Part shown: one piece after another, positions 1-64,000 of the stretch
Layout of the letters: the number at the start of each line of letters is the position of its first letter
Numbering within the stretch: the first letter of the stretch is position 1
Source of the DNA: Streptomyces rimosus
Lineage (GTDB): Bacteria; Actinomycetota; Actinomycetes; Streptomycetales; Streptomycetaceae
Length of the DNA: 64,000 bases
Assembly: GCF_008704655.1 (NCBI RefSeq)
Contig: NZ_CP023688.1
Location: forward strand, 6,330,001 to 6,394,000
Direction: 5' to 3'
Translations under genes and position numbers: made by a program
Notes under the pieces: model-generated
Told to the model about the DNA's origin: nothing
Databases searched by the model: none
What the model saw: the letters and a program-made list of their open reading frames with translations, nothing else

Positions 1-38
1 GTTGGGGTGGTGGGTGGCTGGTCGTTGCTTGAGAACTG

Positions 39-55
39 CACAGTGGACGCGAGCA
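39..55 (+). promoter_or_regulatory. 5' arm of 23S rRNA processing stem
   Basis: These 17 bases are perfectly complementary to positions 3188-3204, just past the 3' end of 23S rRNA. Such a pair flanking 23S forms the long duplex that RNase III cuts to release pre-23S rRNA. The complementarity is visible in the sequence; the processing role is known for rRNA operons generally. Confidence 0.85.
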
Positions 56-58
56 TCT

Positions 59-3182
<3,124 letters not shown>

Positions 3183-3187
3183 TCAGT

Positions 3188-3204
3188 TGCTCGCGTCCAC
3201 TGTG
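3188..3204 (+). promoter_or_regulatory. 3' arm of 23S rRNA processing stem
   Basis: Exact reverse complement (17 of 17 bases) of positions 39-55, so the two arms close a stem around the whole 23S rRNA. It lies in the 23S-5S spacer, about six bases after the mature 3' end. Confidence 0.85.
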
Positions 3205-3256
3205 TTTGTTCTGAAGTAACGAACTTGCCTTGCTGGCTGGAGTTCATCTTCATAGT

Positions 3257-3376
3257 GTTTCGGTGGTCATAGCGTTAGGGAAACGCCCGGTTACATTTCG
3301 AACCCGGAAGCTAAGCCTTTCAGCGCCGATGGTACTGCAGGGGGGACCCTGTGGGAGAGTAGGACGCCGCCGAACA
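3257..3376 (+). rRNA. rrf: 5S ribosomal RNA
   Basis: Starts at GTTTCGGTGGTCATAGCGTT and ends near GGACGCCGCCGAAC, about 120 nt, in the canonical position roughly 75 bp after 23S. The two ends are complementary (helix I) and the conserved CGAACCCGGAAGCTAAG loop is at about 3299-3315. It is the last gene of this rRNA operon. Confidence 0.96.
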
Positions 3377-3390
3377 ATCTTTGTGGGGGA

Positions 3391-3420
3391 GCCCCGCACC
3401 GTATGGTGCGGGGCTTTTCT
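3391..3420 (+). terminator. rRNA operon terminator
   Basis: Perfect 10-bp stem (GCCCCGCACC / GGTGCGGGGC, 3391-3400 with 3405-3414) with a four-base GTAT loop, followed by TTTT and CT. This is a classical intrinsic terminator 15 bp after the 5S rRNA. Confidence 0.93.
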
Positions 3421-3473
3421 GCGTTTAGAGTCGATGCGGACCGAAGCGCAGAGCGATCGACAGGGGGAACAGC

Positions 3474-4346
3474 GTGGCCACATCGCGCCGCCGCCAGGAA
3501 CTTCGGGACTTCCTGATGAGCCGCCGGGCCCGGGTCAGCCCGGCCGACGCCGGCCTGCCCGACGGAGGCCGCCGCCGTACGCCGGGACTGCGCCGCGAAG
3601 AGGTCGCGGTGCTCGCGGGGGTCGGCGCCTCCTGGTACCAGTGGCTGGAACAGGGCCGCGACATCACCGTCTCGCCGCAGGTCCTGGACTCCGTGGCGCG
3701 GGTGCTGCGGCTGAGCGACACCGAGCGGCGGCACCTGTACGTACTGGCAGGGCTCAACCCGCCGCTGCCACAGGCCCCGGACCCCGCGATGCTCGACATG
3801 AGCGAGGGGCTGCAACGGCTGATCGACGCGTGGATGCCGTTCCCGGCGCACATCCTCGACCCGTACTGGAACTGCGTCGCCTACAACGAGGCGGCGCGGC
3901 TGGTCCTCAACTACGGCCAGAAGGGCTCCCGTTCCAACTGTCTGATCTCCTACTTCACCGATCCGGTCTATCGGTCCCGCGCCGCCAGCTGGGAGCGGAA
4001 CGCGCCGACGATCGTGGCGCAGTACCGGGCGGCGTGGTCGCAGCGGGCCGGTGACGAGGGGTACGAGGACGTCGTGCGGGAGGTGTCCGCGGCCAGCGCG
4101 GAGTTCGCGGAGCTGTGGGCGCGCGGGGACGTGCAGGACGGCGGGCAGATCCACAAGGAGCTGGAGCACCCGCTCGTCGGCACGCTGCTGTTCGAAGCCA
4201 CCCAGCTGCGGGTGCCGGCCCGCCCGGACCTGACCATCGTGCTGCACAACCCCCGCCGGACGGCGGAGGTGGACACGGCGGCGAAGCTGGAGTGGCTCAC
4301 CTCGCCGGAGGGCCGGCGGGGCGGGATGTATTCGGTGGCGGGCTGA
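3474..4346 (+). CDS. XRE-family regulator with MmyB-like ligand domain
   Basis: DNA-binding transcription regulator of 290 aa. An N-terminal helix-turn-helix (about residues 8-85) carries the family hallmark PGLRREEVAVLAGV near residue 37 and WYQWLEQGRDI just after; residues ~105-285 form the MmyB-type (PAS-like) ligand-binding domain with the NCVAYNEAARLV-type core. The ligand is unknown; characterised relatives control antibiotic genes or a divergent reductase or exporter. Start is GTG with AGGGGG upstream at about 3461-3467. It stands alone between the rRNA operon and a small unrelated gene, so its target is not evident. A paralogue lies at 33736-34641. Confidence 0.9.
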   Translation: MATSRRRQELRDFLMSRRARVSPADAGLPDGGRRRTPGLRREEVAVLAGVGASWYQWLEQGRDITVSPQVLDSVARVLRLSDTERRHLYVLAGLNPPLPQAPDPAMLDMSEGLQRLIDAWMPFPAHILDPYWNCVAYNEAARLVLNYGQKGSRSNCLISYFTDPVYRSRAASWERNAPTIVAQYRAAWSQRAGDEGYEDVVREVSAASAEFAELWARGDVQDGGQIHKELEHPLVGTLLFEATQLRVPARPDLTIVLHNPRRTAEVDTAAKLEWLTSPEGRRGGMYSVAG

Positions 4347-4441
4347 CGGCCGGCCCAGGCGCGTACGGCACGCCGGACCGCCGCGCAGTCGTAGGCCCCC
4401 CCGCGCCTCCCGCGGCCCCCCGGACACATATGCTCGCCCGT

Positions 4442-4795
4442 ATGAGCGAAGCCGCACCGCTGGACCCGGAAGACCGCAAGATCATCACGCTGGCCCGTTC
4501 CGCGCGGGCTCGCAACGGCGTGCCGGAAGGCGCCGCCGTCCGCGACGAGACCGGGCGCACGTATGTCGCCGGTACCGTCGCGCTGGAGTCGTTGCAGCTC
4601 AGCGCGTTGCGTACGGCGGTAGCGATGGCCGTCGCGAGCGGTGCGCAGTCGCTGGAGGCCGCCGCCGTGGTGACCGCGGCGCAGACCGCGACGGCCGAGG
4701 ACCTCGCGGCCGTACGGGACCTGGGCGGCGCCGGGACGCCGGTGCTGGTCGCCGGTCCGGACGGCACGCTGCGGGCCACGGTCCAGGCGGGCTGA
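4442..4795 (+). CDS. Degenerate cytidine-deaminase-fold protein
   Basis: Protein of 117 aa, alanine-rich, resembling the small cytidine-deaminase-like protein usually encoded just before era in Streptomyces. The layout (REDRKIITLAR-like start, an RNGVPEGAAV segment, alpha-helical middle, C-terminal beta strand with VLVAGPDGTLRATV) fits a deaminase fold. However, the zinc-binding His-Ala-Glu and Pro-Cys-x-x-Cys motifs are absent and there is no cysteine at all, so deaminase activity is unlikely. ATG at 4442 is preferred; an in-frame ATG at 4430 would add four residues. Here it is separated from era by the 7.4-kb oxidative block. Confidence 0.7.
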   Translation: MSEAAPLDPEDRKIITLARSARARNGVPEGAAVRDETGRTYVAGTVALESLQLSALRTAVAMAVASGAQSLEAAAVVTAAQTATAEDLAAVRDLGGAGTPVLVAGPDGTLRATVQAG

Positions 4796-4814
4796 CCGGC
4801 CGCGACGCCGCCCG

Positions 4815-6437
4815 TCACCCGGAGCGGACCGCACCCCCGACCGGCCCACCGCCACCAGCCGCACCCGCGACCGAGCCGCCGCCCCCGACCGGCCCACCGC
4901 CCCCGACCAGACCCAGCAGGGCCCGCTTGTCCGGCTTGCCGCTCCCCGCGACCGGTACCTCCGCGATGACGGTGATCGTGGCGGGCACGCTCGCGGGGCC
5001 CAGCTCCGCCGCGACGTGCGTGCGCAGCGCGGCCGGGTCGGGCCGCCGTTCCGCCGTCGGTACGACGAACGCGTGGGCGGCCTCGCCGGTCCGCTCGTCC
5101 GGCGCGCCCACGACGTACGCCTGGTCCACGTCCGGGTGCCGGGCCAGCGCCTGTTCGATGGCGCCCGCGTAGTGCAGTACGGCGTTGACGATGATCACCT
5201 CGCGGGTGCGCCCGGTGAGCCGCAGGAAGCCGTGCTCGTCGAGGCGGCCGAGGTCGCGGGTGCGTACCCAGCCGTCGCGCAGCACGGCGCGGGTCTCCGC
5301 CTCGTCGCGCCAGTAACCGGCCAGTGCCCCGGCGGTACGGACCCAGATCTCCCCGGTGGCGCCGTCGGCCGGCGGCTGCCCGCCGCCCGGGTCCCGTACG
5401 TCGATCTCCACCCCGTCCAAGGGCCGCCCCACCGTGCCGTACGCCGACCGGGGCCCGTGGGCGAGGTCGTCGGGCGTGAGCAGGGTCAGCATGCCGGTCT
5501 CGGTCTGGCCGTATCCCTGGTGCACGACCGGGCCGAGCCGTTCGGTGGCCTCGGCGAGGCGGTGCGGCGCCAGGGGGGATCCGGCCACGAGCAGGGCGCG
5601 CAGGCTGCTGGTGTCCACGGGCTCGGTACGCAGGGTGTCCAGGATGTGGTACAGCCGGGGGACGGTGAGCAGGCAGGCGGTGATGCGGTGCCGCGCGAAG
5701 ACCTCCGGGAAGGACGGCGGCGGGTCGGGGATGACGGCGGTGCCGCCGCCGAGGAGGCACAGCCCCAGATGCTCGAAGATCACCGCGCTGGTGAGGGTGC
5801 CGAAGAGCAGGAAGCGCGCGTAGGCGGCGGCGAGCGCGGAGGTCCGCGCGGTCCAGCGGGCGGGCTGCCACGACCAACTCGCGCTCAGGCTGCGGTAGGT
5901 GTGGGCGCACCGCTTGGGCTGCCCGGTGCTGCCGCTGGTCAGGGTGATCAGCGCGATGTCGTCCGGGCGCCCGCGGGGCACGAGGTCGTCCGGTGAGGTG
6001 GCGACCGCCGTACTCAACAGGTCCTTTTCCAGGCGGAGTCGGCCGAGGTCACCGGCTGCCGTGAAGAGTTCGGGGGTGCCCGACGGCTCGTCGTGCACCA
6101 GGACGTCGATGCCGTCGGACAGGATCTGCGCGAGGTGCCGCGGCGGCAGTCCGGGGCGCAGGCCGGTCAGCCGGGCGCCCAGCAAGTGCACCGCCAGGTG
6201 CAGGGCGAACGTCTCGGGGGTGACACCGGCGGCGACCGCGACGGACGAGCCCGGGCCGATGCCCGCGGCGCGCAGTCCGCGTACGCAGCGGGCGGCCCGG
6301 TCCAGGACCTCGCGGCGCGGGACGGCGCGTCCCCGGTGTTCGAAGGCCGCCGTGTCCGGCTGCCGTCGGAAGGCGTCGACGAGGGCGTGCGGGAAGACGT
6401 GGTCGCGGGGCAATGGGCTTTCGGCTGGCTGATTCAT
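4815..6437 (-). CDS. ANL-family AMP-dependent ligase (acyl/aryl adenylating)
   Basis: Adenylate-forming enzyme, 540 aa, predicted to activate a carboxylic acid with ATP for transfer to CoA or another acceptor. Visible motifs: phosphate-binding TLTSGSTGQPK (residues ~165-175), YGQTETG (~309-315), GWVRTRDLG (~389-397), the hinge GRTREVI (~409-415) and the catalytic lysine in GSGKPDKRAL (Lys ~501). The last ~30 residues are an unusual Gly-rich tail with repeated GGGGPVGG units after the normal family end. Start at 6437 has AGGAG at 6451-6455. It is transcribed divergently from the monooxygenase at 6728 and shares its regulatory region. No carrier protein or synthase gene is nearby, so the substrate cannot be named. 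Confidence 0.85.
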   Translation of the reverse strand: MNQPAESPLPRDHVFPHALVDAFRRQPDTAAFEHRGRAVPRREVLDRAARCVRGLRAAGIGPGSSVAVAAGVTPETFALHLAVHLLGARLTGLRPGLPPRHLAQILSDGIDVLVHDEPSGTPELFTAAGDLGRLRLEKDLLSTAVATSPDDLVPRGRPDDIALITLTSGSTGQPKRCAHTYRSLSASWSWQPARWTARTSALAAAYARFLLFGTLTSAVIFEHLGLCLLGGGTAVIPDPPPSFPEVFARHRITACLLTVPRLYHILDTLRTEPVDTSSLRALLVAGSPLAPHRLAEATERLGPVVHQGYGQTETGMLTLLTPDDLAHGPRSAYGTVGRPLDGVEIDVRDPGGGQPPADGATGEIWVRTAGALAGYWRDEAETRAVLRDGWVRTRDLGRLDEHGFLRLTGRTREVIIVNAVLHYAGAIEQALARHPDVDQAYVVGAPDERTGEAAHAFVVPTAERRPDPAALRTHVAAELGPASVPATITVIAEVPVAGSGKPDKRALLGLVGGGGPVGGGGSVAGAAGGGGPVGGAVRSG

Positions 6438-6727
6438 TTCGCTGCATCCGCTCCTGGAGGTGAACGGCTGAAATGCGTCACGGGACCGGCGGGACAAGCG
6501 GGGCGTGGCGTACGGGCGGAGCAATGCGGGGGCCCGCCGGGGCGCGACAGAACGGCGTTCCGGGTAAAAGTCCCGGACCTTGTGACACTGGCTTCCGCAG
6601 CGTACTCGCAAACCTCAAAAAAGGTGTGACGCAGATCACTTAATCGCGTACTGGTGCCGTGCTTTAACACTCAAGTAATGTCGGTTTCCGCTCCATCTCC
6701 ATCCTTCGCAGGTGACAGGAGAATTGC
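6438..6727. promoter_or_regulatory. Divergent promoter region with CRP-like site
   Basis: This 290-bp gap drives the ligase leftwards and the oxidase genes rightwards. From about 6590 to 6700 it is clearly less GC-rich than its surroundings. A near-palindrome TGTGACGCAGATCACT at 6625-6640 matches the CRP/FNR pattern TGTGA-N6-TCACA except for the last base. AGGAG at 6717-6721 is the ribosome site for the gene starting at 6728. Confidence 0.5.
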
Positions 6728-8347
6728 GTGAGCCACGAAGAAACGACGGACTATCTGGTGGTCGGTGCGGGACCCGCCGGATTACAGGCCGGATATTTTC
6801 TGCAGCAGGCCGGGCGCAGTTATCTCATCGTGGAGGCCGGTGCGGCCCCCGGTACGTTTTTCACCCGCTTTCCCCGGCACCGCACGCTCATTTCCATCAA
6901 CAAGGTGCACACCGGGTGGGACGACCCCGAGCTGAACATGCGCACCGACTGGAACTCCCTGCTCTCCGACGAGCGCACCCCGCTGTTCACCGCCCGCACC
7001 CCGCGCTATTTCCCCGCCGCCGACGAGATGGTCGGCTATCTCGCCGACTTCGCCGCCACGCACCGGCTCCGCATCCGCTACAACACCCACGTCACCGAGA
7101 TCTCCCGGCCGGACGGCGGCCCGTCCGGCCCCGGCGACTTCCACGTCCGTACCGCCGACGGCGCCGTCCTGCGCGCCCGGCGGCTCATCGTGGCGACCGG
7201 CGTGACCCGCCCGTACGTGCCCCCCATCGAGGGCGTCGAGGAGGTCGAGCGCTACGACGAGGTGGACGTGGACCCGGCCGCCTTCACCGGGCAGCGGGTG
7301 CTGATCATCGGCCGCGGCAACTCCGCGTTCGAAACCGCGGACAACCTCATCGAGACCGCCTCCGTCATCCACGTCGCCGGCCCCGGCTCGCTGAAGCTCG
7401 CCTGGCAGACCCATTTCGTCGGACACCTGCGGGCCGTCAACAACAACTTTCTCGACACCTATCAGCTGAAATTGCAGAACGCGGTGCTGGACGGCAACAT
7501 CCTGCGTATCCGGCGGCAAGCGGACGGTACCTATAAGGTCTCCGTGTCCTTTTCCCGGGTCCAGGAAGTCGTCAAGGACATCGTGTACGACCGGGTCATC
7601 CTCGCCACCGGATTCCGCTTCGACCCGACGATATTCGCCCCGGCGTGCCGCCCCGAACTGGCGATCAACGACAGATTCCCGGCGCAGACCGACGCCTGGG
7701 AATCCGTGAACGTACCCGGGCTGTACTTCGCCGGCACCATCACCCAGGTACGCGATTTCAAGAAAACCACCAGTGGTTTCATCCACGGCTTCCGGTACGG
7801 CGTACGGGCCCTGCACCGCATCCTCGAAGCCCGCCACCACGGCCGGCCCTGGCCCGCCCGGACGCTGCCCGGCACCGCCGAGGCCGTCACCGACGCGGCG
7901 ATCGCCCGCGTCAACCGCAGCTCGGCGCTCTTCCAGATGTTCGGCTTCCTCGCCGACGCGGTGCTCGTCGACCGGGACGGCACGGCCCGCTACTGCGAAG
8001 AGGTCCCGGTCGACCATCTGCACACCGCCGTCGCGGACGGCGGCTTCGGCGACATCGACCGGTACTTCACCGTCACCCTCGAATACGGCGAGGGCCACGA
8101 CAAGGTGAACCCCTTCGACATCACCGCGGGCCGCAACTCCCAGCAGGACACCACCGGCCTGGACGGCCGCTACCTGCACCCCGTGATCCGCGCCTTCGAC
8201 GGCGCGGCGCCCGGCAAGGCGACCGCCGAGCACCACGTCACCGAGAACCTCGAAAACGAGTGGGACAGCGAGGAGGTCCACCGCGCGCCCCTGCGGAGCT
8301 TCCTGCGTACCCGGCTCTCCGAGCGGGACGCGGCGGCCCGGCCGTGA
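6728..8347 (+). CDS. FAD-dependent monooxygenase, FOXRED2-like
   Basis: Flavoprotein of 539 aa. The N-terminal FAD-binding Rossmann motif is VVGAGPAGLQ (residues ~11-20); a second NAD(P)H-binding motif, IIGRGNSAFETA (~193-204), follows an ATG-type strand VATGVTRPYVP (~155-165); a second such strand, LATGFRFDP, lies near residue 295. This two-dinucleotide layout is that of flavin monooxygenases and FOXRED2-like proteins; the region after ~350 is family-specific and I cannot assign it. Substrate unknown. The start is GTG with AGGAG seven bases upstream. The 3' end overlaps the next gene (GTGA), so it is probably translated together with the FMN oxidase. Its 5' part uses more A/T-ending codons than its neighbours. 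Confidence 0.82.
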   Translation: MSHEETTDYLVVGAGPAGLQAGYFLQQAGRSYLIVEAGAAPGTFFTRFPRHRTLISINKVHTGWDDPELNMRTDWNSLLSDERTPLFTARTPRYFPAADEMVGYLADFAATHRLRIRYNTHVTEISRPDGGPSGPGDFHVRTADGAVLRARRLIVATGVTRPYVPPIEGVEEVERYDEVDVDPAAFTGQRVLIIGRGNSAFETADNLIETASVIHVAGPGSLKLAWQTHFVGHLRAVNNNFLDTYQLKLQNAVLDGNILRIRRQADGTYKVSVSFSRVQEVVKDIVYDRVILATGFRFDPTIFAPACRPELAINDRFPAQTDAWESVNVPGLYFAGTITQVRDFKKTTSGFIHGFRYGVRALHRILEARHHGRPWPARTLPGTAEAVTDAAIARVNRSSALFQMFGFLADAVLVDRDGTARYCEEVPVDHLHTAVADGGFGDIDRYFTVTLEYGEGHDKVNPFDITAGRNSQQDTTGLDGRYLHPVIRAFDGAAPGKATAEHHVTENLENEWDSEEVHRAPLRSFLRTRLSERDAAARP

Positions 8348-9444
8348 TCCCCACCCTCGCCGACCTGCACGAACAGGCGCGGGAACGGCTCGCCCCCCGG
8401 GTGTACGACTACTTCGCCGGCGGCGCCGGCGGGGAGACGGCCCTGCGCGAGAACGAGGCGGCGTTCCGCAGGCTCGCCCTGCTGCCCCGCGTCCTGCGCG
8501 GGGCGGCCACCCGCGACCTGTCCGTCACGCTGTGCGGCGACCGCCTGTCCCTGCCCGTCCTGGTCTCGCCCACCGCCTTTCACCGCCTCGCCCATCCGGA
8601 GGGCGAACTCGCCACCGCCCGCGCGACGGCGGCGGCCGGCACGGTCCTGGTCACCGGCATGGCGGCGACCGTGCCGGTGGCCGAGGTGACCGCCGCCGCC
8701 CGCGCGGTACGGGCCGATGCGCCCGTGTGGTTCCAGCTCTATCTGCAGCCCGAACCGGAGGTCACGCTCGCGCTGGTGCGCCGGGCGGAGCGGGCCGGGT
8801 GCTCGGCGCTGGTCGTCACCGTCGACTCGCCGGTCTTCGGCCGCCGCGAACGCGACGCCCGGCACGGCTTCGACGACCTGCCCGACGGCCTGGCCGCCGA
8901 GAACATGCGCGGCCTGCCCGGCGCCCCGGACGGCCGCCCCCGCGACATCGCCATGACGCCGGGCCTCTCCTGGGACGACCTGCGCCGGCTGCGGGCGCAG
9001 ACCCGGCTGCCGGTGCTGCTCAAGGGCATCCTGCACCCAGGCGACGCCCGGATCGCCGTCGCCGAGGGCGTGGACGGCCTGCTGGTCTCCAACCACGGCG
9101 GCCGTCAGCTCGACGCCGCACCGGCGAGCATCGAGGCGCTGCCCGCCGTCGTCCTGGCCGTCGCGGGCCGGGTGCCGGTGCTGCTGGACGGCGGCGTACG
9201 GCGGGGCTCGGACGCGGCCGTGGCCCTCGCCCTGGGTGCGTCGGCCGTGGGTATCGGCCGCCCGGTGCTGTGGGGCCTGGCCGCGGACGGCGAGAAGGGC
9301 GTCCGGCACGTACTGGAGCTGCTGCGCGCCGAGTTCGACCACGTACTGGCGCTGTGCGGCGGCGGCAGCCCGGCCGACCTCGGGCCGGACCTGGTGGTCG
9401 CGCGGGGGAGTGCGCGCGGCGAAGGCGAAGGGGAGGCCCGATGA
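8344..9444 (+). CDS. FMN-dependent alpha-hydroxy-acid oxidase/dehydrogenase
   Basis: Member of the lactate oxidase / mandelate dehydrogenase / glycolate oxidase family, 366 aa, which oxidises an L-alpha-hydroxy acid to the alpha-keto acid. Family residues are in place: YDYFAGGAG (~21-29), the Tyr of QLYLQ (~131-135), FMN-contacting Lys in LLKG (~227), the catalytic base and substrate arginine in SNHGGRQLD (His ~251, Arg ~254) and the phosphate-binding LDGGVRRGSD (~281-290). Start GTG at 8344 overlaps the preceding stop codon. It resembles 4-hydroxymandelate oxidases of antibiotic pathways, but no other gene of that pathway is here, so substrate preference is open. Confidence 0.88.
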   Translation: MIPTLADLHEQARERLAPRVYDYFAGGAGGETALRENEAAFRRLALLPRVLRGAATRDLSVTLCGDRLSLPVLVSPTAFHRLAHPEGELATARATAAAGTVLVTGMAATVPVAEVTAAARAVRADAPVWFQLYLQPEPEVTLALVRRAERAGCSALVVTVDSPVFGRRERDARHGFDDLPDGLAAENMRGLPGAPDGRPRDIAMTPGLSWDDLRRLRAQTRLPVLLKGILHPGDARIAVAEGVDGLLVSNHGGRQLDAAPASIEALPAVVLAVAGRVPVLLDGGVRRGSDAAVALALGASAVGIGRPVLWGLAADGEKGVRHVLELLRAEFDHVLALCGGGSPADLGPDLVVARGSARGEGEGEAR

Positions 9445-10865
9445 ACACCCTCCGCACCGCCAAGCTGCTCGCCGCCGCGGCCGGTCTCCTCTCCGTCCCG
9501 TACTGGCTGCCGCGCTCCGTCGTCGCCGCCCGCGTCGCGCTCTTCGCGCGGATCAACGGCGACGAGGGCATCGCCTTCCCGAGCGCCGACGTCCCCGCCG
9601 ACCGCTTCCAGGAGATCTACTCCCACCCCGCCGCCAACGGCCGCAGCCGGGGCGCCGCCCTCTCGGACCTCTTCTGGTACTGGCTGGCGCCCGGCCCCGA
9701 GGTGCACCAGGAGCACCTGGAGGACGGCCCGCGCTACGACGAGGTCGCCCGTACCACCCTCGCCGTGCTGGGCGGTCCCAGCCGCGAGCTGTCCGCCGCG
9801 GTGGCCCGCCGTACCGCCGCCGTGCTCGACGAACTGGTCACCGGCCGGGCCGAGTTGGTCCGGCTGCGCGACCTGATGATGCCGGTGTGGGCGGAGTTCT
9901 TCTACGGACTCGTGTTCCGCGAACCGTGCCCGCCGTACGTCCGGCGCCTGATCGTGGACAACGCCGCCGACGTGGTCAACTCCCTGAAGTGCACCCGGCT
10001 CCGCCACCCGGCCCGCCGCGCCCGCCTCACCCGCCACCTGCGGCAGCGCATCGCCGCCGGGACCGTACCGCCGCACCACCTGCCGGGCTCCCTCACGCCC
10101 GACGAGCAGGCGTACTACCTCCAGGGCACCTTCTTCAACACGGCCATCGTCCAGATGTCCGAGGCCATGGCCCACCTGCTGCTGGTCCTCGCCCAGCACC
10201 CGGAGGCGCAGCGCAGGCTCGCCGCCGGACCGGACGACGACCGGTACTTCTCCAACGTCCTCAACGAGACGCTGCGGCTCTACCCGCTCTTCGGCGTCGC
10301 CCACCGCATCAGCACGGACGACATCCCGCTCGGCCCCGGCACGGCCATCCCCGCCGGCTCCGTCCTGTGCTTCAACTACCCCGACTACCACGCCACCGGC
10401 TACACCGACCCCGAGGTCTTCGACCCCGCCCGCTGGGACCGCCTGGTGGCCAAGGAGCAGCACCACATCCCGTTCGGCGTCGCCGCCAACCGGCCGTGCC
10501 CGGCCTGGCGGCTCGCCCCGCTGGCCATGCACGCCGCGACCCGCGAGGTGCTGCGCCGCTTCACCCTCCACTCCACCGTCGCCCACACCCGCTCCATCCC
10601 GCACCGCGCCCCCTGCCTGCTGGTCCGGCGCGACCGTCCGCTGCCGAAGCACCGGCTGCTCGCCGCCCGGGTCTTCCTGAGGGTGCGCGACCGGTGGGAG
10701 GACGTGTGGCGCAGCTGCGTCCAGCTCGTCCTCGGTACGTGGATGGTGCTCGACGCCCGCCGCCTGCGCCCGGCCGAGCGCTACTTCGCCACCCACGACA
10801 CGCAGGGCGTCCCGCTGCCGGGCACCGCCCCCGCCCCGGCGCGCTGTCCGTACCCGCACGCCTGA
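9441..10865 (+). CDS. Cytochrome P450, divergent
   Basis: Predicted heme monooxygenase, 474 aa. The ExxR motif (ETLR, residues 276-279) is followed by the heme loop FGVAANRPCPAW with axial Cys at ~353. The loop has one residue more between FG and Cys than the usual FGxGxHxCxG, and both later glycines are replaced. The I helix (~226-246, GTFFNTAIVQMSEAM) lacks a clear AGxxT oxygen-activation motif. A hydrophobic N-terminus (~8-35) could be a membrane anchor, unusual for bacterial P450s. A 60-residue C-terminal extension follows the normal end. ATG at 9441 overlaps the previous stop (ATGA). Redox partners are not encoded nearby. Confidence 0.78.
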   Translation: MNTLRTAKLLAAAAGLLSVPYWLPRSVVAARVALFARINGDEGIAFPSADVPADRFQEIYSHPAANGRSRGAALSDLFWYWLAPGPEVHQEHLEDGPRYDEVARTTLAVLGGPSRELSAAVARRTAAVLDELVTGRAELVRLRDLMMPVWAEFFYGLVFREPCPPYVRRLIVDNAADVVNSLKCTRLRHPARRARLTRHLRQRIAAGTVPPHHLPGSLTPDEQAYYLQGTFFNTAIVQMSEAMAHLLLVLAQHPEAQRRLAAGPDDDRYFSNVLNETLRLYPLFGVAHRISTDDIPLGPGTAIPAGSVLCFNYPDYHATGYTDPEVFDPARWDRLVAKEQHHIPFGVAANRPCPAWRLAPLAMHAATREVLRRFTLHSTVAHTRSIPHRAPCLLVRRDRPLPKHRLLAARVFLRVRDRWEDVWRSCVQLVLGTWMVLDARRLRPAERYFATHDTQGVPLPGTAPAPARCPYPHA

Positions 10866-10946
10866 CCCACGAGCCCGCCCCGTCCGGGCCCGGCACCCGG
10901 GCCCGCCCGTCCCCGTACGTCCCCGCGAGCCGAAGGGCGTTCCGCC

Positions 10947-12215
10947 ATGTCCACCACCGAGTTGGGGCCGGTCTTCTTCCTGGCCGTCGTCGTCATCCTG
11001 CTCGTCTGCCGGCTGGTCGGCCGGGCCCTGCGCGCACTGGGCCAGCCGCCCGTGGTGGGCGAGATGGTCGCCGGCGTGGTGCTGGGGCCGTCCGTGCTGG
11101 GCCTGCTGGCGCCCGGCGTGGAGGCGGCCCTCTTCCCGCCGGAACTGCGGCCCGCGCTGTATGTCGCCGGGCAGATCGGCCTGGTCGTCTTCATGTTCCA
11201 GACCGGCTACGAGTTCCGTACGGCGGGCATCCGGAGGGTGGCCAAGCCGGCCACGATGATCTCCTCGGCCGGCATCCTCGTACCGTTCGCGCTGGGCGTG
11301 GGGCTGACCTACGCCGTCCACGACAGCGTCGACGTCTTCCCGAAGGACGTGGCCGTCGGCGTCTCGGCCCTCTTCGTCGGCGTAACTCTCGCGATCACCG
11401 CGTTCCCCATGCTGGCCCGCATCATCACCGAGCGCGGCCTGACCGGCACCCGCTTCGGCTCCCTGTCCCTGGCGTCCGGCGCGGTGGACGACGCGCTGGC
11501 GTGGGTGCTGCTCGCCGGGGTGCTGGGCATGGCCGGCAGCGGCACCGGGCCGCTGCTCATCGCCCTCGCCGGGAGCGCCGGCCTGGTGGTCGTCCTCGCG
11601 CTGCTCGCCCGCTCCGGCACCCGCCTGGCGGGCCTCACCCACCGCCGGGCCCCCGACGAGCTGCTGCTGGTCACCGTCGTCCTGCTCTTCCTCGCCGCCT
11701 GGTACACCGACCGCATCGGCCTGTACGCGGTCTTCGGCGCGTTCAGCCTGGGCGTGGTCTTCCCGCGCTCCGAGGCGGTGGACCGCGCGATCGAGGCGAT
11801 CGGGCCGATCAGCCGGATCGTCTTCCTGCCGCTGTTCTTCACCTACTCCGGCCTGAACACCGACTTCGCGCTGCTGGCCTCGCCCGGCCTGCTGCTGTTC
11901 ACCGTGGCCTGCGTCGCCCTGGCCGTCCTCGGCAAGCTGGGCGCCTGCTGGCTGGCGGCCCGGGCGGCGGGGGAGGAGGGCGCGGTCGCGCTGCGCATCG
12001 GGACGCTGATGAACGCGCGGGGCCTGATGCAGCTCATCGCGATCAACATCGGCCTGGCGGCCGGCATCGTGACGCCGTCGCTGTTCGCGGTGCTGGTCGT
12101 GGTGGCGCTGGTGACGACGGTGATGGCCACCCCGCTGCTCACCCTGTGGGACCGCATCGACGCCCGCCGGGCGGTCGGCCCGGCGCGGGCGGAGCGGGTC
12201 GGCGCCGCGCCCTGA
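10947..12215 (+). CDS. CPA2-family cation/proton antiporter
   Basis: Integral membrane antiporter, 422 aa, about 12 hydrophobic segments. Family features are the N-terminal GQPPVVGEMVAGVVLGPSVL (~residues 32-51) and an Asp-Asp pair in SGAVDDALAW (~177), the ion-binding site in this superfamily. No cytoplasmic RCK/TrkA domain is attached. It lies 81 bp after the P450 on the same strand. Antiporters of this type accompany polyether and other antibiotic clusters, where they counter ion stress or export; here that link is inference. ATG 10947 lacks a strong ribosome site (GAAGGGCG 8-15 bases upstream). Confidence 0.85.
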   Translation: MSTTELGPVFFLAVVVILLVCRLVGRALRALGQPPVVGEMVAGVVLGPSVLGLLAPGVEAALFPPELRPALYVAGQIGLVVFMFQTGYEFRTAGIRRVAKPATMISSAGILVPFALGVGLTYAVHDSVDVFPKDVAVGVSALFVGVTLAITAFPMLARIITERGLTGTRFGSLSLASGAVDDALAWVLLAGVLGMAGSGTGPLLIALAGSAGLVVVLALLARSGTRLAGLTHRRAPDELLLVTVVLLFLAAWYTDRIGLYAVFGAFSLGVVFPRSEAVDRAIEAIGPISRIVFLPLFFTYSGLNTDFALLASPGLLLFTVACVALAVLGKLGACWLAARAAGEEGAVALRIGTLMNARGLMQLIAINIGLAAGIVTPSLFAVLVVVALVTTVMATPLLTLWDRIDARRAVGPARAERVGAAP

Positions 12216-12298
12216 GCGGGCCGCGTACGGTACGGGCCGCCGGCCGCCGCCCGACCGGGTGGTCGGCGCGGCTCCGGCGATCGGGGACAATGGGCGCC

Positions 12299-13237
12299 AT
12301 GAGCGTTCCCACAGAGTCCTCCGCACCGCACCGCGCCGGCTTCGCCTGCTTCGTCGGCCGCCCGAACGCGGGCAAGTCGACCCTCACGAACGCTCTGGTC
12401 GGTACGAAGGTGGCCATCACCTCCAACCGCCCGCAGACCACCCGGCACACCGTGCGCGGCATCGTGCACCGCCCGGACGCCCAGCTCGTCCTGGTCGACA
12501 CCCCGGGCCTGCACAAGCCGCGCACCCTGCTCGGCGAGCGGCTCAACGACGTCGTACGCACCACCTGGGCCGAGGTCGACGTGATCGGCTTCTGCCTGCC
12601 CGCCGACCAGAAGCTCGGCCCCGGCGACCGCTTCATCGCGGGCGAGCTGGCCGGGATCAAGAAGACCCCGAAGATCGCCATCGTCACCAAGACCGACCTG
12701 GTCGACTCCAAGCAGCTCGCCGAACAGCTGCTCGCCGTCGACCGGCTCGGCCAGGAGCTGGGCATCGAGTGGGCGGAGATCATTCCGGTCTCGGCGGTCG
12801 GCGACAAGCAGGTGCAGCTCGTCGCGGACCTGCTCGTCCCGATGCTCCCCGAGAGCCCCCCGCTCTACCCCGAGGGCGACCTCACCGACGAGCCCGAGCA
12901 GGTCATGGTCGCCGAGCTGATCCGCGAGGCGGCCCTCGAAGGCGTACGGGACGAGCTGCCGCACTCCATCGCCGTCGTCGTCGAGGAGATGCTGCCGCGC
13001 GAGGACCGCCCGGCCGACAAGCCGCTGCTGGACATCCACGCCAACGTCTACATCGAGCGGCCCAGCCAGAAGGGGATCATCATCGGCCCCAAGGGGAAGC
13101 GGCTGAAGGAGGTCGGCATGAAGTCCCGCAAGCACATCGAGGCGCTGCTCGGCACGCCGGTCTACCTCGACCTGCACGTCAAGGTCGCCAAGGACTGGCA
13201 GCGCGACCCGAAGCAACTGCGCAAGCTCGGCTTCTGA
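12299..13237 (+). CDS. era: GTPase Era
   Basis: Ribosome-assembly GTPase that binds the 3' end of 16S rRNA, 312 aa. All G motifs are visible: G1 GRPNAGKST (~20-28), G2 TTRHTVRG, G3 DTPG, G4 TKTD and G5 SAV. The C-terminal KH RNA-binding domain carries IIGPKGKRLKEVGMKSRKHI (~260-280). ATG at 12299 is chosen; the in-frame ATG at 12290 would add MGA. In other Streptomyces era directly follows the cytidine-deaminase-like gene; here the oxidative block lies between. Confidence 0.96.
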   Translation: MSVPTESSAPHRAGFACFVGRPNAGKSTLTNALVGTKVAITSNRPQTTRHTVRGIVHRPDAQLVLVDTPGLHKPRTLLGERLNDVVRTTWAEVDVIGFCLPADQKLGPGDRFIAGELAGIKKTPKIAIVTKTDLVDSKQLAEQLLAVDRLGQELGIEWAEIIPVSAVGDKQVQLVADLLVPMLPESPPLYPEGDLTDEPEQVMVAELIREAALEGVRDELPHSIAVVVEEMLPREDRPADKPLLDIHANVYIERPSQKGIIIGPKGKRLKEVGMKSRKHIEALLGTPVYLDLHVKVAKDWQRDPKQLRKLGF

Positions 13238-13253
13238 GCCCCGCCGGACCCGC

Positions 13254-14513
13254 TCACTCCACCCCACGGATCCGCCGCACCAGCAGCGCCCCCGCCAGCC
13301 CGGTGCCCGCCGCGAGCAGGTACAGCACCGGGTAGCCGCCCAGATACGTCACGACGGGCGCGGCCAGTGCGGGGGCGGCGACCTGAGGCAGCGAGTTGGC
13401 GATGTTGATGATGCCGAGGTCCCTGCCCCGGTCGGCGGCGGCCGGCAGCACGTCCGTCATCAGCGCGAAGTCCACCGACGTGAAGACGCCGAAGCCGACG
13501 CCCAGCAGCGCGGCGGCGACCAGCGCGCCGGTCCAGGTCTGCCACCCGGCGAGCAGCGCGGTGGCCACCGCCATGATCACACCGGACCACAGGACGAACG
13601 GTTTGCGCCGCCCTGTACGGTCCGACCAGATCCCGCCGACGACGACCGTGGCGAGCAGCAGCACCCCGTTGACGGCGGTCAGCACCAGCACGCCGTCCTC
13701 GGGGCGCGGCCGGTGCAGCGCGTCGCGCAGGTAGTACAGCAGGTAGAGCAGCGCGATCGCGTTGCCGAGGTTGACCAGGAAGCGGGTCAGCCAGGCCCAG
13801 GCCAGGTCGGGGTGGCGGCGCGGGCTGATCCAGAACCCGGCGAGGAAGGCCCGCCACGCGAACGGCGGCCGGTCGGCGCGCCCGATCCGCAGGTCCCGGT
13901 AGCGCAGTACGTACGGGAGCGTGGCCAGCACCGTGAAGGCGGCGCACGCCACGTACCCCGCCGCGATGCCGCCGGCGGCGGACGCCAACCCCGTACCGGC
14001 CACCACGCCGAGGAACTGCGCCGCGCCCAGCCAGCCGCCGACCGTGCCGCGCTGGGCGTGCGGGACGCGGTCCGGGACGGCCGCGGTCACCGCCGCGAAC
14101 GCGGCGTTGAGCGCCAGCTGCACCAGGCACCACCCGGCCGCCATGGCGGCGACGCCCCGGGCCGCCGCCAGCAGGCACAGCGCCGCCGCGCCGCCGAGGA
14201 CACCGGCCGCGATCCACGGCGTACGGCGCCCGAAGCGGGACGTCGTACGGTCCGACAGCGCGCCGAAGAGCGGGTTGGCGACCAGGGAGACCGCGGCGCC
14301 CAGGCCCGTGACCCAGGCCAGCACCGACTCCTTCGACATGCCGGGCGGCGCCAGCTCGGCCGCCTGGAGGGCGAGCAGGACCTGGATCGGGCCGTACCAG
14401 CCGGCCCAGACCGCCCCGTTCGCCAGCGCCAGCGCGGCGGTCCAGCCGCGGCCCACCCGCACGGCCGGCTCGGCGAGGGCCCCGGGCGTCTCCGCGGCCC
14501 CCGCCCCGGTCAC
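13254..14513 (-). CDS. MFS transporter (sugar-type) paired with beta-glucosidase
   Basis: Major-facilitator permease of 419 aa with about 12 membrane segments. The loop 2-3 signature is LFGALSDRTTSRFGRRTPW (~residues 75-95), resembling glycoside/sugar transporters of the GPH/SLC45 kind. The start is the GTG at 14513 that overlaps the stop codon of the upstream GH1 glucosidase (GTGA), so the two are translationally coupled and probably import and hydrolyse the same beta-glucoside. It converges on era with only 16 bp between. Confidence 0.83.
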   Translation of the reverse strand: MTGAGAAETPGALAEPAVRVGRGWTAALALANGAVWAGWYGPIQVLLALQAAELAPPGMSKESVLAWVTGLGAAVSLVANPLFGALSDRTTSRFGRRTPWIAAGVLGGAAALCLLAAARGVAAMAAGWCLVQLALNAAFAAVTAAVPDRVPHAQRGTVGGWLGAAQFLGVVAGTGLASAAGGIAAGYVACAAFTVLATLPYVLRYRDLRIGRADRPPFAWRAFLAGFWISPRRHPDLAWAWLTRFLVNLGNAIALLYLLYYLRDALHRPRPEDGVLVLTAVNGVLLLATVVVGGIWSDRTGRRKPFVLWSGVIMAVATALLAGWQTWTGALVAAALLGVGFGVFTSVDFALMTDVLPAAADRGRDLGIINIANSLPQVAAPALAAPVVTYLGGYPVLYLLAAGTGLAGALLVRRIRGVE

Positions 14514-15898
14514 GACTGCGCCCGCAGCGCGTCCCGCAGCCAGTGGTACGACGCCTTCGGCGTGCGCGCCAGCGTCCCGTAGTCGACGTGCACCAGCCCG
14601 AACCTCCGGGCGTACCCCTCGGCCCACTCGAAGTTGTCCAGCAGCGACCAGACGAAGTATCCGCGCACGTCCACCCCGGCGGTGACCGCGTCGTGCACGG
14701 CCCGGATGTGCGCGTCCAGGAAGGCGATCCGCTCCCGGTCCTCGACGCCCTCGTACGAGCAGCCGTTCTCGGTGATGACGACCGGCGGCAGGCGGTCGCC
14801 GTACCGGTCGCGGAACCCGGTCAGCAGCTCGGTCAGCGCCGCGGGCACCACCGGCCAGCCGAAGTCCGTCAGCGGATACCCCTCGATCGCCCGCGGCGCG
14901 AACGGCAGCCCCGGCGGCAGCTCGATCCCCGCGAACGCGGCCGGTCCGCCGTCCGCCGCCCGCGGCGCCCCGACCTGCGTCGGCTGGTAGTAGTTCACCC
15001 CGTACCAGTCCAGCGGCTCACCGATGATCCGCAGATCCTCGTCCAGGTACGCGCCGGACAGCAGCGCGGCCGTCAGCTCCTCCTCCGGATAGCGCCCGAG
15101 CAGCACCGGCTCGGCGAACAACCGATTCAGCAGCAGGTCGTACAACCCCGCCGCTTCCTGATCGGCGGCCGACTCCGACGCGGCCCACGTGGGCCCGTGG
15201 GAATTGGCGATCCCGATATTGTCAGCCCCTCGCGCCCGCAGCGCCTGTACGGCCAGCCCGTGCCCCAGCAGCTGATGATGTGCCGCGGGAAGCGCCTCGA
15301 ACCCCAGCTGCCTGCCCGGCGCGTGCTGCCCCAGCCCGTACCCCAGCAGCGTCAGCTCGGCGGGCTCGTTGAGCGTGATCCACCGGTCCACCCGGTCCCC
15401 GAGCCGCGCCGCGACGGCATCCGCGTACGCCGCGAACCGCTGTGCCGTATCCCGCTCCAGCCAGCCGCCCGCCGCCTCGACGGCCTCCGGAGTGTCCCAG
15501 TGGAAGAGCGTCGGCACCGGCCGGACGCCCGCCGCGCACAGCTCGTCCACCAGCCGGTCGTAGAAGTCCAGCCCCGCCGCGTTGACCCGCGGCCCGCCGT
15601 CCGGCATCACCCGGGGCCAGGCCACCGAGAACCGGTACGCGCCGACCCCCAGCTCCCTGATCAGCGCCACGTCTTCCCGGTACCGGTGGTAGTGATCGGT
15701 CGCCACCCGCGCGTCCGATCCGTCCTTGATCCGGCCGGCCTCCGCGGCGAAGCCGTCCCACGCCGACCGCCCCCGCCCGTCCTCGTCCGCCGCCCCCTCG
15801 ATCTGATGGGCGGAGGTCGAGACTCCCCACACGAAATCCTCGGGAAAGCGGGGCAGCGCAGACGACGGACTCCCGTCCGGCACACGCGAAGCGTCCAT
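14510..15898 (-). CDS. Beta-glucosidase, glycoside hydrolase family 1
   Basis: Retaining beta-glucosidase of 462 aa, normal GH1 length. The N-terminal FPEDFVWGVSTSAHQIEGA (~18-36), acid/base Glu in TLNEP (~175) and nucleophile Glu in VITENG (~375) are intact, and the C-terminal GYFVWSLLDNFEWAEGYARR completes the barrel. No signal peptide, so it is cytoplasmic and acts on imported beta-glucosides. First gene of a two-gene operon with the MFS permease. No regulator is adjacent. Confidence 0.93.
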   Translation of the reverse strand: MDASRVPDGSPSSALPRFPEDFVWGVSTSAHQIEGAADEDGRGRSAWDGFAAEAGRIKDGSDARVATDHYHRYREDVALIRELGVGAYRFSVAWPRVMPDGGPRVNAAGLDFYDRLVDELCAAGVRPVPTLFHWDTPEAVEAAGGWLERDTAQRFAAYADAVAARLGDRVDRWITLNEPAELTLLGYGLGQHAPGRQLGFEALPAAHHQLLGHGLAVQALRARGADNIGIANSHGPTWAASESAADQEAAGLYDLLLNRLFAEPVLLGRYPEEELTAALLSGAYLDEDLRIIGEPLDWYGVNYYQPTQVGAPRAADGGPAAFAGIELPPGLPFAPRAIEGYPLTDFGWPVVPAALTELLTGFRDRYGDRLPPVVITENGCSYEGVEDRERIAFLDAHIRAVHDAVTAGVDVRGYFVWSLLDNFEWAEGYARRFGLVHVDYGTLARTPKASYHWLRDALRAQS

Positions 15899-15974
15899 GC
15901 GCCGGATAGTGATTACCGCCGCGTATGGGTGTCAAGAGGCGTGCGGGAGGCGGGAGTTACCGGCCGGTGGCCGG

Positions 15975-16241
15975 TCAGCTGCCCTCCTTCAGCACTCTGC
16001 TGATCAGCCGGCGCTGTTCGTCGGTGAGGCGGGGGTCGGAGGCGTAGACCGTGTCGCCGTCGATGGTGATCTGGTAGCTGAAACCGTCGGGGACGCCAAC
16101 CGGGGGCGTGCCCCGGCCGGCGGCGGCTGCCCGCTCGGCCAGGGCGTGCCACTCCGCGGCATCGGGCAGGCCCGAGGTGTCGACCTCGGCGTGCCGCTCG
16201 ATGCCGGCGAAGCCGCCGGTGCGCCGTACTTGAATCCGCAT
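15975..16241 (-). CDS. Emfourin-type M4 protease inhibitor
   Basis: Small protein of 88 aa with the pattern of protealysin inhibitor emfourin: basic N-terminus RIQVRRTGGFAG, a middle helix, SYQITIDGDTVYASDPRLT and a helical end. Emfourins bind and block protealysin-like M4 metalloproteases. It lies 62 bp downstream of such a protease on the same strand, the arrangement known for the family. The ribosome site GGTAGGAA is 8-15 bases before ATG 16241. A short hairpin (15959-15965 with 15969-15975) follows the stop codon. Confidence 0.88.
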   Translation of the reverse strand: MRIQVRRTGGFAGIERHAEVDTSGLPDAAEWHALAERAAAAGRGTPPVGVPDGFSYQITIDGDTVYASDPRLTDEQRRLISRVLKEGS

Positions 16242-16303
16242 GACGGGCTTCCTACCCAGTGGGACGCGGGGAAACGGACAGAACGGGCCAGAAGCGGGCG
16301 GGA

Positions 16304-17368
16304 TCAGTTGCTCGGAACCCCCACCTGCGACCAGGCCTTCTGGAGGGCCTGGAGCTCCGCGCCCTCACCGTACTTGCTGCGCGCCGTGGCGACCGTCAGG
16401 CGCGCGAAGTCGGCGAACTGGGCGTCCTTGTCCAGCTGGCCGCCGGTCAGCGTGTCGTACCAGATCTGGCCGGCCCGCTCCCACGCGTTGCCGCCGAGGT
16501 CCGTGGCGAGCAGGTAGAAGGCGTGGTTGGGGATGCCGGAGTTGATGTGCACGCCGCCGTTGTCGCGCGAGGTCTTGACGTAGTGGTCCATCGTCGCGGG
16601 CTGCGGGTCCTTGCCCAGCACGTCGTCGTCGTACGCGGTGCCCGGGGCCTTCATCGAGCGCAGCGCCTCGCCGGTGACGTTCGGGCCGAGCAGTCCGGCG
16701 CCGATCAGCCAGTCGGCCTGAGAGGTGTTCTGGCCGAGCGCGTACTGCTTGATCAGCGAACCGAAGACGTCCGACATGGACTCGTTGAGCGCGCCGGACT
16801 GACCGAAGTAGTCCAGATTGGCGGTGTGCTGGGTCACGCCGTGGGTCAGTTCGTGACCGATGACGTCGATGGGGATGGTGAAGTCGAGGAACAGGTCGTT
16901 GTCGCCGTCGCCGAAGACCATCCGCTGGCCGTCCCAGAAGGCGTTGTCGTACTTCACGCCGTAGTGGACGGTGGCGTCCAGCGGCAGGCCGGAGTCGTCG
17001 ATGGAGTGCCGGCCGTACACCTTCAGGTACAGCTCGAAGGTCGCGCCGAGGCCCGCGTGCGCGCGGTTGACGGAGGCGTCCTTGGACGGCTTGTCGGCCT
17101 CGGCGTGCACCTTCTTGCCCGGCAGCGTTTCCAGGTGCCGCGCGTCGTAGATGGTGCGGTTCGGCTTGTCCGACGGGGTGCCGGTGGGCGCCCCGAGGCC
17201 GCGGACGGTGATGATGCGGCGCCGGGTGCGCTGCAGGGCGTCGTGCTCCAGGGTGCGCAGGGCGCGCTCGGAGCGGTCGGTGTCCTCCAACTGCGACAGG
17301 TGGTCGAGGACGTGGGGCGGCACGATCGTGCAGAACACGGGGTGGGCCTCAGTGGCTTCAGGGTTCAT
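16304..17368 (-). CDS. M4 metalloprotease, protealysin-like
   Basis: Thermolysin-family zinc endopeptidase of 354 aa. Zinc ligands and catalytic Glu in HELTH (~172-176), third ligand Glu ~196 in NESMSD, and the catalytic His region DNGGVHINSGIPN (~258) are all present. There is no signal peptide; instead a short propeptide starts with HPVFCTIVPPHVLDHL (~9-24), the PPL-type precursor motif of protealysin-like enzymes, which are made in the cytoplasm and self-cleave. The start is taken at ATG 17368; a TTG at 17377 is in frame and neither has a clear ribosome site. Its inhibitor gene follows. Confidence 0.92.
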   Translation of the reverse strand: MNPEATEAHPVFCTIVPPHVLDHLSQLEDTDRSERALRTLEHDALQRTRRRIITVRGLGAPTGTPSDKPNRTIYDARHLETLPGKKVHAEADKPSKDASVNRAHAGLGATFELYLKVYGRHSIDDSGLPLDATVHYGVKYDNAFWDGQRMVFGDGDNDLFLDFTIPIDVIGHELTHGVTQHTANLDYFGQSGALNESMSDVFGSLIKQYALGQNTSQADWLIGAGLLGPNVTGEALRSMKAPGTAYDDDVLGKDPQPATMDHYVKTSRDNGGVHINSGIPNHAFYLLATDLGGNAWERAGQIWYDTLTGGQLDKDAQFADFARLTVATARSKYGEGAELQALQKAWSQVGVPSN

Positions 17369-17377
17369 GCACGGCAA

Positions 17378-17394
17378 TGTGGCACTGGGTCACA
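17378..17394. promoter_or_regulatory. Imperfect palindrome upstream of M4 protease
   Basis: TGTGGCACTGGGTCACA lies 10-26 bases before the protease start and is an inverted repeat (TGTG....CACA). Its core TGGCACTGGGT recurs in the perfect palindrome at 38114-38132. It could be an operator in the protease leader; no promoter elements are clear. Confidence 0.35.
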
Positions 17395-17528
17395 GGCATG
17401 TCACTCCCTGCCGTCATGATTCCTGAAAACGTGTGGTTGATCGTGGATTGGGGGTTAGATCCGCCCGGTCCCGCATACTGATACGGGGCCGCCGATCTCG
17501 TGTCGCCTCGGCTAGGGTGCTGTGCATC

Positions 17529-19450
<1,922 letters not shown>

Positions 19451-19526
19451 TCACCGGGCCGTCCGCGCGGATCGGCGCACGGCCCGGCGGACGGCCCGCC
19501 GAACGGCCCTGACCTGCGGCATACCG

Positions 19527-19565
19527 AGCGCCCCCCGGTTCTCCTCGCGAGCGCCGGGGGGCGCT
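19527..19565 (+). terminator. leuA terminator
   Basis: Perfect 12-bp GC stem (19527-19538 with 19554-19565) and 15-base loop, 76 bp after the leuA stop. No U-tract follows, common in high-GC actinobacteria. Confidence 0.7.
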
Positions 19566-19688
19566 TGGGCGTTCAACCGGTTTAAACGGCCGTCTTGTCC
19601 GGTCCGCAGTACTGACGGCACATCTCCGATGTGGCTAACATCACGTCAACGCGGCAAGGATGCCGGAGCGTTACGGAGGGTCGACGTG

Positions 19689-20414
19689 ATGCACAAACTG
19701 GCTGTGGTGGGTGTGCGGACGTCCTGGCGCACCGTCGCCGACGGCGAGTTCTTCTGCCCCGAGTGCGGCGGGGACCGCAACTACCTCCGGCGGACCGGCC
19801 GCCGCCGGCTGACGGTCCTGGGCCTCCCGCTGCTGCCGCGCGGCACCGCGGGCCCGGTCGTCGAGTGCTCCGCCTGCCGCGGCCACTTCGCCCTGGACGC
19901 GCTGGACCACCCCACCACGACCCGCTTCTCGGCGATGCTGCGGGACGCCGTGCACACCGTCACGCTGGCCGTGCTGGCCGCCGGCGGCACCACCTCGCCC
20001 GGGGTGCGCAGCACCGCCGTCGGCACGGTGCGCGCGGCGGGCTTCGCGGACTGTACGGAGGACCAGCTGCTGACCCTGCTCGCCGCGCTCGCGGCCGACA
20101 CCGGCCGGCTGCCCGGCGCGCACGACGGCGCCCTGTCCCGTACCGCGCCCGGAAGCCTCGGGCGGCCCGGCGGCGGGCTCGACCCGTGCGGCACCGCGCT
20201 GGCCATAGAGCTGCACGAGGCCCTGGAGCCGCTGGCCCCGCACCTCGCCCCGGCCGGCCGGGAGTCCCTGCTCCTCCAGGGCGCCCGGATCGCCCTCGCC
20301 GACGGCCCGTACCTGCCGTCCGAGCGCGAGGTCCTGACCACCGTCGGCACGGCCCTCCTGCTGTGCCCGGACGACACCGCCCGGCTGCTGGCGGCGGCCC
20401 GCACGCCGTCCTGA
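19689..20414 (+). CDS. TerB-like protein with N-terminal zinc ribbon
   Basis: Protein of 241 aa, related to the TerB tellurite-resistance family. A zinc ribbon is formed by FFCPECGGDRNY (~residues 20-31) and VECSACRGHF (~59-68). The rest is the helical TerB domain with TLLAALAADTG and ARIALADGPYLPSEREVL, the second matching the metal-binding end of TerB. Function is not established for the actinobacterial family. GGAGGG at 19675-19680 supports ATG 19689. A GTG directly before it is possible. Confidence 0.75.
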   Translation: MHKLAVVGVRTSWRTVADGEFFCPECGGDRNYLRRTGRRRLTVLGLPLLPRGTAGPVVECSACRGHFALDALDHPTTTRFSAMLRDAVHTVTLAVLAAGGTTSPGVRSTAVGTVRAAGFADCTEDQLLTLLAALAADTGRLPGAHDGALSRTAPGSLGRPGGGLDPCGTALAIELHEALEPLAPHLAPAGRESLLLQGARIALADGPYLPSEREVLTTVGTALLLCPDDTARLLAAARTPS

Positions 20415-20469
20415 GGCCGCACCACGGGGCCGTACGGCCGTCCCCGCCGGGTGCGCGAGAATGGACCGC

Positions 20470-21216
20470 ATGAGTCTGTTCCGCGATGACGGCATTGTGC
20501 TGCGTACCCAGAAGCTGGGCGAGGCGGACCGGATCATCACGTTCCTCACCCGCGGTCACGGCCGGGTCCGGGCGGTGGCCCGGGGCGTGCGCCGCACCAA
20601 GTCCAAGTTCGGCGCGCGGCTGGAGCCGTTCTCCCACGTCGACGTGCAGTTCTACGCCCGCGGCAGCGAGCTGGTCGGGCGCGGTCTGCCGATGTGCACA
20701 CAGAGTGAGACCATCGCTCCCTACGGTGGCGGCATCGTCACGGACTACGCCCGCTACACCGCCGGCACGGCCATGCTGGAGACCGCCGAGCGCTTCACCG
20801 ACCACGAGGGCGAGCCGGCCGTGCAGCAGTATCTGCTGCTGGTCGGCGGGCTGCGGACGCTGGCGCGCGGCGAACACGAGCCGCACCTGGTGCTGGACGC
20901 GTTCCTGCTGCGCTCGCTCGCGGTCAACGGCTACGCCCCCAGCTTCGACGGCTGCGCCAAGTGCGGCCTGCCCGGCCCGAATCGGTTCTTCTCGGTGGGC
21001 TCCGGCGGCGTGGTGTGCGGCGACTGCCGGGTGCCGGGCAGCGTCGTACCCTCCTCGGAGGCCATCGCGCTGCTCGCGGCGCTGCTGTCCGGCGACTGGG
21101 CGACGGCGGACGCGTGCGAGCCCCGGCACGTACGGGAGGGCAGCGGCCTCGTTGCGGCGTATCTGCAGTGGCACTTGGAGCGCGGACTGCGCTCGCTGCG
21201 GTACGTGGAGAAGTAG
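20470..21216 (+). CDS. recO: DNA repair protein RecO
   Basis: Mediator that loads RecA on gapped DNA in the RecFOR pathway, 248 aa. The N-terminal OB fold reads SLFRDDGIVLRTQKLGEADR and ITFLTRGHGRVRAVARG. A four-cysteine zinc site is formed by CAKCG (~residue 161) and CGDCR (~183). ATG 20470 is typical for the family; ATG 20461 would add three residues. It precedes uppS, as is usual in actinobacteria. Confidence 0.94.
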   Translation: MSLFRDDGIVLRTQKLGEADRIITFLTRGHGRVRAVARGVRRTKSKFGARLEPFSHVDVQFYARGSELVGRGLPMCTQSETIAPYGGGIVTDYARYTAGTAMLETAERFTDHEGEPAVQQYLLLVGGLRTLARGEHEPHLVLDAFLLRSLAVNGYAPSFDGCAKCGLPGPNRFFSVGSGGVVCGDCRVPGSVVPSSEAIALLAALLSGDWATADACEPRHVREGSGLVAAYLQWHLERGLRSLRYVEK

Positions 21217-21321
21217 ATAGGCTCAGCAGCTCGAAGGCGACTACCGGTGCGGAGACCGGGCGGCGGCCCGGACCCGGACCCACCACGCAGCACGCACTAC
21301 GGCATAGGAGATGTGGACGGG

Positions 21322-22137
21322 ATGGCACGACGCGGAATTCTGGGGCGCGGCCGACGCGAATACGAGACCCCCGAGCCGCACCCCTCCGGTGCGCGTCCGC
21401 CGAAGATCCCCGGCGAGCTCGTCCCGAACCACGTGGCGGTCGTCATGGACGGCAACGGCCGCTGGGCCAAGGAGCGCGGGCTGCCCCGCACCGAGGGCCA
21501 CAAGGTCGGCGAGGGCGTCGTCCTCGACGTGCTCAAGGGCTGCATCGAGATGGGCGTCAAGAACCTGTCGCTGTACGCCTTCTCCACGGAGAACTGGAAG
21601 CGCTCGCCCGAGGAGGTGCGCTTCCTGATGAACTTCAACCGCGATGTCATCCGCCGCCGCCGGGACGAGATGGACGCGCTGGGCATCCGTATCCGCTGGG
21701 TCGGCCGGATGCCGAAGCTGTGGAAGTCCGTGGTGCAGGAGCTCCAGGTCGCCCAGGAGCAGACCAAGGACAACGACGCCATGACGCTGTACTTCTGCGT
21801 CAACTACGGCGGCCGGGCGGAGATCGCGGACGCGGCGGCGGCCATCGCCGCGGACGTACGGGCCGGGAAGCTGGACCCGGGCAAGGTCAACGAGAAGACC
21901 GTGGCCAAGTACATGTACTACCCGGACATGCCGGACGTGGACCTGTTCGTACGGCCCTCCGGCGAGCAGCGCACGTCCAACTACCTGATCTGGCAGAGCG
22001 CCTACGCGGAGATGGTGTTCCAGGACATTCTCTGGCCGGATTTCGACCGGCGGAACCTGTGGGACGCCTGCCTCGAATACGCCAGGCGGGACCGCCGCTT
22101 CGGCGCGGCGCCGGAGGCGGAGCCCACGAAGAAGTAG
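21322..22137 (+). CDS. uppS: Isoprenyl (undecaprenyl) diphosphate synthase
   Basis: cis-Prenyltransferase making the polyprenyl carrier lipid for cell-wall synthesis, 271 aa. Signature [17 protein letters not shown] (~39-55) holds the catalytic Asp; [16 protein letters not shown] (~85-100) and the C-terminal [20 protein letters not shown] region (~205-230) with RxSGExRxSNF-like contacts are intact. Start ATG 21322 has AGGAG at 21306-21310. It lies 106 bp after recO and converges on zur. Confidence 0.94.
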
Positions 22138-22160
22138 CGCCGCCCCACCCGTACGCGAAC

Positions 22161-22192
22161 GAGGCCGGACCCCTGGTCAGGGGTCCGGCCTC
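22161..22192. terminator. Bidirectional terminator between uppS and zur
   Basis: Perfect 14-bp stem (GAGGCCGGACCCCT with its complement) and four-base loop, placed between two convergent genes, 24 bp past uppS and 22 bp past zur. Confidence 0.88.
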
Positions 22193-22213
22193 GTCCGTAT
22201 GCCGTACGCGGCG

Positions 22214-22642
22214 TCAGGCGGAGCTTTCGGCCGCCTTGGCCGAGCACTCACCGCACGTACCGAAGATCTCGATGGTGTGCCCGACGTCCTGGAAGCCGTG
22301 CTCGGCGGCGATCTGGTCCGCCCACTTCTCCACGGCCGGGCCCTCCACCTCGACGGCCTTGCCGCAGGTGCGGCAGACCAGGTGGTGGTGATGATCGTCG
22401 GTGCTGCACCGGCGGTAGACGGCCTCGCCGTCGTTGGTCCGCAGCACGTCGACCTCGCCCGCGTCGGCAAGGGACTGCAGCGTCCGGTAGACCGTCGTCA
22501 GCCCGACCGAGTCCCCCCGGTGCTTGAGCATGTCGTGCAGTTCCTGCGCGCTGCGGAACTCGTCCACCTCGTCCAGTGCCGCCGCCACGGCGGCCCGCTG
22601 CCGTGTCGCCCGGCCGCGCACCGGAGATCCAGCGCTCGCCAC
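22214..22642 (-). CDS. zur: Zinc uptake regulator Zur (Fur family)
   Basis: Fur-family repressor of 142 aa. The winged helix includes SAQELHDMLKHRGDSVGL and VYRTLQSLADAGEVD (~residues 34-66), followed by the metal-binding DDHHHHLVCRTCGKAVEV (~85-102) and CGECSAK near the C-terminus, giving two CxxC pairs for structural zinc. Assigned to Zur rather than Fur because it is the last gene of the znuACB operon and the operon carries Zur-box-like sites. Start GTG 22642 has GGGAGG six bases upstream. Expected to repress the operon when zinc is sufficient. Confidence 0.9.
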   Translation of the reverse strand: MASAGSPVRGRATRQRAAVAAALDEVDEFRSAQELHDMLKHRGDSVGLTTVYRTLQSLADAGEVDVLRTNDGEAVYRRCSTDDHHHHLVCRTCGKAVEVEGPAVEKWADQIAAEHGFQDVGHTIEIFGTCGECSAKAAESSA

Positions 22643-22740
22643 CGTTGCCTCCCTAGGTCTCGGGACGTCCCCCTGCACATCAGTCCGGCCATTGTGCCAG
22701 GTGATGACCGGAGCCCGGGTGCAACGCTTACGCGTCTCCC

Positions 22741-23649
22741 TTACCCCTTGGCTCCCTGCACGCTGACGTCGTCGCCGGGGGAGCGGCTGCCGGGCACGTC
22801 CAGAGTGCACTGCCGGGCGGCCTCCGCAGCGGCCCTGGCGCGCTTTCTGGCCAGCGGGGCGGCCAGCGCCGCCATCAGGGCGAAGACCGCGATGGCCAGC
22901 AGCACGATGCTCGCGCCGGGCGGCACGTTCACGTAGAAGGAGAAGACCGTACCGGAGAGGGTGACGACGACTCCGATGGCGACGGACAGCGCGAGGGTCA
23001 TCGCGAAGCCGCGGGTGGCCTGCTGCGCGGCGGCCACCGGCACCACCAGCAGCGCGCTGACCAGCAGCAGTCCGACGGCGCGCATCGCGACCGTGACGGT
23101 GAGCGCGGCGGTGACCGCGAGCAGCAGGTTCAGCCACCGCACCGGCAGGCCCATCACCCGCGCGAACTCCTCGTCCTGGCAGACGGCGAACAGCTGCCGG
23201 CGCAGGCCGAGCGTGACCGCCATCACGAAGGCGGCCAGGACACAGGTGACCGTCACGTCCTCGGCGGAGACGCTGGTGATCGAGCCGAAGAGGTAGGTGG
23301 TCAGGTTGGCGGTGGAGCCGCCGGGCGCCAGATTGATGATCATCACGCCGCCGGCCATGCCGCCGTAGAAGAGCATCGCCAGCGCGATGTCGCCGCGGGT
23401 ACGGCCCTTGGAGCGCACCAGCTCCATGACGATCGCGCCGAGCGCGGCGACCAGCACGGCCATCCACACGGGCGAGGCGCGCAGCAGGAAGCCCAGCGCG
23501 ACACCGGTCAGCGCGACGTGCCCGATGCCGTCGCCCATGATCGCCTGGCGGCGCTGGACGAGGTAGATGCCGACGGCCGGCGCGGTGATGCCGACCAGGA
23601 GGGCGGCGAGCAGCGCCCGCTGCATGAAGGCGTAGTTCAGGAGGTCCAT
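22741..23649 (-). CDS. znuB: Zinc ABC transporter permease ZnuB
   Basis: Membrane subunit of an ABC-3 family metal importer, 302 aa, about eight hydrophobic segments. Conserved features include the early VYLVQRRQAIMGDGIGHVAL-type loop (~residues 29-48) and RAVGLLLVSALLVVPVAAA (~192-210). It starts 16 bp after znuC. The C-terminal 35 residues are hydrophilic and extra to the family core. Confidence 0.92.
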   Translation of the reverse strand: MDLLNYAFMQRALLAALLVGITAPAVGIYLVQRRQAIMGDGIGHVALTGVALGFLLRASPVWMAVLVAALGAIVMELVRSKGRTRGDIALAMLFYGGMAGGVMIINLAPGGSTANLTTYLFGSITSVSAEDVTVTCVLAAFVMAVTLGLRRQLFAVCQDEEFARVMGLPVRWLNLLLAVTAALTVTVAMRAVGLLLVSALLVVPVAAAQQATRGFAMTLALSVAIGVVVTLSGTVFSFYVNVPPGASIVLLAIAVFALMAALAAPLARKRARAAAEAARQCTLDVPGSRSPGDDVSVQGAKG

Positions 23650-23665
23650 GTCAGGTCAGCCCGTC

Positions 23666-24439
23666 TCAGGTCAGCAGCCCGGTACGGACCGGCTCGGCGG
23701 CCGGGCCCGCGTGGGGATGTACGTGGTCGTGGCCGGGCAGAGCGTGCTGGCCGACCGCCTCGGGCGGCGGGCCGTCGTGCACCACGCAGCCGTCGCGCAA
23801 CACCACGGCGCGGTCGATCAGCGGTTCCAGCGGGCCCAGCTCGTGCAGCACGAGCAGCACGGTGACGCCCGCCTCGACCTGCCCCCGCAGCGTCTCGGCC
23901 AGCACCTCCTGGCTGGCCAGGTCCACCCCGGCCATCGGCTCGTCCATGATCAGCAGTTCCGGGGAGCCGACCAGCGCGCGGGCGATCAGCACCCGCTGGT
24001 GCTGGCCGCCGGAGAGCGCCTCGGCGGAGTCCTTGGCGCGGTCCGCCATGCCCACCAGGTCCAGCGCCCGGTGGACGGCCTCCCGGTCGGCCCGGCCGGG
24101 CCACCTCAGCTTCGTACGGGCCAGCCGGCCGGACGCGACGATCTCGCGGACGGTGGCGGGCACGCCGCCCGCCGCGGTGGTGCGCTGCGGTACGTACCCG
24201 ATGCGCGCCCAGTCCTTGAACCGGCGCTGCGGGGTGCCGAACAGTTCCAGTTCGCCGCTGGTCAGGGGCACCTGCCCGACCACGGCGCGTACGGCGGTCG
24301 ACTTCCCCGAGCCGTTGGCCCCGAGCAGGGCCACCACCTCGCCCCGCCGTACGGTCAGGTCGACGCCGCGCAGGACGGGGCGCGCGCCGAGCGCCGCACC
24401 CGCCCCGCGCAGCGATATGACCGTTTCCTGGTCCTTCAT
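23666..24439 (-). CDS. znuC: Zinc ABC transporter ATPase ZnuC
   Basis: ATP-binding subunit, 257 aa. Walker A is LLGANGSGKST (~36-46), signature LSGGQHQRVLIARAL (~138-152), Walker B LLIMDEPMAGVD (~158-169) and the switch His in LVLHELG (~192). It energises ZnuB. The tail is His-rich (QHALPGHDHVHPHAG), which might bind zinc. Start ATG 24439 with GGGAGG upstream. Confidence 0.93.
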   Translation of the reverse strand: MKDQETVISLRGAGAALGARPVLRGVDLTVRRGEVVALLGANGSGKSTAVRAVVGQVPLTSGELELFGTPQRRFKDWARIGYVPQRTTAAGGVPATVREIVASGRLARTKLRWPGRADREAVHRALDLVGMADRAKDSAEALSGGQHQRVLIARALVGSPELLIMDEPMAGVDLASQEVLAETLRGQVEAGVTVLLVLHELGPLEPLIDRAVVLRDGCVVHDGPPPEAVGQHALPGHDHVHPHAGPAAEPVRTGLLT

Positions 24440-24506
24440 GGCCGCATCCTCCCGTCGTGCCGTATGTACCTGTCCCATCGGGTGCCCCGCGGTGCCGCCC
24501 GCTTGG

Positions 24507-25505
24507 TCACTGGGCGCCGAGCGCCTTCTTGAGGGCGGCGAGGTTGGACTCCATGACCTGGATGTAGTCATCGCCCGCGGACTTGTCGGTGATCCCCTCG
24601 ATGGGGTCGAGCACGGCGGTCTTGACACCGAGGTCCTTGGCGAGGGTCTTGGCCATCGCCGGGCTGGCCAGCGTCTCGGAGAAGACCGTGTCGACGTGGT
24701 GGTCCCTGGCCAGCTTCTGCAGTTCCTTCATGCGGCTGCCGCTGACGTCGCCCGACTCGGGGTCGATGCCGCTGATGGCCTCCTCGGTGAGGCCGTAGCG
24801 CTCGGCGAGGTAGCCGAAGGCGGCGTGGGTGGTGATGAAGGTGTCCGACTTCTTGTTCTTCAGCCCGTCCTCGAACTTCTTGTTCAGGTCGCCGAGCTTC
24901 TTGACCAGATCGTCGGTGTTACGGGCGTAGTCGGCCTTGTGGGCCGGGTCGGCGTCTGCGAACGCCTTGCCGACGCCCTTGGCGACCTGGGAGAACTTCA
25001 CCGGGTCGAGCCAGATGTGCGGGTCGTTGCCGTCCGCCTCGTGGTCGTGGCCCTCGTGGCCGTGCTCGTCGTGGTCCCCGTGCCCGGTGCCGTTGTCGCC
25101 GGTGGTGTGGTCGTGGCCGTCCACCTCGTCGCCGTGCTTCTTCAGCTGGGTCAGGGAGGCGGCGTCCACGATGTGCCGTACGCCGGACTGCTGGACGACC
25201 TTGTCGATGGCGGGCTGGATGCCCTTGAGGTAGACGATCGCGTCCGACTCGCCGAGGTCGGCGGTCTGCCGGGGGGTGAGCTCCAGGTCGTGCGGCTCGG
25301 TGCCGGGCGAGGTCAGGTCGGTGACCTTGACGTGGTCCTTGCCGATCTCCTTGGCCAGGAACTCCATCGGGTAGAACGACGCCGTCACGTTCAGCTTGCC
25401 GTCGGCCCGGCCCCCGCCGGAGTCGGAGCAGGCGGAGAGCGCGAGCATGCCGAGCACGGAGGCCCCGGCCATGACGGCGGTGGGTATGTGACGTCGTACG
25501 TTCAT
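24507..25505 (-). CDS. znuA: Zinc-binding lipoprotein ZnuA
   Basis: Extracellular solute-binding lipoprotein that captures zinc for ZnuBC, 332 aa. A signal peptide ends at lipobox LSAC (Cys ~26). The mature part has the cluster A-I fold ending in the DPIEGIT region and a long His/Asp-rich loop at ~125-160 (GHDHTTGDNGTGHGDHDEHG), typical of zinc rather than manganese binders. Start is taken at ATG 25505; in-frame ATGs at 25514 and 25523 exist. A Zur-like box overlaps the chosen start. First gene of znuA-znuC-znuB-zur. Confidence 0.93.
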   Translation of the reverse strand: MNVRRHIPTAVMAGASVLGMLALSACSDSGGGRADGKLNVTASFYPMEFLAKEIGKDHVKVTDLTSPGTEPHDLELTPRQTADLGESDAIVYLKGIQPAIDKVVQQSGVRHIVDAASLTQLKKHGDEVDGHDHTTGDNGTGHGDHDEHGHEGHDHEADGNDPHIWLDPVKFSQVAKGVGKAFADADPAHKADYARNTDDLVKKLGDLNKKFEDGLKNKKSDTFITTHAAFGYLAERYGLTEEAISGIDPESGDVSGSRMKELQKLARDHHVDTVFSETLASPAMAKTLAKDLGVKTAVLDPIEGITDKSAGDDYIQVMESNLAALKKALGAQ

Positions 25506-25519
25506 GACAGTCATTTTCA
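25505..25519. promoter_or_regulatory. Zur box 1 upstream of znuA
   Basis: On the minus strand TGAAAATGACTGTCA matches the Streptomyces Zur pattern TGAAAATGATTTTCA at 13 of 15 positions. It abuts or overlaps the znuA start codon. Confidence 0.75.
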
Positions 25520-25526
25520 ACAAAAG

Positions 25527-25541
25527 TGGAAACGATTGTCA
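25527..25541. promoter_or_regulatory. Zur box 2 upstream of znuA
   Basis: On the minus strand TGACAATCGTTTCCA matches the same pattern at 11 of 15 positions. Its centre is 22 bp, about two helical turns, from box 1, which would put bound dimers on the same face. Confidence 0.6.
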
Positions 25542-25704
25542 ACAAAGGGGTCCGGGGCCGACCGGCGGTGAACCGATTTGATCCGGGGGGCAGGCGCGCC
25601 GGTACCCTGAGCTATTCGCCCGCACGTCTCCCGACCACCCCCCTCCAGGAGACGCCTGGGCGCCGCTCCTATTAATCGTTCGTCGTCGCAATGAAGAGAG
25701 CACC

Positions 25705-27087
25705 GTGGCCGCCGACAAGATCGACACAATCGTCAGCCTGAGCAAGCGCCGTGGCTTTGTATACCCGTGCAGTGAGATCTACGGCGGCCAGCGCGCCGCC
25801 TGGGATTACGGCCCGCTCGGCGTCGAGCTCAAGGAGAACATCAAGCGCCAGTGGTGGCGTTCCATGGTCACCTCGCGCGACGACGTGGTCGGTATCGACT
25901 CGTCGGTGATCCTGGCCCCCGAGGTCTGGGTGGCCTCCGGTCACGTCGCCACCTTCACCGACCCGCTGACCGAGTGCACCGCCTGCCACAAGCGGTTCCG
26001 CGCCGACCACCTGGAAGAGGCGTACGAGGCCAAGCACGGCCGCCTCCCCGAGAACGGCCTGGCCGACGTCAACTGCCCCAACTGCGGCAACAAGGGCCAG
26101 TTCACCGAGCCCAAGCAGTTCTCCGGCCTGCTCTCCACCCACCTCGGCCCCACCCAGGACAGCGGCTCGGTCGCCTACCTGCGCCCCGAGACCGCCCAGG
26201 GCATCTTCACCAACTTCGCCCAGGTCCAGCAGACCTCCCGCAAGAAGCCGCCGTTCGGCATCGCGCAGATGGGCAAGTCCTTCCGCAACGAGATCACGCC
26301 CGGCAACTTCATCTTCCGCACCCGCGAGTTCGAGCAGATGGAGATGGAGTTCTTCGTCAAGCCGGGCGAGGACGAGCAGTGGCAGGAGTACTGGATGGAG
26401 CAGCGGTGGAACTGGTACCGCGACCTCGGCATCCGCGAGGAGAACATCCGCTGGTACGAGCACCCCGCCGAGAAGCTCTCGCACTACTCCAAGCGCACCG
26501 CTGACATCGAGTACCGCTTCCAGTTCGGCGGCTCGGAGTGGGGCGAGCTGGAGGGCGTCGCCAACCGTACGGACTACGACCTGTCCTCGCACTCCAAGGC
26601 GTCCGGCCAGGACCTGTCGTACTTCGATCAGGAGGCCGGCGAGCGCTACACCCCGTACGTCATCGAGCCGGCGGCCGGTGTCGGCCGCGCCATGCTCGCC
26701 TTCATGCTCGACGCCTACAACGAGGACGAGGCGCCGAACGCCAAGGGCAAGATGGAAAAGCGCACGGTGCTGCGCCTCGACCCGCGCCTGTCGCCGGTCA
26801 AGGTCGCCGTGCTGCCGCTGTCCCGCAACCCGCAGCTCTCGCCGAAGGCCAAGGGCCTGGCCGCCGACCTGCGCAAGAACTGGAACATCGACTTCGACGA
26901 CGCGGGCGCCATCGGCCGCCGCTACCGCCGCCAGGACGAGATCGGCACGCCGTTCTGCGTCACCGTCGACTTCGACACCCTGGACGACAACGCGGTCACC
27001 GTGCGCGAGCGCGACACGATGAAGCAGGAGCGGGTGTCGCTGGACCAGATCCAGTCGTACCTGGGCGGGCGTCTGCTGGGCTGCTGA
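25705..27087 (+). CDS. glyS: Glycyl-tRNA synthetase (dimeric class II)
   Basis: Charges tRNA-Gly, 460 aa, single-chain alpha2 type. Start-of-fold [18 protein letters not shown], Cys pairs CTACHK (~92) and CPNCGNKG (~124) in the insertion, class II motif with [12 protein letters not shown] (~162), motif 2 [20 protein letters not shown] (~193-212) and motif 3 in [10 protein letters not shown] (~326) are visible, followed by the anticodon-binding domain. GTG start. Immediately past it (27124-27163) is a strong hairpin. Confidence 0.97.
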
Positions 27088-27123
27088 GCCTTCGCGGGGC
27101 GTCGCCGCGCTGAAAAACGGCCT

Positions 27124-27163
27124 CGAACGCCGGCCGGGCTGGAATCAGCCCGGCCGGCGTTCG
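27124..27163. terminator. glyS terminator
   Basis: Perfect 17-bp stem (27124-27140 with 27147-27163) around a six-base loop, between convergent genes. No U-tract. Confidence 0.85.
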
Positions 27164-27190
27164 TGTCCGGCGAGATCTTCACCCGTGGCG

Positions 27191-27598
27191 TCATCGACCC
27201 GCCCGCGCGGCGAGCGCCGCACAGAGCGCCGCCAGCGGCAGCTCCGCCCCGACGGCCATGGCCAGCGCGCCCACCAGCTCACTGCCCGGCCCGGCCGTCG
27301 CCACATCGATGCACGCATCGGCGACGAGCAGAACCGCGGCCACCGCCGCCGCGGCCCGGTGTCCCGGCCGCCCCGCCATCAGCCGCGTACCGGCGACCAA
27401 CAGGCACGCCGCCTCGACCGCGTCCAGCGCCACCCATGCCACCGCCTCCGTGGGCGGCAGTGTCCCCGCGAGGTACCCCATCCACGGCAGCAGGGCCAGC
27501 CCGGCGCCGGTCAGGGCACGGCCCGCCCACGTGCGGCGGCTAACCGTAGGCGCGAACCTGCAAGCGGGGTAAGGGGAGTTGAGGGCTATGAGCGCCAT
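27191..27598 (-). CDS. Small four-helix membrane protein, unknown
   Basis: Not recognised beyond a membrane protein of 135 aa. Four hydrophobic stretches lie at about residues 28-45, 52-70, 80-102 and 108-132, with few charges between. It converges on glyS and starts 177 bp from the divergent kinase gene. Coding is supported by length, hydrophobic pattern and third-position GC; there is no functional clue. Confidence 0.6.
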   Translation of the reverse strand: MALIALNSPYPACRFAPTVSRRTWAGRALTGAGLALLPWMGYLAGTLPPTEAVAWVALDAVEAACLLVAGTRLMAGRPGHRAAAAVAAVLLVADACIDVATAGPGSELVGALAMAVGAELPLAALCAALAARAGR

Positions 27599-27775
27599 GG
27601 TCGGGCCCTTCCGGACGGTGGCGAACCCGGCCTTCGGGCTCGTGATCCACTCTTCCGGGACGGGCGGCCACGGTCAGTAACGCCGCTTTCCGACCTGGGG
27701 TGGTACTGGTTGCACCTTCGGAGCGGAACCTGCCGTCATGGTCCGCCCGGCGGGCCGCCGCATACCGTACGGATC

Positions 27776-28987
27776 ATGACCATCCCACCGCGGCTGCGCC
27801 GTGCTCTGGTGCGGCTGCGCCGCGATCTTCTGTTCCTGGCGGCGGGGGTGCCGCTGCATGCCGTCCCCCTGCTGCTGTCCTTCTGGGTGCTCCTGCAACT
27901 CCAGGACATCCTGGGGCCGGCGTCCGATTTCGGGACCTTGGTGCTGCCGGTCCCGGTGACGCTGCTCATCCTCGCCGCCTACGGCCTGACCGAGGCCCAG
28001 CGCTGGCGTTTCCGTGCCCTGTGCGGCGTGGACCTGCCAAGGTTGCGCTTCCGTGAGAGCAAGCGGCAGTGGGCCTACAACTGCCTGATCGGGCCGCTCT
28101 TCGGCCTCCTCGAACTCCTGGTGCTCGGCGTGCTCGCGGCGGCCCTGACCGCGGCGACCAGCCTGCTGTGGGTCGAGCTGCTGGGGTGGGAGTGGCGGGT
28201 GGATCACAGGGGGGTCTGGACCTGGGCCGGTTACGCCACGGCCGTGGGCCTGCTCGTCCTGGCCGCCGTACCCGCCCTGGCCGGCGGCCTCGTACGGCTG
28301 GAGAACCTCGTCGGCCGCGCGGTGCTGCACGTCAGCCGGTCCGAGGAGCTCAAGCGGCGGGTCGAGGACCTGACCACGAGCCGGGCCGGTGCGGTCGACG
28401 CCGCCGACGCCGAACGTCGCCGTATCGAACGGGACCTGCACGACGGCGCGCAGCAGCGCCTGGTCGCGCTCGCGCTGAACCTGGGACTGGCCAAGGCCAC
28501 GCTCAAGGACCTGCCGCCGGAGGTGCGGCAGGTCATCGACGAGGCGCACCGGGAGGCCAAGGAGGCCATCGAGGAGCTGAACAGCCTGGTGCGCGGGCTG
28601 CACCCGGCCGTACTGGACGAACTCGGCCTGGACGCCGCCCTGTCGGGCCTCGCGGCACGGGCGCCCCTGCCCGTACGGCTGTGGACGGACCTGCCCGAGC
28701 GGGCCGCGCCGGCGGTCGAGGCGGTCGCCTACTTCGTCGTCTCCGAAGCGCTCAACAACGTGGCCAAGCACGCGGACGCGACCCGGGCCGAGGTGACCGT
28801 GACCCGGCTGGGGGAGATACTTCGGGTGGTCGTCGCCGACGACGGAGTGGGCGGGGCCGATCCGTCCGGGGGGAGCGGTCTGAAGGGGCTCGCCCAGCGT
28901 GTGCGCTCCGTGGACGGGGCGTTCCGTATGAGCAGCCCCGTCGGGGGCCCGACCACCATGACCGTGGAGTTGCCGTGCACGACCTGA
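27776..28987 (+). CDS. Two-component sensor histidine kinase (NarL-type)
   Basis: Membrane sensor kinase of 403 aa. Four or five hydrophobic segments occupy ~15-185, then a dimerisation domain with the phospho-acceptor His in RRIERDLHDGAQQRLVALAL (~218-237) and a HATPase domain with SEALNNVAKHADAT (~322-335), ADDGVGG and GGSGLKGLAQRV. The signal is unknown. Its end overlaps the regulator gene by 13 bp, so they form an operon. ATG 27776 chosen. Confidence 0.9.
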   Translation: MTIPPRLRRALVRLRRDLLFLAAGVPLHAVPLLLSFWVLLQLQDILGPASDFGTLVLPVPVTLLILAAYGLTEAQRWRFRALCGVDLPRLRFRESKRQWAYNCLIGPLFGLLELLVLGVLAAALTAATSLLWVELLGWEWRVDHRGVWTWAGYATAVGLLVLAAVPALAGGLVRLENLVGRAVLHVSRSEELKRRVEDLTTSRAGAVDAADAERRRIERDLHDGAQQRLVALALNLGLAKATLKDLPPEVRQVIDEAHREAKEAIEELNSLVRGLHPAVLDELGLDAALSGLAARAPLPVRLWTDLPERAAPAVEAVAYFVVSEALNNVAKHADATRAEVTVTRLGEILRVVVADDGVGGADPSGGSGLKGLAQRVRSVDGAFRMSSPVGGPTTMTVELPCTT

Positions 28988-29640
28988 CGCCCGCCGTACG
29001 CCGCGCCGTGATCGCCGAGGACTCCGTCCTGTTGCGGGTCGGCCTGGTGAAGGTGCTGGAGACGGCCGGGTTCGAGGTGGCCGCCGAGGTGGGGGACGCG
29101 CAGGCGCTGCTGACGGCGGTGGCGGAGCACCGTCCGGACCTCGCGGTGGTGGACGTACGGATGCCGCCCGGCTTCACGGACGAGGGGGTGCGCGCGGCGC
29201 TGGAGATCCGGGAGCGGTGGCCGGACACCGCCGTACTGATGCTGTCCCAGTACGTGGAGGAACGGTACGCCGCCAACCTCCTCGCCTCGAACACCAGCGG
29301 TATCGGCTATCTGCTCAAGCAGCGGGTCGCCGATGTCGAGGAGTTCATCGAGGCGCTGCGCCGGGTCGCCGACGGCGGTACGGCCCTGGACCCGCAGGTG
29401 GTGGCGCAGTTGCTGGTACGTCGGCGGAGCGACCCCCTGGAGCGGCTGACCGAACGCGAGCGGGAGGTGCTGGCGCTGATGGCCGAGGGCCGCTCGAACG
29501 CGGGCATCGCGGGAGCGCTCGTGGTGAGCGAGTCGGCGGTCGCCAAACACATCAACAACATCCTGGCCAAGCTGGATCTGCCGAAGGCGGACGCGGATCA
29601 TCGGCGGGTGTTGGCGGTGTTGCGGTTTTTGGGGGTGTGA
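28975..29640 (+). CDS. LuxR/NarL-family response regulator
   Basis: Partner regulator of the upstream kinase, 221 aa. The receiver has the acidic pair AEDSVLL (~residue 14), phospho-acceptor Asp in LAVVDVRMPPG (~56) and Lys in YLLKQRV (~108). The C-terminal LuxR helix-turn-helix reads LTEREREVLALMAEGRSNAG (~155-174) and ESAVAKHINNILAKLDL. The GTG start lies inside the kinase gene. Confidence 0.93.
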   Translation: MHDLTPAVRRAVIAEDSVLLRVGLVKVLETAGFEVAAEVGDAQALLTAVAEHRPDLAVVDVRMPPGFTDEGVRAALEIRERWPDTAVLMLSQYVEERYAANLLASNTSGIGYLLKQRVADVEEFIEALRRVADGGTALDPQVVAQLLVRRRSDPLERLTEREREVLALMAEGRSNAGIAGALVVSESAVAKHINNILAKLDLPKADADHRRVLAVLRFLGV

Positions 29641-29645
29641 GGGGG

Positions 29646-30242
29646 TCAGGGCCGGACGAAGCCAGCGGTGTCCAGGTCGCAGTCAAAAGGCTTGGGGATG
29701 CGGAGTTTGTTGCCGAACAACGTGGTTTCGGACCCGTTGTAGCCGTTCTCGGAGGGCCCCCAGAAGACCGTTGTCTGCTGCTTCTGCATGTCCACGAGCA
29801 GATACACCGGCACACCGGCGCGTCCGTACACAGCGAGTTTGTCCCCCCAGTCAACGTCACGCGTCGATGTGGAGGTCAGCTCACCGACCAGGGAAAGTGC
29901 TTCGCCGTCGAGGAAGACGGAGTCAGTGTCGAACGCGCTCGCAGCGGCGGCGTAGACATCCGGTCCGTAAGCCCGTTCCTCCCCAGGGAAGGCGAACAAG
30001 AAGGGGGCGGACTCGAGGTGGTGAGTGTGCGGGGCGTATGGATCCAGCTGTGATCGGATCGACCGCATGACGTTGCCGTAGTAACCCCTCGACCATGGTG
30101 ACACGACGATGTTCCCCCCGATGATTTCCGCCCGGTAACCATCGGGCACATACATGCTCAGGAGCGTTTGACACAGCTCCTGGAAGCGGGCTGAGCCACG
30201 GGGAACGTCTATGGTCTTCGATCGTTCGGACATCACTGTCAT
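29646..30242 (-). CDS. Uma2-family (DUF820) restriction-endonuclease-fold protein
   Basis: Protein of 198 aa of the Uma2 family, PD-(D/E)XK nuclease fold. Active-site pattern is preserved: YGPDVYAA supplies the Asp, VGELTSTSTRDVDWGDKLAVY the Glu and Lys, followed by the family ending GVPVYLLVD. Uma2 genes are numerous in actinobacteria and cyanobacteria and mostly of unknown function. ATG 30242 has GAAAGG upstream; a second ATG at 30233 is possible. Stands alone, converging on the response regulator with 5 bp between. Confidence 0.85.
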   Translation of the reverse strand: MTVMSERSKTIDVPRGSARFQELCQTLLSMYVPDGYRAEIIGGNIVVSPWSRGYYGNVMRSIRSQLDPYAPHTHHLESAPFLFAFPGEERAYGPDVYAAAASAFDTDSVFLDGEALSLVGELTSTSTRDVDWGDKLAVYGRAGVPVYLLVDMQKQQTTVFWGPSENGYNGSETTLFGNKLRIPKPFDCDLDTAGFVRP

Positions 30243-30316
30243 GATGCGCCTTTCTCGCGAAGTGAGCCAGTCAACACACAGCGTAATCGGCGCCACTGAC
30301 AGCCGTCACGGTTTCG

Positions 30317-30901
30317 TCAAACCCCCAGTCCTCGCAACACCAACTCCACCACCGCCTCCATCGCCTCTTCGATGCCGGGCTTCGCCCACTCCGCCGCGTA
30401 GCAGGGGTCGTGGAAGCGGCCCGTCGCGTCGAAGACGGCCCGCGCACGCACCGCCGAGTCGCCCGGCGCGAACGCGCCTTGCTCAATGCCGTCGAGGATG
30501 ATGGCCGCCAACTGGCCGGTCAGGTCGGCGACATGGCGTTCCACGACGCCGCCGCTCTCGTCGACCAGCGTCATGTAGGTCGCGAACAGTTCGGGATCGT
30601 CGCCCGCCTTGTGCTGTTTCGCGGTGAACAGCGCGCGCACCCAGCGGCGCAGCCGCTCCGGCGCGGGGCCGTCCTCGGCGACGATGGCCTGGAGCTGCTT
30701 GCTCGTACGGTCCAGCCAGCGCTGCGTGACCGCCTCGCGCAGCGCCGTCTTCGTACGGAAGTGGCGGTAGACGCTGCCGTGGCTGACGCCCAGCGCGCGC
30801 GCCACGTCCACGACGGTCGCCTTGGCCGGGCCGTAGCGGCGCAGGACGTCCTCGGTGGCTTCGAGGATGCGTTCGGGGGTCAGGGTCTCGGCGGGTGGCA
30901 T
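30317..30901 (-). CDS. TetR-family repressor
   Basis: Repressor of 194 aa. N-terminal helix-turn-helix ILEATEDVLRRYGPAKATVV and ALGVSHGSVYRHFRTKTALR (~12-55); the C-terminal all-helical ligand domain is of the AcrR/YcdC kind. It is downstream of the aldo/keto reductase on the same strand, and the 24-bp palindrome before that reductase (32117-32140) is its most likely operator. Ligand unknown. Confidence 0.9.
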   Translation of the reverse strand: MPPAETLTPERILEATEDVLRRYGPAKATVVDVARALGVSHGSVYRHFRTKTALREAVTQRWLDRTSKQLQAIVAEDGPAPERLRRWVRALFTAKQHKAGDDPELFATYMTLVDESGGVVERHVADLTGQLAAIILDGIEQGAFAPGDSAVRARAVFDATGRFHDPCYAAEWAKPGIEEAMEAVVELVLRGLGV

Positions 30902-30936
30902 GGGGGCGTACGGCCTTTCGGTCGGGGGCGCCGTGC

Positions 30937-30995
30937 GGGGGCGTCCTGGTACGGACGCGGAGGCGTCCTCCTACGGACCGTACCCGGACGCCCCC
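30937..30995. terminator. Large stem-loop between aldo/keto reductase and tetR
   Basis: Arms GGGGGCGTCC (30937-30946) with GGACGCCCCC (30986-30995) and GGTACGG (30948-30954) with CCGTACC (30978-30984) form an 18-bp stem with one mismatch and a 23-base loop. It fits an intrinsic terminator or attenuator between the two co-oriented genes. A nested GGACGC/GCGTCC pairing offers an alternative fold. Confidence 0.6.
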
Positions 30996-31012
30996 TGGCC
31001 GTGCCCTTAAGG

Positions 31013-32020
31013 TCAGCGCTCGCTGTCCAGGAGGGCCATCTGCTGCTCCGGGTAGCGGTCGCCGGCGACGGCGTCCGCCGGGACGGCGCGCTCGATGGCC
31101 GCGAGGTCGTCGGCGGTCAGCGTGACGTCCAGCGCGCCCAGCGCCTCGGCCAGCCGGTCGCGGCGGCGGGCGCCGACCAGCGGGACGATGTCCTCGCCCT
31201 GGGCGAGCACCCAGGCGATGGCGGTCTGCGCGACGGTGACGCCCTTCTGCTCGGCGATCTTGCGCAGCGCGTCGGTCAGGTCGAGGTTGCGGTGCAGGTT
31301 CTCGCCCTGGAAGCGGGGGCTCGCGGCGCGGAAGTCGCCCGCGTCCAGCTTGCGGTCGCGCGTGAAGTGGCCGCTGAGCAGGCCGCGGGAGAGCACGCCG
31401 TATGCGGTGATGCCGATGCCCAGTTCCCGCGCGGTGGGCAGGATCTTCTCCTCGATGCCGCGGGAGACGAGCGCGTACTCGATCTGGAGGTCGGAGATCG
31501 GGGCGACGGCGGCGGCCCGGCGCAGGGTGTCCGCGCCCACTTCGGACAGGCCGATGTGCCGTACGTGACCGGCTTCGACCAGTTCGGCGATGGCGCCGAC
31601 CGTCTCCTCGATCGGCACGTTCGGGTCGAGGCGGGCGAGCCGGTAGATGTCGATGTGGTCGGTGCCCAGGCGCTGGAGCGAGTACGCGGCGAAGCTCTTC
31701 ACCGCCGCCGGGCGGCCGTCGAACCCGATGAAGTCGCCTTCGACGGTGCGCTGGGCGCCGAACTTCACGCTGGTCAGCGCCTGCTCGCGGCGGGCGGCGG
31801 GCGCGCTGCGCAGCGCCTCGTTGATCAGCAGTTCGTTGTGGCCCATGCCGTAGAAGTCGCCGGTGTCCAGCAGGGTGACGCCGGCTTCGAGAGCCGCGTG
31901 GATGGTGGCGATGGACTCGGCGCGGTCGCCGGGGTCGCCGTACAGGGCGGACATGCCCATGCAGCCGAGGCCGATGGCCGAGGTCTGCGGGCCGGTGGTG
32001 CCGAGGGTGCGGGTCTGCAC
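31013..32020 (-). CDS. Aldo/keto reductase
   Basis: NADPH-dependent reductase of 335 aa. TIM-barrel signature GLGCMGMSALYG (~17-28), catalytic Asp and Tyr in LLDTGDFYGMGHNE (~50-63), Lys in TSVKFG (~83), and a C-terminal nucleotide site with LVGARRRDRLAEALGAL. One oddity: IYRLARLDPN stands where most relatives have YYLHRVDPN, so the catalytic His is replaced by Ala. Start GTG 32020 has GAGGA before it. Likely controlled by the neighbouring TetR. Confidence 0.9.
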   Translation of the reverse strand: MQTRTLGTTGPQTSAIGLGCMGMSALYGDPGDRAESIATIHAALEAGVTLLDTGDFYGMGHNELLINEALRSAPAARREQALTSVKFGAQRTVEGDFIGFDGRPAAVKSFAAYSLQRLGTDHIDIYRLARLDPNVPIEETVGAIAELVEAGHVRHIGLSEVGADTLRRAAAVAPISDLQIEYALVSRGIEEKILPTARELGIGITAYGVLSRGLLSGHFTRDRKLDAGDFRAASPRFQGENLHRNLDLTDALRKIAEQKGVTVAQTAIAWVLAQGEDIVPLVGARRRDRLAEALGALDVTLTADDLAAIERAVPADAVAGDRYPEQQMALLDSER

Positions 32021-32116
32021 GGGGTGCTCCTCAGTGGCGGTGGGTGGGGTGGCGGGCCGCCGCGCGCTGCTGACGAGCGCAGCGGACGGCGGCACGCTTC
32101 AACCATGACATGAGCG

Positions 32117-32140
32117 ATGACAGATTTCAATACCTGTCAT
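32117..32140. promoter_or_regulatory. TetR-like operator palindrome
   Basis: ATGACAG (32117-32123), ten bases, CTGTCAT (32134-32140): a perfect 7-bp inverted repeat 97 bp before the reductase start and inside an A/T-richer patch. On the minus strand a TTGAAA lies within it as a possible -35 element. Confidence 0.7.
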
Positions 32141-32185
32141 TCGCTACTCTGCCTCCGTGCCGGCGTCACCCCACCCCGACGCCGC

Positions 32186-33634
32186 CTACCGCACCGTCCG
32201 CGGGAGCCGGAACGAGAGCCCCACGTTCAGCGCCACCGTCGCCACCTGCGCGAGCAGCGCGATGATCAGCGCGTCCCGTACGCCCAGCGAGGGCAGTAGT
32301 GCCAGGAAGAGCGAGCCGAGCGTCGCCACGCCCAGGGCCAGACCGGCCTGCTGGGTGGTGACCATGGCGCCGCTGCCCACCCCGGCCTGGGCGGCGGGCA
32401 GCTCGCTGAGCACGATCCGCAGCAGGATCGGCAGGACGAGGCCCTGGCCCACGCCGAGCAGCGCCATGGCGCCCGCCATGGCCGCCGCGGGCACGTCCGG
32501 CCACTGCGTACGGAAGATCAGCGCCAGCGCGAGCAGTCCGGCGCCCTGGATCAAGGATCCGGTCAGGACCACCCGCCGCCCGAAGCGGGCCACCAGCCGC
32601 GGCCCGGCCAGCGAGGCGAAGAAGAAGGCCACGCACAGCGGCGCGAGGGAGAGCCCGGCCGCCAGCGGCCCGTACCGCAGGCCGTCCTGGAGGGCGACGG
32701 CCACCACGAACATGAAGCCGCCGAAACCCACGGAGAACGGCAGGATCACGGCCAGGCCGCTGCGTACGGTACGAAGGCGCAGCAGGGACGGCGGCACGAG
32801 CGGGGTGCGGCCGGCCCGTTCGGCGCGCCGTTCCACGACGACGAACGCCGCGGCGGCGAACGGGAAGACGACCGGCAGCAGCCAGGACCACACCGGCCAG
32901 CCCGCCGCGCGGCCCTCGGTCAGCGGCAGCAGCAGGGTTACGAGTGCGACGGCCAGCAGCGCCGTGCCGGGGCCGTCGACCCGGGTCGGGTGCGGGGAAC
33001 GGGTCTCCGGGACGGTACGCAGCGCCAGCAGCAGGGCCACGGCGGCGACCGGAACGTTCACCAGGAACACCGCGCGCCAGCCGGTCCCCGCGAGATCGGC
33101 GGCGACCAGCAGCCCGCCGAGCACCTGGCCGACAGCGCTGGCGACGCCCGCCGTACCGCCGTACAGACTGACGGCCTTGGCGCGGCGCGCTCCGGTGGTG
33201 GTGGACTGGATGGTGGCGAGCACCTGCGGCAGCAGCAGCGCCGCCGCCGCGCCCTGGGCGACGCGCGCCGCGACCAGCGTCCAGGCGTCCGGCGCCAGCC
33301 CGCAGGCGAGCGAGGTGATCCCGAAGGCGGCCAGCCCCCACAGGTACAGGCGCCGGCGGCCGACCATGTCGCCGAGCCGTCCGCCGACGACGAGGAGGAC
33401 CGCGTACGCCACGCCGTACCCCGCGACGACCATCTCCAGCAGCGCCGGGCCCGCGCGCAGATCGCGGTCGATGGTCGGCAGCGCCACATTGACGATAAAG
33501 AAGTCGATCATCGGCAGGGCGGCGCCGAGCAGCACGGTGATCAGCCCGAGCGTGGTCAGCGCGGGGGCGGCGGGACGGGGCGGGGCGGACGCGGTGGTCC
33601 GCGTGGGGACGGTTCGTACCTGGGTATCGCTCAC
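32186..33634 (-). CDS. DHA2-family MFS drug exporter
   Basis: Proton-driven exporter of 482 aa with about 14 membrane segments, EmrB/QacA type. Start-of-family IDFFIVNVALPTIDRDL (~40-56), motif A GRLGDMVGRRRLYLWG (~82-97) and motif C-like GQVLGGLLVAADL (~160) are visible. GTG 33634 chosen; it is divergent from the MmyB regulator at 33736 with a shared 101-bp gap holding an inverted repeat, which is how such regulators usually control their exporter. Confidence 0.9.
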   Translation of the reverse strand: MSDTQVRTVPTRTTASAPPRPAAPALTTLGLITVLLGAALPMIDFFIVNVALPTIDRDLRAGPALLEMVVAGYGVAYAVLLVVGGRLGDMVGRRRLYLWGLAAFGITSLACGLAPDAWTLVAARVAQGAAAALLLPQVLATIQSTTTGARRAKAVSLYGGTAGVASAVGQVLGGLLVAADLAGTGWRAVFLVNVPVAAVALLLALRTVPETRSPHPTRVDGPGTALLAVALVTLLLPLTEGRAAGWPVWSWLLPVVFPFAAAAFVVVERRAERAGRTPLVPPSLLRLRTVRSGLAVILPFSVGFGGFMFVVAVALQDGLRYGPLAAGLSLAPLCVAFFFASLAGPRLVARFGRRVVLTGSLIQGAGLLALALIFRTQWPDVPAAAMAGAMALLGVGQGLVLPILLRIVLSELPAAQAGVGSGAMVTTQQAGLALGVATLGSLFLALLPSLGVRDALIIALLAQVATVALNVGLSFRLPRTVR

Positions 33635-33664
33635 AAGGAAGACGATCGTCCGACTCCCAGAGGG

Positions 33665-33690
33665 GTACCAGAGTCTCCTTATCCTGGTAC
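33665..33690. promoter_or_regulatory. Inverted repeat in MFS / MmyB divergent promoter
   Basis: GTACCAG (33665-33671) and CTGGTAC (33684-33690) separated by 12 bases containing CTCCTTATC. A candidate operator for the adjacent XRE/MmyB regulator on both promoters. Confidence 0.55.
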
Positions 33691-33735
33691 TGGCGCTACC
33701 TGGCAACCCGATGGGCGTTCCGGCACCCTGGGAGC

Positions 33736-34641
33736 ATGACCGCCACGATGCCGGAGACGGTGCAGCCGCAGACAGTAAAGCCGGAGACCGCGCAGCAGTC
33801 GACGCCCACCGAGGGCGCCGTCCGGCGCGGCGAACTGGCCGCCTTCCTGCGCAGCCGCCGCGAGCGGATCACCCCGGAGCAGGTCGGCCTGCCGCGCGGC
33901 CCCCGGCGCCGTACGCCCGGCCTGCGCCGCGAGGAGGTCGCCCACCTGTCAGCGGTCGGTGTCACCTGGTACACGTGGCTGGAGCAGGCCCGGGACATCC
34001 ACGTCTCGCCGCAGGTGCTGGACGCCGTGGCCCGCGCGCTCCAGATGGACCGGGCCGAGCGCGGCCACCTCTTCGCGCTGGCCGGCGCGGCCGATCCGGT
34101 GCGCGGCACGGAGTGCGCGGTCGTGACGCAGTCGATGCGGCAGATGCTGGACCAGCTCGCGCCGTTCCCCGCCGTCGTCCAGAACAGCCGCTTCGACATC
34201 CTGGCGTACAACAGCACCTACGGGCGGCTGCTGTGCGACCTGGACGCGCTCCCGGAGGAGGACCGCAACTGCATGTGGCTGGCGTTCACCAACGCCGACT
34301 GGCGGGCGAGCCTGGTGGAGCTGGACAAGACCCTGTGCGTGATGGCCGCCAAGTTCCGCGCCTCCATGGCCGGGCACGTCGCCGAACCGGCCTGGAAGGC
34401 GCTGGTGGCACGGCTGGAGGCGGCCTCCCCCGAGTTCCGTGAGATCTGGGCGCGCCAGGAGGTCGTACGGCCGGTGAGCCACACCAAGCTCTTCCGCCAC
34501 AAGGAGGTCGGCCTGCTGCGCCTCTCCGCGACCGGCTTGTGGACCGGCCCCAACCACGGCCCCAGAATGCTCACCTACACCCCCGACGACGAGGAATCGC
34601 GCGAGCGCCTGGAACGGCTTCAGGCCCTGACACGCGCCTGA
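33736..34641 (+). CDS. XRE-family regulator with MmyB-like ligand domain
   Basis: Regulator of 301 aa, paralogue of the one at 3474-4346. Helix-turn-helix hallmark TPGLRREEVAHLSAVGV (~60-76) then WYTWLEQARDIHVSPQVL; the MmyB domain follows from ~115. The first 25 residues are a Thr/Gln/Pro-rich extension. The last eight codons lie inside a 311-bp tandem duplication shared with the 3' end of the convergent exporter gene. Probably controls the divergent DHA2 exporter. Confidence 0.92.
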   Translation: MTATMPETVQPQTVKPETAQQSTPTEGAVRRGELAAFLRSRRERITPEQVGLPRGPRRRTPGLRREEVAHLSAVGVTWYTWLEQARDIHVSPQVLDAVARALQMDRAERGHLFALAGAADPVRGTECAVVTQSMRQMLDQLAPFPAVVQNSRFDILAYNSTYGRLLCDLDALPEEDRNCMWLAFTNADWRASLVELDKTLCVMAAKFRASMAGHVAEPAWKALVARLEAASPEFREIWARQEVVRPVSHTKLFRHKEVGLLRLSATGLWTGPNHGPRMLTYTPDDEESRERLERLQALTRA

Positions 34642-34924
34642 GACTGATCGCCGGGCCCGCCCGGCGGGGCCTGCCCGTCCGGCCCGTCCTGCGCCGACTC
34701 CAGCCGTTCCGCGGTACGGCGTGCGGTTTCGCGTGCCCAGTGGCCGGTGGTCAGTGCTCCCAGCAGCAGTACGGCCGCGCCGCAGCCTGCGATGATCCAC
34801 CATGCGGGGCGGCTGGCCTCGACGAAGCGGCTGCCTGTGGCGGCGGCGTGTGTCCCGCTGGCCAGTACGGCTCCGATTACCGCGACGCCCAGTGATTGGC
34901 CTACCTGTCTGCTGGTGGAGGCGA
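34617..34924. repeat. Tandem duplication, copy 1 (311-bp unit)
   Basis: Aligns without gaps to 34928-35235 at an offset of 311 bp, with about a dozen substitutions (around 96% identity) and roughly 185 identical bases in the middle. It begins within the last codons of the MmyB regulator gene and otherwise matches the 3' end of the exporter gene at 34931-36421. Confidence 0.93.
34620..34924 (-). pseudogene. Duplicated 3' fragment of MFS exporter gene
   Basis: On the minus strand this piece reads as the last ~100 codons of the DHA2 exporter (membrane helix 14 region WWIIAGCGAAVLLLGALTTG and the tail RRTAERLESAQD), ending in a stop at the same place as the intact gene. It has no start and lies downstream of the intact gene's stop, so it is a non-functional fragment created by the tandem duplication. 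Confidence 0.85.
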
Positions 34925-34927
34925 GCT

Positions 34928-35235
34928 GCTTCAGGCCCTGATCCGCGCCTTAGGCTGGCCGCCGGGCCCGCCCGGCGGGGCCTGCCCGTCCGGCTCGTCC
35001 TGGGCCGACTCCAGCCGTTCTGCGGTACGGCGTGCGGTCTCGCGTGCCCAGTGGCCGGTGGTCAGTGCTCCCAGCAGCAGTACGGCCGCGCCGCAGCCTG
35101 CGATGATCCACCATGCGGGGCGGCTGGCCTCGACGAAGCGGCTGCCTGTGGCGGCGGCGTGTGTCCCGCTGGCCAGTACGGCTCCGATCACGGCGACGCC
35201 CAGTGATTGGCCTACCTGTCTGCTGGTGGAGGCGA
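34928..35235. repeat. Tandem duplication, copy 2 (311-bp unit)
   Basis: The second copy is the functional 3' end of the exporter gene. Its first bases (GCTTCAGGCCCTGA) are the duplicated end of the MmyB regulator gene. Confidence 0.93.
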
Positions 35236-36421
35236 TCGCCGCTGCCACACCTGCCTGCGTACGGGGCATCCCCGAGACCGCAGTGTTCGTGATGGGTGCG
35301 TTGACCAGTCCGAACCCGATGCCGAAGAGCACATACCCGGTGAACAGCAGCGGCGTGCTCGCCTCCGCCTCGAACGCCGCGAACAGCACCCCGCTGGCCA
35401 CCATCGCCAGCCCCGCCAGCAGCAGGGGAAGCCGTGCGCCCACGGCTCCAACCAACCGCCCGGACAGCGGCGCGAAGACCAGCGTCATGCCCGCCATGGG
35501 CAGCATGTACAGCCCCGCGTCCAGCGCTGACAGGCCCCGGACGTCCTGGAGGTAGAGCGTGTTGACGAACAGGAAGCCGCCGAGCGCGGCGAACGCGCAG
35601 ACCGCCACGACCGTGGCGCCACTGAACGGCGCGCTGCGGAAGAACCGCAGGTCGATCAGCGGCTCGGCGCGCCGCCGCTCGTACCACAGCAGTCCGGCCA
35701 GCGCGGCGACCGCGGTCGCGGCGAAGCCCAGGATCAGCGGCGAGGTCCAGCCCGCCGACGGGGCCTCGATGATCGCGTACGTCAGCGTGCCGAGCAGCGC
35801 GATCACCAGCAGCTGCCCGACCGGATCGACCCGGCGCGGGTGCGGGGCGCGCGACTCCGGTACGTACCGGACGGTCAGGAACAGCGCGAGCGCCCCGATG
35901 GGCACATTGATCCAGAAGATCGCGCGCCAGTCGACGCTCTGCACCAGCAGCCCGCCGACGATCGGCCCGGCCGCCATGCTGATGCCGACCACACCGCCCC
36001 ACACGCCGATCGCGCGGGCCCGTTCCTTCGGGTCGGTGAAGGTGTTGGTGATGATCGACATCGCGACGGGGTTGAGCATCGAGCCGCCGACGGCCTGCAC
36101 CATGCGGAACGCCACCAGGCACTCCAGGTTCGGCGCCAGGCTGCACAGCAGCGAGCCGAGCGCGAAGACCACCAGGCCCGCCTGGAAGACCCGGCGCCGC
36201 CCGAGCCGGTCCGCGGTGGAGCCGGCCAGCATCAGCAGCGACGCGAGGACCAGGGTGTAGGCGTCGATCGTCCACTGCATCCCGGACAGCGTGGTGTCCA
36301 GGTCCTTCTGCATGGAGGGCAGCGCGACGTTCAGCACGGTGTTGTCGAGGCTGACGATCAGCAGGCTCATACAGCAGATGGCCAGGACCAGCAGGCGTCG
36401 CCGATGGCTGAGCTGGGGCAT
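34931..36421 (-). CDS. DHA2-family MFS drug exporter
   Basis: Exporter of 496 aa, about 14 membrane segments. SLDNTVLNVALPSMQKDL (~24-41), motif A GSTADRLGRRRVFQAG (~67-82) and motif C-type GPIVGGLLVQSVDW (~157-170) are intact. The hydrophilic tail (~465-496) is encoded in the duplicated segment. Convergent with the MmyB regulator; before the duplication their ends would have overlapped. Starts ATG 36421; the promoter lies in the GC-rich gap to dus. Confidence 0.92.
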   Translation of the reverse strand: MPQLSHRRRLLVLAICCMSLLIVSLDNTVLNVALPSMQKDLDTTLSGMQWTIDAYTLVLASLLMLAGSTADRLGRRRVFQAGLVVFALGSLLCSLAPNLECLVAFRMVQAVGGSMLNPVAMSIITNTFTDPKERARAIGVWGGVVGISMAAGPIVGGLLVQSVDWRAIFWINVPIGALALFLTVRYVPESRAPHPRRVDPVGQLLVIALLGTLTYAIIEAPSAGWTSPLILGFAATAVAALAGLLWYERRRAEPLIDLRFFRSAPFSGATVVAVCAFAALGGFLFVNTLYLQDVRGLSALDAGLYMLPMAGMTLVFAPLSGRLVGAVGARLPLLLAGLAMVASGVLFAAFEAEASTPLLFTGYVLFGIGFGLVNAPITNTAVSGMPRTQAGVAAAIASTSRQVGQSLGVAVIGAVLASGTHAAATGSRFVEASRPAWWIIAGCGAAVLLLGALTTGHWARETARRTAERLESAQDEPDGQAPPGGPGGQPKARIRA

Positions 36422-36834
36422 AGGTGAACGCTACAACGAACGGGGGCGGGGGGCTTCGGGAGGCTGCCGGGCGGGTGCCGGGCGGGTGCCGGGCAGGGGG
36501 CTTGGGGCGACGGGGGGTGCGGGACGGCGGCTCTGGCGGGGGCGTCGGGCGGGTGCGTAACGGAGGCTCCGGCAAGGCCCCGCACGGCGCCGAAACCGCC
36601 GCGCGCGTGCGGGACGGCGCCCCAGGCGCCGTTCTTGGACTGCATGCCCAGGAAAACCCCCGCGCGCGTGCGAGACGGCGGCCCCGGTCACAACGTCGGG
36701 TGGGGCGCGGCAACGGCCCCGATCATGACTTCCGGCAGATACGTGACACCGGCCCCGGCAATCCTCCCGCGCCGGTGCGCGACAATGGGAGGTCGCCCCC
36801 TCCGCCCGCCGACCCAGAAGGAAGCCCGCTCCCC
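36422..36834. repeat. GC-rich repeat-bearing gap between exporter and dus
   Basis: No credible gene. It holds an 11-bp unit TGCCGGGCGGG three times in tandem (36465-36497, last copy with one change), a GTGCGGGACGGCG-type unit at 36517, 36607 and 36666, and an 8-bp hairpin ACGGCGCC-CCA-GGCGCCGT at 36614-36632. Divergent promoters must lie here but no clear elements are seen. Confidence 0.7.
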
Positions 36835-37962
36835 ATGACTCAGCTGCAGATCGGCCCGCACGCGGTACAGCCGCCCGTGGTTCTCGCGCCGATGGCCGGG
36901 ATCACCAATGCCCCCTTCCGGACGCTGTGCCGGGAGTTCTCCGGCGGCAAGGGCCTGTTCGTCAGCGAGATGATCACGACGCGGGCGCTGGTCGAGCGCA
37001 ACGAGAAGACCATGCAGCTGATCCACTTCGACGAGACGGAGAAGCCGCGCTCGATCCAGCTGTACGGCGTGGACCCGGACACCGTCGGCAAGGCCGTCCG
37101 CATGATCGCCGAGGAGGACCTGGCCGACCACATCGACCTGAACTTCGGCTGCCCGGTGCCGAAGGTGACCCGCAAGGGCGGCGGCTCGGCCCTCCCGTAC
37201 AAGCGCCACCTGCTGCGTTCCATCCTGCGCGAGGCGGTCTCCAACGCCGGCGAGCTGCCCGTGACGATGAAGATGCGCAAGGGCATCGACGACGACCACA
37301 TCACCTACCTCGACGCGGGCCGGATCGCCGTCGAGGAGGGCGTCACGGCCATCGCGCTGCACGGCCGCACCGCGGCCCAGCACTACGGCGGCACCGCCGA
37401 CTGGGACGCCATCGCGCGCCTGAAGGAGGCCGTCCCGGAGATCCCGGTGCTCGGCAACGGGGACATCTGGTCGGCGGACGACGCGCTGCGCATGGTGCGC
37501 GAGACCGGCTGCGACGGCGTGGTCGTGGGGCGCGGCTGCCTGGGGCGGCCGTGGCTGTTCGGCGACCTGGTGGCGGCCTTCGAGGGGACGGGTACGTACG
37601 CGCGGCCCACCCTCAAGGAGGTCGCGGCCGTGATGCTGCGGCACGCCACGCTGCTGGGGGAGTGGCTCGGGGACGAGGCGCGCGGCGTCATCGACTTCCG
37701 CAAGCACGTCGCCTGGTACACGAAGGGCTTCTCGATCGGCTCGGAGCTGCGCAAGAAGCTGGCAATCGCCTCGTCGCTGGACGAACTGGACGCTCTGATG
37801 AGCGAGCTCGACCTCGACCAGCCCTGGCCCGCGGGCGCCGACGGACCGCGTGGCCGTACATCTGGCCGGAACCGGGTGGTTCTGCCGGACGGGTGGCTGG
37901 ACGACCCGTACGACCGCGCGGGCGTGACGGCGGACGCGGAACTGGACACTTCGGGCGGGTGA
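36835..37962 (+). CDS. dusB: tRNA-dihydrouridine synthase
   Basis: Flavoenzyme reducing uridine to dihydrouridine in tRNA D loops, 375 aa. FMN barrel start VVLAPMAGITNAPFRTLCRE (~15-34), catalytic Cys in DLNFGCPVPKVTRKGGGSAL (~102-121), substrate Lys in TMKMRKG (~143), ALHGRTAAQHYGG (~177) and PVLGNGDIWSADDAL (~206) are all present, matching the DusB branch. ATG 36835 is the family-like start. Confidence 0.95.
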   Translation: MTQLQIGPHAVQPPVVLAPMAGITNAPFRTLCREFSGGKGLFVSEMITTRALVERNEKTMQLIHFDETEKPRSIQLYGVDPDTVGKAVRMIAEEDLADHIDLNFGCPVPKVTRKGGGSALPYKRHLLRSILREAVSNAGELPVTMKMRKGIDDDHITYLDAGRIAVEEGVTAIALHGRTAAQHYGGTADWDAIARLKEAVPEIPVLGNGDIWSADDALRMVRETGCDGVVVGRGCLGRPWLFGDLVAAFEGTGTYARPTLKEVAAVMLRHATLLGEWLGDEARGVIDFRKHVAWYTKGFSIGSELRKKLAIASSLDELDALMSELDLDQPWPAGADGPRGRTSGRNRVVLPDGWLDDPYDRAGVTADAELDTSGG

Positions 37963-38371
37963 GGCGTCTGCCGGGTCCGATCCGGGTCCGATTCCGGGTC
38001 CGGTTCCGGGTCCGCATGGCGGGACCGGGGCGGGCGCGGGGGCGTGATTCTCGCCACCCTTGATAGGGGGTGCGCTCAGATGAGCAGCCCGTGGGGGAGT
38101 GCACCTTCCAAACGGTGGCACTGGGTGCCACCCCTCTCGCGTTCGACTGATCAAGCGAAAGTCTGCGACGCGTAGTGGATCCGCCCCCTTCCGCTCGCAC
38201 TGAGCAATCCTGCCTTCAACTCTTGAATAAACCTCTCCACCCGCCGCGACTTTCGATCTGCTGGCCGACGGCGGGTTACGGGCGTATGTCGACCGAGTGG
38301 ACGTACCCAGACACCTTCGATCTGGGTATGTTCCTCGCCGTCAGGGCAGACCGCGGCGAGGAGAGAGTCCC
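37963..38371. promoter_or_regulatory. dus-ppdK gap with 12-bp repeats and a palindrome
   Basis: No credible gene. Just after dus are tandem 12-bp repeats of the form (A/G)TTCCGGGTCCG (about 37975-38015). At 38114-38132 is a perfect palindrome GGTGGCACTGGGTGCCACC with an 8-bp stem and three-base loop, either an operator or a dus terminator. The ppdK ribosome site GAGGAG is at 38358-38363. Confidence 0.6.
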
Positions 38372-41110
<2,739 letters not shown>

Positions 41111-41183
41111 CCGGCCCCACCCACCAACAACCGGAGCCGGCCGGGTCCCCAACCCTCAGCCCCAACCCGGCTCCGGACCCCAA

Positions 41184-41217
41184 CGAGGGCGGCACCTGTG
41201 CGGAGGTGCCGCCCTCG
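41184..41217 (+). terminator. ppdK terminator hairpin, copy 1
   Basis: Perfect 14-bp stem CGAGGGCGGCACCT with its complement, loop GTGCGG, 73 bp after ppdK. Not followed by a T-run. Confidence 0.8.
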
Positions 41218-41428
41218 GTCTTGCCGCGGGGCATCCGTGATCACGGTCGAGTGTCTGGCCGGCCCGGCCCGGCAGCGGCGGCGGTGAGGCGGTCGGCATC
41301 GCGTGCGGCTGCCCGCCGGGCTCGCGCATCGGACGGTGGAGCCCGCACGACGTGATGGTGCTTGATCTGAAGTGAACGGCGCGGCCCCGGGTTCGGCTCC
41401 GGATCCGACAACCCCCAACGAATCCCAA

Positions 41429-41462
41429 CGAGGGCGGCACCTGTGCGGAGGTGCCGCCCTCG
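41429..41462 (+). terminator. Terminator hairpin, copy 2
   Basis: Identical stem and loop to 41184-41217, here followed by CTTTTCT, so this copy looks like the better terminator. Confidence 0.8.
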
Positions 41463-41744
41463 CTTTTCTCCGGACTCCCCCCTCGGGAGCTGCCGTCAGC
41501 CATGTCGGCCTGGTTGACGGCCTTCCACGGCAAATGCTGAGCGGTCGGTTATTGCCTCGTCACCCCCCACGGGATCGAGCAATCCGTTCCATTCGCCTTG
41601 CCGTCGAATTGAGTTACAGCTTTCCGGGAACGCGCCGATGGCGCGACCCCTTTCAACTCTGGCCAAAAGGGCGTGGTGACAGCCTGTGTCTGCGTGCATA
41701 CTCAGAGGGCCGGGGGGTCGACTAGGAGCATTGGTGGGGGTTCG

Positions 41745-42839
41745 GTGCTACGCGTCCATTTCAGTGGACCGGATCTGGCCCGGGTGCGCATTGCCGCGCG
41801 CCCTGACGTGCTGTGGGAGACCGTTTTAAGTTTTCACCGACTGCGCGACCGGCGGCCCGGCCCGGTCTTCGGCAAATGGCGCGCCGAAGCACGTTCCCGG
41901 TTGAATGGTGAAACACGGCTGCTGGCGCCGCTCGTTCCCACGCGCGGCTATTTTCCGGATTTCCTGACGCCCGCCGAGGGGCTGCTCGGCGTCGACGAAG
42001 GGCTTGAAGCGGTGCGCGCAACCCCGCCCGCCCGACTACATGCCGAACTTTCGCGGCTGCCCGCCACCCGCCCGCTGCCTTCGTGGCTGCGGGCGCTCAG
42101 CGAGGGCGATTCCGCGGCGCTCGGGCGGCTCACCGGCGCGCTGCAGAGCTATTACGAGAACGCGGTCGCGCCGTACTGGCCGCGACTCCAGGCCCGTATC
42201 GAGGCGGACCGCGCCGCCCGCGGCCGGGCGCTCCTGGACGGCGGCGCCGACCACCTCCTCGCGACGCTCCCGCCCACCATGCGGTGGCGGCCACCGGTCC
42301 TGGAGGTGGACTACCCGGCGGACCGCGACCTCTTCCTGAACGGCCGGGGGCTGCTCCTGCTGCCCTCGTTCTTCTGCCGCCGCACGCCCGTCACCTTCTA
42401 CGACCCGGACCTGACGCCCGTCCTCGTCTACCCCGTCGAGCACCCCGCGCCCCGCCTCGTCACGCCGGCCGCCCCCGTCCACGCGTCGCTGGGCAAGCTC
42501 GTCGGCCGGACCCGGTCGGCGATCCTGCACGGGGTGGGCGGCGGCTGCACGACGAGCGAGCTGGCACGGCGCGTCGACGTGTCGCTGGCGTCGGCCAGCC
42601 AGCACGCGACGGTGCTGCGGGACGCCGGGCTGCTCCTGACGCTGCGTCATGGCAACGCCGTGCTCCACACGTTGACGCCACTGGGCGCGGCGCTCCTGCG
42701 GGGCGGGCCGGAGGTCGATGTGCGCGGCGTGGACACCCGGGGGCTGGAGATCAGGGGGCTGGAGATCAAGGAGAGCGAGGAGCTGGAAGCCAGGGCGATG
42801 GCGGCTCGGGAGATGGAGGCTCGGGAGGTGGACGCTTAG
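41745..42839 (+). CDS. ArsR-type winged-helix regulator with large N-terminal domain
   Basis: Regulator of 364 aa of a Streptomyces-rich family: an uncharacterised ~240-residue N-terminal domain (starts LRVHFSGPDLARVRIA, with WETVLSFHRL) and an ArsR-like helix-turn-helix at ~265-325 (GGGCTTSELARRVDVSLASA, then SQHATVLRDAGLL). No cysteine metal site is seen. The end is a run of short charged repeats (RGLEI, KESEELEARAMAAREMEARE) outside the family. The start is GTG with GGGGG upstream. Target unknown; the divergent dioxygenase is a possible candidate. Confidence 0.85.
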   Translation: MLRVHFSGPDLARVRIAARPDVLWETVLSFHRLRDRRPGPVFGKWRAEARSRLNGETRLLAPLVPTRGYFPDFLTPAEGLLGVDEGLEAVRATPPARLHAELSRLPATRPLPSWLRALSEGDSAALGRLTGALQSYYENAVAPYWPRLQARIEADRAARGRALLDGGADHLLATLPPTMRWRPPVLEVDYPADRDLFLNGRGLLLLPSFFCRRTPVTFYDPDLTPVLVYPVEHPAPRLVTPAAPVHASLGKLVGRTRSAILHGVGGGCTTSELARRVDVSLASASQHATVLRDAGLLLTLRHGNAVLHTLTPLGAALLRGGPEVDVRGVDTRGLEIRGLEIKESEELEARAMAAREMEAREVDA

Positions 42840-42966
42840 TCCCTGGGTGCCCGGAGGGGTGCAGTAACGTTCCGGCACCCGGGGGTACGGGGGCGTCGCG
42901 TTGTAGCGTGGCCCCGCCTGGGCACGGCCGGTGGTACGGGGGCGCCGTACCACCGCGGGCCACGCC

Positions 42967-43914
42967 TCAGTACGGCCGGTCGCCCGCGATCGCCACGCGC
43001 TCGGCCACCCGGCGCTGTGTGCCGTAGTCGTTGACCGCGTAGTGCTGCGTGGCGCGGTTGTCCCAGAACGCGATGTCGCCCGCCTGCCAGCGGAAGCGCA
43101 CCTGGAACTCCGGCACGTGCGCCTGCTGGAAGAGCAGCCGCAGCAGCCGGTCGCTCTCCGCCCGCTCCAGTCCCACGATGCGGGTGGTGAACGAGGTGTT
43201 GACGAACAGCATCCGGCGGCCGGTCTCCGGGTGCCGCCGTACGACCGGGTGTTCCACCGGCGGGAACTGCTCCTGGAACGGTGCCAGCCGCTCGGCGGAG
43301 TAGAAGCGGGCGAAGCCCGGCAGGAAGTCGTGGACGGCGGTGGCGCCGTCGATCCGGTCCTTCACGTCCTGCGGCAGGTTGTCGTACGCCGCCGCCATGT
43401 CCGCCCACATGGTGTCACCGCCGAACGCCGGCACCTCGCGCAGCTGCAACACCGCGCCCAGCGCCGGGCGTTCGCGGAACGTCACGTCCGTGTGCCAGAC
43501 GTTCTCGAAGGTCGGTACCGCACTGCGGTCGAACCGCGCCACGTCCTCGGCGTCGCCCGTCGCCAGCAGCGGATTCGTCTCCAGCTCACCCCAGTTGCGG
43601 GCGAACGCGCGCTGCGCGGCGGACGTGAGGTGCTGCCCCCGGAAGAAGAGCACCTTCCACTCCAGCAGCGCGCGGTTCAGGTCGTCGCGCAGCGCAGGGG
43701 TGAGCGGCCGGGACAGATCGAGGCCGCGGATCTCCGCACCTATGGTGCTCGCCTGCGGGACGACATCGAAGCGCTCGTACGGGCGGTCCTCCCAGCCCTC
43801 CGGTGTGCGGCGCAGGACGCGGTGGCCTTCGTAGAGGCCGTCGGCGGGGATGCGGTGGTCGCGGAGGGCGGGGTGGGAGGGGATCGGGGTGGTGGGGTCG
43901 GCGATGGCCGTCAA
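42967..43914 (-). CDS. TauD/TfdA-family Fe(II)/2-oxoglutarate dioxygenase
   Basis: Oxygenase of 315 aa. The iron triad is intact: WHTDVTF gives His and Asp (~140-142) and TQHYAVNDYG the distal His (~288); the 2-oxoglutarate Arg is in QRRVAERV (~300). Relatives release sulfite from taurine or alkyl sulfates. The first 40 residues, with PSHPALRDHRIPADGLYEG, are longer than in E. coli TauD. No sulfonate transporter is adjacent, so the substrate is open. It converges on the ArsR-like gene. Confidence 0.9.
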   Translation of the reverse strand: MTAIADPTTPIPSHPALRDHRIPADGLYEGHRVLRRTPEGWEDRPYERFDVVPQASTIGAEIRGLDLSRPLTPALRDDLNRALLEWKVLFFRGQHLTSAAQRAFARNWGELETNPLLATGDAEDVARFDRSAVPTFENVWHTDVTFRERPALGAVLQLREVPAFGGDTMWADMAAAYDNLPQDVKDRIDGATAVHDFLPGFARFYSAERLAPFQEQFPPVEHPVVRRHPETGRRMLFVNTSFTTRIVGLERAESDRLLRLLFQQAHVPEFQVRFRWQAGDIAFWDNRATQHYAVNDYGTQRRVAERVAIAGDRPY

Positions 43915-44387
43915 CTGGTCCTCCTGGGGGGGTGAGGAACGAGGTACGGGATGCGGGAGCGGGCGCGCGGTGCGGGCGTTTGCTGCGTGATCCGCGGTGC
44001 GGGAAGCGCGGTGGGGGAAGTGCCTTGCGCGGTACGAGAAGCGCTTCGCGCTGTGCGGAGTCGGCCTGGCCTGGTGAGGACGGTGTGCCGGTCAGGACAG
44101 GCCGGGGGCGCTGCCGTGGAGACGGGCGGTCATCGCCCGGTGATCACCAACAGCGGCGGAGGACGGTGGCCGGGGGAGAACCCACCCGGCCACGGCGGCG
44201 CAGGAACGTCATGCCGCGGGGCGCGCACTCGCCGTGAGGGCCGCAGCGCAGCGGCTCCGTCTCACGGGACGTCGAGTACGTGGTCATGGCACGCACCGTA
44301 CCTCATGAGCGGGGTGCGTGACACCGGGTACACCGGACCCGCCCGTCACGCCCCTGACAAGTTTCCGGGCCCGCCCCCGCCCCGACC
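43915..44387. promoter_or_regulatory. Leader region of the TauD-like gene
   Basis: This 473-bp gap upstream of the dioxygenase on the minus strand has no long frame consistent with a gene. It does hold a 47-codon minus-strand frame (44287 to 44144) described in a separate entry. No clear promoter hexamers are seen. Confidence 0.4.
44144..44287 (-). CDS. Possible small leader ORF (47 codons)
   Basis: ATG at 44287 opens a frame of 47 residues, MTTYSTSRETEPLRCGPHGE at the start and ending TVLRRCW, with three cysteines and many arginines. It lies about 230 bp before the TauD-like gene on the same strand. Sulfur-assimilation genes in actinobacteria often have short Cys-containing leader peptides, so it could be one; it has no strong ribosome site and may be chance. 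Confidence 0.22.
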   Translation of the reverse strand: MTTYSTSRETEPLRCGPHGECAPRGMTFLRRRGRVGSPPATVLRRCW

Positions 44388-44837
44388 TCAGCCGAGCTTC
44401 TTGTACAGGAACACGTCCTCATGACCACCGGGTATCCCGGGAAGACGGCCCACCTCCTCGTATCCCTGCCGCTGGTAGAACTCCGGCGCCTGGAAGGTGT
44501 ACGAGGACACTGCGGCACGGTCGCAGCCGCGCCGTATCCCCTCCTCCTCGGCGGCCCGCAGCAGCTTCGCGCCCCAGCCCTGCCCGCGGCTGTCTTCTCG
44601 CACCCACAGCAGGTGGATGTCGCACAGCCCGCCCCAGGCCCGGGCGCTCAGCCCGCCGATCAGCTCGCCATCCGCGTCCGTCACCCGTACCGAGAACTCG
44701 GCCTCCTCGGCGTGGCCCGTGGCCGCGGCGTTGAAGGCGTCGAGGCCGTCCTCCAGGCGCTTGACCAACTCCGGGTCATGCTCGCCGACGGTGAGGGCGG
44801 CACCCTGGCCCTGCGCCGGCTTCGTCGCTTCGCTCAT
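44388..44837 (-). CDS. GNAT-family N-acetyltransferase
   Basis: Acetyltransferase of 149 aa. The acetyl-CoA loop reads HLLWVREDSRGQGWGAKLLR (~73-92, motif RGQGWG), then the C-terminal VSSYTFQAPEFYQRQGYEEV (~110-130), the usual end strand-helix. Substrate unknown. No partner gene; it stands between the dioxygenase and the sugar ABC operon. Confidence 0.88.
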   Translation of the reverse strand: MSEATKPAQGQGAALTVGEHDPELVKRLEDGLDAFNAAATGHAEEAEFSVRVTDADGELIGGLSARAWGGLCDIHLLWVREDSRGQGWGAKLLRAAEEEGIRRGCDRAAVSSYTFQAPEFYQRQGYEEVGRLPGIPGGHEDVFLYKKLG

Positions 44838-44941
44838 GGTCGAGTATCCCCACAGGCGTCATGCGCCCCGCTACCGACTTTCGTCGCCGAACCACTGAGC
44901 TTTAGTCGCCGAATGGCCCCGCTGCCCGCCACCCAGTGCCC

Positions 44942-45793
44942 TCAGTCGTCGATCCCGGTCCGCTCCACCCCCGCCACGATGTACCGCTGCAACAGCACGA
45001 ACACGACCACCAGCGGCGCGATCGAGATCGCCGCGGCGATGAACAGCTCGTGCAGGTTGAGGTTCTGGGCCGTGGTGAACGTGGACAGCGCCACCTGCAC
45101 CGTCCAGGACTCGCGGTCCTGCCCGATGACCAGCGGCCACAGGAACGCGTTCCACGCGCCGATGAAGACGATCGTGCCGACGGCCGCGAAGACGGGGCGC
45201 GAGTTGGGCACCACGATGCGCCAGTACGTACGCCAGTGGCCGAGCCCGTCCACCCGCGCCGCGTCCTCCAACTCCTTGGGGAAGCCCAGGAAGTACTGGC
45301 GGAATATGAAGCAGGCGAAGGCGCTGAACAGGGTCGGGATGATCAGGCCGCGCAGGGTGGAGATCCAGCCGAGCGTCGAGACGAGGACGAAGCTGGGGAC
45401 GAAGGTGACCGCCGCCGGGACCATCAGGGTGCCGAGGATGGCGTAGAAGACGACGTTGGCGTACCGGTACGGGATGCGTGCCAGCCCGTACCCGGCCAGC
45501 GACGCGAGCAGCACCGTGCCGAGCGTCGTGGACACCGCGATCAGCGTGGAGTTCAGCAGCGCCCGCGCCAGCGGCAGGTTCGGATCGGCGAAGACATCGG
45601 TCAGGTTCGACCACTGGATGTCACGCGGGAAGAACGTCCAGTCGGGGGCGGTGATGTCCTGCTCGGTGGCCAGGCCGTTGCGTACGAGCAGGTAGAAGGG
45701 GATAAGGAAGAGGACGGCGAGGATCGTGACGATCACCGCGCGCAGGGCGCGTCCGGTCCGTACGCGGGGGTCCACCCGCTTCGATACGGTCAT
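44942..45793 (-). CDS. Carbohydrate ABC transporter permease (MalG-like)
   Basis: Inner-membrane permease of 283 aa, six hydrophobic segments. The EAA loop is EDAARVDGLGHWRTYWRIVVP (~195-215), contacting the ATPase. AAGGAGG at 45806-45812, inside the end of the preceding permease gene, is its ribosome site. Third gene of the binding protein-permease-permease operon; as usual in Streptomyces no ATPase is encoded and a shared MsiK-type ATPase would serve. Confidence 0.93.
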   Translation of the reverse strand: MTVSKRVDPRVRTGRALRAVIVTILAVLFLIPFYLLVRNGLATEQDITAPDWTFFPRDIQWSNLTDVFADPNLPLARALLNSTLIAVSTTLGTVLLASLAGYGLARIPYRYANVVFYAILGTLMVPAAVTFVPSFVLVSTLGWISTLRGLIIPTLFSAFACFIFRQYFLGFPKELEDAARVDGLGHWRTYWRIVVPNSRPVFAAVGTIVFIGAWNAFLWPLVIGQDRESWTVQVALSTFTTAQNLNLHELFIAAAISIAPLVVVFVLLQRYIVAGVERTGIDD

Positions 45794-45799
45794 CGGCGA

Positions 45800-46804
45800 T
45801 CAGTCCTCCTTCCGGCCGAGCCCGAACCAGCGGGCTTGTACGACGGTCGCCACCGCGATGATCAGCGCGAGGATGACCGCGCCGGCGCTCCCCAGCCCCA
45901 GGTTCTGCTCCTGGCCGAGCGCGGTGTAGTAGAGGTAGACCAGCGGCGGACGGGCGTACGGCGGGTAGCCGCGCGCGTCGGACAGCAGGTTGTAGAACTC
46001 GTCGAACGCCTGGAACGCGTTGATCACCAGCAGCAGGACGACGGCGACCGAGGTCGCGCGCAGCTGCGGCAGGGTGATGTGGCGCAGCGTCTGCCAGCCG
46101 GGCCGCGCGCCGTCCACCGCCGCTGCCTCGTACAGTCGCGGAGAGATCCGTTGCAGTCCCGCGAGGAACAGAATCATGTAGAAACCGGCCTGGAGCCATA
46201 GCCGTACGGTCACGATCACCAGCCAGTACCAGGGCGGGTCGGACGTGGACAGCCAGGCGGTCTGGTCCGCGCCGAACCACCCCAGCACGGTGTTGGCGAG
46301 CCCGAACCTGACCCCGTTGAAGATCGACAGCTTCCAGATGAGCGCGGCGACCACGTACGAGCACGCGGTCGGCAGGAAGAAGACCGAGCGGAAGAACGCC
46401 TGGGCGAAGCGCAGCCGGTTGACCATGAGCGCGAGCGCGAGCGACACCACGTAGGTCGTCGGCACGATGAAGGCCGTGAACAGCAGGAACGTTCCCAGGC
46501 TGCTCAGGAACGCGTGATCGCCCAGCATCGACACATAGTTGTCCAGTCCGACGAAGTCCGTCGGACTGACCGTGTTGTGGGCGTCGAAGAAGCTGAGATA
46601 GACACTCCAGGCCAGCGGAACGTACGTGAAGAGCGCGAGACCGATCGCGAACGGTCCGACAAAGGCCCAGAACCACAGGTTCCGGTTCTGCGGGCCGCGG
46701 AAGCGCCGCAGACGGCCGGCGCCGCTGCCTTGGCCGCTCCCACCGGCCTCACCGGCCTGGCCATCCTGGCCACCCTTTGCGGCCGCGCCGCCTCGCCCCC
46801 GCAT
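45800..46804 (-). CDS. Carbohydrate ABC transporter permease (MalF-like)
   Basis: Permease of 334 aa, six membrane segments, EAA loop YEAAAVDGARPGWQTLRHIT (~227-246). The N-terminal 40 residues are Gly-rich and hydrophilic. ATG 46804 is used with AGGA upstream; a GTG at 46858 overlapping the binding-protein stop (GTGA) would add 18 residues and couple translation, so the start is uncertain. Confidence 0.9.
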   Translation of the reverse strand: MRGRGGAAAKGGQDGQAGEAGGSGQGSGAGRLRRFRGPQNRNLWFWAFVGPFAIGLALFTYVPLAWSVYLSFFDAHNTVSPTDFVGLDNYVSMLGDHAFLSSLGTFLLFTAFIVPTTYVVSLALALMVNRLRFAQAFFRSVFFLPTACSYVVAALIWKLSIFNGVRFGLANTVLGWFGADQTAWLSTSDPPWYWLVIVTVRLWLQAGFYMILFLAGLQRISPRLYEAAAVDGARPGWQTLRHITLPQLRATSVAVVLLLVINAFQAFDEFYNLLSDARGYPPYARPPLVYLYYTALGQEQNLGLGSAGAVILALIIAVATVVQARWFGLGRKED

Positions 46805-46854
46805 CGGCACCCGATCCTGCCCCTCCCCGCTGTGCCCCACCCCGCCCACGTCCG

Positions 46855-48141
46855 TCACTTCTTCTTCGCCCGCTGCAACTCCGAGTTGACCTTCCGCACA
46901 ACTGCTTTCAGTTCTGTCTCCGGATTCGCGCCGTCCTTGATGATGTGGTTCAGCGCGTCCTGATAGGCGGTGCGGCTCGCGGTCGTCCAGAGCAGCGGCT
47001 CGGCGAAGCCGTGGTCGGTGGCGAAGCGCACCGCTTCCGCCGCCGCGCCCTCCTGGAGCTGCTTCGCCTTCTTGGCGAGCGAGATGCGGGCGGGGATGTG
47101 GAAGCCGTACGAGAGGGCGAAGTCCTCCTGCTTGTCGGTCCCGTCCACCCACAGCCACTTCACGAACGCCTTGGCCTCCTTCTGGTGCTTGCTGCGCGCG
47201 CTGACCGCCGAGCCGTACGCGCCCACGGGGACGGCTGGTTTCCCGGCACCGTCCTTCGGGAACGGCAGGACCCCGAAGTCGTCCCCGAGAGCCTTCTTGA
47301 CCTGCGGCAGCGCCCACAGCCCCGACCACTGCATGGCGGTCAGCCCCTGGACGAAGGCCGCCGGGTCGGACCAGTCCGTCGGCGCCCCGAGCAGCAACGA
47401 TCCGTCGGCGTAGAGCTGCCGGACCTTGCCCAGGACGCGAGCGGCGGCCGGATCATCGAACCCGACCTTCCCGTCCTCCGTGATCAGGCTCAGCCCCGCG
47501 GCGAACAGCGGCGTGCCGCCCAGCACCGCGGCCCCGCCGTCGTTGCCCAGGAACAGCCCCTTGACCTTGTCCTTCCTGTGGTGCCGCGTCAGCGTCTTCG
47601 CCGCCTCCACCAGCTCGTCCACACTCTGCGGCGGCTGCACCCCCGCCGCCCGCAACAGGCTCTTCCGATAGAAGAGCAGCTGCGTGTCTATCGTCTGCGG
47701 CACCGCCCAGATTTTTCCGTCCCAGATCTTCGGCTTGAGCACGGCCTGATTGAAGTCGTCCTTGACGGACTCGATCTGCTCGGTCACATCCACGATCTGA
47801 CCGCCCTTGATCTGGTCCAGCCGCGGCCCGTCGACCTCGAAGACGTCCGGTCCGGAGTCCGTCAGCAGCGCGGCGGCGGTCTGCCGGTCGTAGTCACCGG
47901 GCCGCCACTGCACGGTGACCCGCGCCTTGTCGTACCCGGCGGCATACCGCTTCACGGCCGCCTCGGTACCGGGCTCGCCGTACTGGTGGTACCACTGGCT
48001 GAGCGCAGGGCCCGAACCCTTCCCGCCACGGCCGGTGTTGGAGCCGCAGGCCGCCAGTACGCCGGTGAGCGCCGCGCCCCCGACCGTGGCGAGCAGCCGC
48101 CGTCTGCCGATACCGAAGCCTGTGCCGCCGTCGCGTGTCAT
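46855..48141 (-). CDS. Carbohydrate ABC transporter substrate-binding lipoprotein
   Basis: Extracellular binding protein of 428 aa. It has a Tat-like signal GIGRRRLLATVGGAAL and lipobox LAAC (Cys ~32). The mature part is the MalE/UgpB-type fold, with conserved WDGKIWAVPQTIDTQLLFYR (~140-160). First gene of the sugar importer operon. The sugar cannot be told; there is no glycosidase or LacI regulator next to it. Confidence 0.93.
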   Translation of the reverse strand: MTRDGGTGFGIGRRRLLATVGGAALTGVLAACGSNTGRGGKGSGPALSQWYHQYGEPGTEAAVKRYAAGYDKARVTVQWRPGDYDRQTAAALLTDSGPDVFEVDGPRLDQIKGGQIVDVTEQIESVKDDFNQAVLKPKIWDGKIWAVPQTIDTQLLFYRKSLLRAAGVQPPQSVDELVEAAKTLTRHHRKDKVKGLFLGNDGGAAVLGGTPLFAAGLSLITEDGKVGFDDPAAARVLGKVRQLYADGSLLLGAPTDWSDPAAFVQGLTAMQWSGLWALPQVKKALGDDFGVLPFPKDGAGKPAVPVGAYGSAVSARSKHQKEAKAFVKWLWVDGTDKQEDFALSYGFHIPARISLAKKAKQLQEGAAAEAVRFATDHGFAEPLLWTTASRTAYQDALNHIIKDGANPETELKAVVRKVNSELQRAKKK

Positions 48142-48453
48142 GCCGATCGCCCCCTGCGTAGCTCGTGCGCCGTTACCCGCTGTCTGCCTGGCCGTTCCGT
48201 ACGTCCGCCGGTGTCGTCCCGCCGCGTACGTGATCGACGATCATCGTCCGCCGCGAGCGCCTACTCTGCCGTACCCGCATGAAGGACGCGTTGCACCTGC
48301 GCGAAACCGGCCGGTGGCGGCGTCCGTAGGAGTGAGCACCGCACGGCACCCCGGTGTTCCCACGCGGGCCGGCCGCCGCGGAAGCCTGGTGTTCCCACAC
48401 CCAGGTTCAGCACGCACTCCTGCGTATCGGCGCGCACCCGCACCATCGTTTGC
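48142..48453. promoter_or_regulatory. Divergent gap between ABC operon and SDR gene
   Basis: Gap of 312 bp with both promoters. The 11-mer GGTGTTCCCAC occurs at 48353-48363 and 48388-48398, 35 bp apart, before the SDR gene; the second sits in a near-palindrome CCTGGTGTTCCCACACCCAGG. They could be an operator pair. No other element recognised. Confidence 0.45.
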
Positions 48454-49212
48454 ATGAACCGCTTCACGAACAAGACAGTCCTGATCACCGGCGGCACCAG
48501 CGGCATGGGGTTCGCCGCCGCGCGCCGGTTCCTCGACGAGGGCGCGTACGTCGTCATCACCGGCCGCGACCGGGCCCGCCTTGACGCGGCGGCGGCGCGC
48601 CTCGACGCCCCGGACCGCCTCCTGGCCGTACGCGCCGACGCGGCCTCCCTGCCCGACCTGGACGCGCTCGTACGGGACATCGAAGCCTGGCGCGGCACCC
48701 TTGACGCGGTCTTCGCCAACGCGGGCGTCGGCATCTTCAAGCCCAGCGCCGAACTGACCGAGGCCGACTTCGACACCACCGTCGACGTCAACTTCAAGGG
48801 CGTCTTTTTCACCGTCCAGAAGGCGCTTCGCCTGATGGGCCGCGGCGGTGCCCTCGTCCTGAACGCCTCATGGACCCTGTACCGCGGCATGCCGGTGGCC
48901 TCGGCCTACTCGGCCACGAAGGCCGCCGTCCACAACCTGGCCCGCACCCTCGGTGCCGACCTGGCGCCCCGCGGCATCCGCGTCAACTCCGTGAGCCCCG
49001 GCTACATCGATACGGAGATGTTCCGCGCCGCCAACACGTCCCCCGACGCGGAGGCCCGTCTCGCCGCCGAAGTCCCCCTCCAGGCCGTCGGCCAGGCCGA
49101 CCAGGTCGCTGCCGCGGTGGCCTTCCTGGCGTCGGACGACGCGTCGTATGTGACGGGGCAGGACCTGGTGGTGGACGGGGGGCTGGTGGGGGCGCGGCCG
49201 GTGGAGTCGTAA
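48454..49212 (+). CDS. Short-chain dehydrogenase/reductase
   Basis: Classical SDR of 252 aa. Cofactor loop TGGTSGMG (~12-19), NAG at ~90 (FANAGVG), catalytic Ser in LNASWTLYRG (~140), YSATK (Tyr ~153, Lys ~157) and the C-terminal YVTGQDLVVDGG. TGRDRAR after the second strand favours NADP. Substrate unknown. It converges on a MerR gene 4 bp away. Confidence 0.92.
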   Translation: MNRFTNKTVLITGGTSGMGFAAARRFLDEGAYVVITGRDRARLDAAAARLDAPDRLLAVRADAASLPDLDALVRDIEAWRGTLDAVFANAGVGIFKPSAELTEADFDTTVDVNFKGVFFTVQKALRLMGRGGALVLNASWTLYRGMPVASAYSATKAAVHNLARTLGADLAPRGIRVNSVSPGYIDTEMFRAANTSPDAEARLAAEVPLQAVGQADQVAAAVAFLASDDASYVTGQDLVVDGGLVGARPVES

Positions 49213-49216
49213 GACC

Positions 49217-49624
49217 TCATCCGCTGCGCGATCCGGACCTGACCACGGCCGCCTCCGGCTCCCCGGCGCTCTGCAGAGGCGCGGCGGCGATAACGGTGTC
49301 GAGCATCGTGCGGGAGGCCTGCAGCTCCTCGATGGCGCGGGTGATCCGCTCGCTCTCCTGCCGCAACTGGGCGACCAGATCCGGACAGGTGGGTACAAGA
49401 CGGCCGTCGTCCGATCGGATGCAAGGGAGCACCTGAGCGATCAGAGAGGTCGGGAGGCCGGCTGCCAGCAGACAGCGGATGCGGCGCACCATCTCGACGT
49501 CCGACTCGCTGTAGACGCGATAGCCGCTCGGCAGCCGCTCCGGTGCCAGCAGTCCTTGCTGCTCGTAGTAGCGCAGCAGCCGCTCATGGACTCCCGTGCG
49601 ACGGACCATTTCCTTCATTCGCAT
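49217..49624 (-). CDS. MerR-family regulator
   Basis: Regulator of 135 aa. Winged helix MRMKEMVRRTGVHERLLRYY (~1-20), then EQQGLLAPERLPSGYRVYSE (~21-40), a coiled-coil helix to ~110 and a short C-terminus without the Cys metal loop, so it probably senses an organic compound. The divergent hydrolase-exporter operon carries a textbook MerR dyad (49661-49682) and is the evident target. Confidence 0.93.
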   Translation of the reverse strand: MRMKEMVRRTGVHERLLRYYEQQGLLAPERLPSGYRVYSESDVEMVRRIRCLLAAGLPTSLIAQVLPCIRSDDGRLVPTCPDLVAQLRQESERITRAIEELQASRTMLDTVIAAAPLQSAGEPEAAVVRSGSRSG

Positions 49625-49657
49625 GCGGCTCGCGGCTCCCCGTGCGCAACGCGCGAC

Positions 49658-49687
49658 TTGACTCTGACACTGATGTCGGAGTTTAGC
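49658..49687 (+). promoter_or_regulatory. MerR-type promoter and operator
   Basis: TTGACT (-35, 49658-49663), 18-base spacer, TTTAGC (-10, 49682-49687). The spacer region holds the dyad ACTCTGACA (49661-49669) / TGTCGGAGT (49674-49682), 8 of 9 complementary. A long spacer with the dyad between the hexamers is the MerR activation design. The start codon at 49697 is so close that the message would be leaderless or nearly so. Confidence 0.8.
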
Positions 49688-49696
49688 GTCGGCGAC

Positions 49697-50506
49697 ATGA
49701 AGACCGATTCCTCGCTTCCCCTGTCCGGCCTCGATGTCCTCGTGAAGGGCCATGGCCCCGCACTCCTGCTCGCCCACGGTGCCGGTGGCGGCATCGAGGG
49801 AAACTTCGGCCTCGTCCTCGACGACCTCGCCCGGGACCACACTCTCGTAGGCCCGCACTATCCGGGAGCGGGCGGTTCCCCCGCGGCTACCGGACCTCTG
49901 GACCTGGACGACCTCGCCGACCAGCTGGTCGCCGCCGCCGTCGCGGCGGGCCAGGAGTCGTTCGCCGTGCTCGGGGAGTCGCTCGGCAGCGCCGTGGCCG
50001 TCCGGGTCGCCGCCCGGCATCCCGAGCGGGTACGGGCACTCGTCCTCACCGCCGGTTTCCCGGTCGCCGACCCCGTCCTGGACCTGGCCGCCCGGCTCAT
50101 CAAGTCCCTGGGGGACGCGGGCCGGTGGGAAGACGTGGCCCGGCTCGCCTGCCTCTCGTGCATGTCGCCGTCTGATCTGGCGGACATCGACCCGGCCGAC
50201 CTCGACGCGGCGGTCGCCCAGACCCTGGCCGGGATGCCCCCGGGCATGCTGGACCACTTCGACCTGGTATCCCGCGTGGACGTCCGGGCGGACCTGGCGA
50301 ACCTGTCCGCGCCCACCCTCGTGGTGGCGCCCACCGGCGACCGGCTGGTGCTGCCGCAGAGCTCGTATCGGCTGGCGGCGGGCATCCCGGGTGCCCAGCT
50401 GATCGAACTGCCCGGTGCGGCCCACATCCTGAACGAGGCCGACCGTGCGACGTGGCTGCACCATGTCCGCGAGTTCCTCGGCGCTCTTCCCGCGGTGTCG
50501 GTGTGA
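49697..50506 (+). CDS. Alpha/beta-fold hydrolase
   Basis: Hydrolase of 269 aa. Oxyanion HGAGGG (~26), nucleophile Ser in LGESLGSAVAV (~97), catalytic Asp in VVAPTGDRLVLP (~216) and His in GAAHIL (~243). Substrate unknown. Its stop overlaps the GTG of the exporter gene, and both are controlled by the divergent MerR; a resistance or detoxification pair is a reasonable inference. Confidence 0.92.
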   Translation: MKTDSSLPLSGLDVLVKGHGPALLLAHGAGGGIEGNFGLVLDDLARDHTLVGPHYPGAGGSPAATGPLDLDDLADQLVAAAVAAGQESFAVLGESLGSAVAVRVAARHPERVRALVLTAGFPVADPVLDLAARLIKSLGDAGRWEDVARLACLSCMSPSDLADIDPADLDAAVAQTLAGMPPGMLDHFDLVSRVDVRADLANLSAPTLVVAPTGDRLVLPQSSYRLAAGIPGAQLIELPGAAHILNEADRATWLHHVREFLGALPAVSV

Positions 50507-51708
50507 CCGCTCCGCCCCACGCACGACCGGCCCGGCGCCCCACCGTGTCTCCGGCACGGCGCCGGGCCGGCCTGGCTGTCCTCGCCACCATGACGTTCGT
50601 GGTCGTCACCACCGAGATGCTGCCGGTCGGCCTGCTGACCTTGATCAGCGACGATCTGGGGGCTGCGCGATCACGGGTGGGACTGCTGGTCACCGTCTAC
50701 GCCTTCACCGTCGGGCTGACCGCGGCCCCGCTCACCACCTGGACCGCGGGCTGGCCGCGCAAGCGCCTTTTCGTCGCGGTGGGTGCGGTCTTCTTCCTGG
50801 GGACCGTGCTCTGCGGGCTCGCGGTGAACTACCCGATGCTGGCGATCGGCCGGCTCGTCTGCGGCACCGCCCACGGAGTCTTCTGGTCGATCGTCGCCGG
50901 GTACGCCGCCGCGCTCGCCGGGCCGGAACACGCCGGCCGCGCGACATCCATCGTCTTCGCGGGAAACTCGGCGGCCCTCGTACTGGGCGTACCTTTGGGG
51001 ACCGCTCTCGGCGGCGCCGTAGGGTGGCGCGGCGCCTTCTGCGCCGTGGCGGCCCTCGGTCTCGGGGCGCTCGCCGCCGCCCTGTGGCTCCTTCCGGGCA
51101 TCCCGGAACGCCGCGCCTCGCGCTCCAGCAGTCTCTCCGGCGTGCTGCGCCTGCCCGGCCTGCGGCCCGTGGTGGCGGCAACCGCGCTGCTCGTTCTGGG
51201 GCACTTCACGGTCTACACCTACGTGACGCCCCTGCTGCACGACGTCGGCGCCTTCAGTGAGGCTGCCATCGGCATGCTGCTGGCCCTGTACGGCCTGGCC
51301 GGCTTCCTGGGTACGTGGCTCGGCGGCGCCCTGGCGGACCGCCGGCCACAGCCGGCCCTGCTCGGCACCATCGCACTGATGGCGGCCGCACTGCTCCTGC
51401 TCGGTGCGGGCATTCGCCTGCAACCGCTCGCTGTTGCCGCCGTGGCCCTGTGGGGCATCGCTTTCGCCGCCCTGCCGGTATCCCTGCAAGCAAGCGTTCT
51501 CCGCCTGGCCGGCACCGCCCCCGATGCGGCGTCTTCCTGGTACGTGGCCGCGTTCAACCTGGGCATCGGAGGCGGGGCCCTGACGGGCGGGCTGCTGAGC
51601 GCCACCACAGTGGCGGCGCTCCCGTGGGCGGCTCTGATCACCGTGCTGCCGGCCGTCGCCCTCGTCCGGACGAGACGGGCAGCCCTGCCCCGTCTACTGC
51701 CAAGGTAG
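50503..51708 (+). CDS. MFS exporter, DHA1 type
   Basis: Efflux permease of 401 aa, 12 membrane segments, AraJ/YdhP-like. Early VVTTEMLPVGLLTLISDDLG (~33-52) and the central GLAGFLGTWLGGALADRRPQ motif (~265) are typical. GTG 50503 overlaps the hydrolase stop (GTGA). Expected to export the compound sensed by MerR or a product of the hydrolase. Confidence 0.92.
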   Translation: MTAPPHARPARRPTVSPARRRAGLAVLATMTFVVVTTEMLPVGLLTLISDDLGAARSRVGLLVTVYAFTVGLTAAPLTTWTAGWPRKRLFVAVGAVFFLGTVLCGLAVNYPMLAIGRLVCGTAHGVFWSIVAGYAAALAGPEHAGRATSIVFAGNSAALVLGVPLGTALGGAVGWRGAFCAVAALGLGALAAALWLLPGIPERRASRSSSLSGVLRLPGLRPVVAATALLVLGHFTVYTYVTPLLHDVGAFSEAAIGMLLALYGLAGFLGTWLGGALADRRPQPALLGTIALMAAALLLLGAGIRLQPLAVAAVALWGIAFAALPVSLQASVLRLAGTAPDAASSWYVAAFNLGIGGGALTGGLLSATTVAALPWAALITVLPAVALVRTRRAALPRLLPR

Positions 51709-51941
51709 GTACCGGACTTACGGCGGCACCGGGCGCAGGCTCCGGCCCTTGCCCGAGGTCCGCGTCTGCGGCGTCCGCGCAGGAGACGGCCCGTTGCTCG
51801 CATCAGCCGGCGCGCTCGGCGGGAATTGCAGGTCAGGGCGATTGTCAGACCCCTGGTGCATGCTCTTCGTACAGGGCTTCCGCAAGCCGGCGGCTCACGG
51901 CCCTGCGGCCGTAACCTGCGCCCGTCCCCGAGGAGTCGTCC

Positions 51942-52226
51942 ATGATCATCGTATCCGGCAAGCTCCACATCGCCCCCGAAGCCCGCACCGCGTACCTGGC
52001 CAACTGTGACGCGGTGGCCGAACAGGCCCGTAAGTCCCCCGGCTGCCTGGACTACGCCCTCTCGGCCGACCGCCTCGATCCCGCCCGGATCAACGTGTAC
52101 GAACGCTGGGAATCCGACGCCCACCTTGCCGCGTTCCGCGGCGCAGGACCCGAGCCGGAGCAGGCGGCCGAGATCCTCAGCGAGGAGGTGAGCAAGTACC
52201 GAATATCCGGGGTGGAGGCGGCGTAG
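51942..52226 (+). CDS. ABM-domain (antibiotic biosynthesis monooxygenase-like) protein
   Basis: Small dimeric ferredoxin-like-fold protein of 94 aa: IIVSGKLHIAPEARTAYLAN (~2-21), SPGCLDYALSADRLDPARIN (~32-51), VYERWESDAHLAAF (~52-65). Such proteins oxygenate quinols or act as accessory dimers. GAGGAG upstream of ATG 51942. Alone; preceded by 233 bp without a gene. Confidence 0.9.
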   Translation: MIIVSGKLHIAPEARTAYLANCDAVAEQARKSPGCLDYALSADRLDPARINVYERWESDAHLAAFRGAGPEPEQAAEILSEEVSKYRISGVEAA

Positions 52227-52305
52227 GGGCCGATTCGCTGTGCGTGGACTTGCGGTGTTTGCGTTGGGCCATGGGGCACCGTTCCCAGGCCGACCGTGCC
52301 GAGGT

Positions 52306-52581
52306 CTAGTGGGGGCCCGGGTTCGCTCCAGCGCCGACCGGTGACATCTGCTTTGTAAGAACAGCCGTTCCGGGTTCGAGCGCAGGAGAGGCCGGTTGCC
52401 TCTGCGGTTCCGCGTTGAGGCCGACGAGGAAGTAGGCCCAGGCGGTGGGGGAGAGGTGGAGGGTGGGGCCGGTGGGGTGGTTGGTGTCTCGGATGGTGAT
52501 GGTGTGGCGGGTGGTGGCTACTTCGACGCACTCTTCAAGGTGATTGCTGTGACTGGGCTTACGAAATCTCGGGGTGGTCAT
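52306..52581 (-). CDS. DUF397 protein (second copy, extended)
   Basis: DUF397 domain in residues ~5-58 (RKPSHSNHLEECVEVATT, IRDTNHPTGPTLHLSPTAWA), 91 aa in all, with a Pro/Ala-rich tail not found in its neighbour. Starts 3 bp after the stop of the first DUF397 gene. These small proteins pair with XRE regulators in Streptomyces development modules and probably act as their partners or inhibitors. Confidence 0.85.
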   Translation of the reverse strand: MTTPRFRKPSHSNHLEECVEVATTRHTITIRDTNHPTGPTLHLSPTAWAYFLVGLNAEPQRQPASPALEPGTAVLTKQMSPVGAGANPGPH

Positions 52582-52584
52582 GGT

Positions 52585-52767
52585 TCATGACTCCGTGTGC
52601 AGTGTGGTGAGGAAGGCTGCCCATGCGGTGGCGCTGACGCGCAGGGTTGGGCTGTCGGGGCGCTTGGAGTCGCGTATGGCGACCACCTCGGTGGGGCCGA
52701 CGCCGACTTCAACGCACTCGTGCTCCGGGTTGCTGTAACTGGACTTGCGGTAGCTGAACTCCGGCAT
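52585..52767 (-). CDS. DUF397 protein (first copy)
   Basis: Standard-length DUF397 protein of 60 aa: FSYRKSSYSNPEHECVEVGV, IRDSKRPDSPTLRVSATAWA. Starts 3 bp after the XRE stop, so it is co-translated with the regulator. Confidence 0.93.
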   Translation of the reverse strand: MPEFSYRKSSYSNPEHECVEVGVGPTEVVAIRDSKRPDSPTLRVSATAWAAFLTTLHTES

Positions 52768-52770
52768 GGT

Positions 52771-53622
52771 TCACAGATCCTTGCAAAGGCTGCTGATGAA
52801 TGTTCGTGACTCGCACTCTCGCAGAGCGTGTGCGGTGATCTTCTCGAACATCGCATCATGCTCGGCAGCTTCCCGTCCGCCCTCGATCCACGCCTGCGTG
52901 CGGGGGATTTCGATGTACACGACGTCCATGGCGCCTGGTTCGGCGAACGAGAGGATGTTGAACCCGCAGTCGATGCCGCTCTTAGCTCCTGCGCTGAAGG
53001 GGACCACCCGGATCGAGACGTTGGGCTTCTCTGCCATCGACGCCAGGTGGTTCAGCTGGCCGCGCATCACGCCTGGCCCACCGACGAGGTTTCTGAGCAC
53101 TGCCTCGTAGACCACTGCCCGCAGGTGAAGAGGGTTGTCGCCTTCAAGTCGCCGTTGGCGAGACAGCCGTGCGGTCACGAAGTGCTCGTCCGGGTTGAGG
53201 GCGCGCACGTAGCCTTCGCTTTGCAGCAGGCCCGGAACGTACGCGATCTGCCAGGTCTTGATCGCAGTAGCGGCGCTTTCCAGGCTGACGTACTCCCTCA
53301 TCGCGGGAGCGACTGGTGCGCTGCTCCACCACCCCTTGGCCTTGCGACGGTCACGGTCGACTCGGGCCAGTTCGAGGAGGCCGCCGACGACGGTAGGGTC
53401 CTCCACCTCGTACAGGTCGCACAGGATGCGGATGTCCGGATCGCGCATCGGAGCCCAGCCGCTCTCCATTTTGGCGACCTTGCCTGTGGAGGCGCTCAGG
53501 GCCCGAGCGGCCTGACTCTGGGTTAGGCCGGCCGCTGTACGAAGGGCGAGCAACTCCCCTCCCAGGCGTCGTCCCAGCACGGTCGATACCCGATTGCCTT
53601 GCGCTGACTGAGCTTGCTGCAC
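52771..53622 (-). CDS. XRE-family regulator with DUF5753 domain
   Basis: Regulator of 283 aa. Helix-turn-helix at ~13-70 (LGGELLALRTAAGLTQSQAA, ALSASTGKVAKMESG), then the DUF5753 domain with IKTWQIAYVPGLLQSEGYVR (~120-140) and the end segment VVYIEIPR. GTG 53622 has GGAGGG upstream; no in-frame ATG is available. Heads the XRE-DUF397-DUF397 operon and is divergent from a HATPase-fold gene, the WhiJ/BldB-like module layout. Confidence 0.92.
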   Translation of the reverse strand: MQQAQSAQGNRVSTVLGRRLGGELLALRTAAGLTQSQAARALSASTGKVAKMESGWAPMRDPDIRILCDLYEVEDPTVVGGLLELARVDRDRRKAKGWWSSAPVAPAMREYVSLESAATAIKTWQIAYVPGLLQSEGYVRALNPDEHFVTARLSRQRRLEGDNPLHLRAVVYEAVLRNLVGGPGVMRGQLNHLASMAEKPNVSIRVVPFSAGAKSGIDCGFNILSFAEPGAMDVVYIEIPRTQAWIEGGREAAEHDAMFEKITAHALRECESRTFISSLCKDL

Positions 53623-53713
53623 GGTGTAGCCATCCCTCCGCCGATGAGCGCTCAGTTTGGGGTCGGCTACGGGCCGTGTGCAACCTGGATGGGTGAAAGT
53701 TTCCCTGGCTCGA

Positions 53714-53742
53714 TTGAACAAGCGCGGCGGCGGGTCTACCGT
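53714..53742 (+). promoter_or_regulatory. Promoter of HATPase-fold gene
   Basis: TTGAAC (53714-53719), 17-base spacer, TACCGT (53737-53742), about 80 bp before the start. Matches the vegetative sigma pattern well. Confidence 0.6.
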
Positions 53743-54230
53743 CCGTAACGAACGAACTGCTCGCGCGGCCGCATCAGTTGGCGCAAGGGTGCGCGCTGCT
53801 CGTACCCGGAGGTGGCCGTAGATGATCTCTCCGCATGACCCCGTGGAAACCGTCCTCTACGAGGACCTGCTCGATTACACGCCGTTCCCCAGGAGCGTGC
53901 GGCTCGCGCGGTACCGGATGGCGCGGCTGCTGTGGGAATGGGGGTACGGACATCTCGTGGACGACGCCGAGTTGCTCGTGTCGGAGCTGCTCACGAACGC
54001 GATCACGCACGGCAGGGTGCCCGGTCGGCTGGTGCGGGTACATCTGACGGTCGGCAAAGACGTGCTGCGACTGGCGGTCAGTGACGCGCGAGGGGAAGCG
54101 CGGCCGTGCGTACGGGAGGCAGGGGACGACGCCCCCGGAGGGCTTGGGCTGCTGCTCGTACAGGAACTGGCCGCGCGGTGGGGCGTACGGGACCGGGAGA
54201 TCGGCAAGACCGTGTGGTGTGAGCTGGACG

Positions 54231-54983
<753 letters not shown>

Positions 54984-55482
54984 GGAGACGTTGTCGCATC
55001 GGACGCCGGGCCCGGCAAGACGGCGTACCGTACCGGCCGGTGGCGCCCGTCCCGCGGGTACGCCAGGGCCGCCGGTCCCGGGGCGTACGCCTGCGGAAGC
55101 GTGGCGCGCGGTGAGCGCTTTTCGTATCAGCTGAATCCGTGCGCGTACAGGGTGGACGCCTCGGGTGAGGGGCATATGCGGGTGTCCGGGGGGCGCGGTC
55201 GGGCATGCCATGGATGAGCTGGTCGGCGCGGTGCGTCCGCGGGTGGCCGTATCGCTTAGTGGCAGACGGGACGGCGGGTGGCGCCGTCGGCGTCGGGCGC
55301 CCGTCCCTTGATTCATCGCCGACCCGGCAAGCGGCCGCGGCGCACCACGTGAGGCCGCCTCCGTACAGCCGTACCGCCGTACGGGCGGGCCTTCGTACCG
55401 GACAGCGGACGCGGACCGGCAAGCGGATCACCGGCCCCACGGCCGTCGGCTCTCCACCTCACCAGTAGGAAGGAGCATCGCC
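54984..55482. other. Gap without recognised gene
   Basis: Between divergent genes, 499 bp. No frame with convincing coding character or conserved motif. The end carries AGGAAGGAG at 55467-55475 for the next gene. Promoters of both flanking genes should lie here but are not evident. Confidence 0.5.
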
Positions 55483-56046
55483 ATGTACCCCAATGCCCTG
55501 GACACCTTCGTCGCTTCCGTGAAGCACCAGCGCGAGATGGTGATCGTCCACCGGGTCACCGGTGGCTACCTCACGCACAACGGTGACCTCCAGATCGAGA
55601 CCGATCCCATCGACAAGATCGACAACAAGCGGCACCTGTGGGTGGTCCATCTGGAGGGTTACTACAAGAACAACACCGTTTACAGCTTCGAGAACAAGAG
55701 GGAGGGCAAACGGCTGGCGATCAACCCCGACGACCCGCGGGACGGGATGCGGTTCACGGACGCCCAGGACCCCAAGGGCAAGCTCACCAAGGAGATGGAG
55801 GCGCAGCGCTTCTATGTGCTGCCGATGTGCAACGGCGGCTACTCCATCGTGCCCTTCCTCGCGCCCGATCTGGGGCTGATGCCGATGGGCAACCGGCCCA
55901 CCCCTCCCGCCTGCGACCGGCCGTCACCCCACTACGGCGGGCAGTCCTCGGACAACGGCGCGCACGACTTCGTCCGGCCGCCGGAGCAGCCGCCGCGGGA
56001 GGACCCCACGAATCAGGAGCTCCAGCCCCCGGGTTCCGGGAAGTAG
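55483..56046 (+). CDS. Orphan protein, possible beta-trefoil
   Basis: Not recognised. 187 aa: a compact, likely beta-rich domain at ~1-130 rich in Lys, Asn and aromatic residues (HLWVVHLEGYYKNNTVYSFE, then NKREGKRLAINPDDPRDG) and a disordered Pro-rich tail (~135-187). The spacing of W, SFEN..GK.LAI and FYVLP..NGGYSIVP resembles ricin-type beta-trefoil repeats, which is inference only. No signal peptide. Strong ribosome site AGGAAGGAG. Codon use is less GC-biased than around it. Confidence 0.7.
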   Translation: MYPNALDTFVASVKHQREMVIVHRVTGGYLTHNGDLQIETDPIDKIDNKRHLWVVHLEGYYKNNTVYSFENKREGKRLAINPDDPRDGMRFTDAQDPKGKLTKEMEAQRFYVLPMCNGGYSIVPFLAPDLGLMPMGNRPTPPACDRPSPHYGGQSSDNGAHDFVRPPEQPPREDPTNQELQPPGSGK

Positions 56047-56076
56047 GAAGCGAGAAGCAAGGGGCGGGCCCCGGAA

Positions 56077-56325
56077 CTACTCCGGTACGCCCTCGCCGGA
56101 CAGGGCGCATGGCCCAGGGCGGGACATCCGCGTGCCGGCGTAGTCGCCGGGGCGCGTTCCCTGTCGGCGGGCGCGCCAGACCACGACGTTGCACGTGGCC
56201 GAGCTGAACAGCCCGAAAATTCCGATGCCGATATGCCATGCGTCACCGAACCGCACAGCGGTGACTGCCGCGACGAGCGCGCAGACGAGCGAGCATGCGG
56301 CGAGTATCCGTCCGAGAATCAACAA
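56077..56325 (-). CDS. Small membrane protein, unknown
   Basis: Up to 82 aa with two hydrophobic helices (~4-24 and ~30-50) and a basic tail RRQGTRPGDYAGTRMSRPG. The start would be TTG at 56325 and is uncertain. Converges on the orphan gene. Support is the hydrophobic pattern only. Confidence 0.4.
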   Translation of the reverse strand: MLILGRILAACSLVCALVAAVTAVRFGDAWHIGIGIFGLFSSATCNVVVWRARRQGTRPGDYAGTRMSRPGPCALSGEGVPE

Positions 56326-56718
56326 CAGCAGACCTTGAAGCAGTGTTCGGAAACGACCTTGGCCGCCGACGACGTTCCGGTGGCAAGGCCCGAGGAGGCC
56401 GCCGAAGACGCCTCACCCGGTTTCCGGGCCACCTGCGACGTCGGCAGCGACACCGAGCCCGCCCGCGGCGGCTCCTGCGCCGTTCATGAAGCAGGTCCTG
56501 TCCATACGGGTGGTCACCTGATCCGGGGCCGTCGGGCGGTCACCAGTCTGGGAACACCCCCACCCTGGTCGGCAGAAAGGCCACCTCATATGGCGTCGGT
56601 CACAAAGGCGCTTAAACGCCCGGTCAAGATCGTTTCGGTGCGGGGTAAATCAGACGGGGCGAATCTCCGCACGCCAAAGGGAAGTCACATTCCGGACCGC
56701 CCAAATGAGCCCTGATGT
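56326..56718. other. Gap with only a doubtful small ORF
   Basis: 393 bp at the 3' end of the APC permease gene. A plus-strand frame at 56590-56715 (41 aa, starting MASVTKALKRPVKIVSVRGK) has AAAGG nine bases before its ATG but no recognisable relatives. Otherwise nothing identified. Confidence 0.3.
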
Positions 56719-58626
56719 CTATGCCGACAACCGGAACCGCAACCGACAAATAGTCGCATCCGTAGTCCGCCGCACCGCGTGCGCGACGACCGCGCCGCGC
56801 TGGTTCTGGAGGAGGCGCTGCCACAGGTGGGCCGGTTCGACCTCGGGGATCAGGACCGTGACGCGGGTTCGGGGGTCGCGGTCGCGGAGTTCGCGTACGT
56901 AGGCGGCGATCGGGCGGCCCACCGTACGGGTCGCGGAGGGCAGGTCGAGGAGGTCGACGCCGGGGTTCCACAGTTCCCAGTCGCGGCGCAGTGACTCGGC
57001 CGCGCGGCGGTCCTCGGGGGCGGCGTAGGTGACGGTGACGGCCACCACCTCGTCGCCGAGCGAGACCGCCGCGTTCAGGGCCTCGCAGGTGAGTTTGGAC
57101 AGGTGGGAGACGGGGACGACGACCAGCGAGCGGTCGCGGTGCGGGGGTTCGGGGATGCGGCCCATTTGGAGGCGGTCCGCGATCCGGGCGTACGCCCGGT
57201 GGACCGCGCCGAAGCCGAGGACGAGGGCGGGCAGGGCGATGACGATCAGCCAGGCGCCCTCGGTGAACTTGGTGGCCGTCACGACGACCGCCGAGACGCC
57301 GGTCAGCAGCGCGCCGAAACCGTTCAGCACGGCCTTGCCGCGCCAGCCGGCGGACCTGGAACGTTCCTGCAGCCAGTGCCGCACCATGCCCACCTGGCAG
57401 ATGGTGAACCCGACGAACACGCCGATGGCGAAGAGCGGTACCAGGGTGTTCACGTCGCCGCCGGAGAAGACGAGGAGCACGGCGGCGACGGCGGCCAGCG
57501 CGAGGACGCCGTGCCGGTGCACCTGCCGGTCGGCCTTGAGGCCGAAGACGTGCGGCAGGTAGTTGTCGCGGGCCAGCAGGCTCATCAGGACGGGAAGCCC
57601 GCCGAACGAGGTGTTGGCGGCCAGCGCGAGCAGCACCATGGTGGCGAACTGGACCACGTAGAAGGCCCAGTTGTGGCCGAGCGAGGCGTCCGCGAGCTGC
57701 GCGAGGACGGTCACGCCCTCGACCGGCTGGAGGTGGAAGCGTCCGATGAGCACCGACAGGCCGATCAGCATCACGCCGAGCAGCGCGCCCAGGGCGACCT
57801 CGGTGCGCTGCGCGCGCTTGGCGGCGGGGGCGCGGAAGGACGGTACGGCGTTGGCCACCGCCTCGACGCCGGTCAGCGCCGAGCAGCCGGAGGCGAACGC
57901 CTTCAGGAGCAGGAGCGCGCCGACGGAGGTGGCGTTGCCGGACAGGACGGAGGCGTGGCCGTCGGCCGAGACCGTGGAGGCGGGCGCGTCGCGGAAGAGG
58001 CCGACCGCGACGACGGCGAGGATCGAGCCGACAAAGACGGCGGTCGGCAGGAGGAACGCCTTCGCCGAGTCGACGATGCCGCGCAGGTTCACCGCGGTCA
58101 CCAGGACGAGCACCGCCAGGCACAGCCACAGCCGCTGGCCGTACAGCGCCGGGAAGGCGGAGGTCAGCGCGGCGATGCCGGCCGTCACGGACACGGCGAC
58201 GTTCAGTACGTAGTCGAGGATCAGGGAGGCCGCGGCGACCAGGGCCGTACGGCGTCCGAGGTGGGTCCTGGCGACGGCGTACGAACCGCCGCCGTTCGGG
58301 AACGCCGCGATCACCTGGCGGTACGAGGCGACCAGGACCGCGAGCAGCGCCGCGATGCCGAGGGTCACGGGGAGGGTGAAGCCGAGGCCGTAGGCACCGG
58401 CGGTGGCCAGGACCAGGACGATCGACTCGGGCCCGTACGCCACCGACGCCATCGCGTCGAGGGAGAGGGCGGCGAGGCCCTGCACGGAGGTCAGACGGTG
58501 CCGGGCGTCCGGTTCGGGGGCCGGTGCGTGCGGCGCCGTCCCCAGGGGGGTGTTGTGGCCGGCGGCCCCGGTATCCGGTGGCTTCTGGCCTGCGGACCGG
58601 CCCGTGGCCTTCCACACCATCGACAT
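56719..58626 (-). CDS. APC-family permease, KimA-like potassium symporter
   Basis: Permease of 635 aa. About 12 membrane segments at ~50-470 with conserved ALSLDAMASVAYGPESIVLV (~54-73) and AFPNGGGSYAVARTHLG (~108-124), then a ~160-residue soluble C-terminal domain starting RDRSLVVVPVSHLSKLT. This size and layout is that of KimA/YdaO proton-potassium symporters rather than amino-acid carriers. No c-di-AMP riboswitch is evident upstream. The N-terminal 45 residues are a Pro/Gly-rich extension. Confidence 0.85.
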   Translation of the reverse strand: MSMVWKATGRSAGQKPPDTGAAGHNTPLGTAPHAPAPEPDARHRLTSVQGLAALSLDAMASVAYGPESIVLVLATAGAYGLGFTLPVTLGIAALLAVLVASYRQVIAAFPNGGGSYAVARTHLGRRTALVAAASLILDYVLNVAVSVTAGIAALTSAFPALYGQRLWLCLAVLVLVTAVNLRGIVDSAKAFLLPTAVFVGSILAVVAVGLFRDAPASTVSADGHASVLSGNATSVGALLLLKAFASGCSALTGVEAVANAVPSFRAPAAKRAQRTEVALGALLGVMLIGLSVLIGRFHLQPVEGVTVLAQLADASLGHNWAFYVVQFATMVLLALAANTSFGGLPVLMSLLARDNYLPHVFGLKADRQVHRHGVLALAAVAAVLLVFSGGDVNTLVPLFAIGVFVGFTICQVGMVRHWLQERSRSAGWRGKAVLNGFGALLTGVSAVVVTATKFTEGAWLIVIALPALVLGFGAVHRAYARIADRLQMGRIPEPPHRDRSLVVVPVSHLSKLTCEALNAAVSLGDEVVAVTVTYAAPEDRRAAESLRRDWELWNPGVDLLDLPSATRTVGRPIAAYVRELRDRDPRTRVTVLIPEVEPAHLWQRLLQNQRGAVVAHAVRRTTDATICRLRFRLSA

Positions 58627-59040
58627 CTTTCGCCGTACCTCCGTGCGCTGTGGGAAGAGAACCCTGATCGGGAAATGAACTCCGATGACCGGGGAGCGAC
58701 CACCGATGACCGAGGAAAGGCCCCCGGTGACCGGGTGGAGAACCCCGATGACAGGGCCAGCCCAGCGTGAGTGCTGATGCGGACGAACGCGCCGGTTCTT
58801 GGCGTGGCCTTTGCGGGTGGTCCGGGCATCTTCACGGGTTCTTGATGCCCGGTGGGGGCGGGCCGACGCGGATGGGTGGGTCCAGCACCGGGTGGGTGGG
58901 GCACTGGGTGGCGACGTGGCCGAAACCGGTACGAACGGATGGCATACGTGTCGTCAGCGCTGCGTAAAGGTTCGCCGTACCGTCATCAGCACCGCATCAA
59001 CGTCCCCGCCGTGCGGCCATCGCGGTCCTAGCCTCACGCC
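58627..59040. promoter_or_regulatory. Divergent gap with 21-bp tandem repeats
   Basis: 414 bp between the permease and the plus-strand membrane-protein gene. Its left part holds four 21-bp repeats (listed separately); the rest, 58771-59040, has no recognisable element. Confidence 0.5.
58678..58761. repeat. Four 21-bp tandem repeats upstream of the permease
   Basis: Unit core CC(G/A)(A/G)TGAC(C)G repeats with an exact 21-bp period: CCGATGACCGGGG, CCGATGACCGAGG, CCGGTGACCGGGT, CCGATGACAGGGC. Read on the plus strand they form part of a 31-codon frame (58675-58770) with repeating DDR units (SDDRG, TDDRG, PGDRV, PDDRA). The period of seven codons would suit either a repetitive peptide or a phased protein-binding site in the permease leader. 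Confidence 0.75.
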
Positions 59041-59703
59041 ATGGGACGGCGAAGCGAACCCGGGGGCGGGTCCACGGCCCACGGCGAGGGTGGCGAAGAC
59101 GACGGGGGCGCCCGCGCGGACGACGGCGCGCGGCGGGACCGGGAGGTGTGCGATGGACGGGATACGCGGGAGGGGTACGCCCTTCCACCCCCGGTGTACG
59201 GCCCGGCGGCGTACCGGGACCGCAACTGGGCGCCCGAATTGCGCGCGGCGGCCTGCGGTACGGCCACGGTGCTCGCCATCATGCTCACCGTCGATCTGGC
59301 CGCACACACCATCGACCCGCTGCGCGCGACCTGTTGGACGGCCATCGCGCTGGTGCTCTTCGCGGCGCTCTTCCCGGTACGGGTGACGGCCGGCGCGGAC
59401 TGGCTCGCCGTACGCGGCCTGCTGTGCGAGCACCGCGTCCGCACCGACCTGCTGGTCCTCGTACACCGCAGTGACGGAATGGCGCCCCGCCTGGTCCTGC
59501 GCGACGTCACGGGCAGCCGCGTCGAACTCGACCCCAAGGCCCTCACCGGCAACCCGGTCCTGTGGCACCTGCTGGACACCGGCGCCCGGCTCTCCCGCGA
59601 GCGCGGACTGCTGCGCTCGGGCGGCGAGGTGCTGCGGGAGCTGGGGGAGCGTATCGACGGGGACGGGGCCCGGGGGGTGTTCGAGGCGTCCGGGTTGAGG
59701 TGA
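59041..59703 (+). CDS. Membrane protein of unknown function
   Basis: Protein of 220 aa. A hydrophilic Gly/Asp/Arg-rich N-terminus (~1-60), two adjacent membrane helices (~70-112, CGTATVLAIMLTVDLAAHTI and the next) and a soluble domain with VRVTAGADWLAVRGLLCEHR resembling the bacterial PH-like fold that follows paired helices. The last codons lie in a 33-bp tandem repeat. ATG 59041. No functional context. Confidence 0.7.
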   Translation: MGRRSEPGGGSTAHGEGGEDDGGARADDGARRDREVCDGRDTREGYALPPPVYGPAAYRDRNWAPELRAAACGTATVLAIMLTVDLAAHTIDPLRATCWTAIALVLFAALFPVRVTAGADWLAVRGLLCEHRVRTDLLVLVHRSDGMAPRLVLRDVTGSRVELDPKALTGNPVLWHLLDTGARLSRERGLLRSGGEVLRELGERIDGDGARGVFEASGLR

Positions 59704-59761
59704 CCGAGGACCCCGGGGCGTCCGTGGATGAGGTGACCGAGGTACCCGGGGCGCCCGGGGC
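59696..59761. repeat. 33-bp tandem repeat at the end of the membrane-protein gene
   Basis: TGAGGTGACCGAGG-starting units at 59696-59728 and 59729-59761 differ at about five positions. The first unit contains the stop codon. Confidence 0.75.
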
Positions 59762-59769
59762 GAGGAGAC

Positions 59770-59792
59770 GGGCGGGCGGTGAGCGCCCGCCC
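59770..59792. terminator. Bidirectional terminator
   Basis: GGGCGGGCG (59770-59778) pairs with CGCCCGCCC (59784-59792) over a five-base loop, between convergent genes. Confidence 0.7.
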
Positions 59793-59799
59793 TCTCGGC

Positions 59800-60744
59800 T
59801 CAGCCCTCCGCCCTCACCCCACCGAACTCATACGTCACACCCGTGAGCTCCTCCGACGCCGCCCACAACCGTTCACCGGTCGCGTCATCCGTGGTCCACG
59901 GGGCGCGGAAGGACGACGCGGGCCCGCCGCGCAGGGCGCCCCGCGGGCCGAGGAACGCGTCCGGCTTCATGTGCGGGGCGGTGGCGGCGCACAGCGTGGG
60001 CAGCGCGCCGGACTCGGCGGGCTGCGCGACGACGCGGTTCAGCAGCGTCACGGCCCGCTCGGTACGCGTACGGCCCTCCATCCGTACGCCGGCCGTCTGA
60101 AGGTTGGTGTCGGCATACCCCGGATGCGCGGCGACCGCCAGGACCTGCGAACCGGCCCGCGCCAGGCGCCGCGACAGCTCATGGCTGAACAGCAGGTTGG
60201 CGCTCTTGGAACGGCCGTAGGCGATCCAGCGGTGATACCCGCGCTCGCTGTTCAGATCGCTCAGCTTCACATTGGCCAGCGCGTGGAAGCCACTGGAGAC
60301 GGTGACGACGCGCGCGCCGGGCGTGCCGAGCAGCTTGGGCAGGAGGAGGCCGGTGAGCGCGAAGTGACCGAGGTGGTTCGTCCCGAACTGCATCTCGAAG
60401 CCGTCGGCGGTACGGCGCTCCGGGAGCGCCATGACGCCGGCGTTGTTGATGAGGAGGTCCAGGCGCTCGCCGTCGAAGTCGTCGAGCCCGGCCGCGAAGG
60501 CCCGTACGGACTTCAGATCGGCCAGATCCAGCTGCCGGAACTCGGCCTTGGCGGCAGGTACTTCGGACCGCAGCCGGGCGAGCGCCGTATGACCACGCGA
60601 CTCGTTACGGCAGGCCAGCACGACCCGCGCGCCGCGCCGGGCGAGCTCGCGGGCGGTGACATAGCCGATACCGCTGTTGGCCCCGGTCACGACCGCCGAA
60701 CGGCCCGTCTGATCGGGAATATGGCTCGTGTTCCAACGCGTCAC
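59800..60744 (-). CDS. Short-chain oxidoreductase
   Basis: SDR of 314 aa, retinol-dehydrogenase/WWOX-like branch. Cofactor loop [13 protein letters not shown] (~19-31), NNAGVMALP (~93-101), [11 protein letters not shown] (~143), catalytic Tyr/Lys in [10 protein letters not shown] (~172-181). Start GTG 60744 has AAGGAG upstream. Substrate unknown. Lies 95 bp past nirD on the same strand but with its own gap. Confidence 0.9.
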
Positions 60745-60839
60745 GCCTGCTGCGCTCCTTCGTCGGGGCATCGGGGGCCCCAGCGTACGCCCAGGCCGGG
60801 TGGGGTGAGCCGGAGGCCGGCAGCGGAACGGCCGGTCCG

Positions 60840-61193
60840 TCACCCCTCGCCGCCGACTTCCCGCACCCGATAGACCGACACCGAAACTCCAGGATCGTCG
60901 AGGCACACCCCCGTCTCCAGATCAAAACGCTGCTTGAGCAGGGGAGAAGCAACGAACGGACGGCCGTTCGCCGTGCCGGTCAGGCCGCGGGAGAGGACGT
61001 AGGCGCCGGTGAAGGGGTCGCGGTTGTCGATGGCGTAGGGATGGCCTGTGCGGTCCAGGAACAGGGCTGCCTGGGTGCCGTCGGGGAGGAGGGCGGCGAC
61101 GCCTCGGCCGGGGACGAGGGTGGACGGGTCGCATACCGGGAGCCAATTGCCGGTGCCGTGCTGATCTGCGGGGAGTTCGATGGCGAGTGTCAT
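60840..61193 (-). CDS. nirD: Nitrite reductase small subunit NirD
   Basis: Small subunit of NAD(P)H-dependent assimilatory nitrite reductase, 117 aa. Rieske-like fold without Cys/His cluster ligands, as normal for Nir[21 protein letters not shown] (~17-36), [15 protein letters not shown] (~57-71), [20 protein letters not shown] (~82-101). Its ATG overlaps the nirB stop (ATGA). Confidence 0.94.
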
Positions 61194-63811
61194 CGGGCCG
61201 CGGTTCCTTCCAGGGGGCGGGAGGTGGTCAGGGTGCGTACGGGGAGGGTGGGGCCGGACAGGAGGGGGAGGTCCGGTTTGATCTGGTCGCGTTCGGGGAC
61301 GAAGCGGACGGCCGGGTCGGGGGCCTCGGGGGCGTTGACGAAGGAGACGAAGCGGGCGAGGCGGTCGGGGTCGGCGAGGGTGTCGGCCCATTCGTCGCGG
61401 TAGGCCGAGACGTGCGCGGCCATCAGGGACTCCAGTTCGTCGCAGAGGCCGAGGGAGTCGTGGACGACCACGTCGCGTACGTGGTCGAGGCCGCCCTCGA
61501 TGCGCTCCAGCCAGGCGGAGGTGCGCTCCAGGCGGTCGGCGGTGCGGATGTAGAACATCAGGAAGCGGTCGATGAGGCGGATGAGTTCGGCGTCGGAGAG
61601 GTCCTGGGCCAGGAGGTCGGCGTGGCGCGGGGTGGCGCCGCCGTTGCCGCCGACGTAGAGGTTCCAGCCGTTGGAGGTGGCGATGACGCCGAAGTCCTTG
61701 CCGCGGGCCTCGGCGCACTCGCGGGCGCATCCGGAGACGGCCGACTTGAGCTTGTGCGGGGAGCGCAGGCCCCGGTAGCGCAGTTCCAGGTCGATGGCCA
61801 TACGGACGGAGTCCTGGACGCCGTAGCGGCACCAGGTCTGGCCGACGCAGGACTTCACGGTGCGGAGGGCCTTGCCGTACGCGTGGCCGGATTCGAAGCC
61901 GGCGTCGACCAGGCGGGCCCAGATGCGCGGGAGCTGGTCGACGCGGGCGCCGAAGAGATCGATGCGCTGGCCGCCGGTGATCTTCGTGTAGAGGCCGAAG
62001 TCGCGGGCCACCTCGCCGATGACGATGAGCTTCTCGGGGGTGATCTCGCCGCCGGGGATGCGGGGGACGACCGAGTAGGAGCCGTTGCGCTGGAGGTTGG
62101 CGAGGAAGTGGTCGTTGGTGTCCTGGAGGGCGGACTGCTCGCCGTCCAGGACGTAGCCGTCGGCGCCGACCGTGGGAGCGAGGGAGGCGATGATCGAGGC
62201 GACCGCCGGCTTGCAGGTCTCGCAGCCGTCGCCGCCGCGCGCCTCCTCCCGGCCGTGGCCGTCCAGCAGTTCGGCGTACGAGGTGAGGCGGCGGGTGCGG
62301 ACGATCTCGTACAGCTCGGCGCGGGTGTGCGGGAAGCAGCCGCACAGGCCCTGGTCGACCACCACGCCGCCGGCCGTCAGCTCGTCGTTGACCAGGGTGG
62401 TCAGCGCCTTGACGCAGCTGCCGCAGCCGGTGCCGGCCTTGGTGCACTTCTTCACCTCGGGCACGGTGGTGCAGGAGTGCTCGGAGACCGCGGCGCGGAT
62501 GGTGCCCTTGGTGACGTTGTGGCAGTTGCAGATCACCGCGTCGTCGGGGAGCGCGGCGGGGCCGAGGGCGCCGGCGGGTGCGCCGGTGCCCGCGGGGAGG
62601 ACGAGCTGTTCGGGGGCGACCGGCGGCACGGTGCCGGTGAGCGGGCGCAGCAGGCCGTACGACTCGGCGTCGCCGACCAGGACGCCGCCGAGCAGTTCGC
62701 CGTCCGCGCCGATGACCAGCTTCTTGTAGACCCCGGAGCGGGAGTCGGCGTAGACGACGTCCAGGCAGCCGGGGGATGTGCCGTGCGCGTCGCCGAAGGA
62801 GGCCACGTCCACGCCGAGGAGCTTGAGCTTGGTGGAGGTGTCGGCGCCGGTGAAGGCGGAGACCTCGGGGTCACCGGCGATGGCGGCCGCCGCCGTCTCC
62901 GCCATCTCGTAACCGGGCGCCACCAGGCCGTAGACCTTGCCGTCCGCGGCCAGCGCGCATTCGCCGATCGCGTACACGGCGGGGTCGCCGGTACGGCACC
63001 GCTCGTCCACGACGATGCCGCCGCGCTCGCCCACCGCCAGCCCGCAGTCGCGGGCGAGCCGGTCGCGCGGGCGCACCCCCGCCGAGAAGATCACCAGGTC
63101 GGTCTCGACGCGCGAGCCGTCGGACAGTTCCATGGCCCGTACGGCCCCGTCCCCGCCCGCGACGATCTCCTTGCCGCCGACGCCGGTGTGGACGTCGATG
63201 CCCATCTCCTCGACGGTACGGCGCAGCGCGCTGCCGCCGCCCTCGTCCACCTGGACGGCCATCAGCCGCGGCTGGAACTCCACGATGCGGGTCCGCAGCC
63301 CGAGCCCCTTGAGCGCACCGGCCGCCTCCAGGCCGAGCAGGCCGCCGCCGACGACCGTGCCGGTGCGGCAGTTCTTGGCGTACTCCTCGATGGCGAGCAG
63401 GTCCTCGACGGTCCGGTAGACGAAGCAGCCCGCGCTGTCCGCGCCCGGCACCGGCGGCACGAACGGGTACGAGCCGGTGGCCAGGACGAGCGTGTCGTAG
63501 GTGACCGTCAGGCCGGAGCGGGCGGTGACGGTGCGCGCCGCGCGGTCGATGGCGGTGGCCGGGTCGCCGAGGTGCAGTTCGATGCCGTGCCGGGCCATGA
63601 AATCGGCGTCGGCCAGCGCCAGGTCGTCCGGGGCGCGGCCGGAGAAGTACGAGGTGAGCTGGACCCGGTCGTAGGCGGGGCGCGGCTCCTCGCACAGCAC
63701 GACCACCCGGGCCCGGCCCGTCACGCCGCGGTCGGCGAGGGCTTCGAGGAAGCGTTGGCCGACCATGCCGTGGCCGATGAGCACAAGGGTGGGAACGGCG
63801 GTTGCGGCCAT
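61190..63811 (-). CDS. nirB: Nitrite reductase large subunit NirB
   Basis: Reduces nitrite to ammonium with NAD(P)H, cytoplasmic, 873 aa. Domains in order: FAD/NAD(P)H oxidoreductase (~1-400; VLIGHGMVGQRFLEAL, GGGLLGLEAAGAL, AIGECA), BFD-like [2Fe-2S] region with ICNCHNVTKG and GCGSCVKAL (~432-480), a second Cys-rich stretch (GLCGCFPHT...GCETCKP, ~500-550), then the siroheme/[4Fe-4S] half with CVGQTWCRYG and SGCARECAEARG (~655-700). Follows the truncated FAD protein by 2 bp. Confidence 0.96.
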   Translation of the reverse strand: MAATAVPTLVLIGHGMVGQRFLEALADRGVTGRARVVVLCEEPRPAYDRVQLTSYFSGRAPDDLALADADFMARHGIELHLGDPATAIDRAARTVTARSGLTVTYDTLVLATGSYPFVPPVPGADSAGCFVYRTVEDLLAIEEYAKNCRTGTVVGGGLLGLEAAGALKGLGLRTRIVEFQPRLMAVQVDEGGGSALRRTVEEMGIDVHTGVGGKEIVAGGDGAVRAMELSDGSRVETDLVIFSAGVRPRDRLARDCGLAVGERGGIVVDERCRTGDPAVYAIGECALAADGKVYGLVAPGYEMAETAAAAIAGDPEVSAFTGADTSTKLKLLGVDVASFGDAHGTSPGCLDVVYADSRSGVYKKLVIGADGELLGGVLVGDAESYGLLRPLTGTVPPVAPEQLVLPAGTGAPAGALGPAALPDDAVICNCHNVTKGTIRAAVSEHSCTTVPEVKKCTKAGTGCGSCVKALTTLVNDELTAGGVVVDQGLCGCFPHTRAELYEIVRTRRLTSYAELLDGHGREEARGGDGCETCKPAVASIIASLAPTVGADGYVLDGEQSALQDTNDHFLANLQRNGSYSVVPRIPGGEITPEKLIVIGEVARDFGLYTKITGGQRIDLFGARVDQLPRIWARLVDAGFESGHAYGKALRTVKSCVGQTWCRYGVQDSVRMAIDLELRYRGLRSPHKLKSAVSGCARECAEARGKDFGVIATSNGWNLYVGGNGGATPRHADLLAQDLSDAELIRLIDRFLMFYIRTADRLERTSAWLERIEGGLDHVRDVVVHDSLGLCDELESLMAAHVSAYRDEWADTLADPDRLARFVSFVNAPEAPDPAVRFVPERDQIKPDLPLLSGPTLPVRTLTTSRPLEGTAAR

Positions 63812-63813
63812 GG

Positions 63814-64000
63814 TCAGGAGCCTCCGTCGGTGCGGGAAGGGGTGGCGGTCTCGGTGGTGAGCAGGTGCAGGAGCGGGGCCGTCGGCGGGAGCGGGTCGTC
63901 GGCCTCCCAGGTGCGCGCGAGGGTGCCGACGGCGCCCAGGTCGCCGAGGAGGATGCCGCCGACGAGCCGGTCGCCGCGGACGATGACCTTGCGGTAGGCG
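63814..64000 (-). CDS. FAD-dependent oxidoreductase, C-terminus only
   Basis: The window cuts this gene; only the last 61 codons are visible, ending ATPSRTDGGS. The readable part (AYRKVIVRGDRLVGGILLGD) matches the C-terminal end of NirB-type FAD/NAD oxidoreductase domains. The stop is 2 bp before the nirB start, so it heads or belongs to the nir operon. A second nirB-like oxidoreductase before nirB is usual in Streptomyces. Confidence 0.75.
   Translation of the reverse strand, partial: AYRKVIVRGDRLVGGILLGDLGAVGTLARTWEADDPLPPTAPLLHLLTTETATPSRTDGGS

Follow-up and report, generated by a model that had tools for sequence, protein, structure and literature searches.

The mandelate pathway combines S-mandelate dehydrogenase with benzoylformate decarboxylase. 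One type of the loci described below (type D) likewise pairs an enzyme of the FMN-dependent 2-hydroxy acid oxidase family with a thiamine-dependent 2-oxo acid enzyme, but it contains a cytochrome P450 and an FAD enzyme in addition, and its thiamine enzyme is closest to PRK08266. Glycolate, lactate, and 4-hydroxymandelate oxidases have their domain family and the SNHGGRQ motif in common with the FMN enzyme of our locus, while McbA-type amide bond synthetases share with its ligase the adenylation motifs and the lysine region GKPDK. The bagremycin/ferroverdin clusters and the p-coumaric acid cluster of Kutzneria, as far as the partial accounts consulted go, resemble in their lyase and adenylate-forming (ANL) ligase the type B relatives of the locus; the one type B lyase scanned scored far under the cut-off of the BagA/FevW model (238 of 1000 bits).

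The window, i.e., the whole stretch of 64,000 nucleotides of Streptomyces rimosus DNA that was analyzed, contains a block of five intact genes, placed as in a preliminary description of the locus (Table 1) and supported by open reading frames and codon-position GC content. That description had read the FAD, FMN, and P450 genes as a single transcription unit with a divergent ligase gene. The stop-start overlaps that it named, GTGA at 8344 (FAD/FMN) and ATGA at 9441 (FMN/P450), are present, and they support this reading together with the strands and with the order of the trio, whose genes follow one another on the same strand in 75 of 80 related loci. The ligase gene starts with the ATG at 6437, kept in all 5 aligned rimosus-group sequences, and not at the mechanical ORF start at 6611. 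All five genes are under purifying selection (dN/dS 0.15–0.47, three pairs compared). Neither the five block proteins nor five scanned neighbors contain NRPS, PKS, or carrier-protein domains in the Pfam and profile scans, which bears out the earlier observation that a carrier protein, synthase, and NRPS module are absent.

Table 1. Features of the five-gene block (positions in the window).
Feature	Position	Strand	Basis
Ligase (adenylate-forming, ANL)	4815-6437	-	Pfam AMP-binding 5.9e-60 and AMP-binding_C
Divergent intergenic (promoter) region, ligase/FAD gene	6438-6727		Mostly conserved in rimosus-group alignment
CRP/GlxR-type palindrome	6625-6640		TGTGA-N6-TCAC at 6625-6639
FAD/NAD(P)H flavoprotein	6728-8347	+	Pfam Pyr_redox_3
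FMN-dependent 2-hydroxy acid oxidase family enzyme	8344-9444	+	Pfam FMN_dh 1.2e-121
Cytochrome P450, distinct family predicted to lack the acid-alcohol pair	9441-10865	+	Pfam p450, alignment
CPA2-type cation:proton antiporter	10947-12215	+	Pfam Na_H_Exchanger 1.2e-49

The block lies as an insertion between era and a cytidine-deaminase-like gene. An MmyB-like regulator (3474–4346) was considered as the cluster regulator and rejected, since its homologues (64–70%) lie on the same strand beside the deaminase-like gene in five era loci (L152, L153, L156, L160, and L164) where the block is missing from this site. No cluster is entered at the block position in the curated antiSMASH 6 table of S. rimosus ATCC 10970 (PMC9045324). 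Similarly, no described cluster with this gene set, of which the preliminary description had recognized none, was found in the open-access literature, mostly in the form of titles and the beginnings of abstracts.

Of 392 Streptomyces genomes, 41 contain the family marked by the P450, and 38 of these 41 loci have the complete FAD-FMN-P450 trio; the P450, ligase, and lyase searches are taken as one same draw of 392, with three to four candidates scored per genome, the depth at which absences and single-copy statements hold. The species collection contains 363 related stretches. Among the best 80 of them, a set biased toward the window's own type, the P450 and FMN genes are present in all 80 loci, the FAD gene in 78, the ligase gene in 73, and the antiporter gene in 58. 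The two sets overlap in genomes and have a common descent, so that Fisher and binomial values are not probabilities for independent samples. One genome (G682) has the P450 without FAD or FMN genes nearby, the gene order is rearranged in L064, and L060 lacks the FAD gene. By clustering, in which rarer families are unannotated, no family beyond the nine named ones recurs in more than 11 of the 80 loci. Plasmid records contain one close relative, from Nonomuraea gerenzanensis, with no annotated features beneath the match.

The rare co-occurrence that would have spoken against the preliminary description is thus not seen. What that description did not capture is the exchangeability of the ligase, the ammonia-lyase module, the CRP-type operator, and the non-canonical P450. 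The trio forms the core, to which exchangeable genes are attached, the ligase among them. Type A loci carry a ligase of the window kind. Type B loci carry a tyrosine-ammonia-lyase-like enzyme, a second ligase, and a two-component system (present in 16/17), and a second FAD enzyme is missing from 6/17, two of the six being at contig ends. Type D is marked by the thiamine-dependent 2-oxo-acid enzyme, situated directly behind the antiporter gene in 4/41 Streptomyces loci; ligase and thiamine enzyme are both absent from 3/41. The types come from our own gene caller and clustering, with L069 assigned to type B by hand, and L117 (a 3.4 kb contig) and the rearranged L064 are labeled A because the script called everything without a lyase A. 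The NCBIfam scan covered one lyase, one MFS protein, and two thiamine enzymes, and for the latter the closest model was PRK08266, followed by 5-guanidino-2-oxopentanoate decarboxylase as the nearest named one, under cut-off.

The attached genes follow the core in their distribution. Matches to the type B ligase (E<=1e-110, 48–100% identity) were found in 31 of 41 core-positive and in 0 of 351 core-negative Streptomyces genomes, the former count being a lower bound for ligase presence, as in G045, G023, and G736 the type A ligase falls under the cut. Lyase matches of at least 82% identity were found in 21/41 and 0/351 genomes, respectively, and in two genomes (G022 and G186) the lyase module has a locus of its own, yet the core is present too. 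The His-Leu pair in the lyase motif NTLAHLGAG, which we take to mean tyrosine as the substrate, is present in 40/40 sequences, as is the MIO motif. Genome G000 lacks any close counterpart of the lyase module, and hence the acid of type A need not be aromatic. Its best lyase (57%), localized in another region at 1.18 Mb, was not accepted as the missing partner, as it is 57–59% identical and lies among other genes; in the same table, that stretch is arylpolyene cluster 16 (PMC9045324).

The catalytic motifs of the encoded enzymes are conserved. The window ligase has all three ANL motifs (TSGSTG..PK, YGQTE, and the C-terminal Lys). In 106 aligned relatives, the first Lys of GKPDK never varies, nor do residues Y, G, Q, and E in YGQTE, and S/T exchanges are the sole variation in TSGSTG and YGQTE. 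The ligase scores far under every curated cut-off shown in the profile scan. The nearest solved chains, 6sq8 and 6h1b (230 and 227 bits), are presumably McbA; the PDB label of both is "Fatty acid CoA ligase." McbA-type synthetases are thus the closest solved structures, yet at only 230 bits, and the Pictet-Spengler partner gene that we presume for McbA is absent among the genes scanned around the window ligase. For McbA itself, only a few homologues exceeding 50% identity are reported (PMC10804368).

The FAD enzyme is weakly similar to small flavin monooxygenases and, we presume, resembles animal FOXRED2; in an alignment of 167 sequences, GxGPAGL is invariant in the 123 rows covering it and PRHR in 138 covering rows. 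The FMN enzyme belongs to the FMN-dependent 2-hydroxy acid oxidase family by its FMN_dh domain and the catalytic His/Arg motif SNHGGRQ, present in 123/123 rows ungapped there (124-row alignment). It is similar to glycolate/hydroxyacid and lactate oxidases and is expected to release H2O2. On the other hand, the residue aligned to the pocket Tyr of lactate oxidase is Ala in 121/124 sequences. Phe replaces the Tyr of YDYFAG, aligned to a Tyr of lactate oxidase, in 50/124 sequences, and GRRERD has His in place of its second Arg in 61/124; given these two substitutions, the reaction may differ.

The P450 has the heme-ligand Cys and the ExxR motif of canonical oxygen-activating cytochromes P450 (C353 and E276-T-L-R279 in the window); in the family, the heme Cys and the Glu are conserved in 125/125 sequences and the Arg in 115/125 (Gln in 10). 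The I-helix contains Val237-Gln238 in 125/125 aligned sequences, at the position of what we take to be the Glu-Thr pair ahead of the aligned stretch of CYP3A5, as placed by ungapped extension, the CYP3A5 alignment itself beginning just past the pair. The P450 is predicted from this alignment to lack the canonical acid-alcohol pair.

One possible explanation is that H2O2 made in situ by the FMN oxidase drives the P450, which then would need no ferredoxin. In favor of it, Val-Gln replaces the acid-alcohol pair throughout, the FMN and P450 genes are neighbors on one strand in 78/80 loci (with a gap of at most 10 bp in 65/78), and a ferredoxin family does not recur in most of the 80 loci, as no further gene family does. 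However, P450s with other chemistry also lose the pair, and this P450 could be served by host ferredoxins or have the FAD enzyme as its reductase. Moreover, in L023, L045, and L047 (class D) the FAD gene is immediately preceded by a ferredoxin-like gene, itself beside another P450, and very small genes may escape the gene caller used. The partly consulted literature points both ways: CYP105D18 is driven by in situ H2O2 from glucose oxidase, and I-helix pair changes raising peroxygenase activity are cited in the same source (PMC10750395), but the acid-alcohol pair matters in the peroxide route too (PMC9112060). We consider such a drive by peroxide unlikely, and it seems equally doubtful that a coupled FMN oxidase and peroxygenase P450 are the center of a carrier-free, modular route for aryl acids in which the acid-handling module, the transporter, and the regulator (CRP operator or two-component system) are exchangeable.

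The promoter region contains a palindrome of the GTG-N8-CAC form given for the CRP/GlxR motif (PMC10033298, consulted in part). Among the 77 of 80 loci with FAD directly before FMN, it was found in 26/31 type A (including L064), 0/40 type B, and 0/6 type C loci, and among the 38 of 41 loci covered in the Streptomyces draw, in 8/9 type A, 0/16 type B, and 0/13 class D loci. CRP itself may be the binder. No match to the sigma-70 consensus was found in the intergenic region, and a scan for sigma-70 promoters and terminators yielded nothing above shuffled sequences.

CPA2 antiporters occur in polyether clusters, and the preliminary description had called the antiporter one of the kind found there. 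This polyether link is not supported, since an MFS protein fills the same slot in 11/80 loci and 6/41 Streptomyces loci, never together with the antiporter. The latter matches TIGR00932 with 128 bits, under the cut-off of 238. The MFS protein scanned best matches an aromatic acid/H+ symporter model, also under its cut-off. A polyether or polyketide tailoring island is highly improbable given the lack of PKS and carrier domains in the block and scanned neighbors and of any PKS or carrier family in more than 11 of the 80 loci. With the slot exchangeable, and no PKS, epoxidation, or cyclization genes in the block or its scanned neighbors, this reading was dropped.

The compact carrier-free pathway proposed earlier, in which an acid is activated and oxidized, is consistent with the conserved catalytic motifs. 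The chances seem about even that the block is a carrier-free unit that has moved between genomes and whose core oxidizes a probably aryl-type acid via a 2-hydroxy to a 2-oxo acid. From gene content we infer the following order of steps, product, and partners. The core enzymes, together with the transporter, would convert a carboxylic acid, probably of the aryl type, to the 2-hydroxy and then the 2-oxo acid, and the attached enzyme would handle the acid group. In the window type, the ligase would adenylate the carboxylate and hand it over to an amine or CoA; in type B, the tyrosine-ammonia-lyase-like enzyme and ligase would supply and activate p-coumarate; in type D, the thiamine-dependent enzyme would decarboxylate or couple the 2-oxo acid. 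In type A, a CRP/cAMP-type operator in the region separating the ligase from the core would control expression, and the antiporter may act in export.

Alternatively, the loci might be degradative, similarly to the mandelate pathway: aromatic 2-hydroxy acids taken up by the cell would be oxidized by the core to 2-oxo acids and turned into aldehydes by the thiamine enzyme; the ligase would then make acyl-CoA for catabolism, and the MFS protein or antiporter would serve uptake or pH. The thiamine-enzyme neighbor of the FMN enzyme, the resemblance of the MFS protein to aromatic-acid symporters, and the fit of carbon control to a CRP-type operator are compatible with this route. Still, the tyrosine-ammonia-lyase-like enzyme speaks for a synthesis that begins with tyrosine and against uptake, and most loci lack a ring-cleavage or aldehyde dehydrogenase gene, as no further family exceeds 11/80. 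The patchy occurrence (41/392) and the dedicated two-component system of type B also look like specialized metabolism, and we hold degradation to be a minor possibility.

The gene set is a recurrent, uncharacterized actinobacterial unit. Its absence from the antiSMASH 6 table of S. rimosus, an industrial species that has been studied intensively, makes it likely that the class of its product is unexplored. Direct hints at the chemistry (tyrosine, transport of the aromatic-acid type, a 2-oxo acid) come from the swapped modules and make a product hunt testable, and the pair of P450 and oxidase may reveal self-supplied peroxide chemistry, useful for biocatalysis.

The five genes of the block represent one version of a gene set that is modular and recurrent and has no scaffold-making enzyme; the preliminary description, although its finding is real, understated it. 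Relatives are encoded in 363 stretches of the species collection, of which the best 80 were kept as loci. In these best 80 of 363, the FMN enzyme (80), the P450 (80), the FAD flavoprotein (78), the ligase (73), and the antiporter (58) recur, and the trio of FAD, FMN, and P450 genes is consecutive on one strand in 75 of 80. The FMN and P450 genes are adjacent in 78 of the 80, with a gap of at most 10 bp in 65 of these 78. A P450 profile built from 18 family members (A1) has a single match per genome in 41/392 Streptomyces genomes and matches in 6/396 genomes drawn over the phylum. The preliminary description had proposed looking for co-occurrence in other genomes; the trio is complete in 38 of the 41 Streptomyces loci. 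Of the other three, two run into contig ends (G195, G147), and the third, in G682 (L185:4518-6017), is an orphan P450, 67% identical, with no FAD or FMN genes nearby. In Nonomuraea gerenzanensis (NZ_LT559118.1:8624947-8627842), just 82 bp separate the FAD match from the P450 match, too little for the FMN gene to fit between them. The plasmid collection contains one P450 relative at 60% identity and 26 other records at about 29–39%.

All five genes are present as originally described, together with the overlaps GTGA at 8344 (FAD/FMN) and ATGA at 9441 (FMN/P450). For the ligase, ATG 6437 is the most likely start in place of the mechanical ORF start 6611; the five aligned rimosus-group sequences keep this ATG. 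Pairwise dN/dS values of the five genes (0.15–0.45 against genome G048, 0.19–0.43 against G722, 0.28–0.47 against G736) indicate purifying selection on all five.

Features of the block and its borders (window coordinates)
Feature	Position	Strand	Remark
Cytidine-deaminase-like gene	4442-4795		no Pfam match; named by sequence appearance
Ligase	4815-6437	-	
CRP/GlxR-type palindrome	6625-6639		TGTGACGCAGATCAC; ligase/FAD intergenic region
FAD flavoprotein	6728-8347	+	
FMN enzyme	8344-9444	+	
P450	9441-10865	+	
Antiporter	10947-12215	+	
era	12290-13237		

The window covers 6,330,001–6,394,000 of a one-contig genome of 9.36 Mb (G000), and the block occupies a 7.5-kb gap between the deaminase-like gene and era. 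The FAD and P450 proteins share 99% identity with S. rimosus records, which places the genome in this species or very close to it. Among 29 other Streptomyces genomes, 14 showed the deaminase gene within the 1.5-kb flank of era and 15 did not; the distance between the two is <500 bp in nine of the 14 and about 0.8–1.1 kb in four, and in one the deaminase gene lies downstream of era on the opposite strand. Both flanks surround the core in 4/41 Streptomyces loci (G000, G036, G048, G722) and are absent within the fetched stretch from the remaining core-bearing ones. From these comparisons, the block appears to have been inserted into a core region. The junction itself is a variable spot, with both genes on the same strand within about 1.1 kb in 13/29 other Streptomyces genomes and the block at this position in the rimosus group.

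A published survey of S. rimosus ATCC 10970 (9,365,899 bp) reports 46 chromosomal clusters from antiSMASH 6 and manual curation (PMC9045324, Table 4), none of those in the table lying between 5,841,023 and 6,587,454. G000 has its ectoine synthase at 7,240,619, and that table places the ectoine cluster at 7,244,554–7,247,941; positions match within several kb, hence the coordinates are comparable and the block is missing from the table. The preliminary description had recognised no described cluster, and none like the block was found in the papers searched, all from the open-access PMC subset.

Around the core, modules are exchanged. The 41 Streptomyces loci comprise type A, with the ligase divergent from the FAD gene as in the window (9); class D, with a second P450 class, in which a ligase is either divergent or placed behind the antiporter (6), a thiamine enzyme follows (4), or neither is present (3); type B, with an ammonia-lyase and a second ligase, ANLb (17); one short contig; and one orphan. 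Among the type B loci, the two-component system and lyase are present in 16/17 and ANLb likewise in 16/17, the exceptions (G195 and G032, respectively) being situated at contig ends; 11/17 have a second FAD enzyme. The best 80 of 363 loci contain 40 lyases, 40 sensor kinases, and 39 response regulators. On the P450 tree, Nocardia type C is a single clade, and the type B label needs three changes versus a shuffled mean of 27.3; hence the module was exchanged or lost more than once.

Across the 392 Streptomyces genomes, ANLb has matches (E<=1e-110) at 32 places, distributed over 31 genomes, every one among the 41 core-positive; 20 places are at 74–100% identity, and the 12 at 48–52% are ligases located next to the core. 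Matches to the lyase at 82–100% identity were found in 21 genomes, all core-positive, and 11 more at 56–65% in five genomes with and six without the core P450. Association with the core gave Fisher values, which ignore genome kinship, of 1e-37 for the ligase and 8e-24 for the lyase. A joint role of module and core is best supported by G022 and G186, which keep a lyase–ligase–FAD module at a separate locus among unrelated genes and yet also own the core; G186 has both ligase kinds. In the draft genome G073, ANLb and lyase are on other, short contigs. At 1.18 Mb of C1 (L132:12176-13663), G000 itself encodes a MIO ammonia-lyase with about 57% identity to the lyase of type B, and a P450 and an ANL gene are close by; matches at 56–57% also occur in G036, G048, and G722.

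The types also differ in regulation. GTGA-N6-TCAC precedes the FAD gene in 26/31 type A, 0/40 type B, and 0/6 type C loci of the best 80 of 363, with 48 sites in total in 1,635,175 bp over all 80, and in 8/9 type A and 0/29 other loci examined of the Streptomyces draw. Given this distribution, type A appears to be under CRP control, whereas type B carries its own two-component system. The consensus of 27 aligned sites, TGTGA-Y-N-T-A-N-A-TCACA, fits GTG(N)8CAC, the motif of GlxR, and in part GTG(N)6GNCAC, that of Crp from S. coelicolor, both as quoted in PMC10033298. The palindrome (6625–6640 in the window) is conserved in type A loci of Streptomycetaceae and Pseudonocardiaceae and was not found in the B, C, and D loci examined. 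Its weight lies in conservation and not in the number of sites in the window (2 versus 0.74 expected, no surprise). A wider pattern has 41 matches in G000, some counted on both strands, versus 4 for the reversed control.

Family alignments and model scans suggest what the enzymes may do. Adenylation motifs are conserved across the ligase family, in which 106/106 sequences have the first Lys of GKPDK, and the nearest solved chains, 6sq8 and 6h1b (230 and 227 bits), are presumably the amide synthetase McbA. The lyase has the MIO motif GSVGASGDL (40/40) and NTLAHLGAG (40/40), whose His-Leu we take to be a tyrosine mark. It is likely a tyrosine ammonia-lyase, and only likely because the single member scanned against NCBIfam passed no model cut-off; an aminomutase is possible. 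The FMN enzyme has SNHGGRQ in 123/123 ungapped rows and, at the position of a lactate oxidase pocket Tyr, Ala in 121/124, a small residue that would leave space for a larger substrate. Replacement of the YDYFAG Tyr by Phe (50/124) and of the second Arg of GRRERD by His (61/124) speaks against a simple assignment of its reaction. Both thiamine enzymes scanned exceed the cut-off set for PRK08266, an unnamed subfamily, and score below that of the next model, 5-guanidino-2-oxopentanoate decarboxylase; such an enzyme suits a 2-oxo acid that the FMN enzyme would produce. The FAD enzyme, a Pyr_redox_3 flavoprotein, is weakly similar to small flavin monooxygenases. A MFS protein replaces the antiporter in 11 of the best 80 of 363 and 6/41 loci, the two never occurring together; the best model for the one member scanned is an aromatic acid/H+ symporter (139 bits versus a cut-off of 419).

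The P450 family conserves the heme Cys (125/125) and the ExxR Glu (125/125) and Arg (115/125); in the other 10/125 this Arg is Gln, which is unusual for a P450. CYP105D18 is reported to run on H2O2 that glucose oxidase generates in situ (PMC10750395). As the FMN oxidase is the direct operon partner of the P450 and ferredoxin is absent from the recurring gene set (best 80 of 363 loci), a peroxide-driven P450 coupled to this oxidase is a real possibility, though a less likely one: host ferredoxins may serve the P450, and three class D loci have, upstream of the core, a ferredoxin-like gene next to a further P450. Alignment with CYP3A5 begins just past the I-helix pair, and ungapped extension puts Val237-Gln238, both 125/125, on its Glu-Thr. 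The acid–alcohol pair is a proton relay making compound I and is important in both O2 and peroxide routes (PMC9112060), so that its loss cuts both ways.

A degradative route for the gene set is less likely. The role of the set is most likely the specialised metabolism of an aryl-type acid, which would be activated and oxidised via a 2-hydroxy/2-oxo acid.
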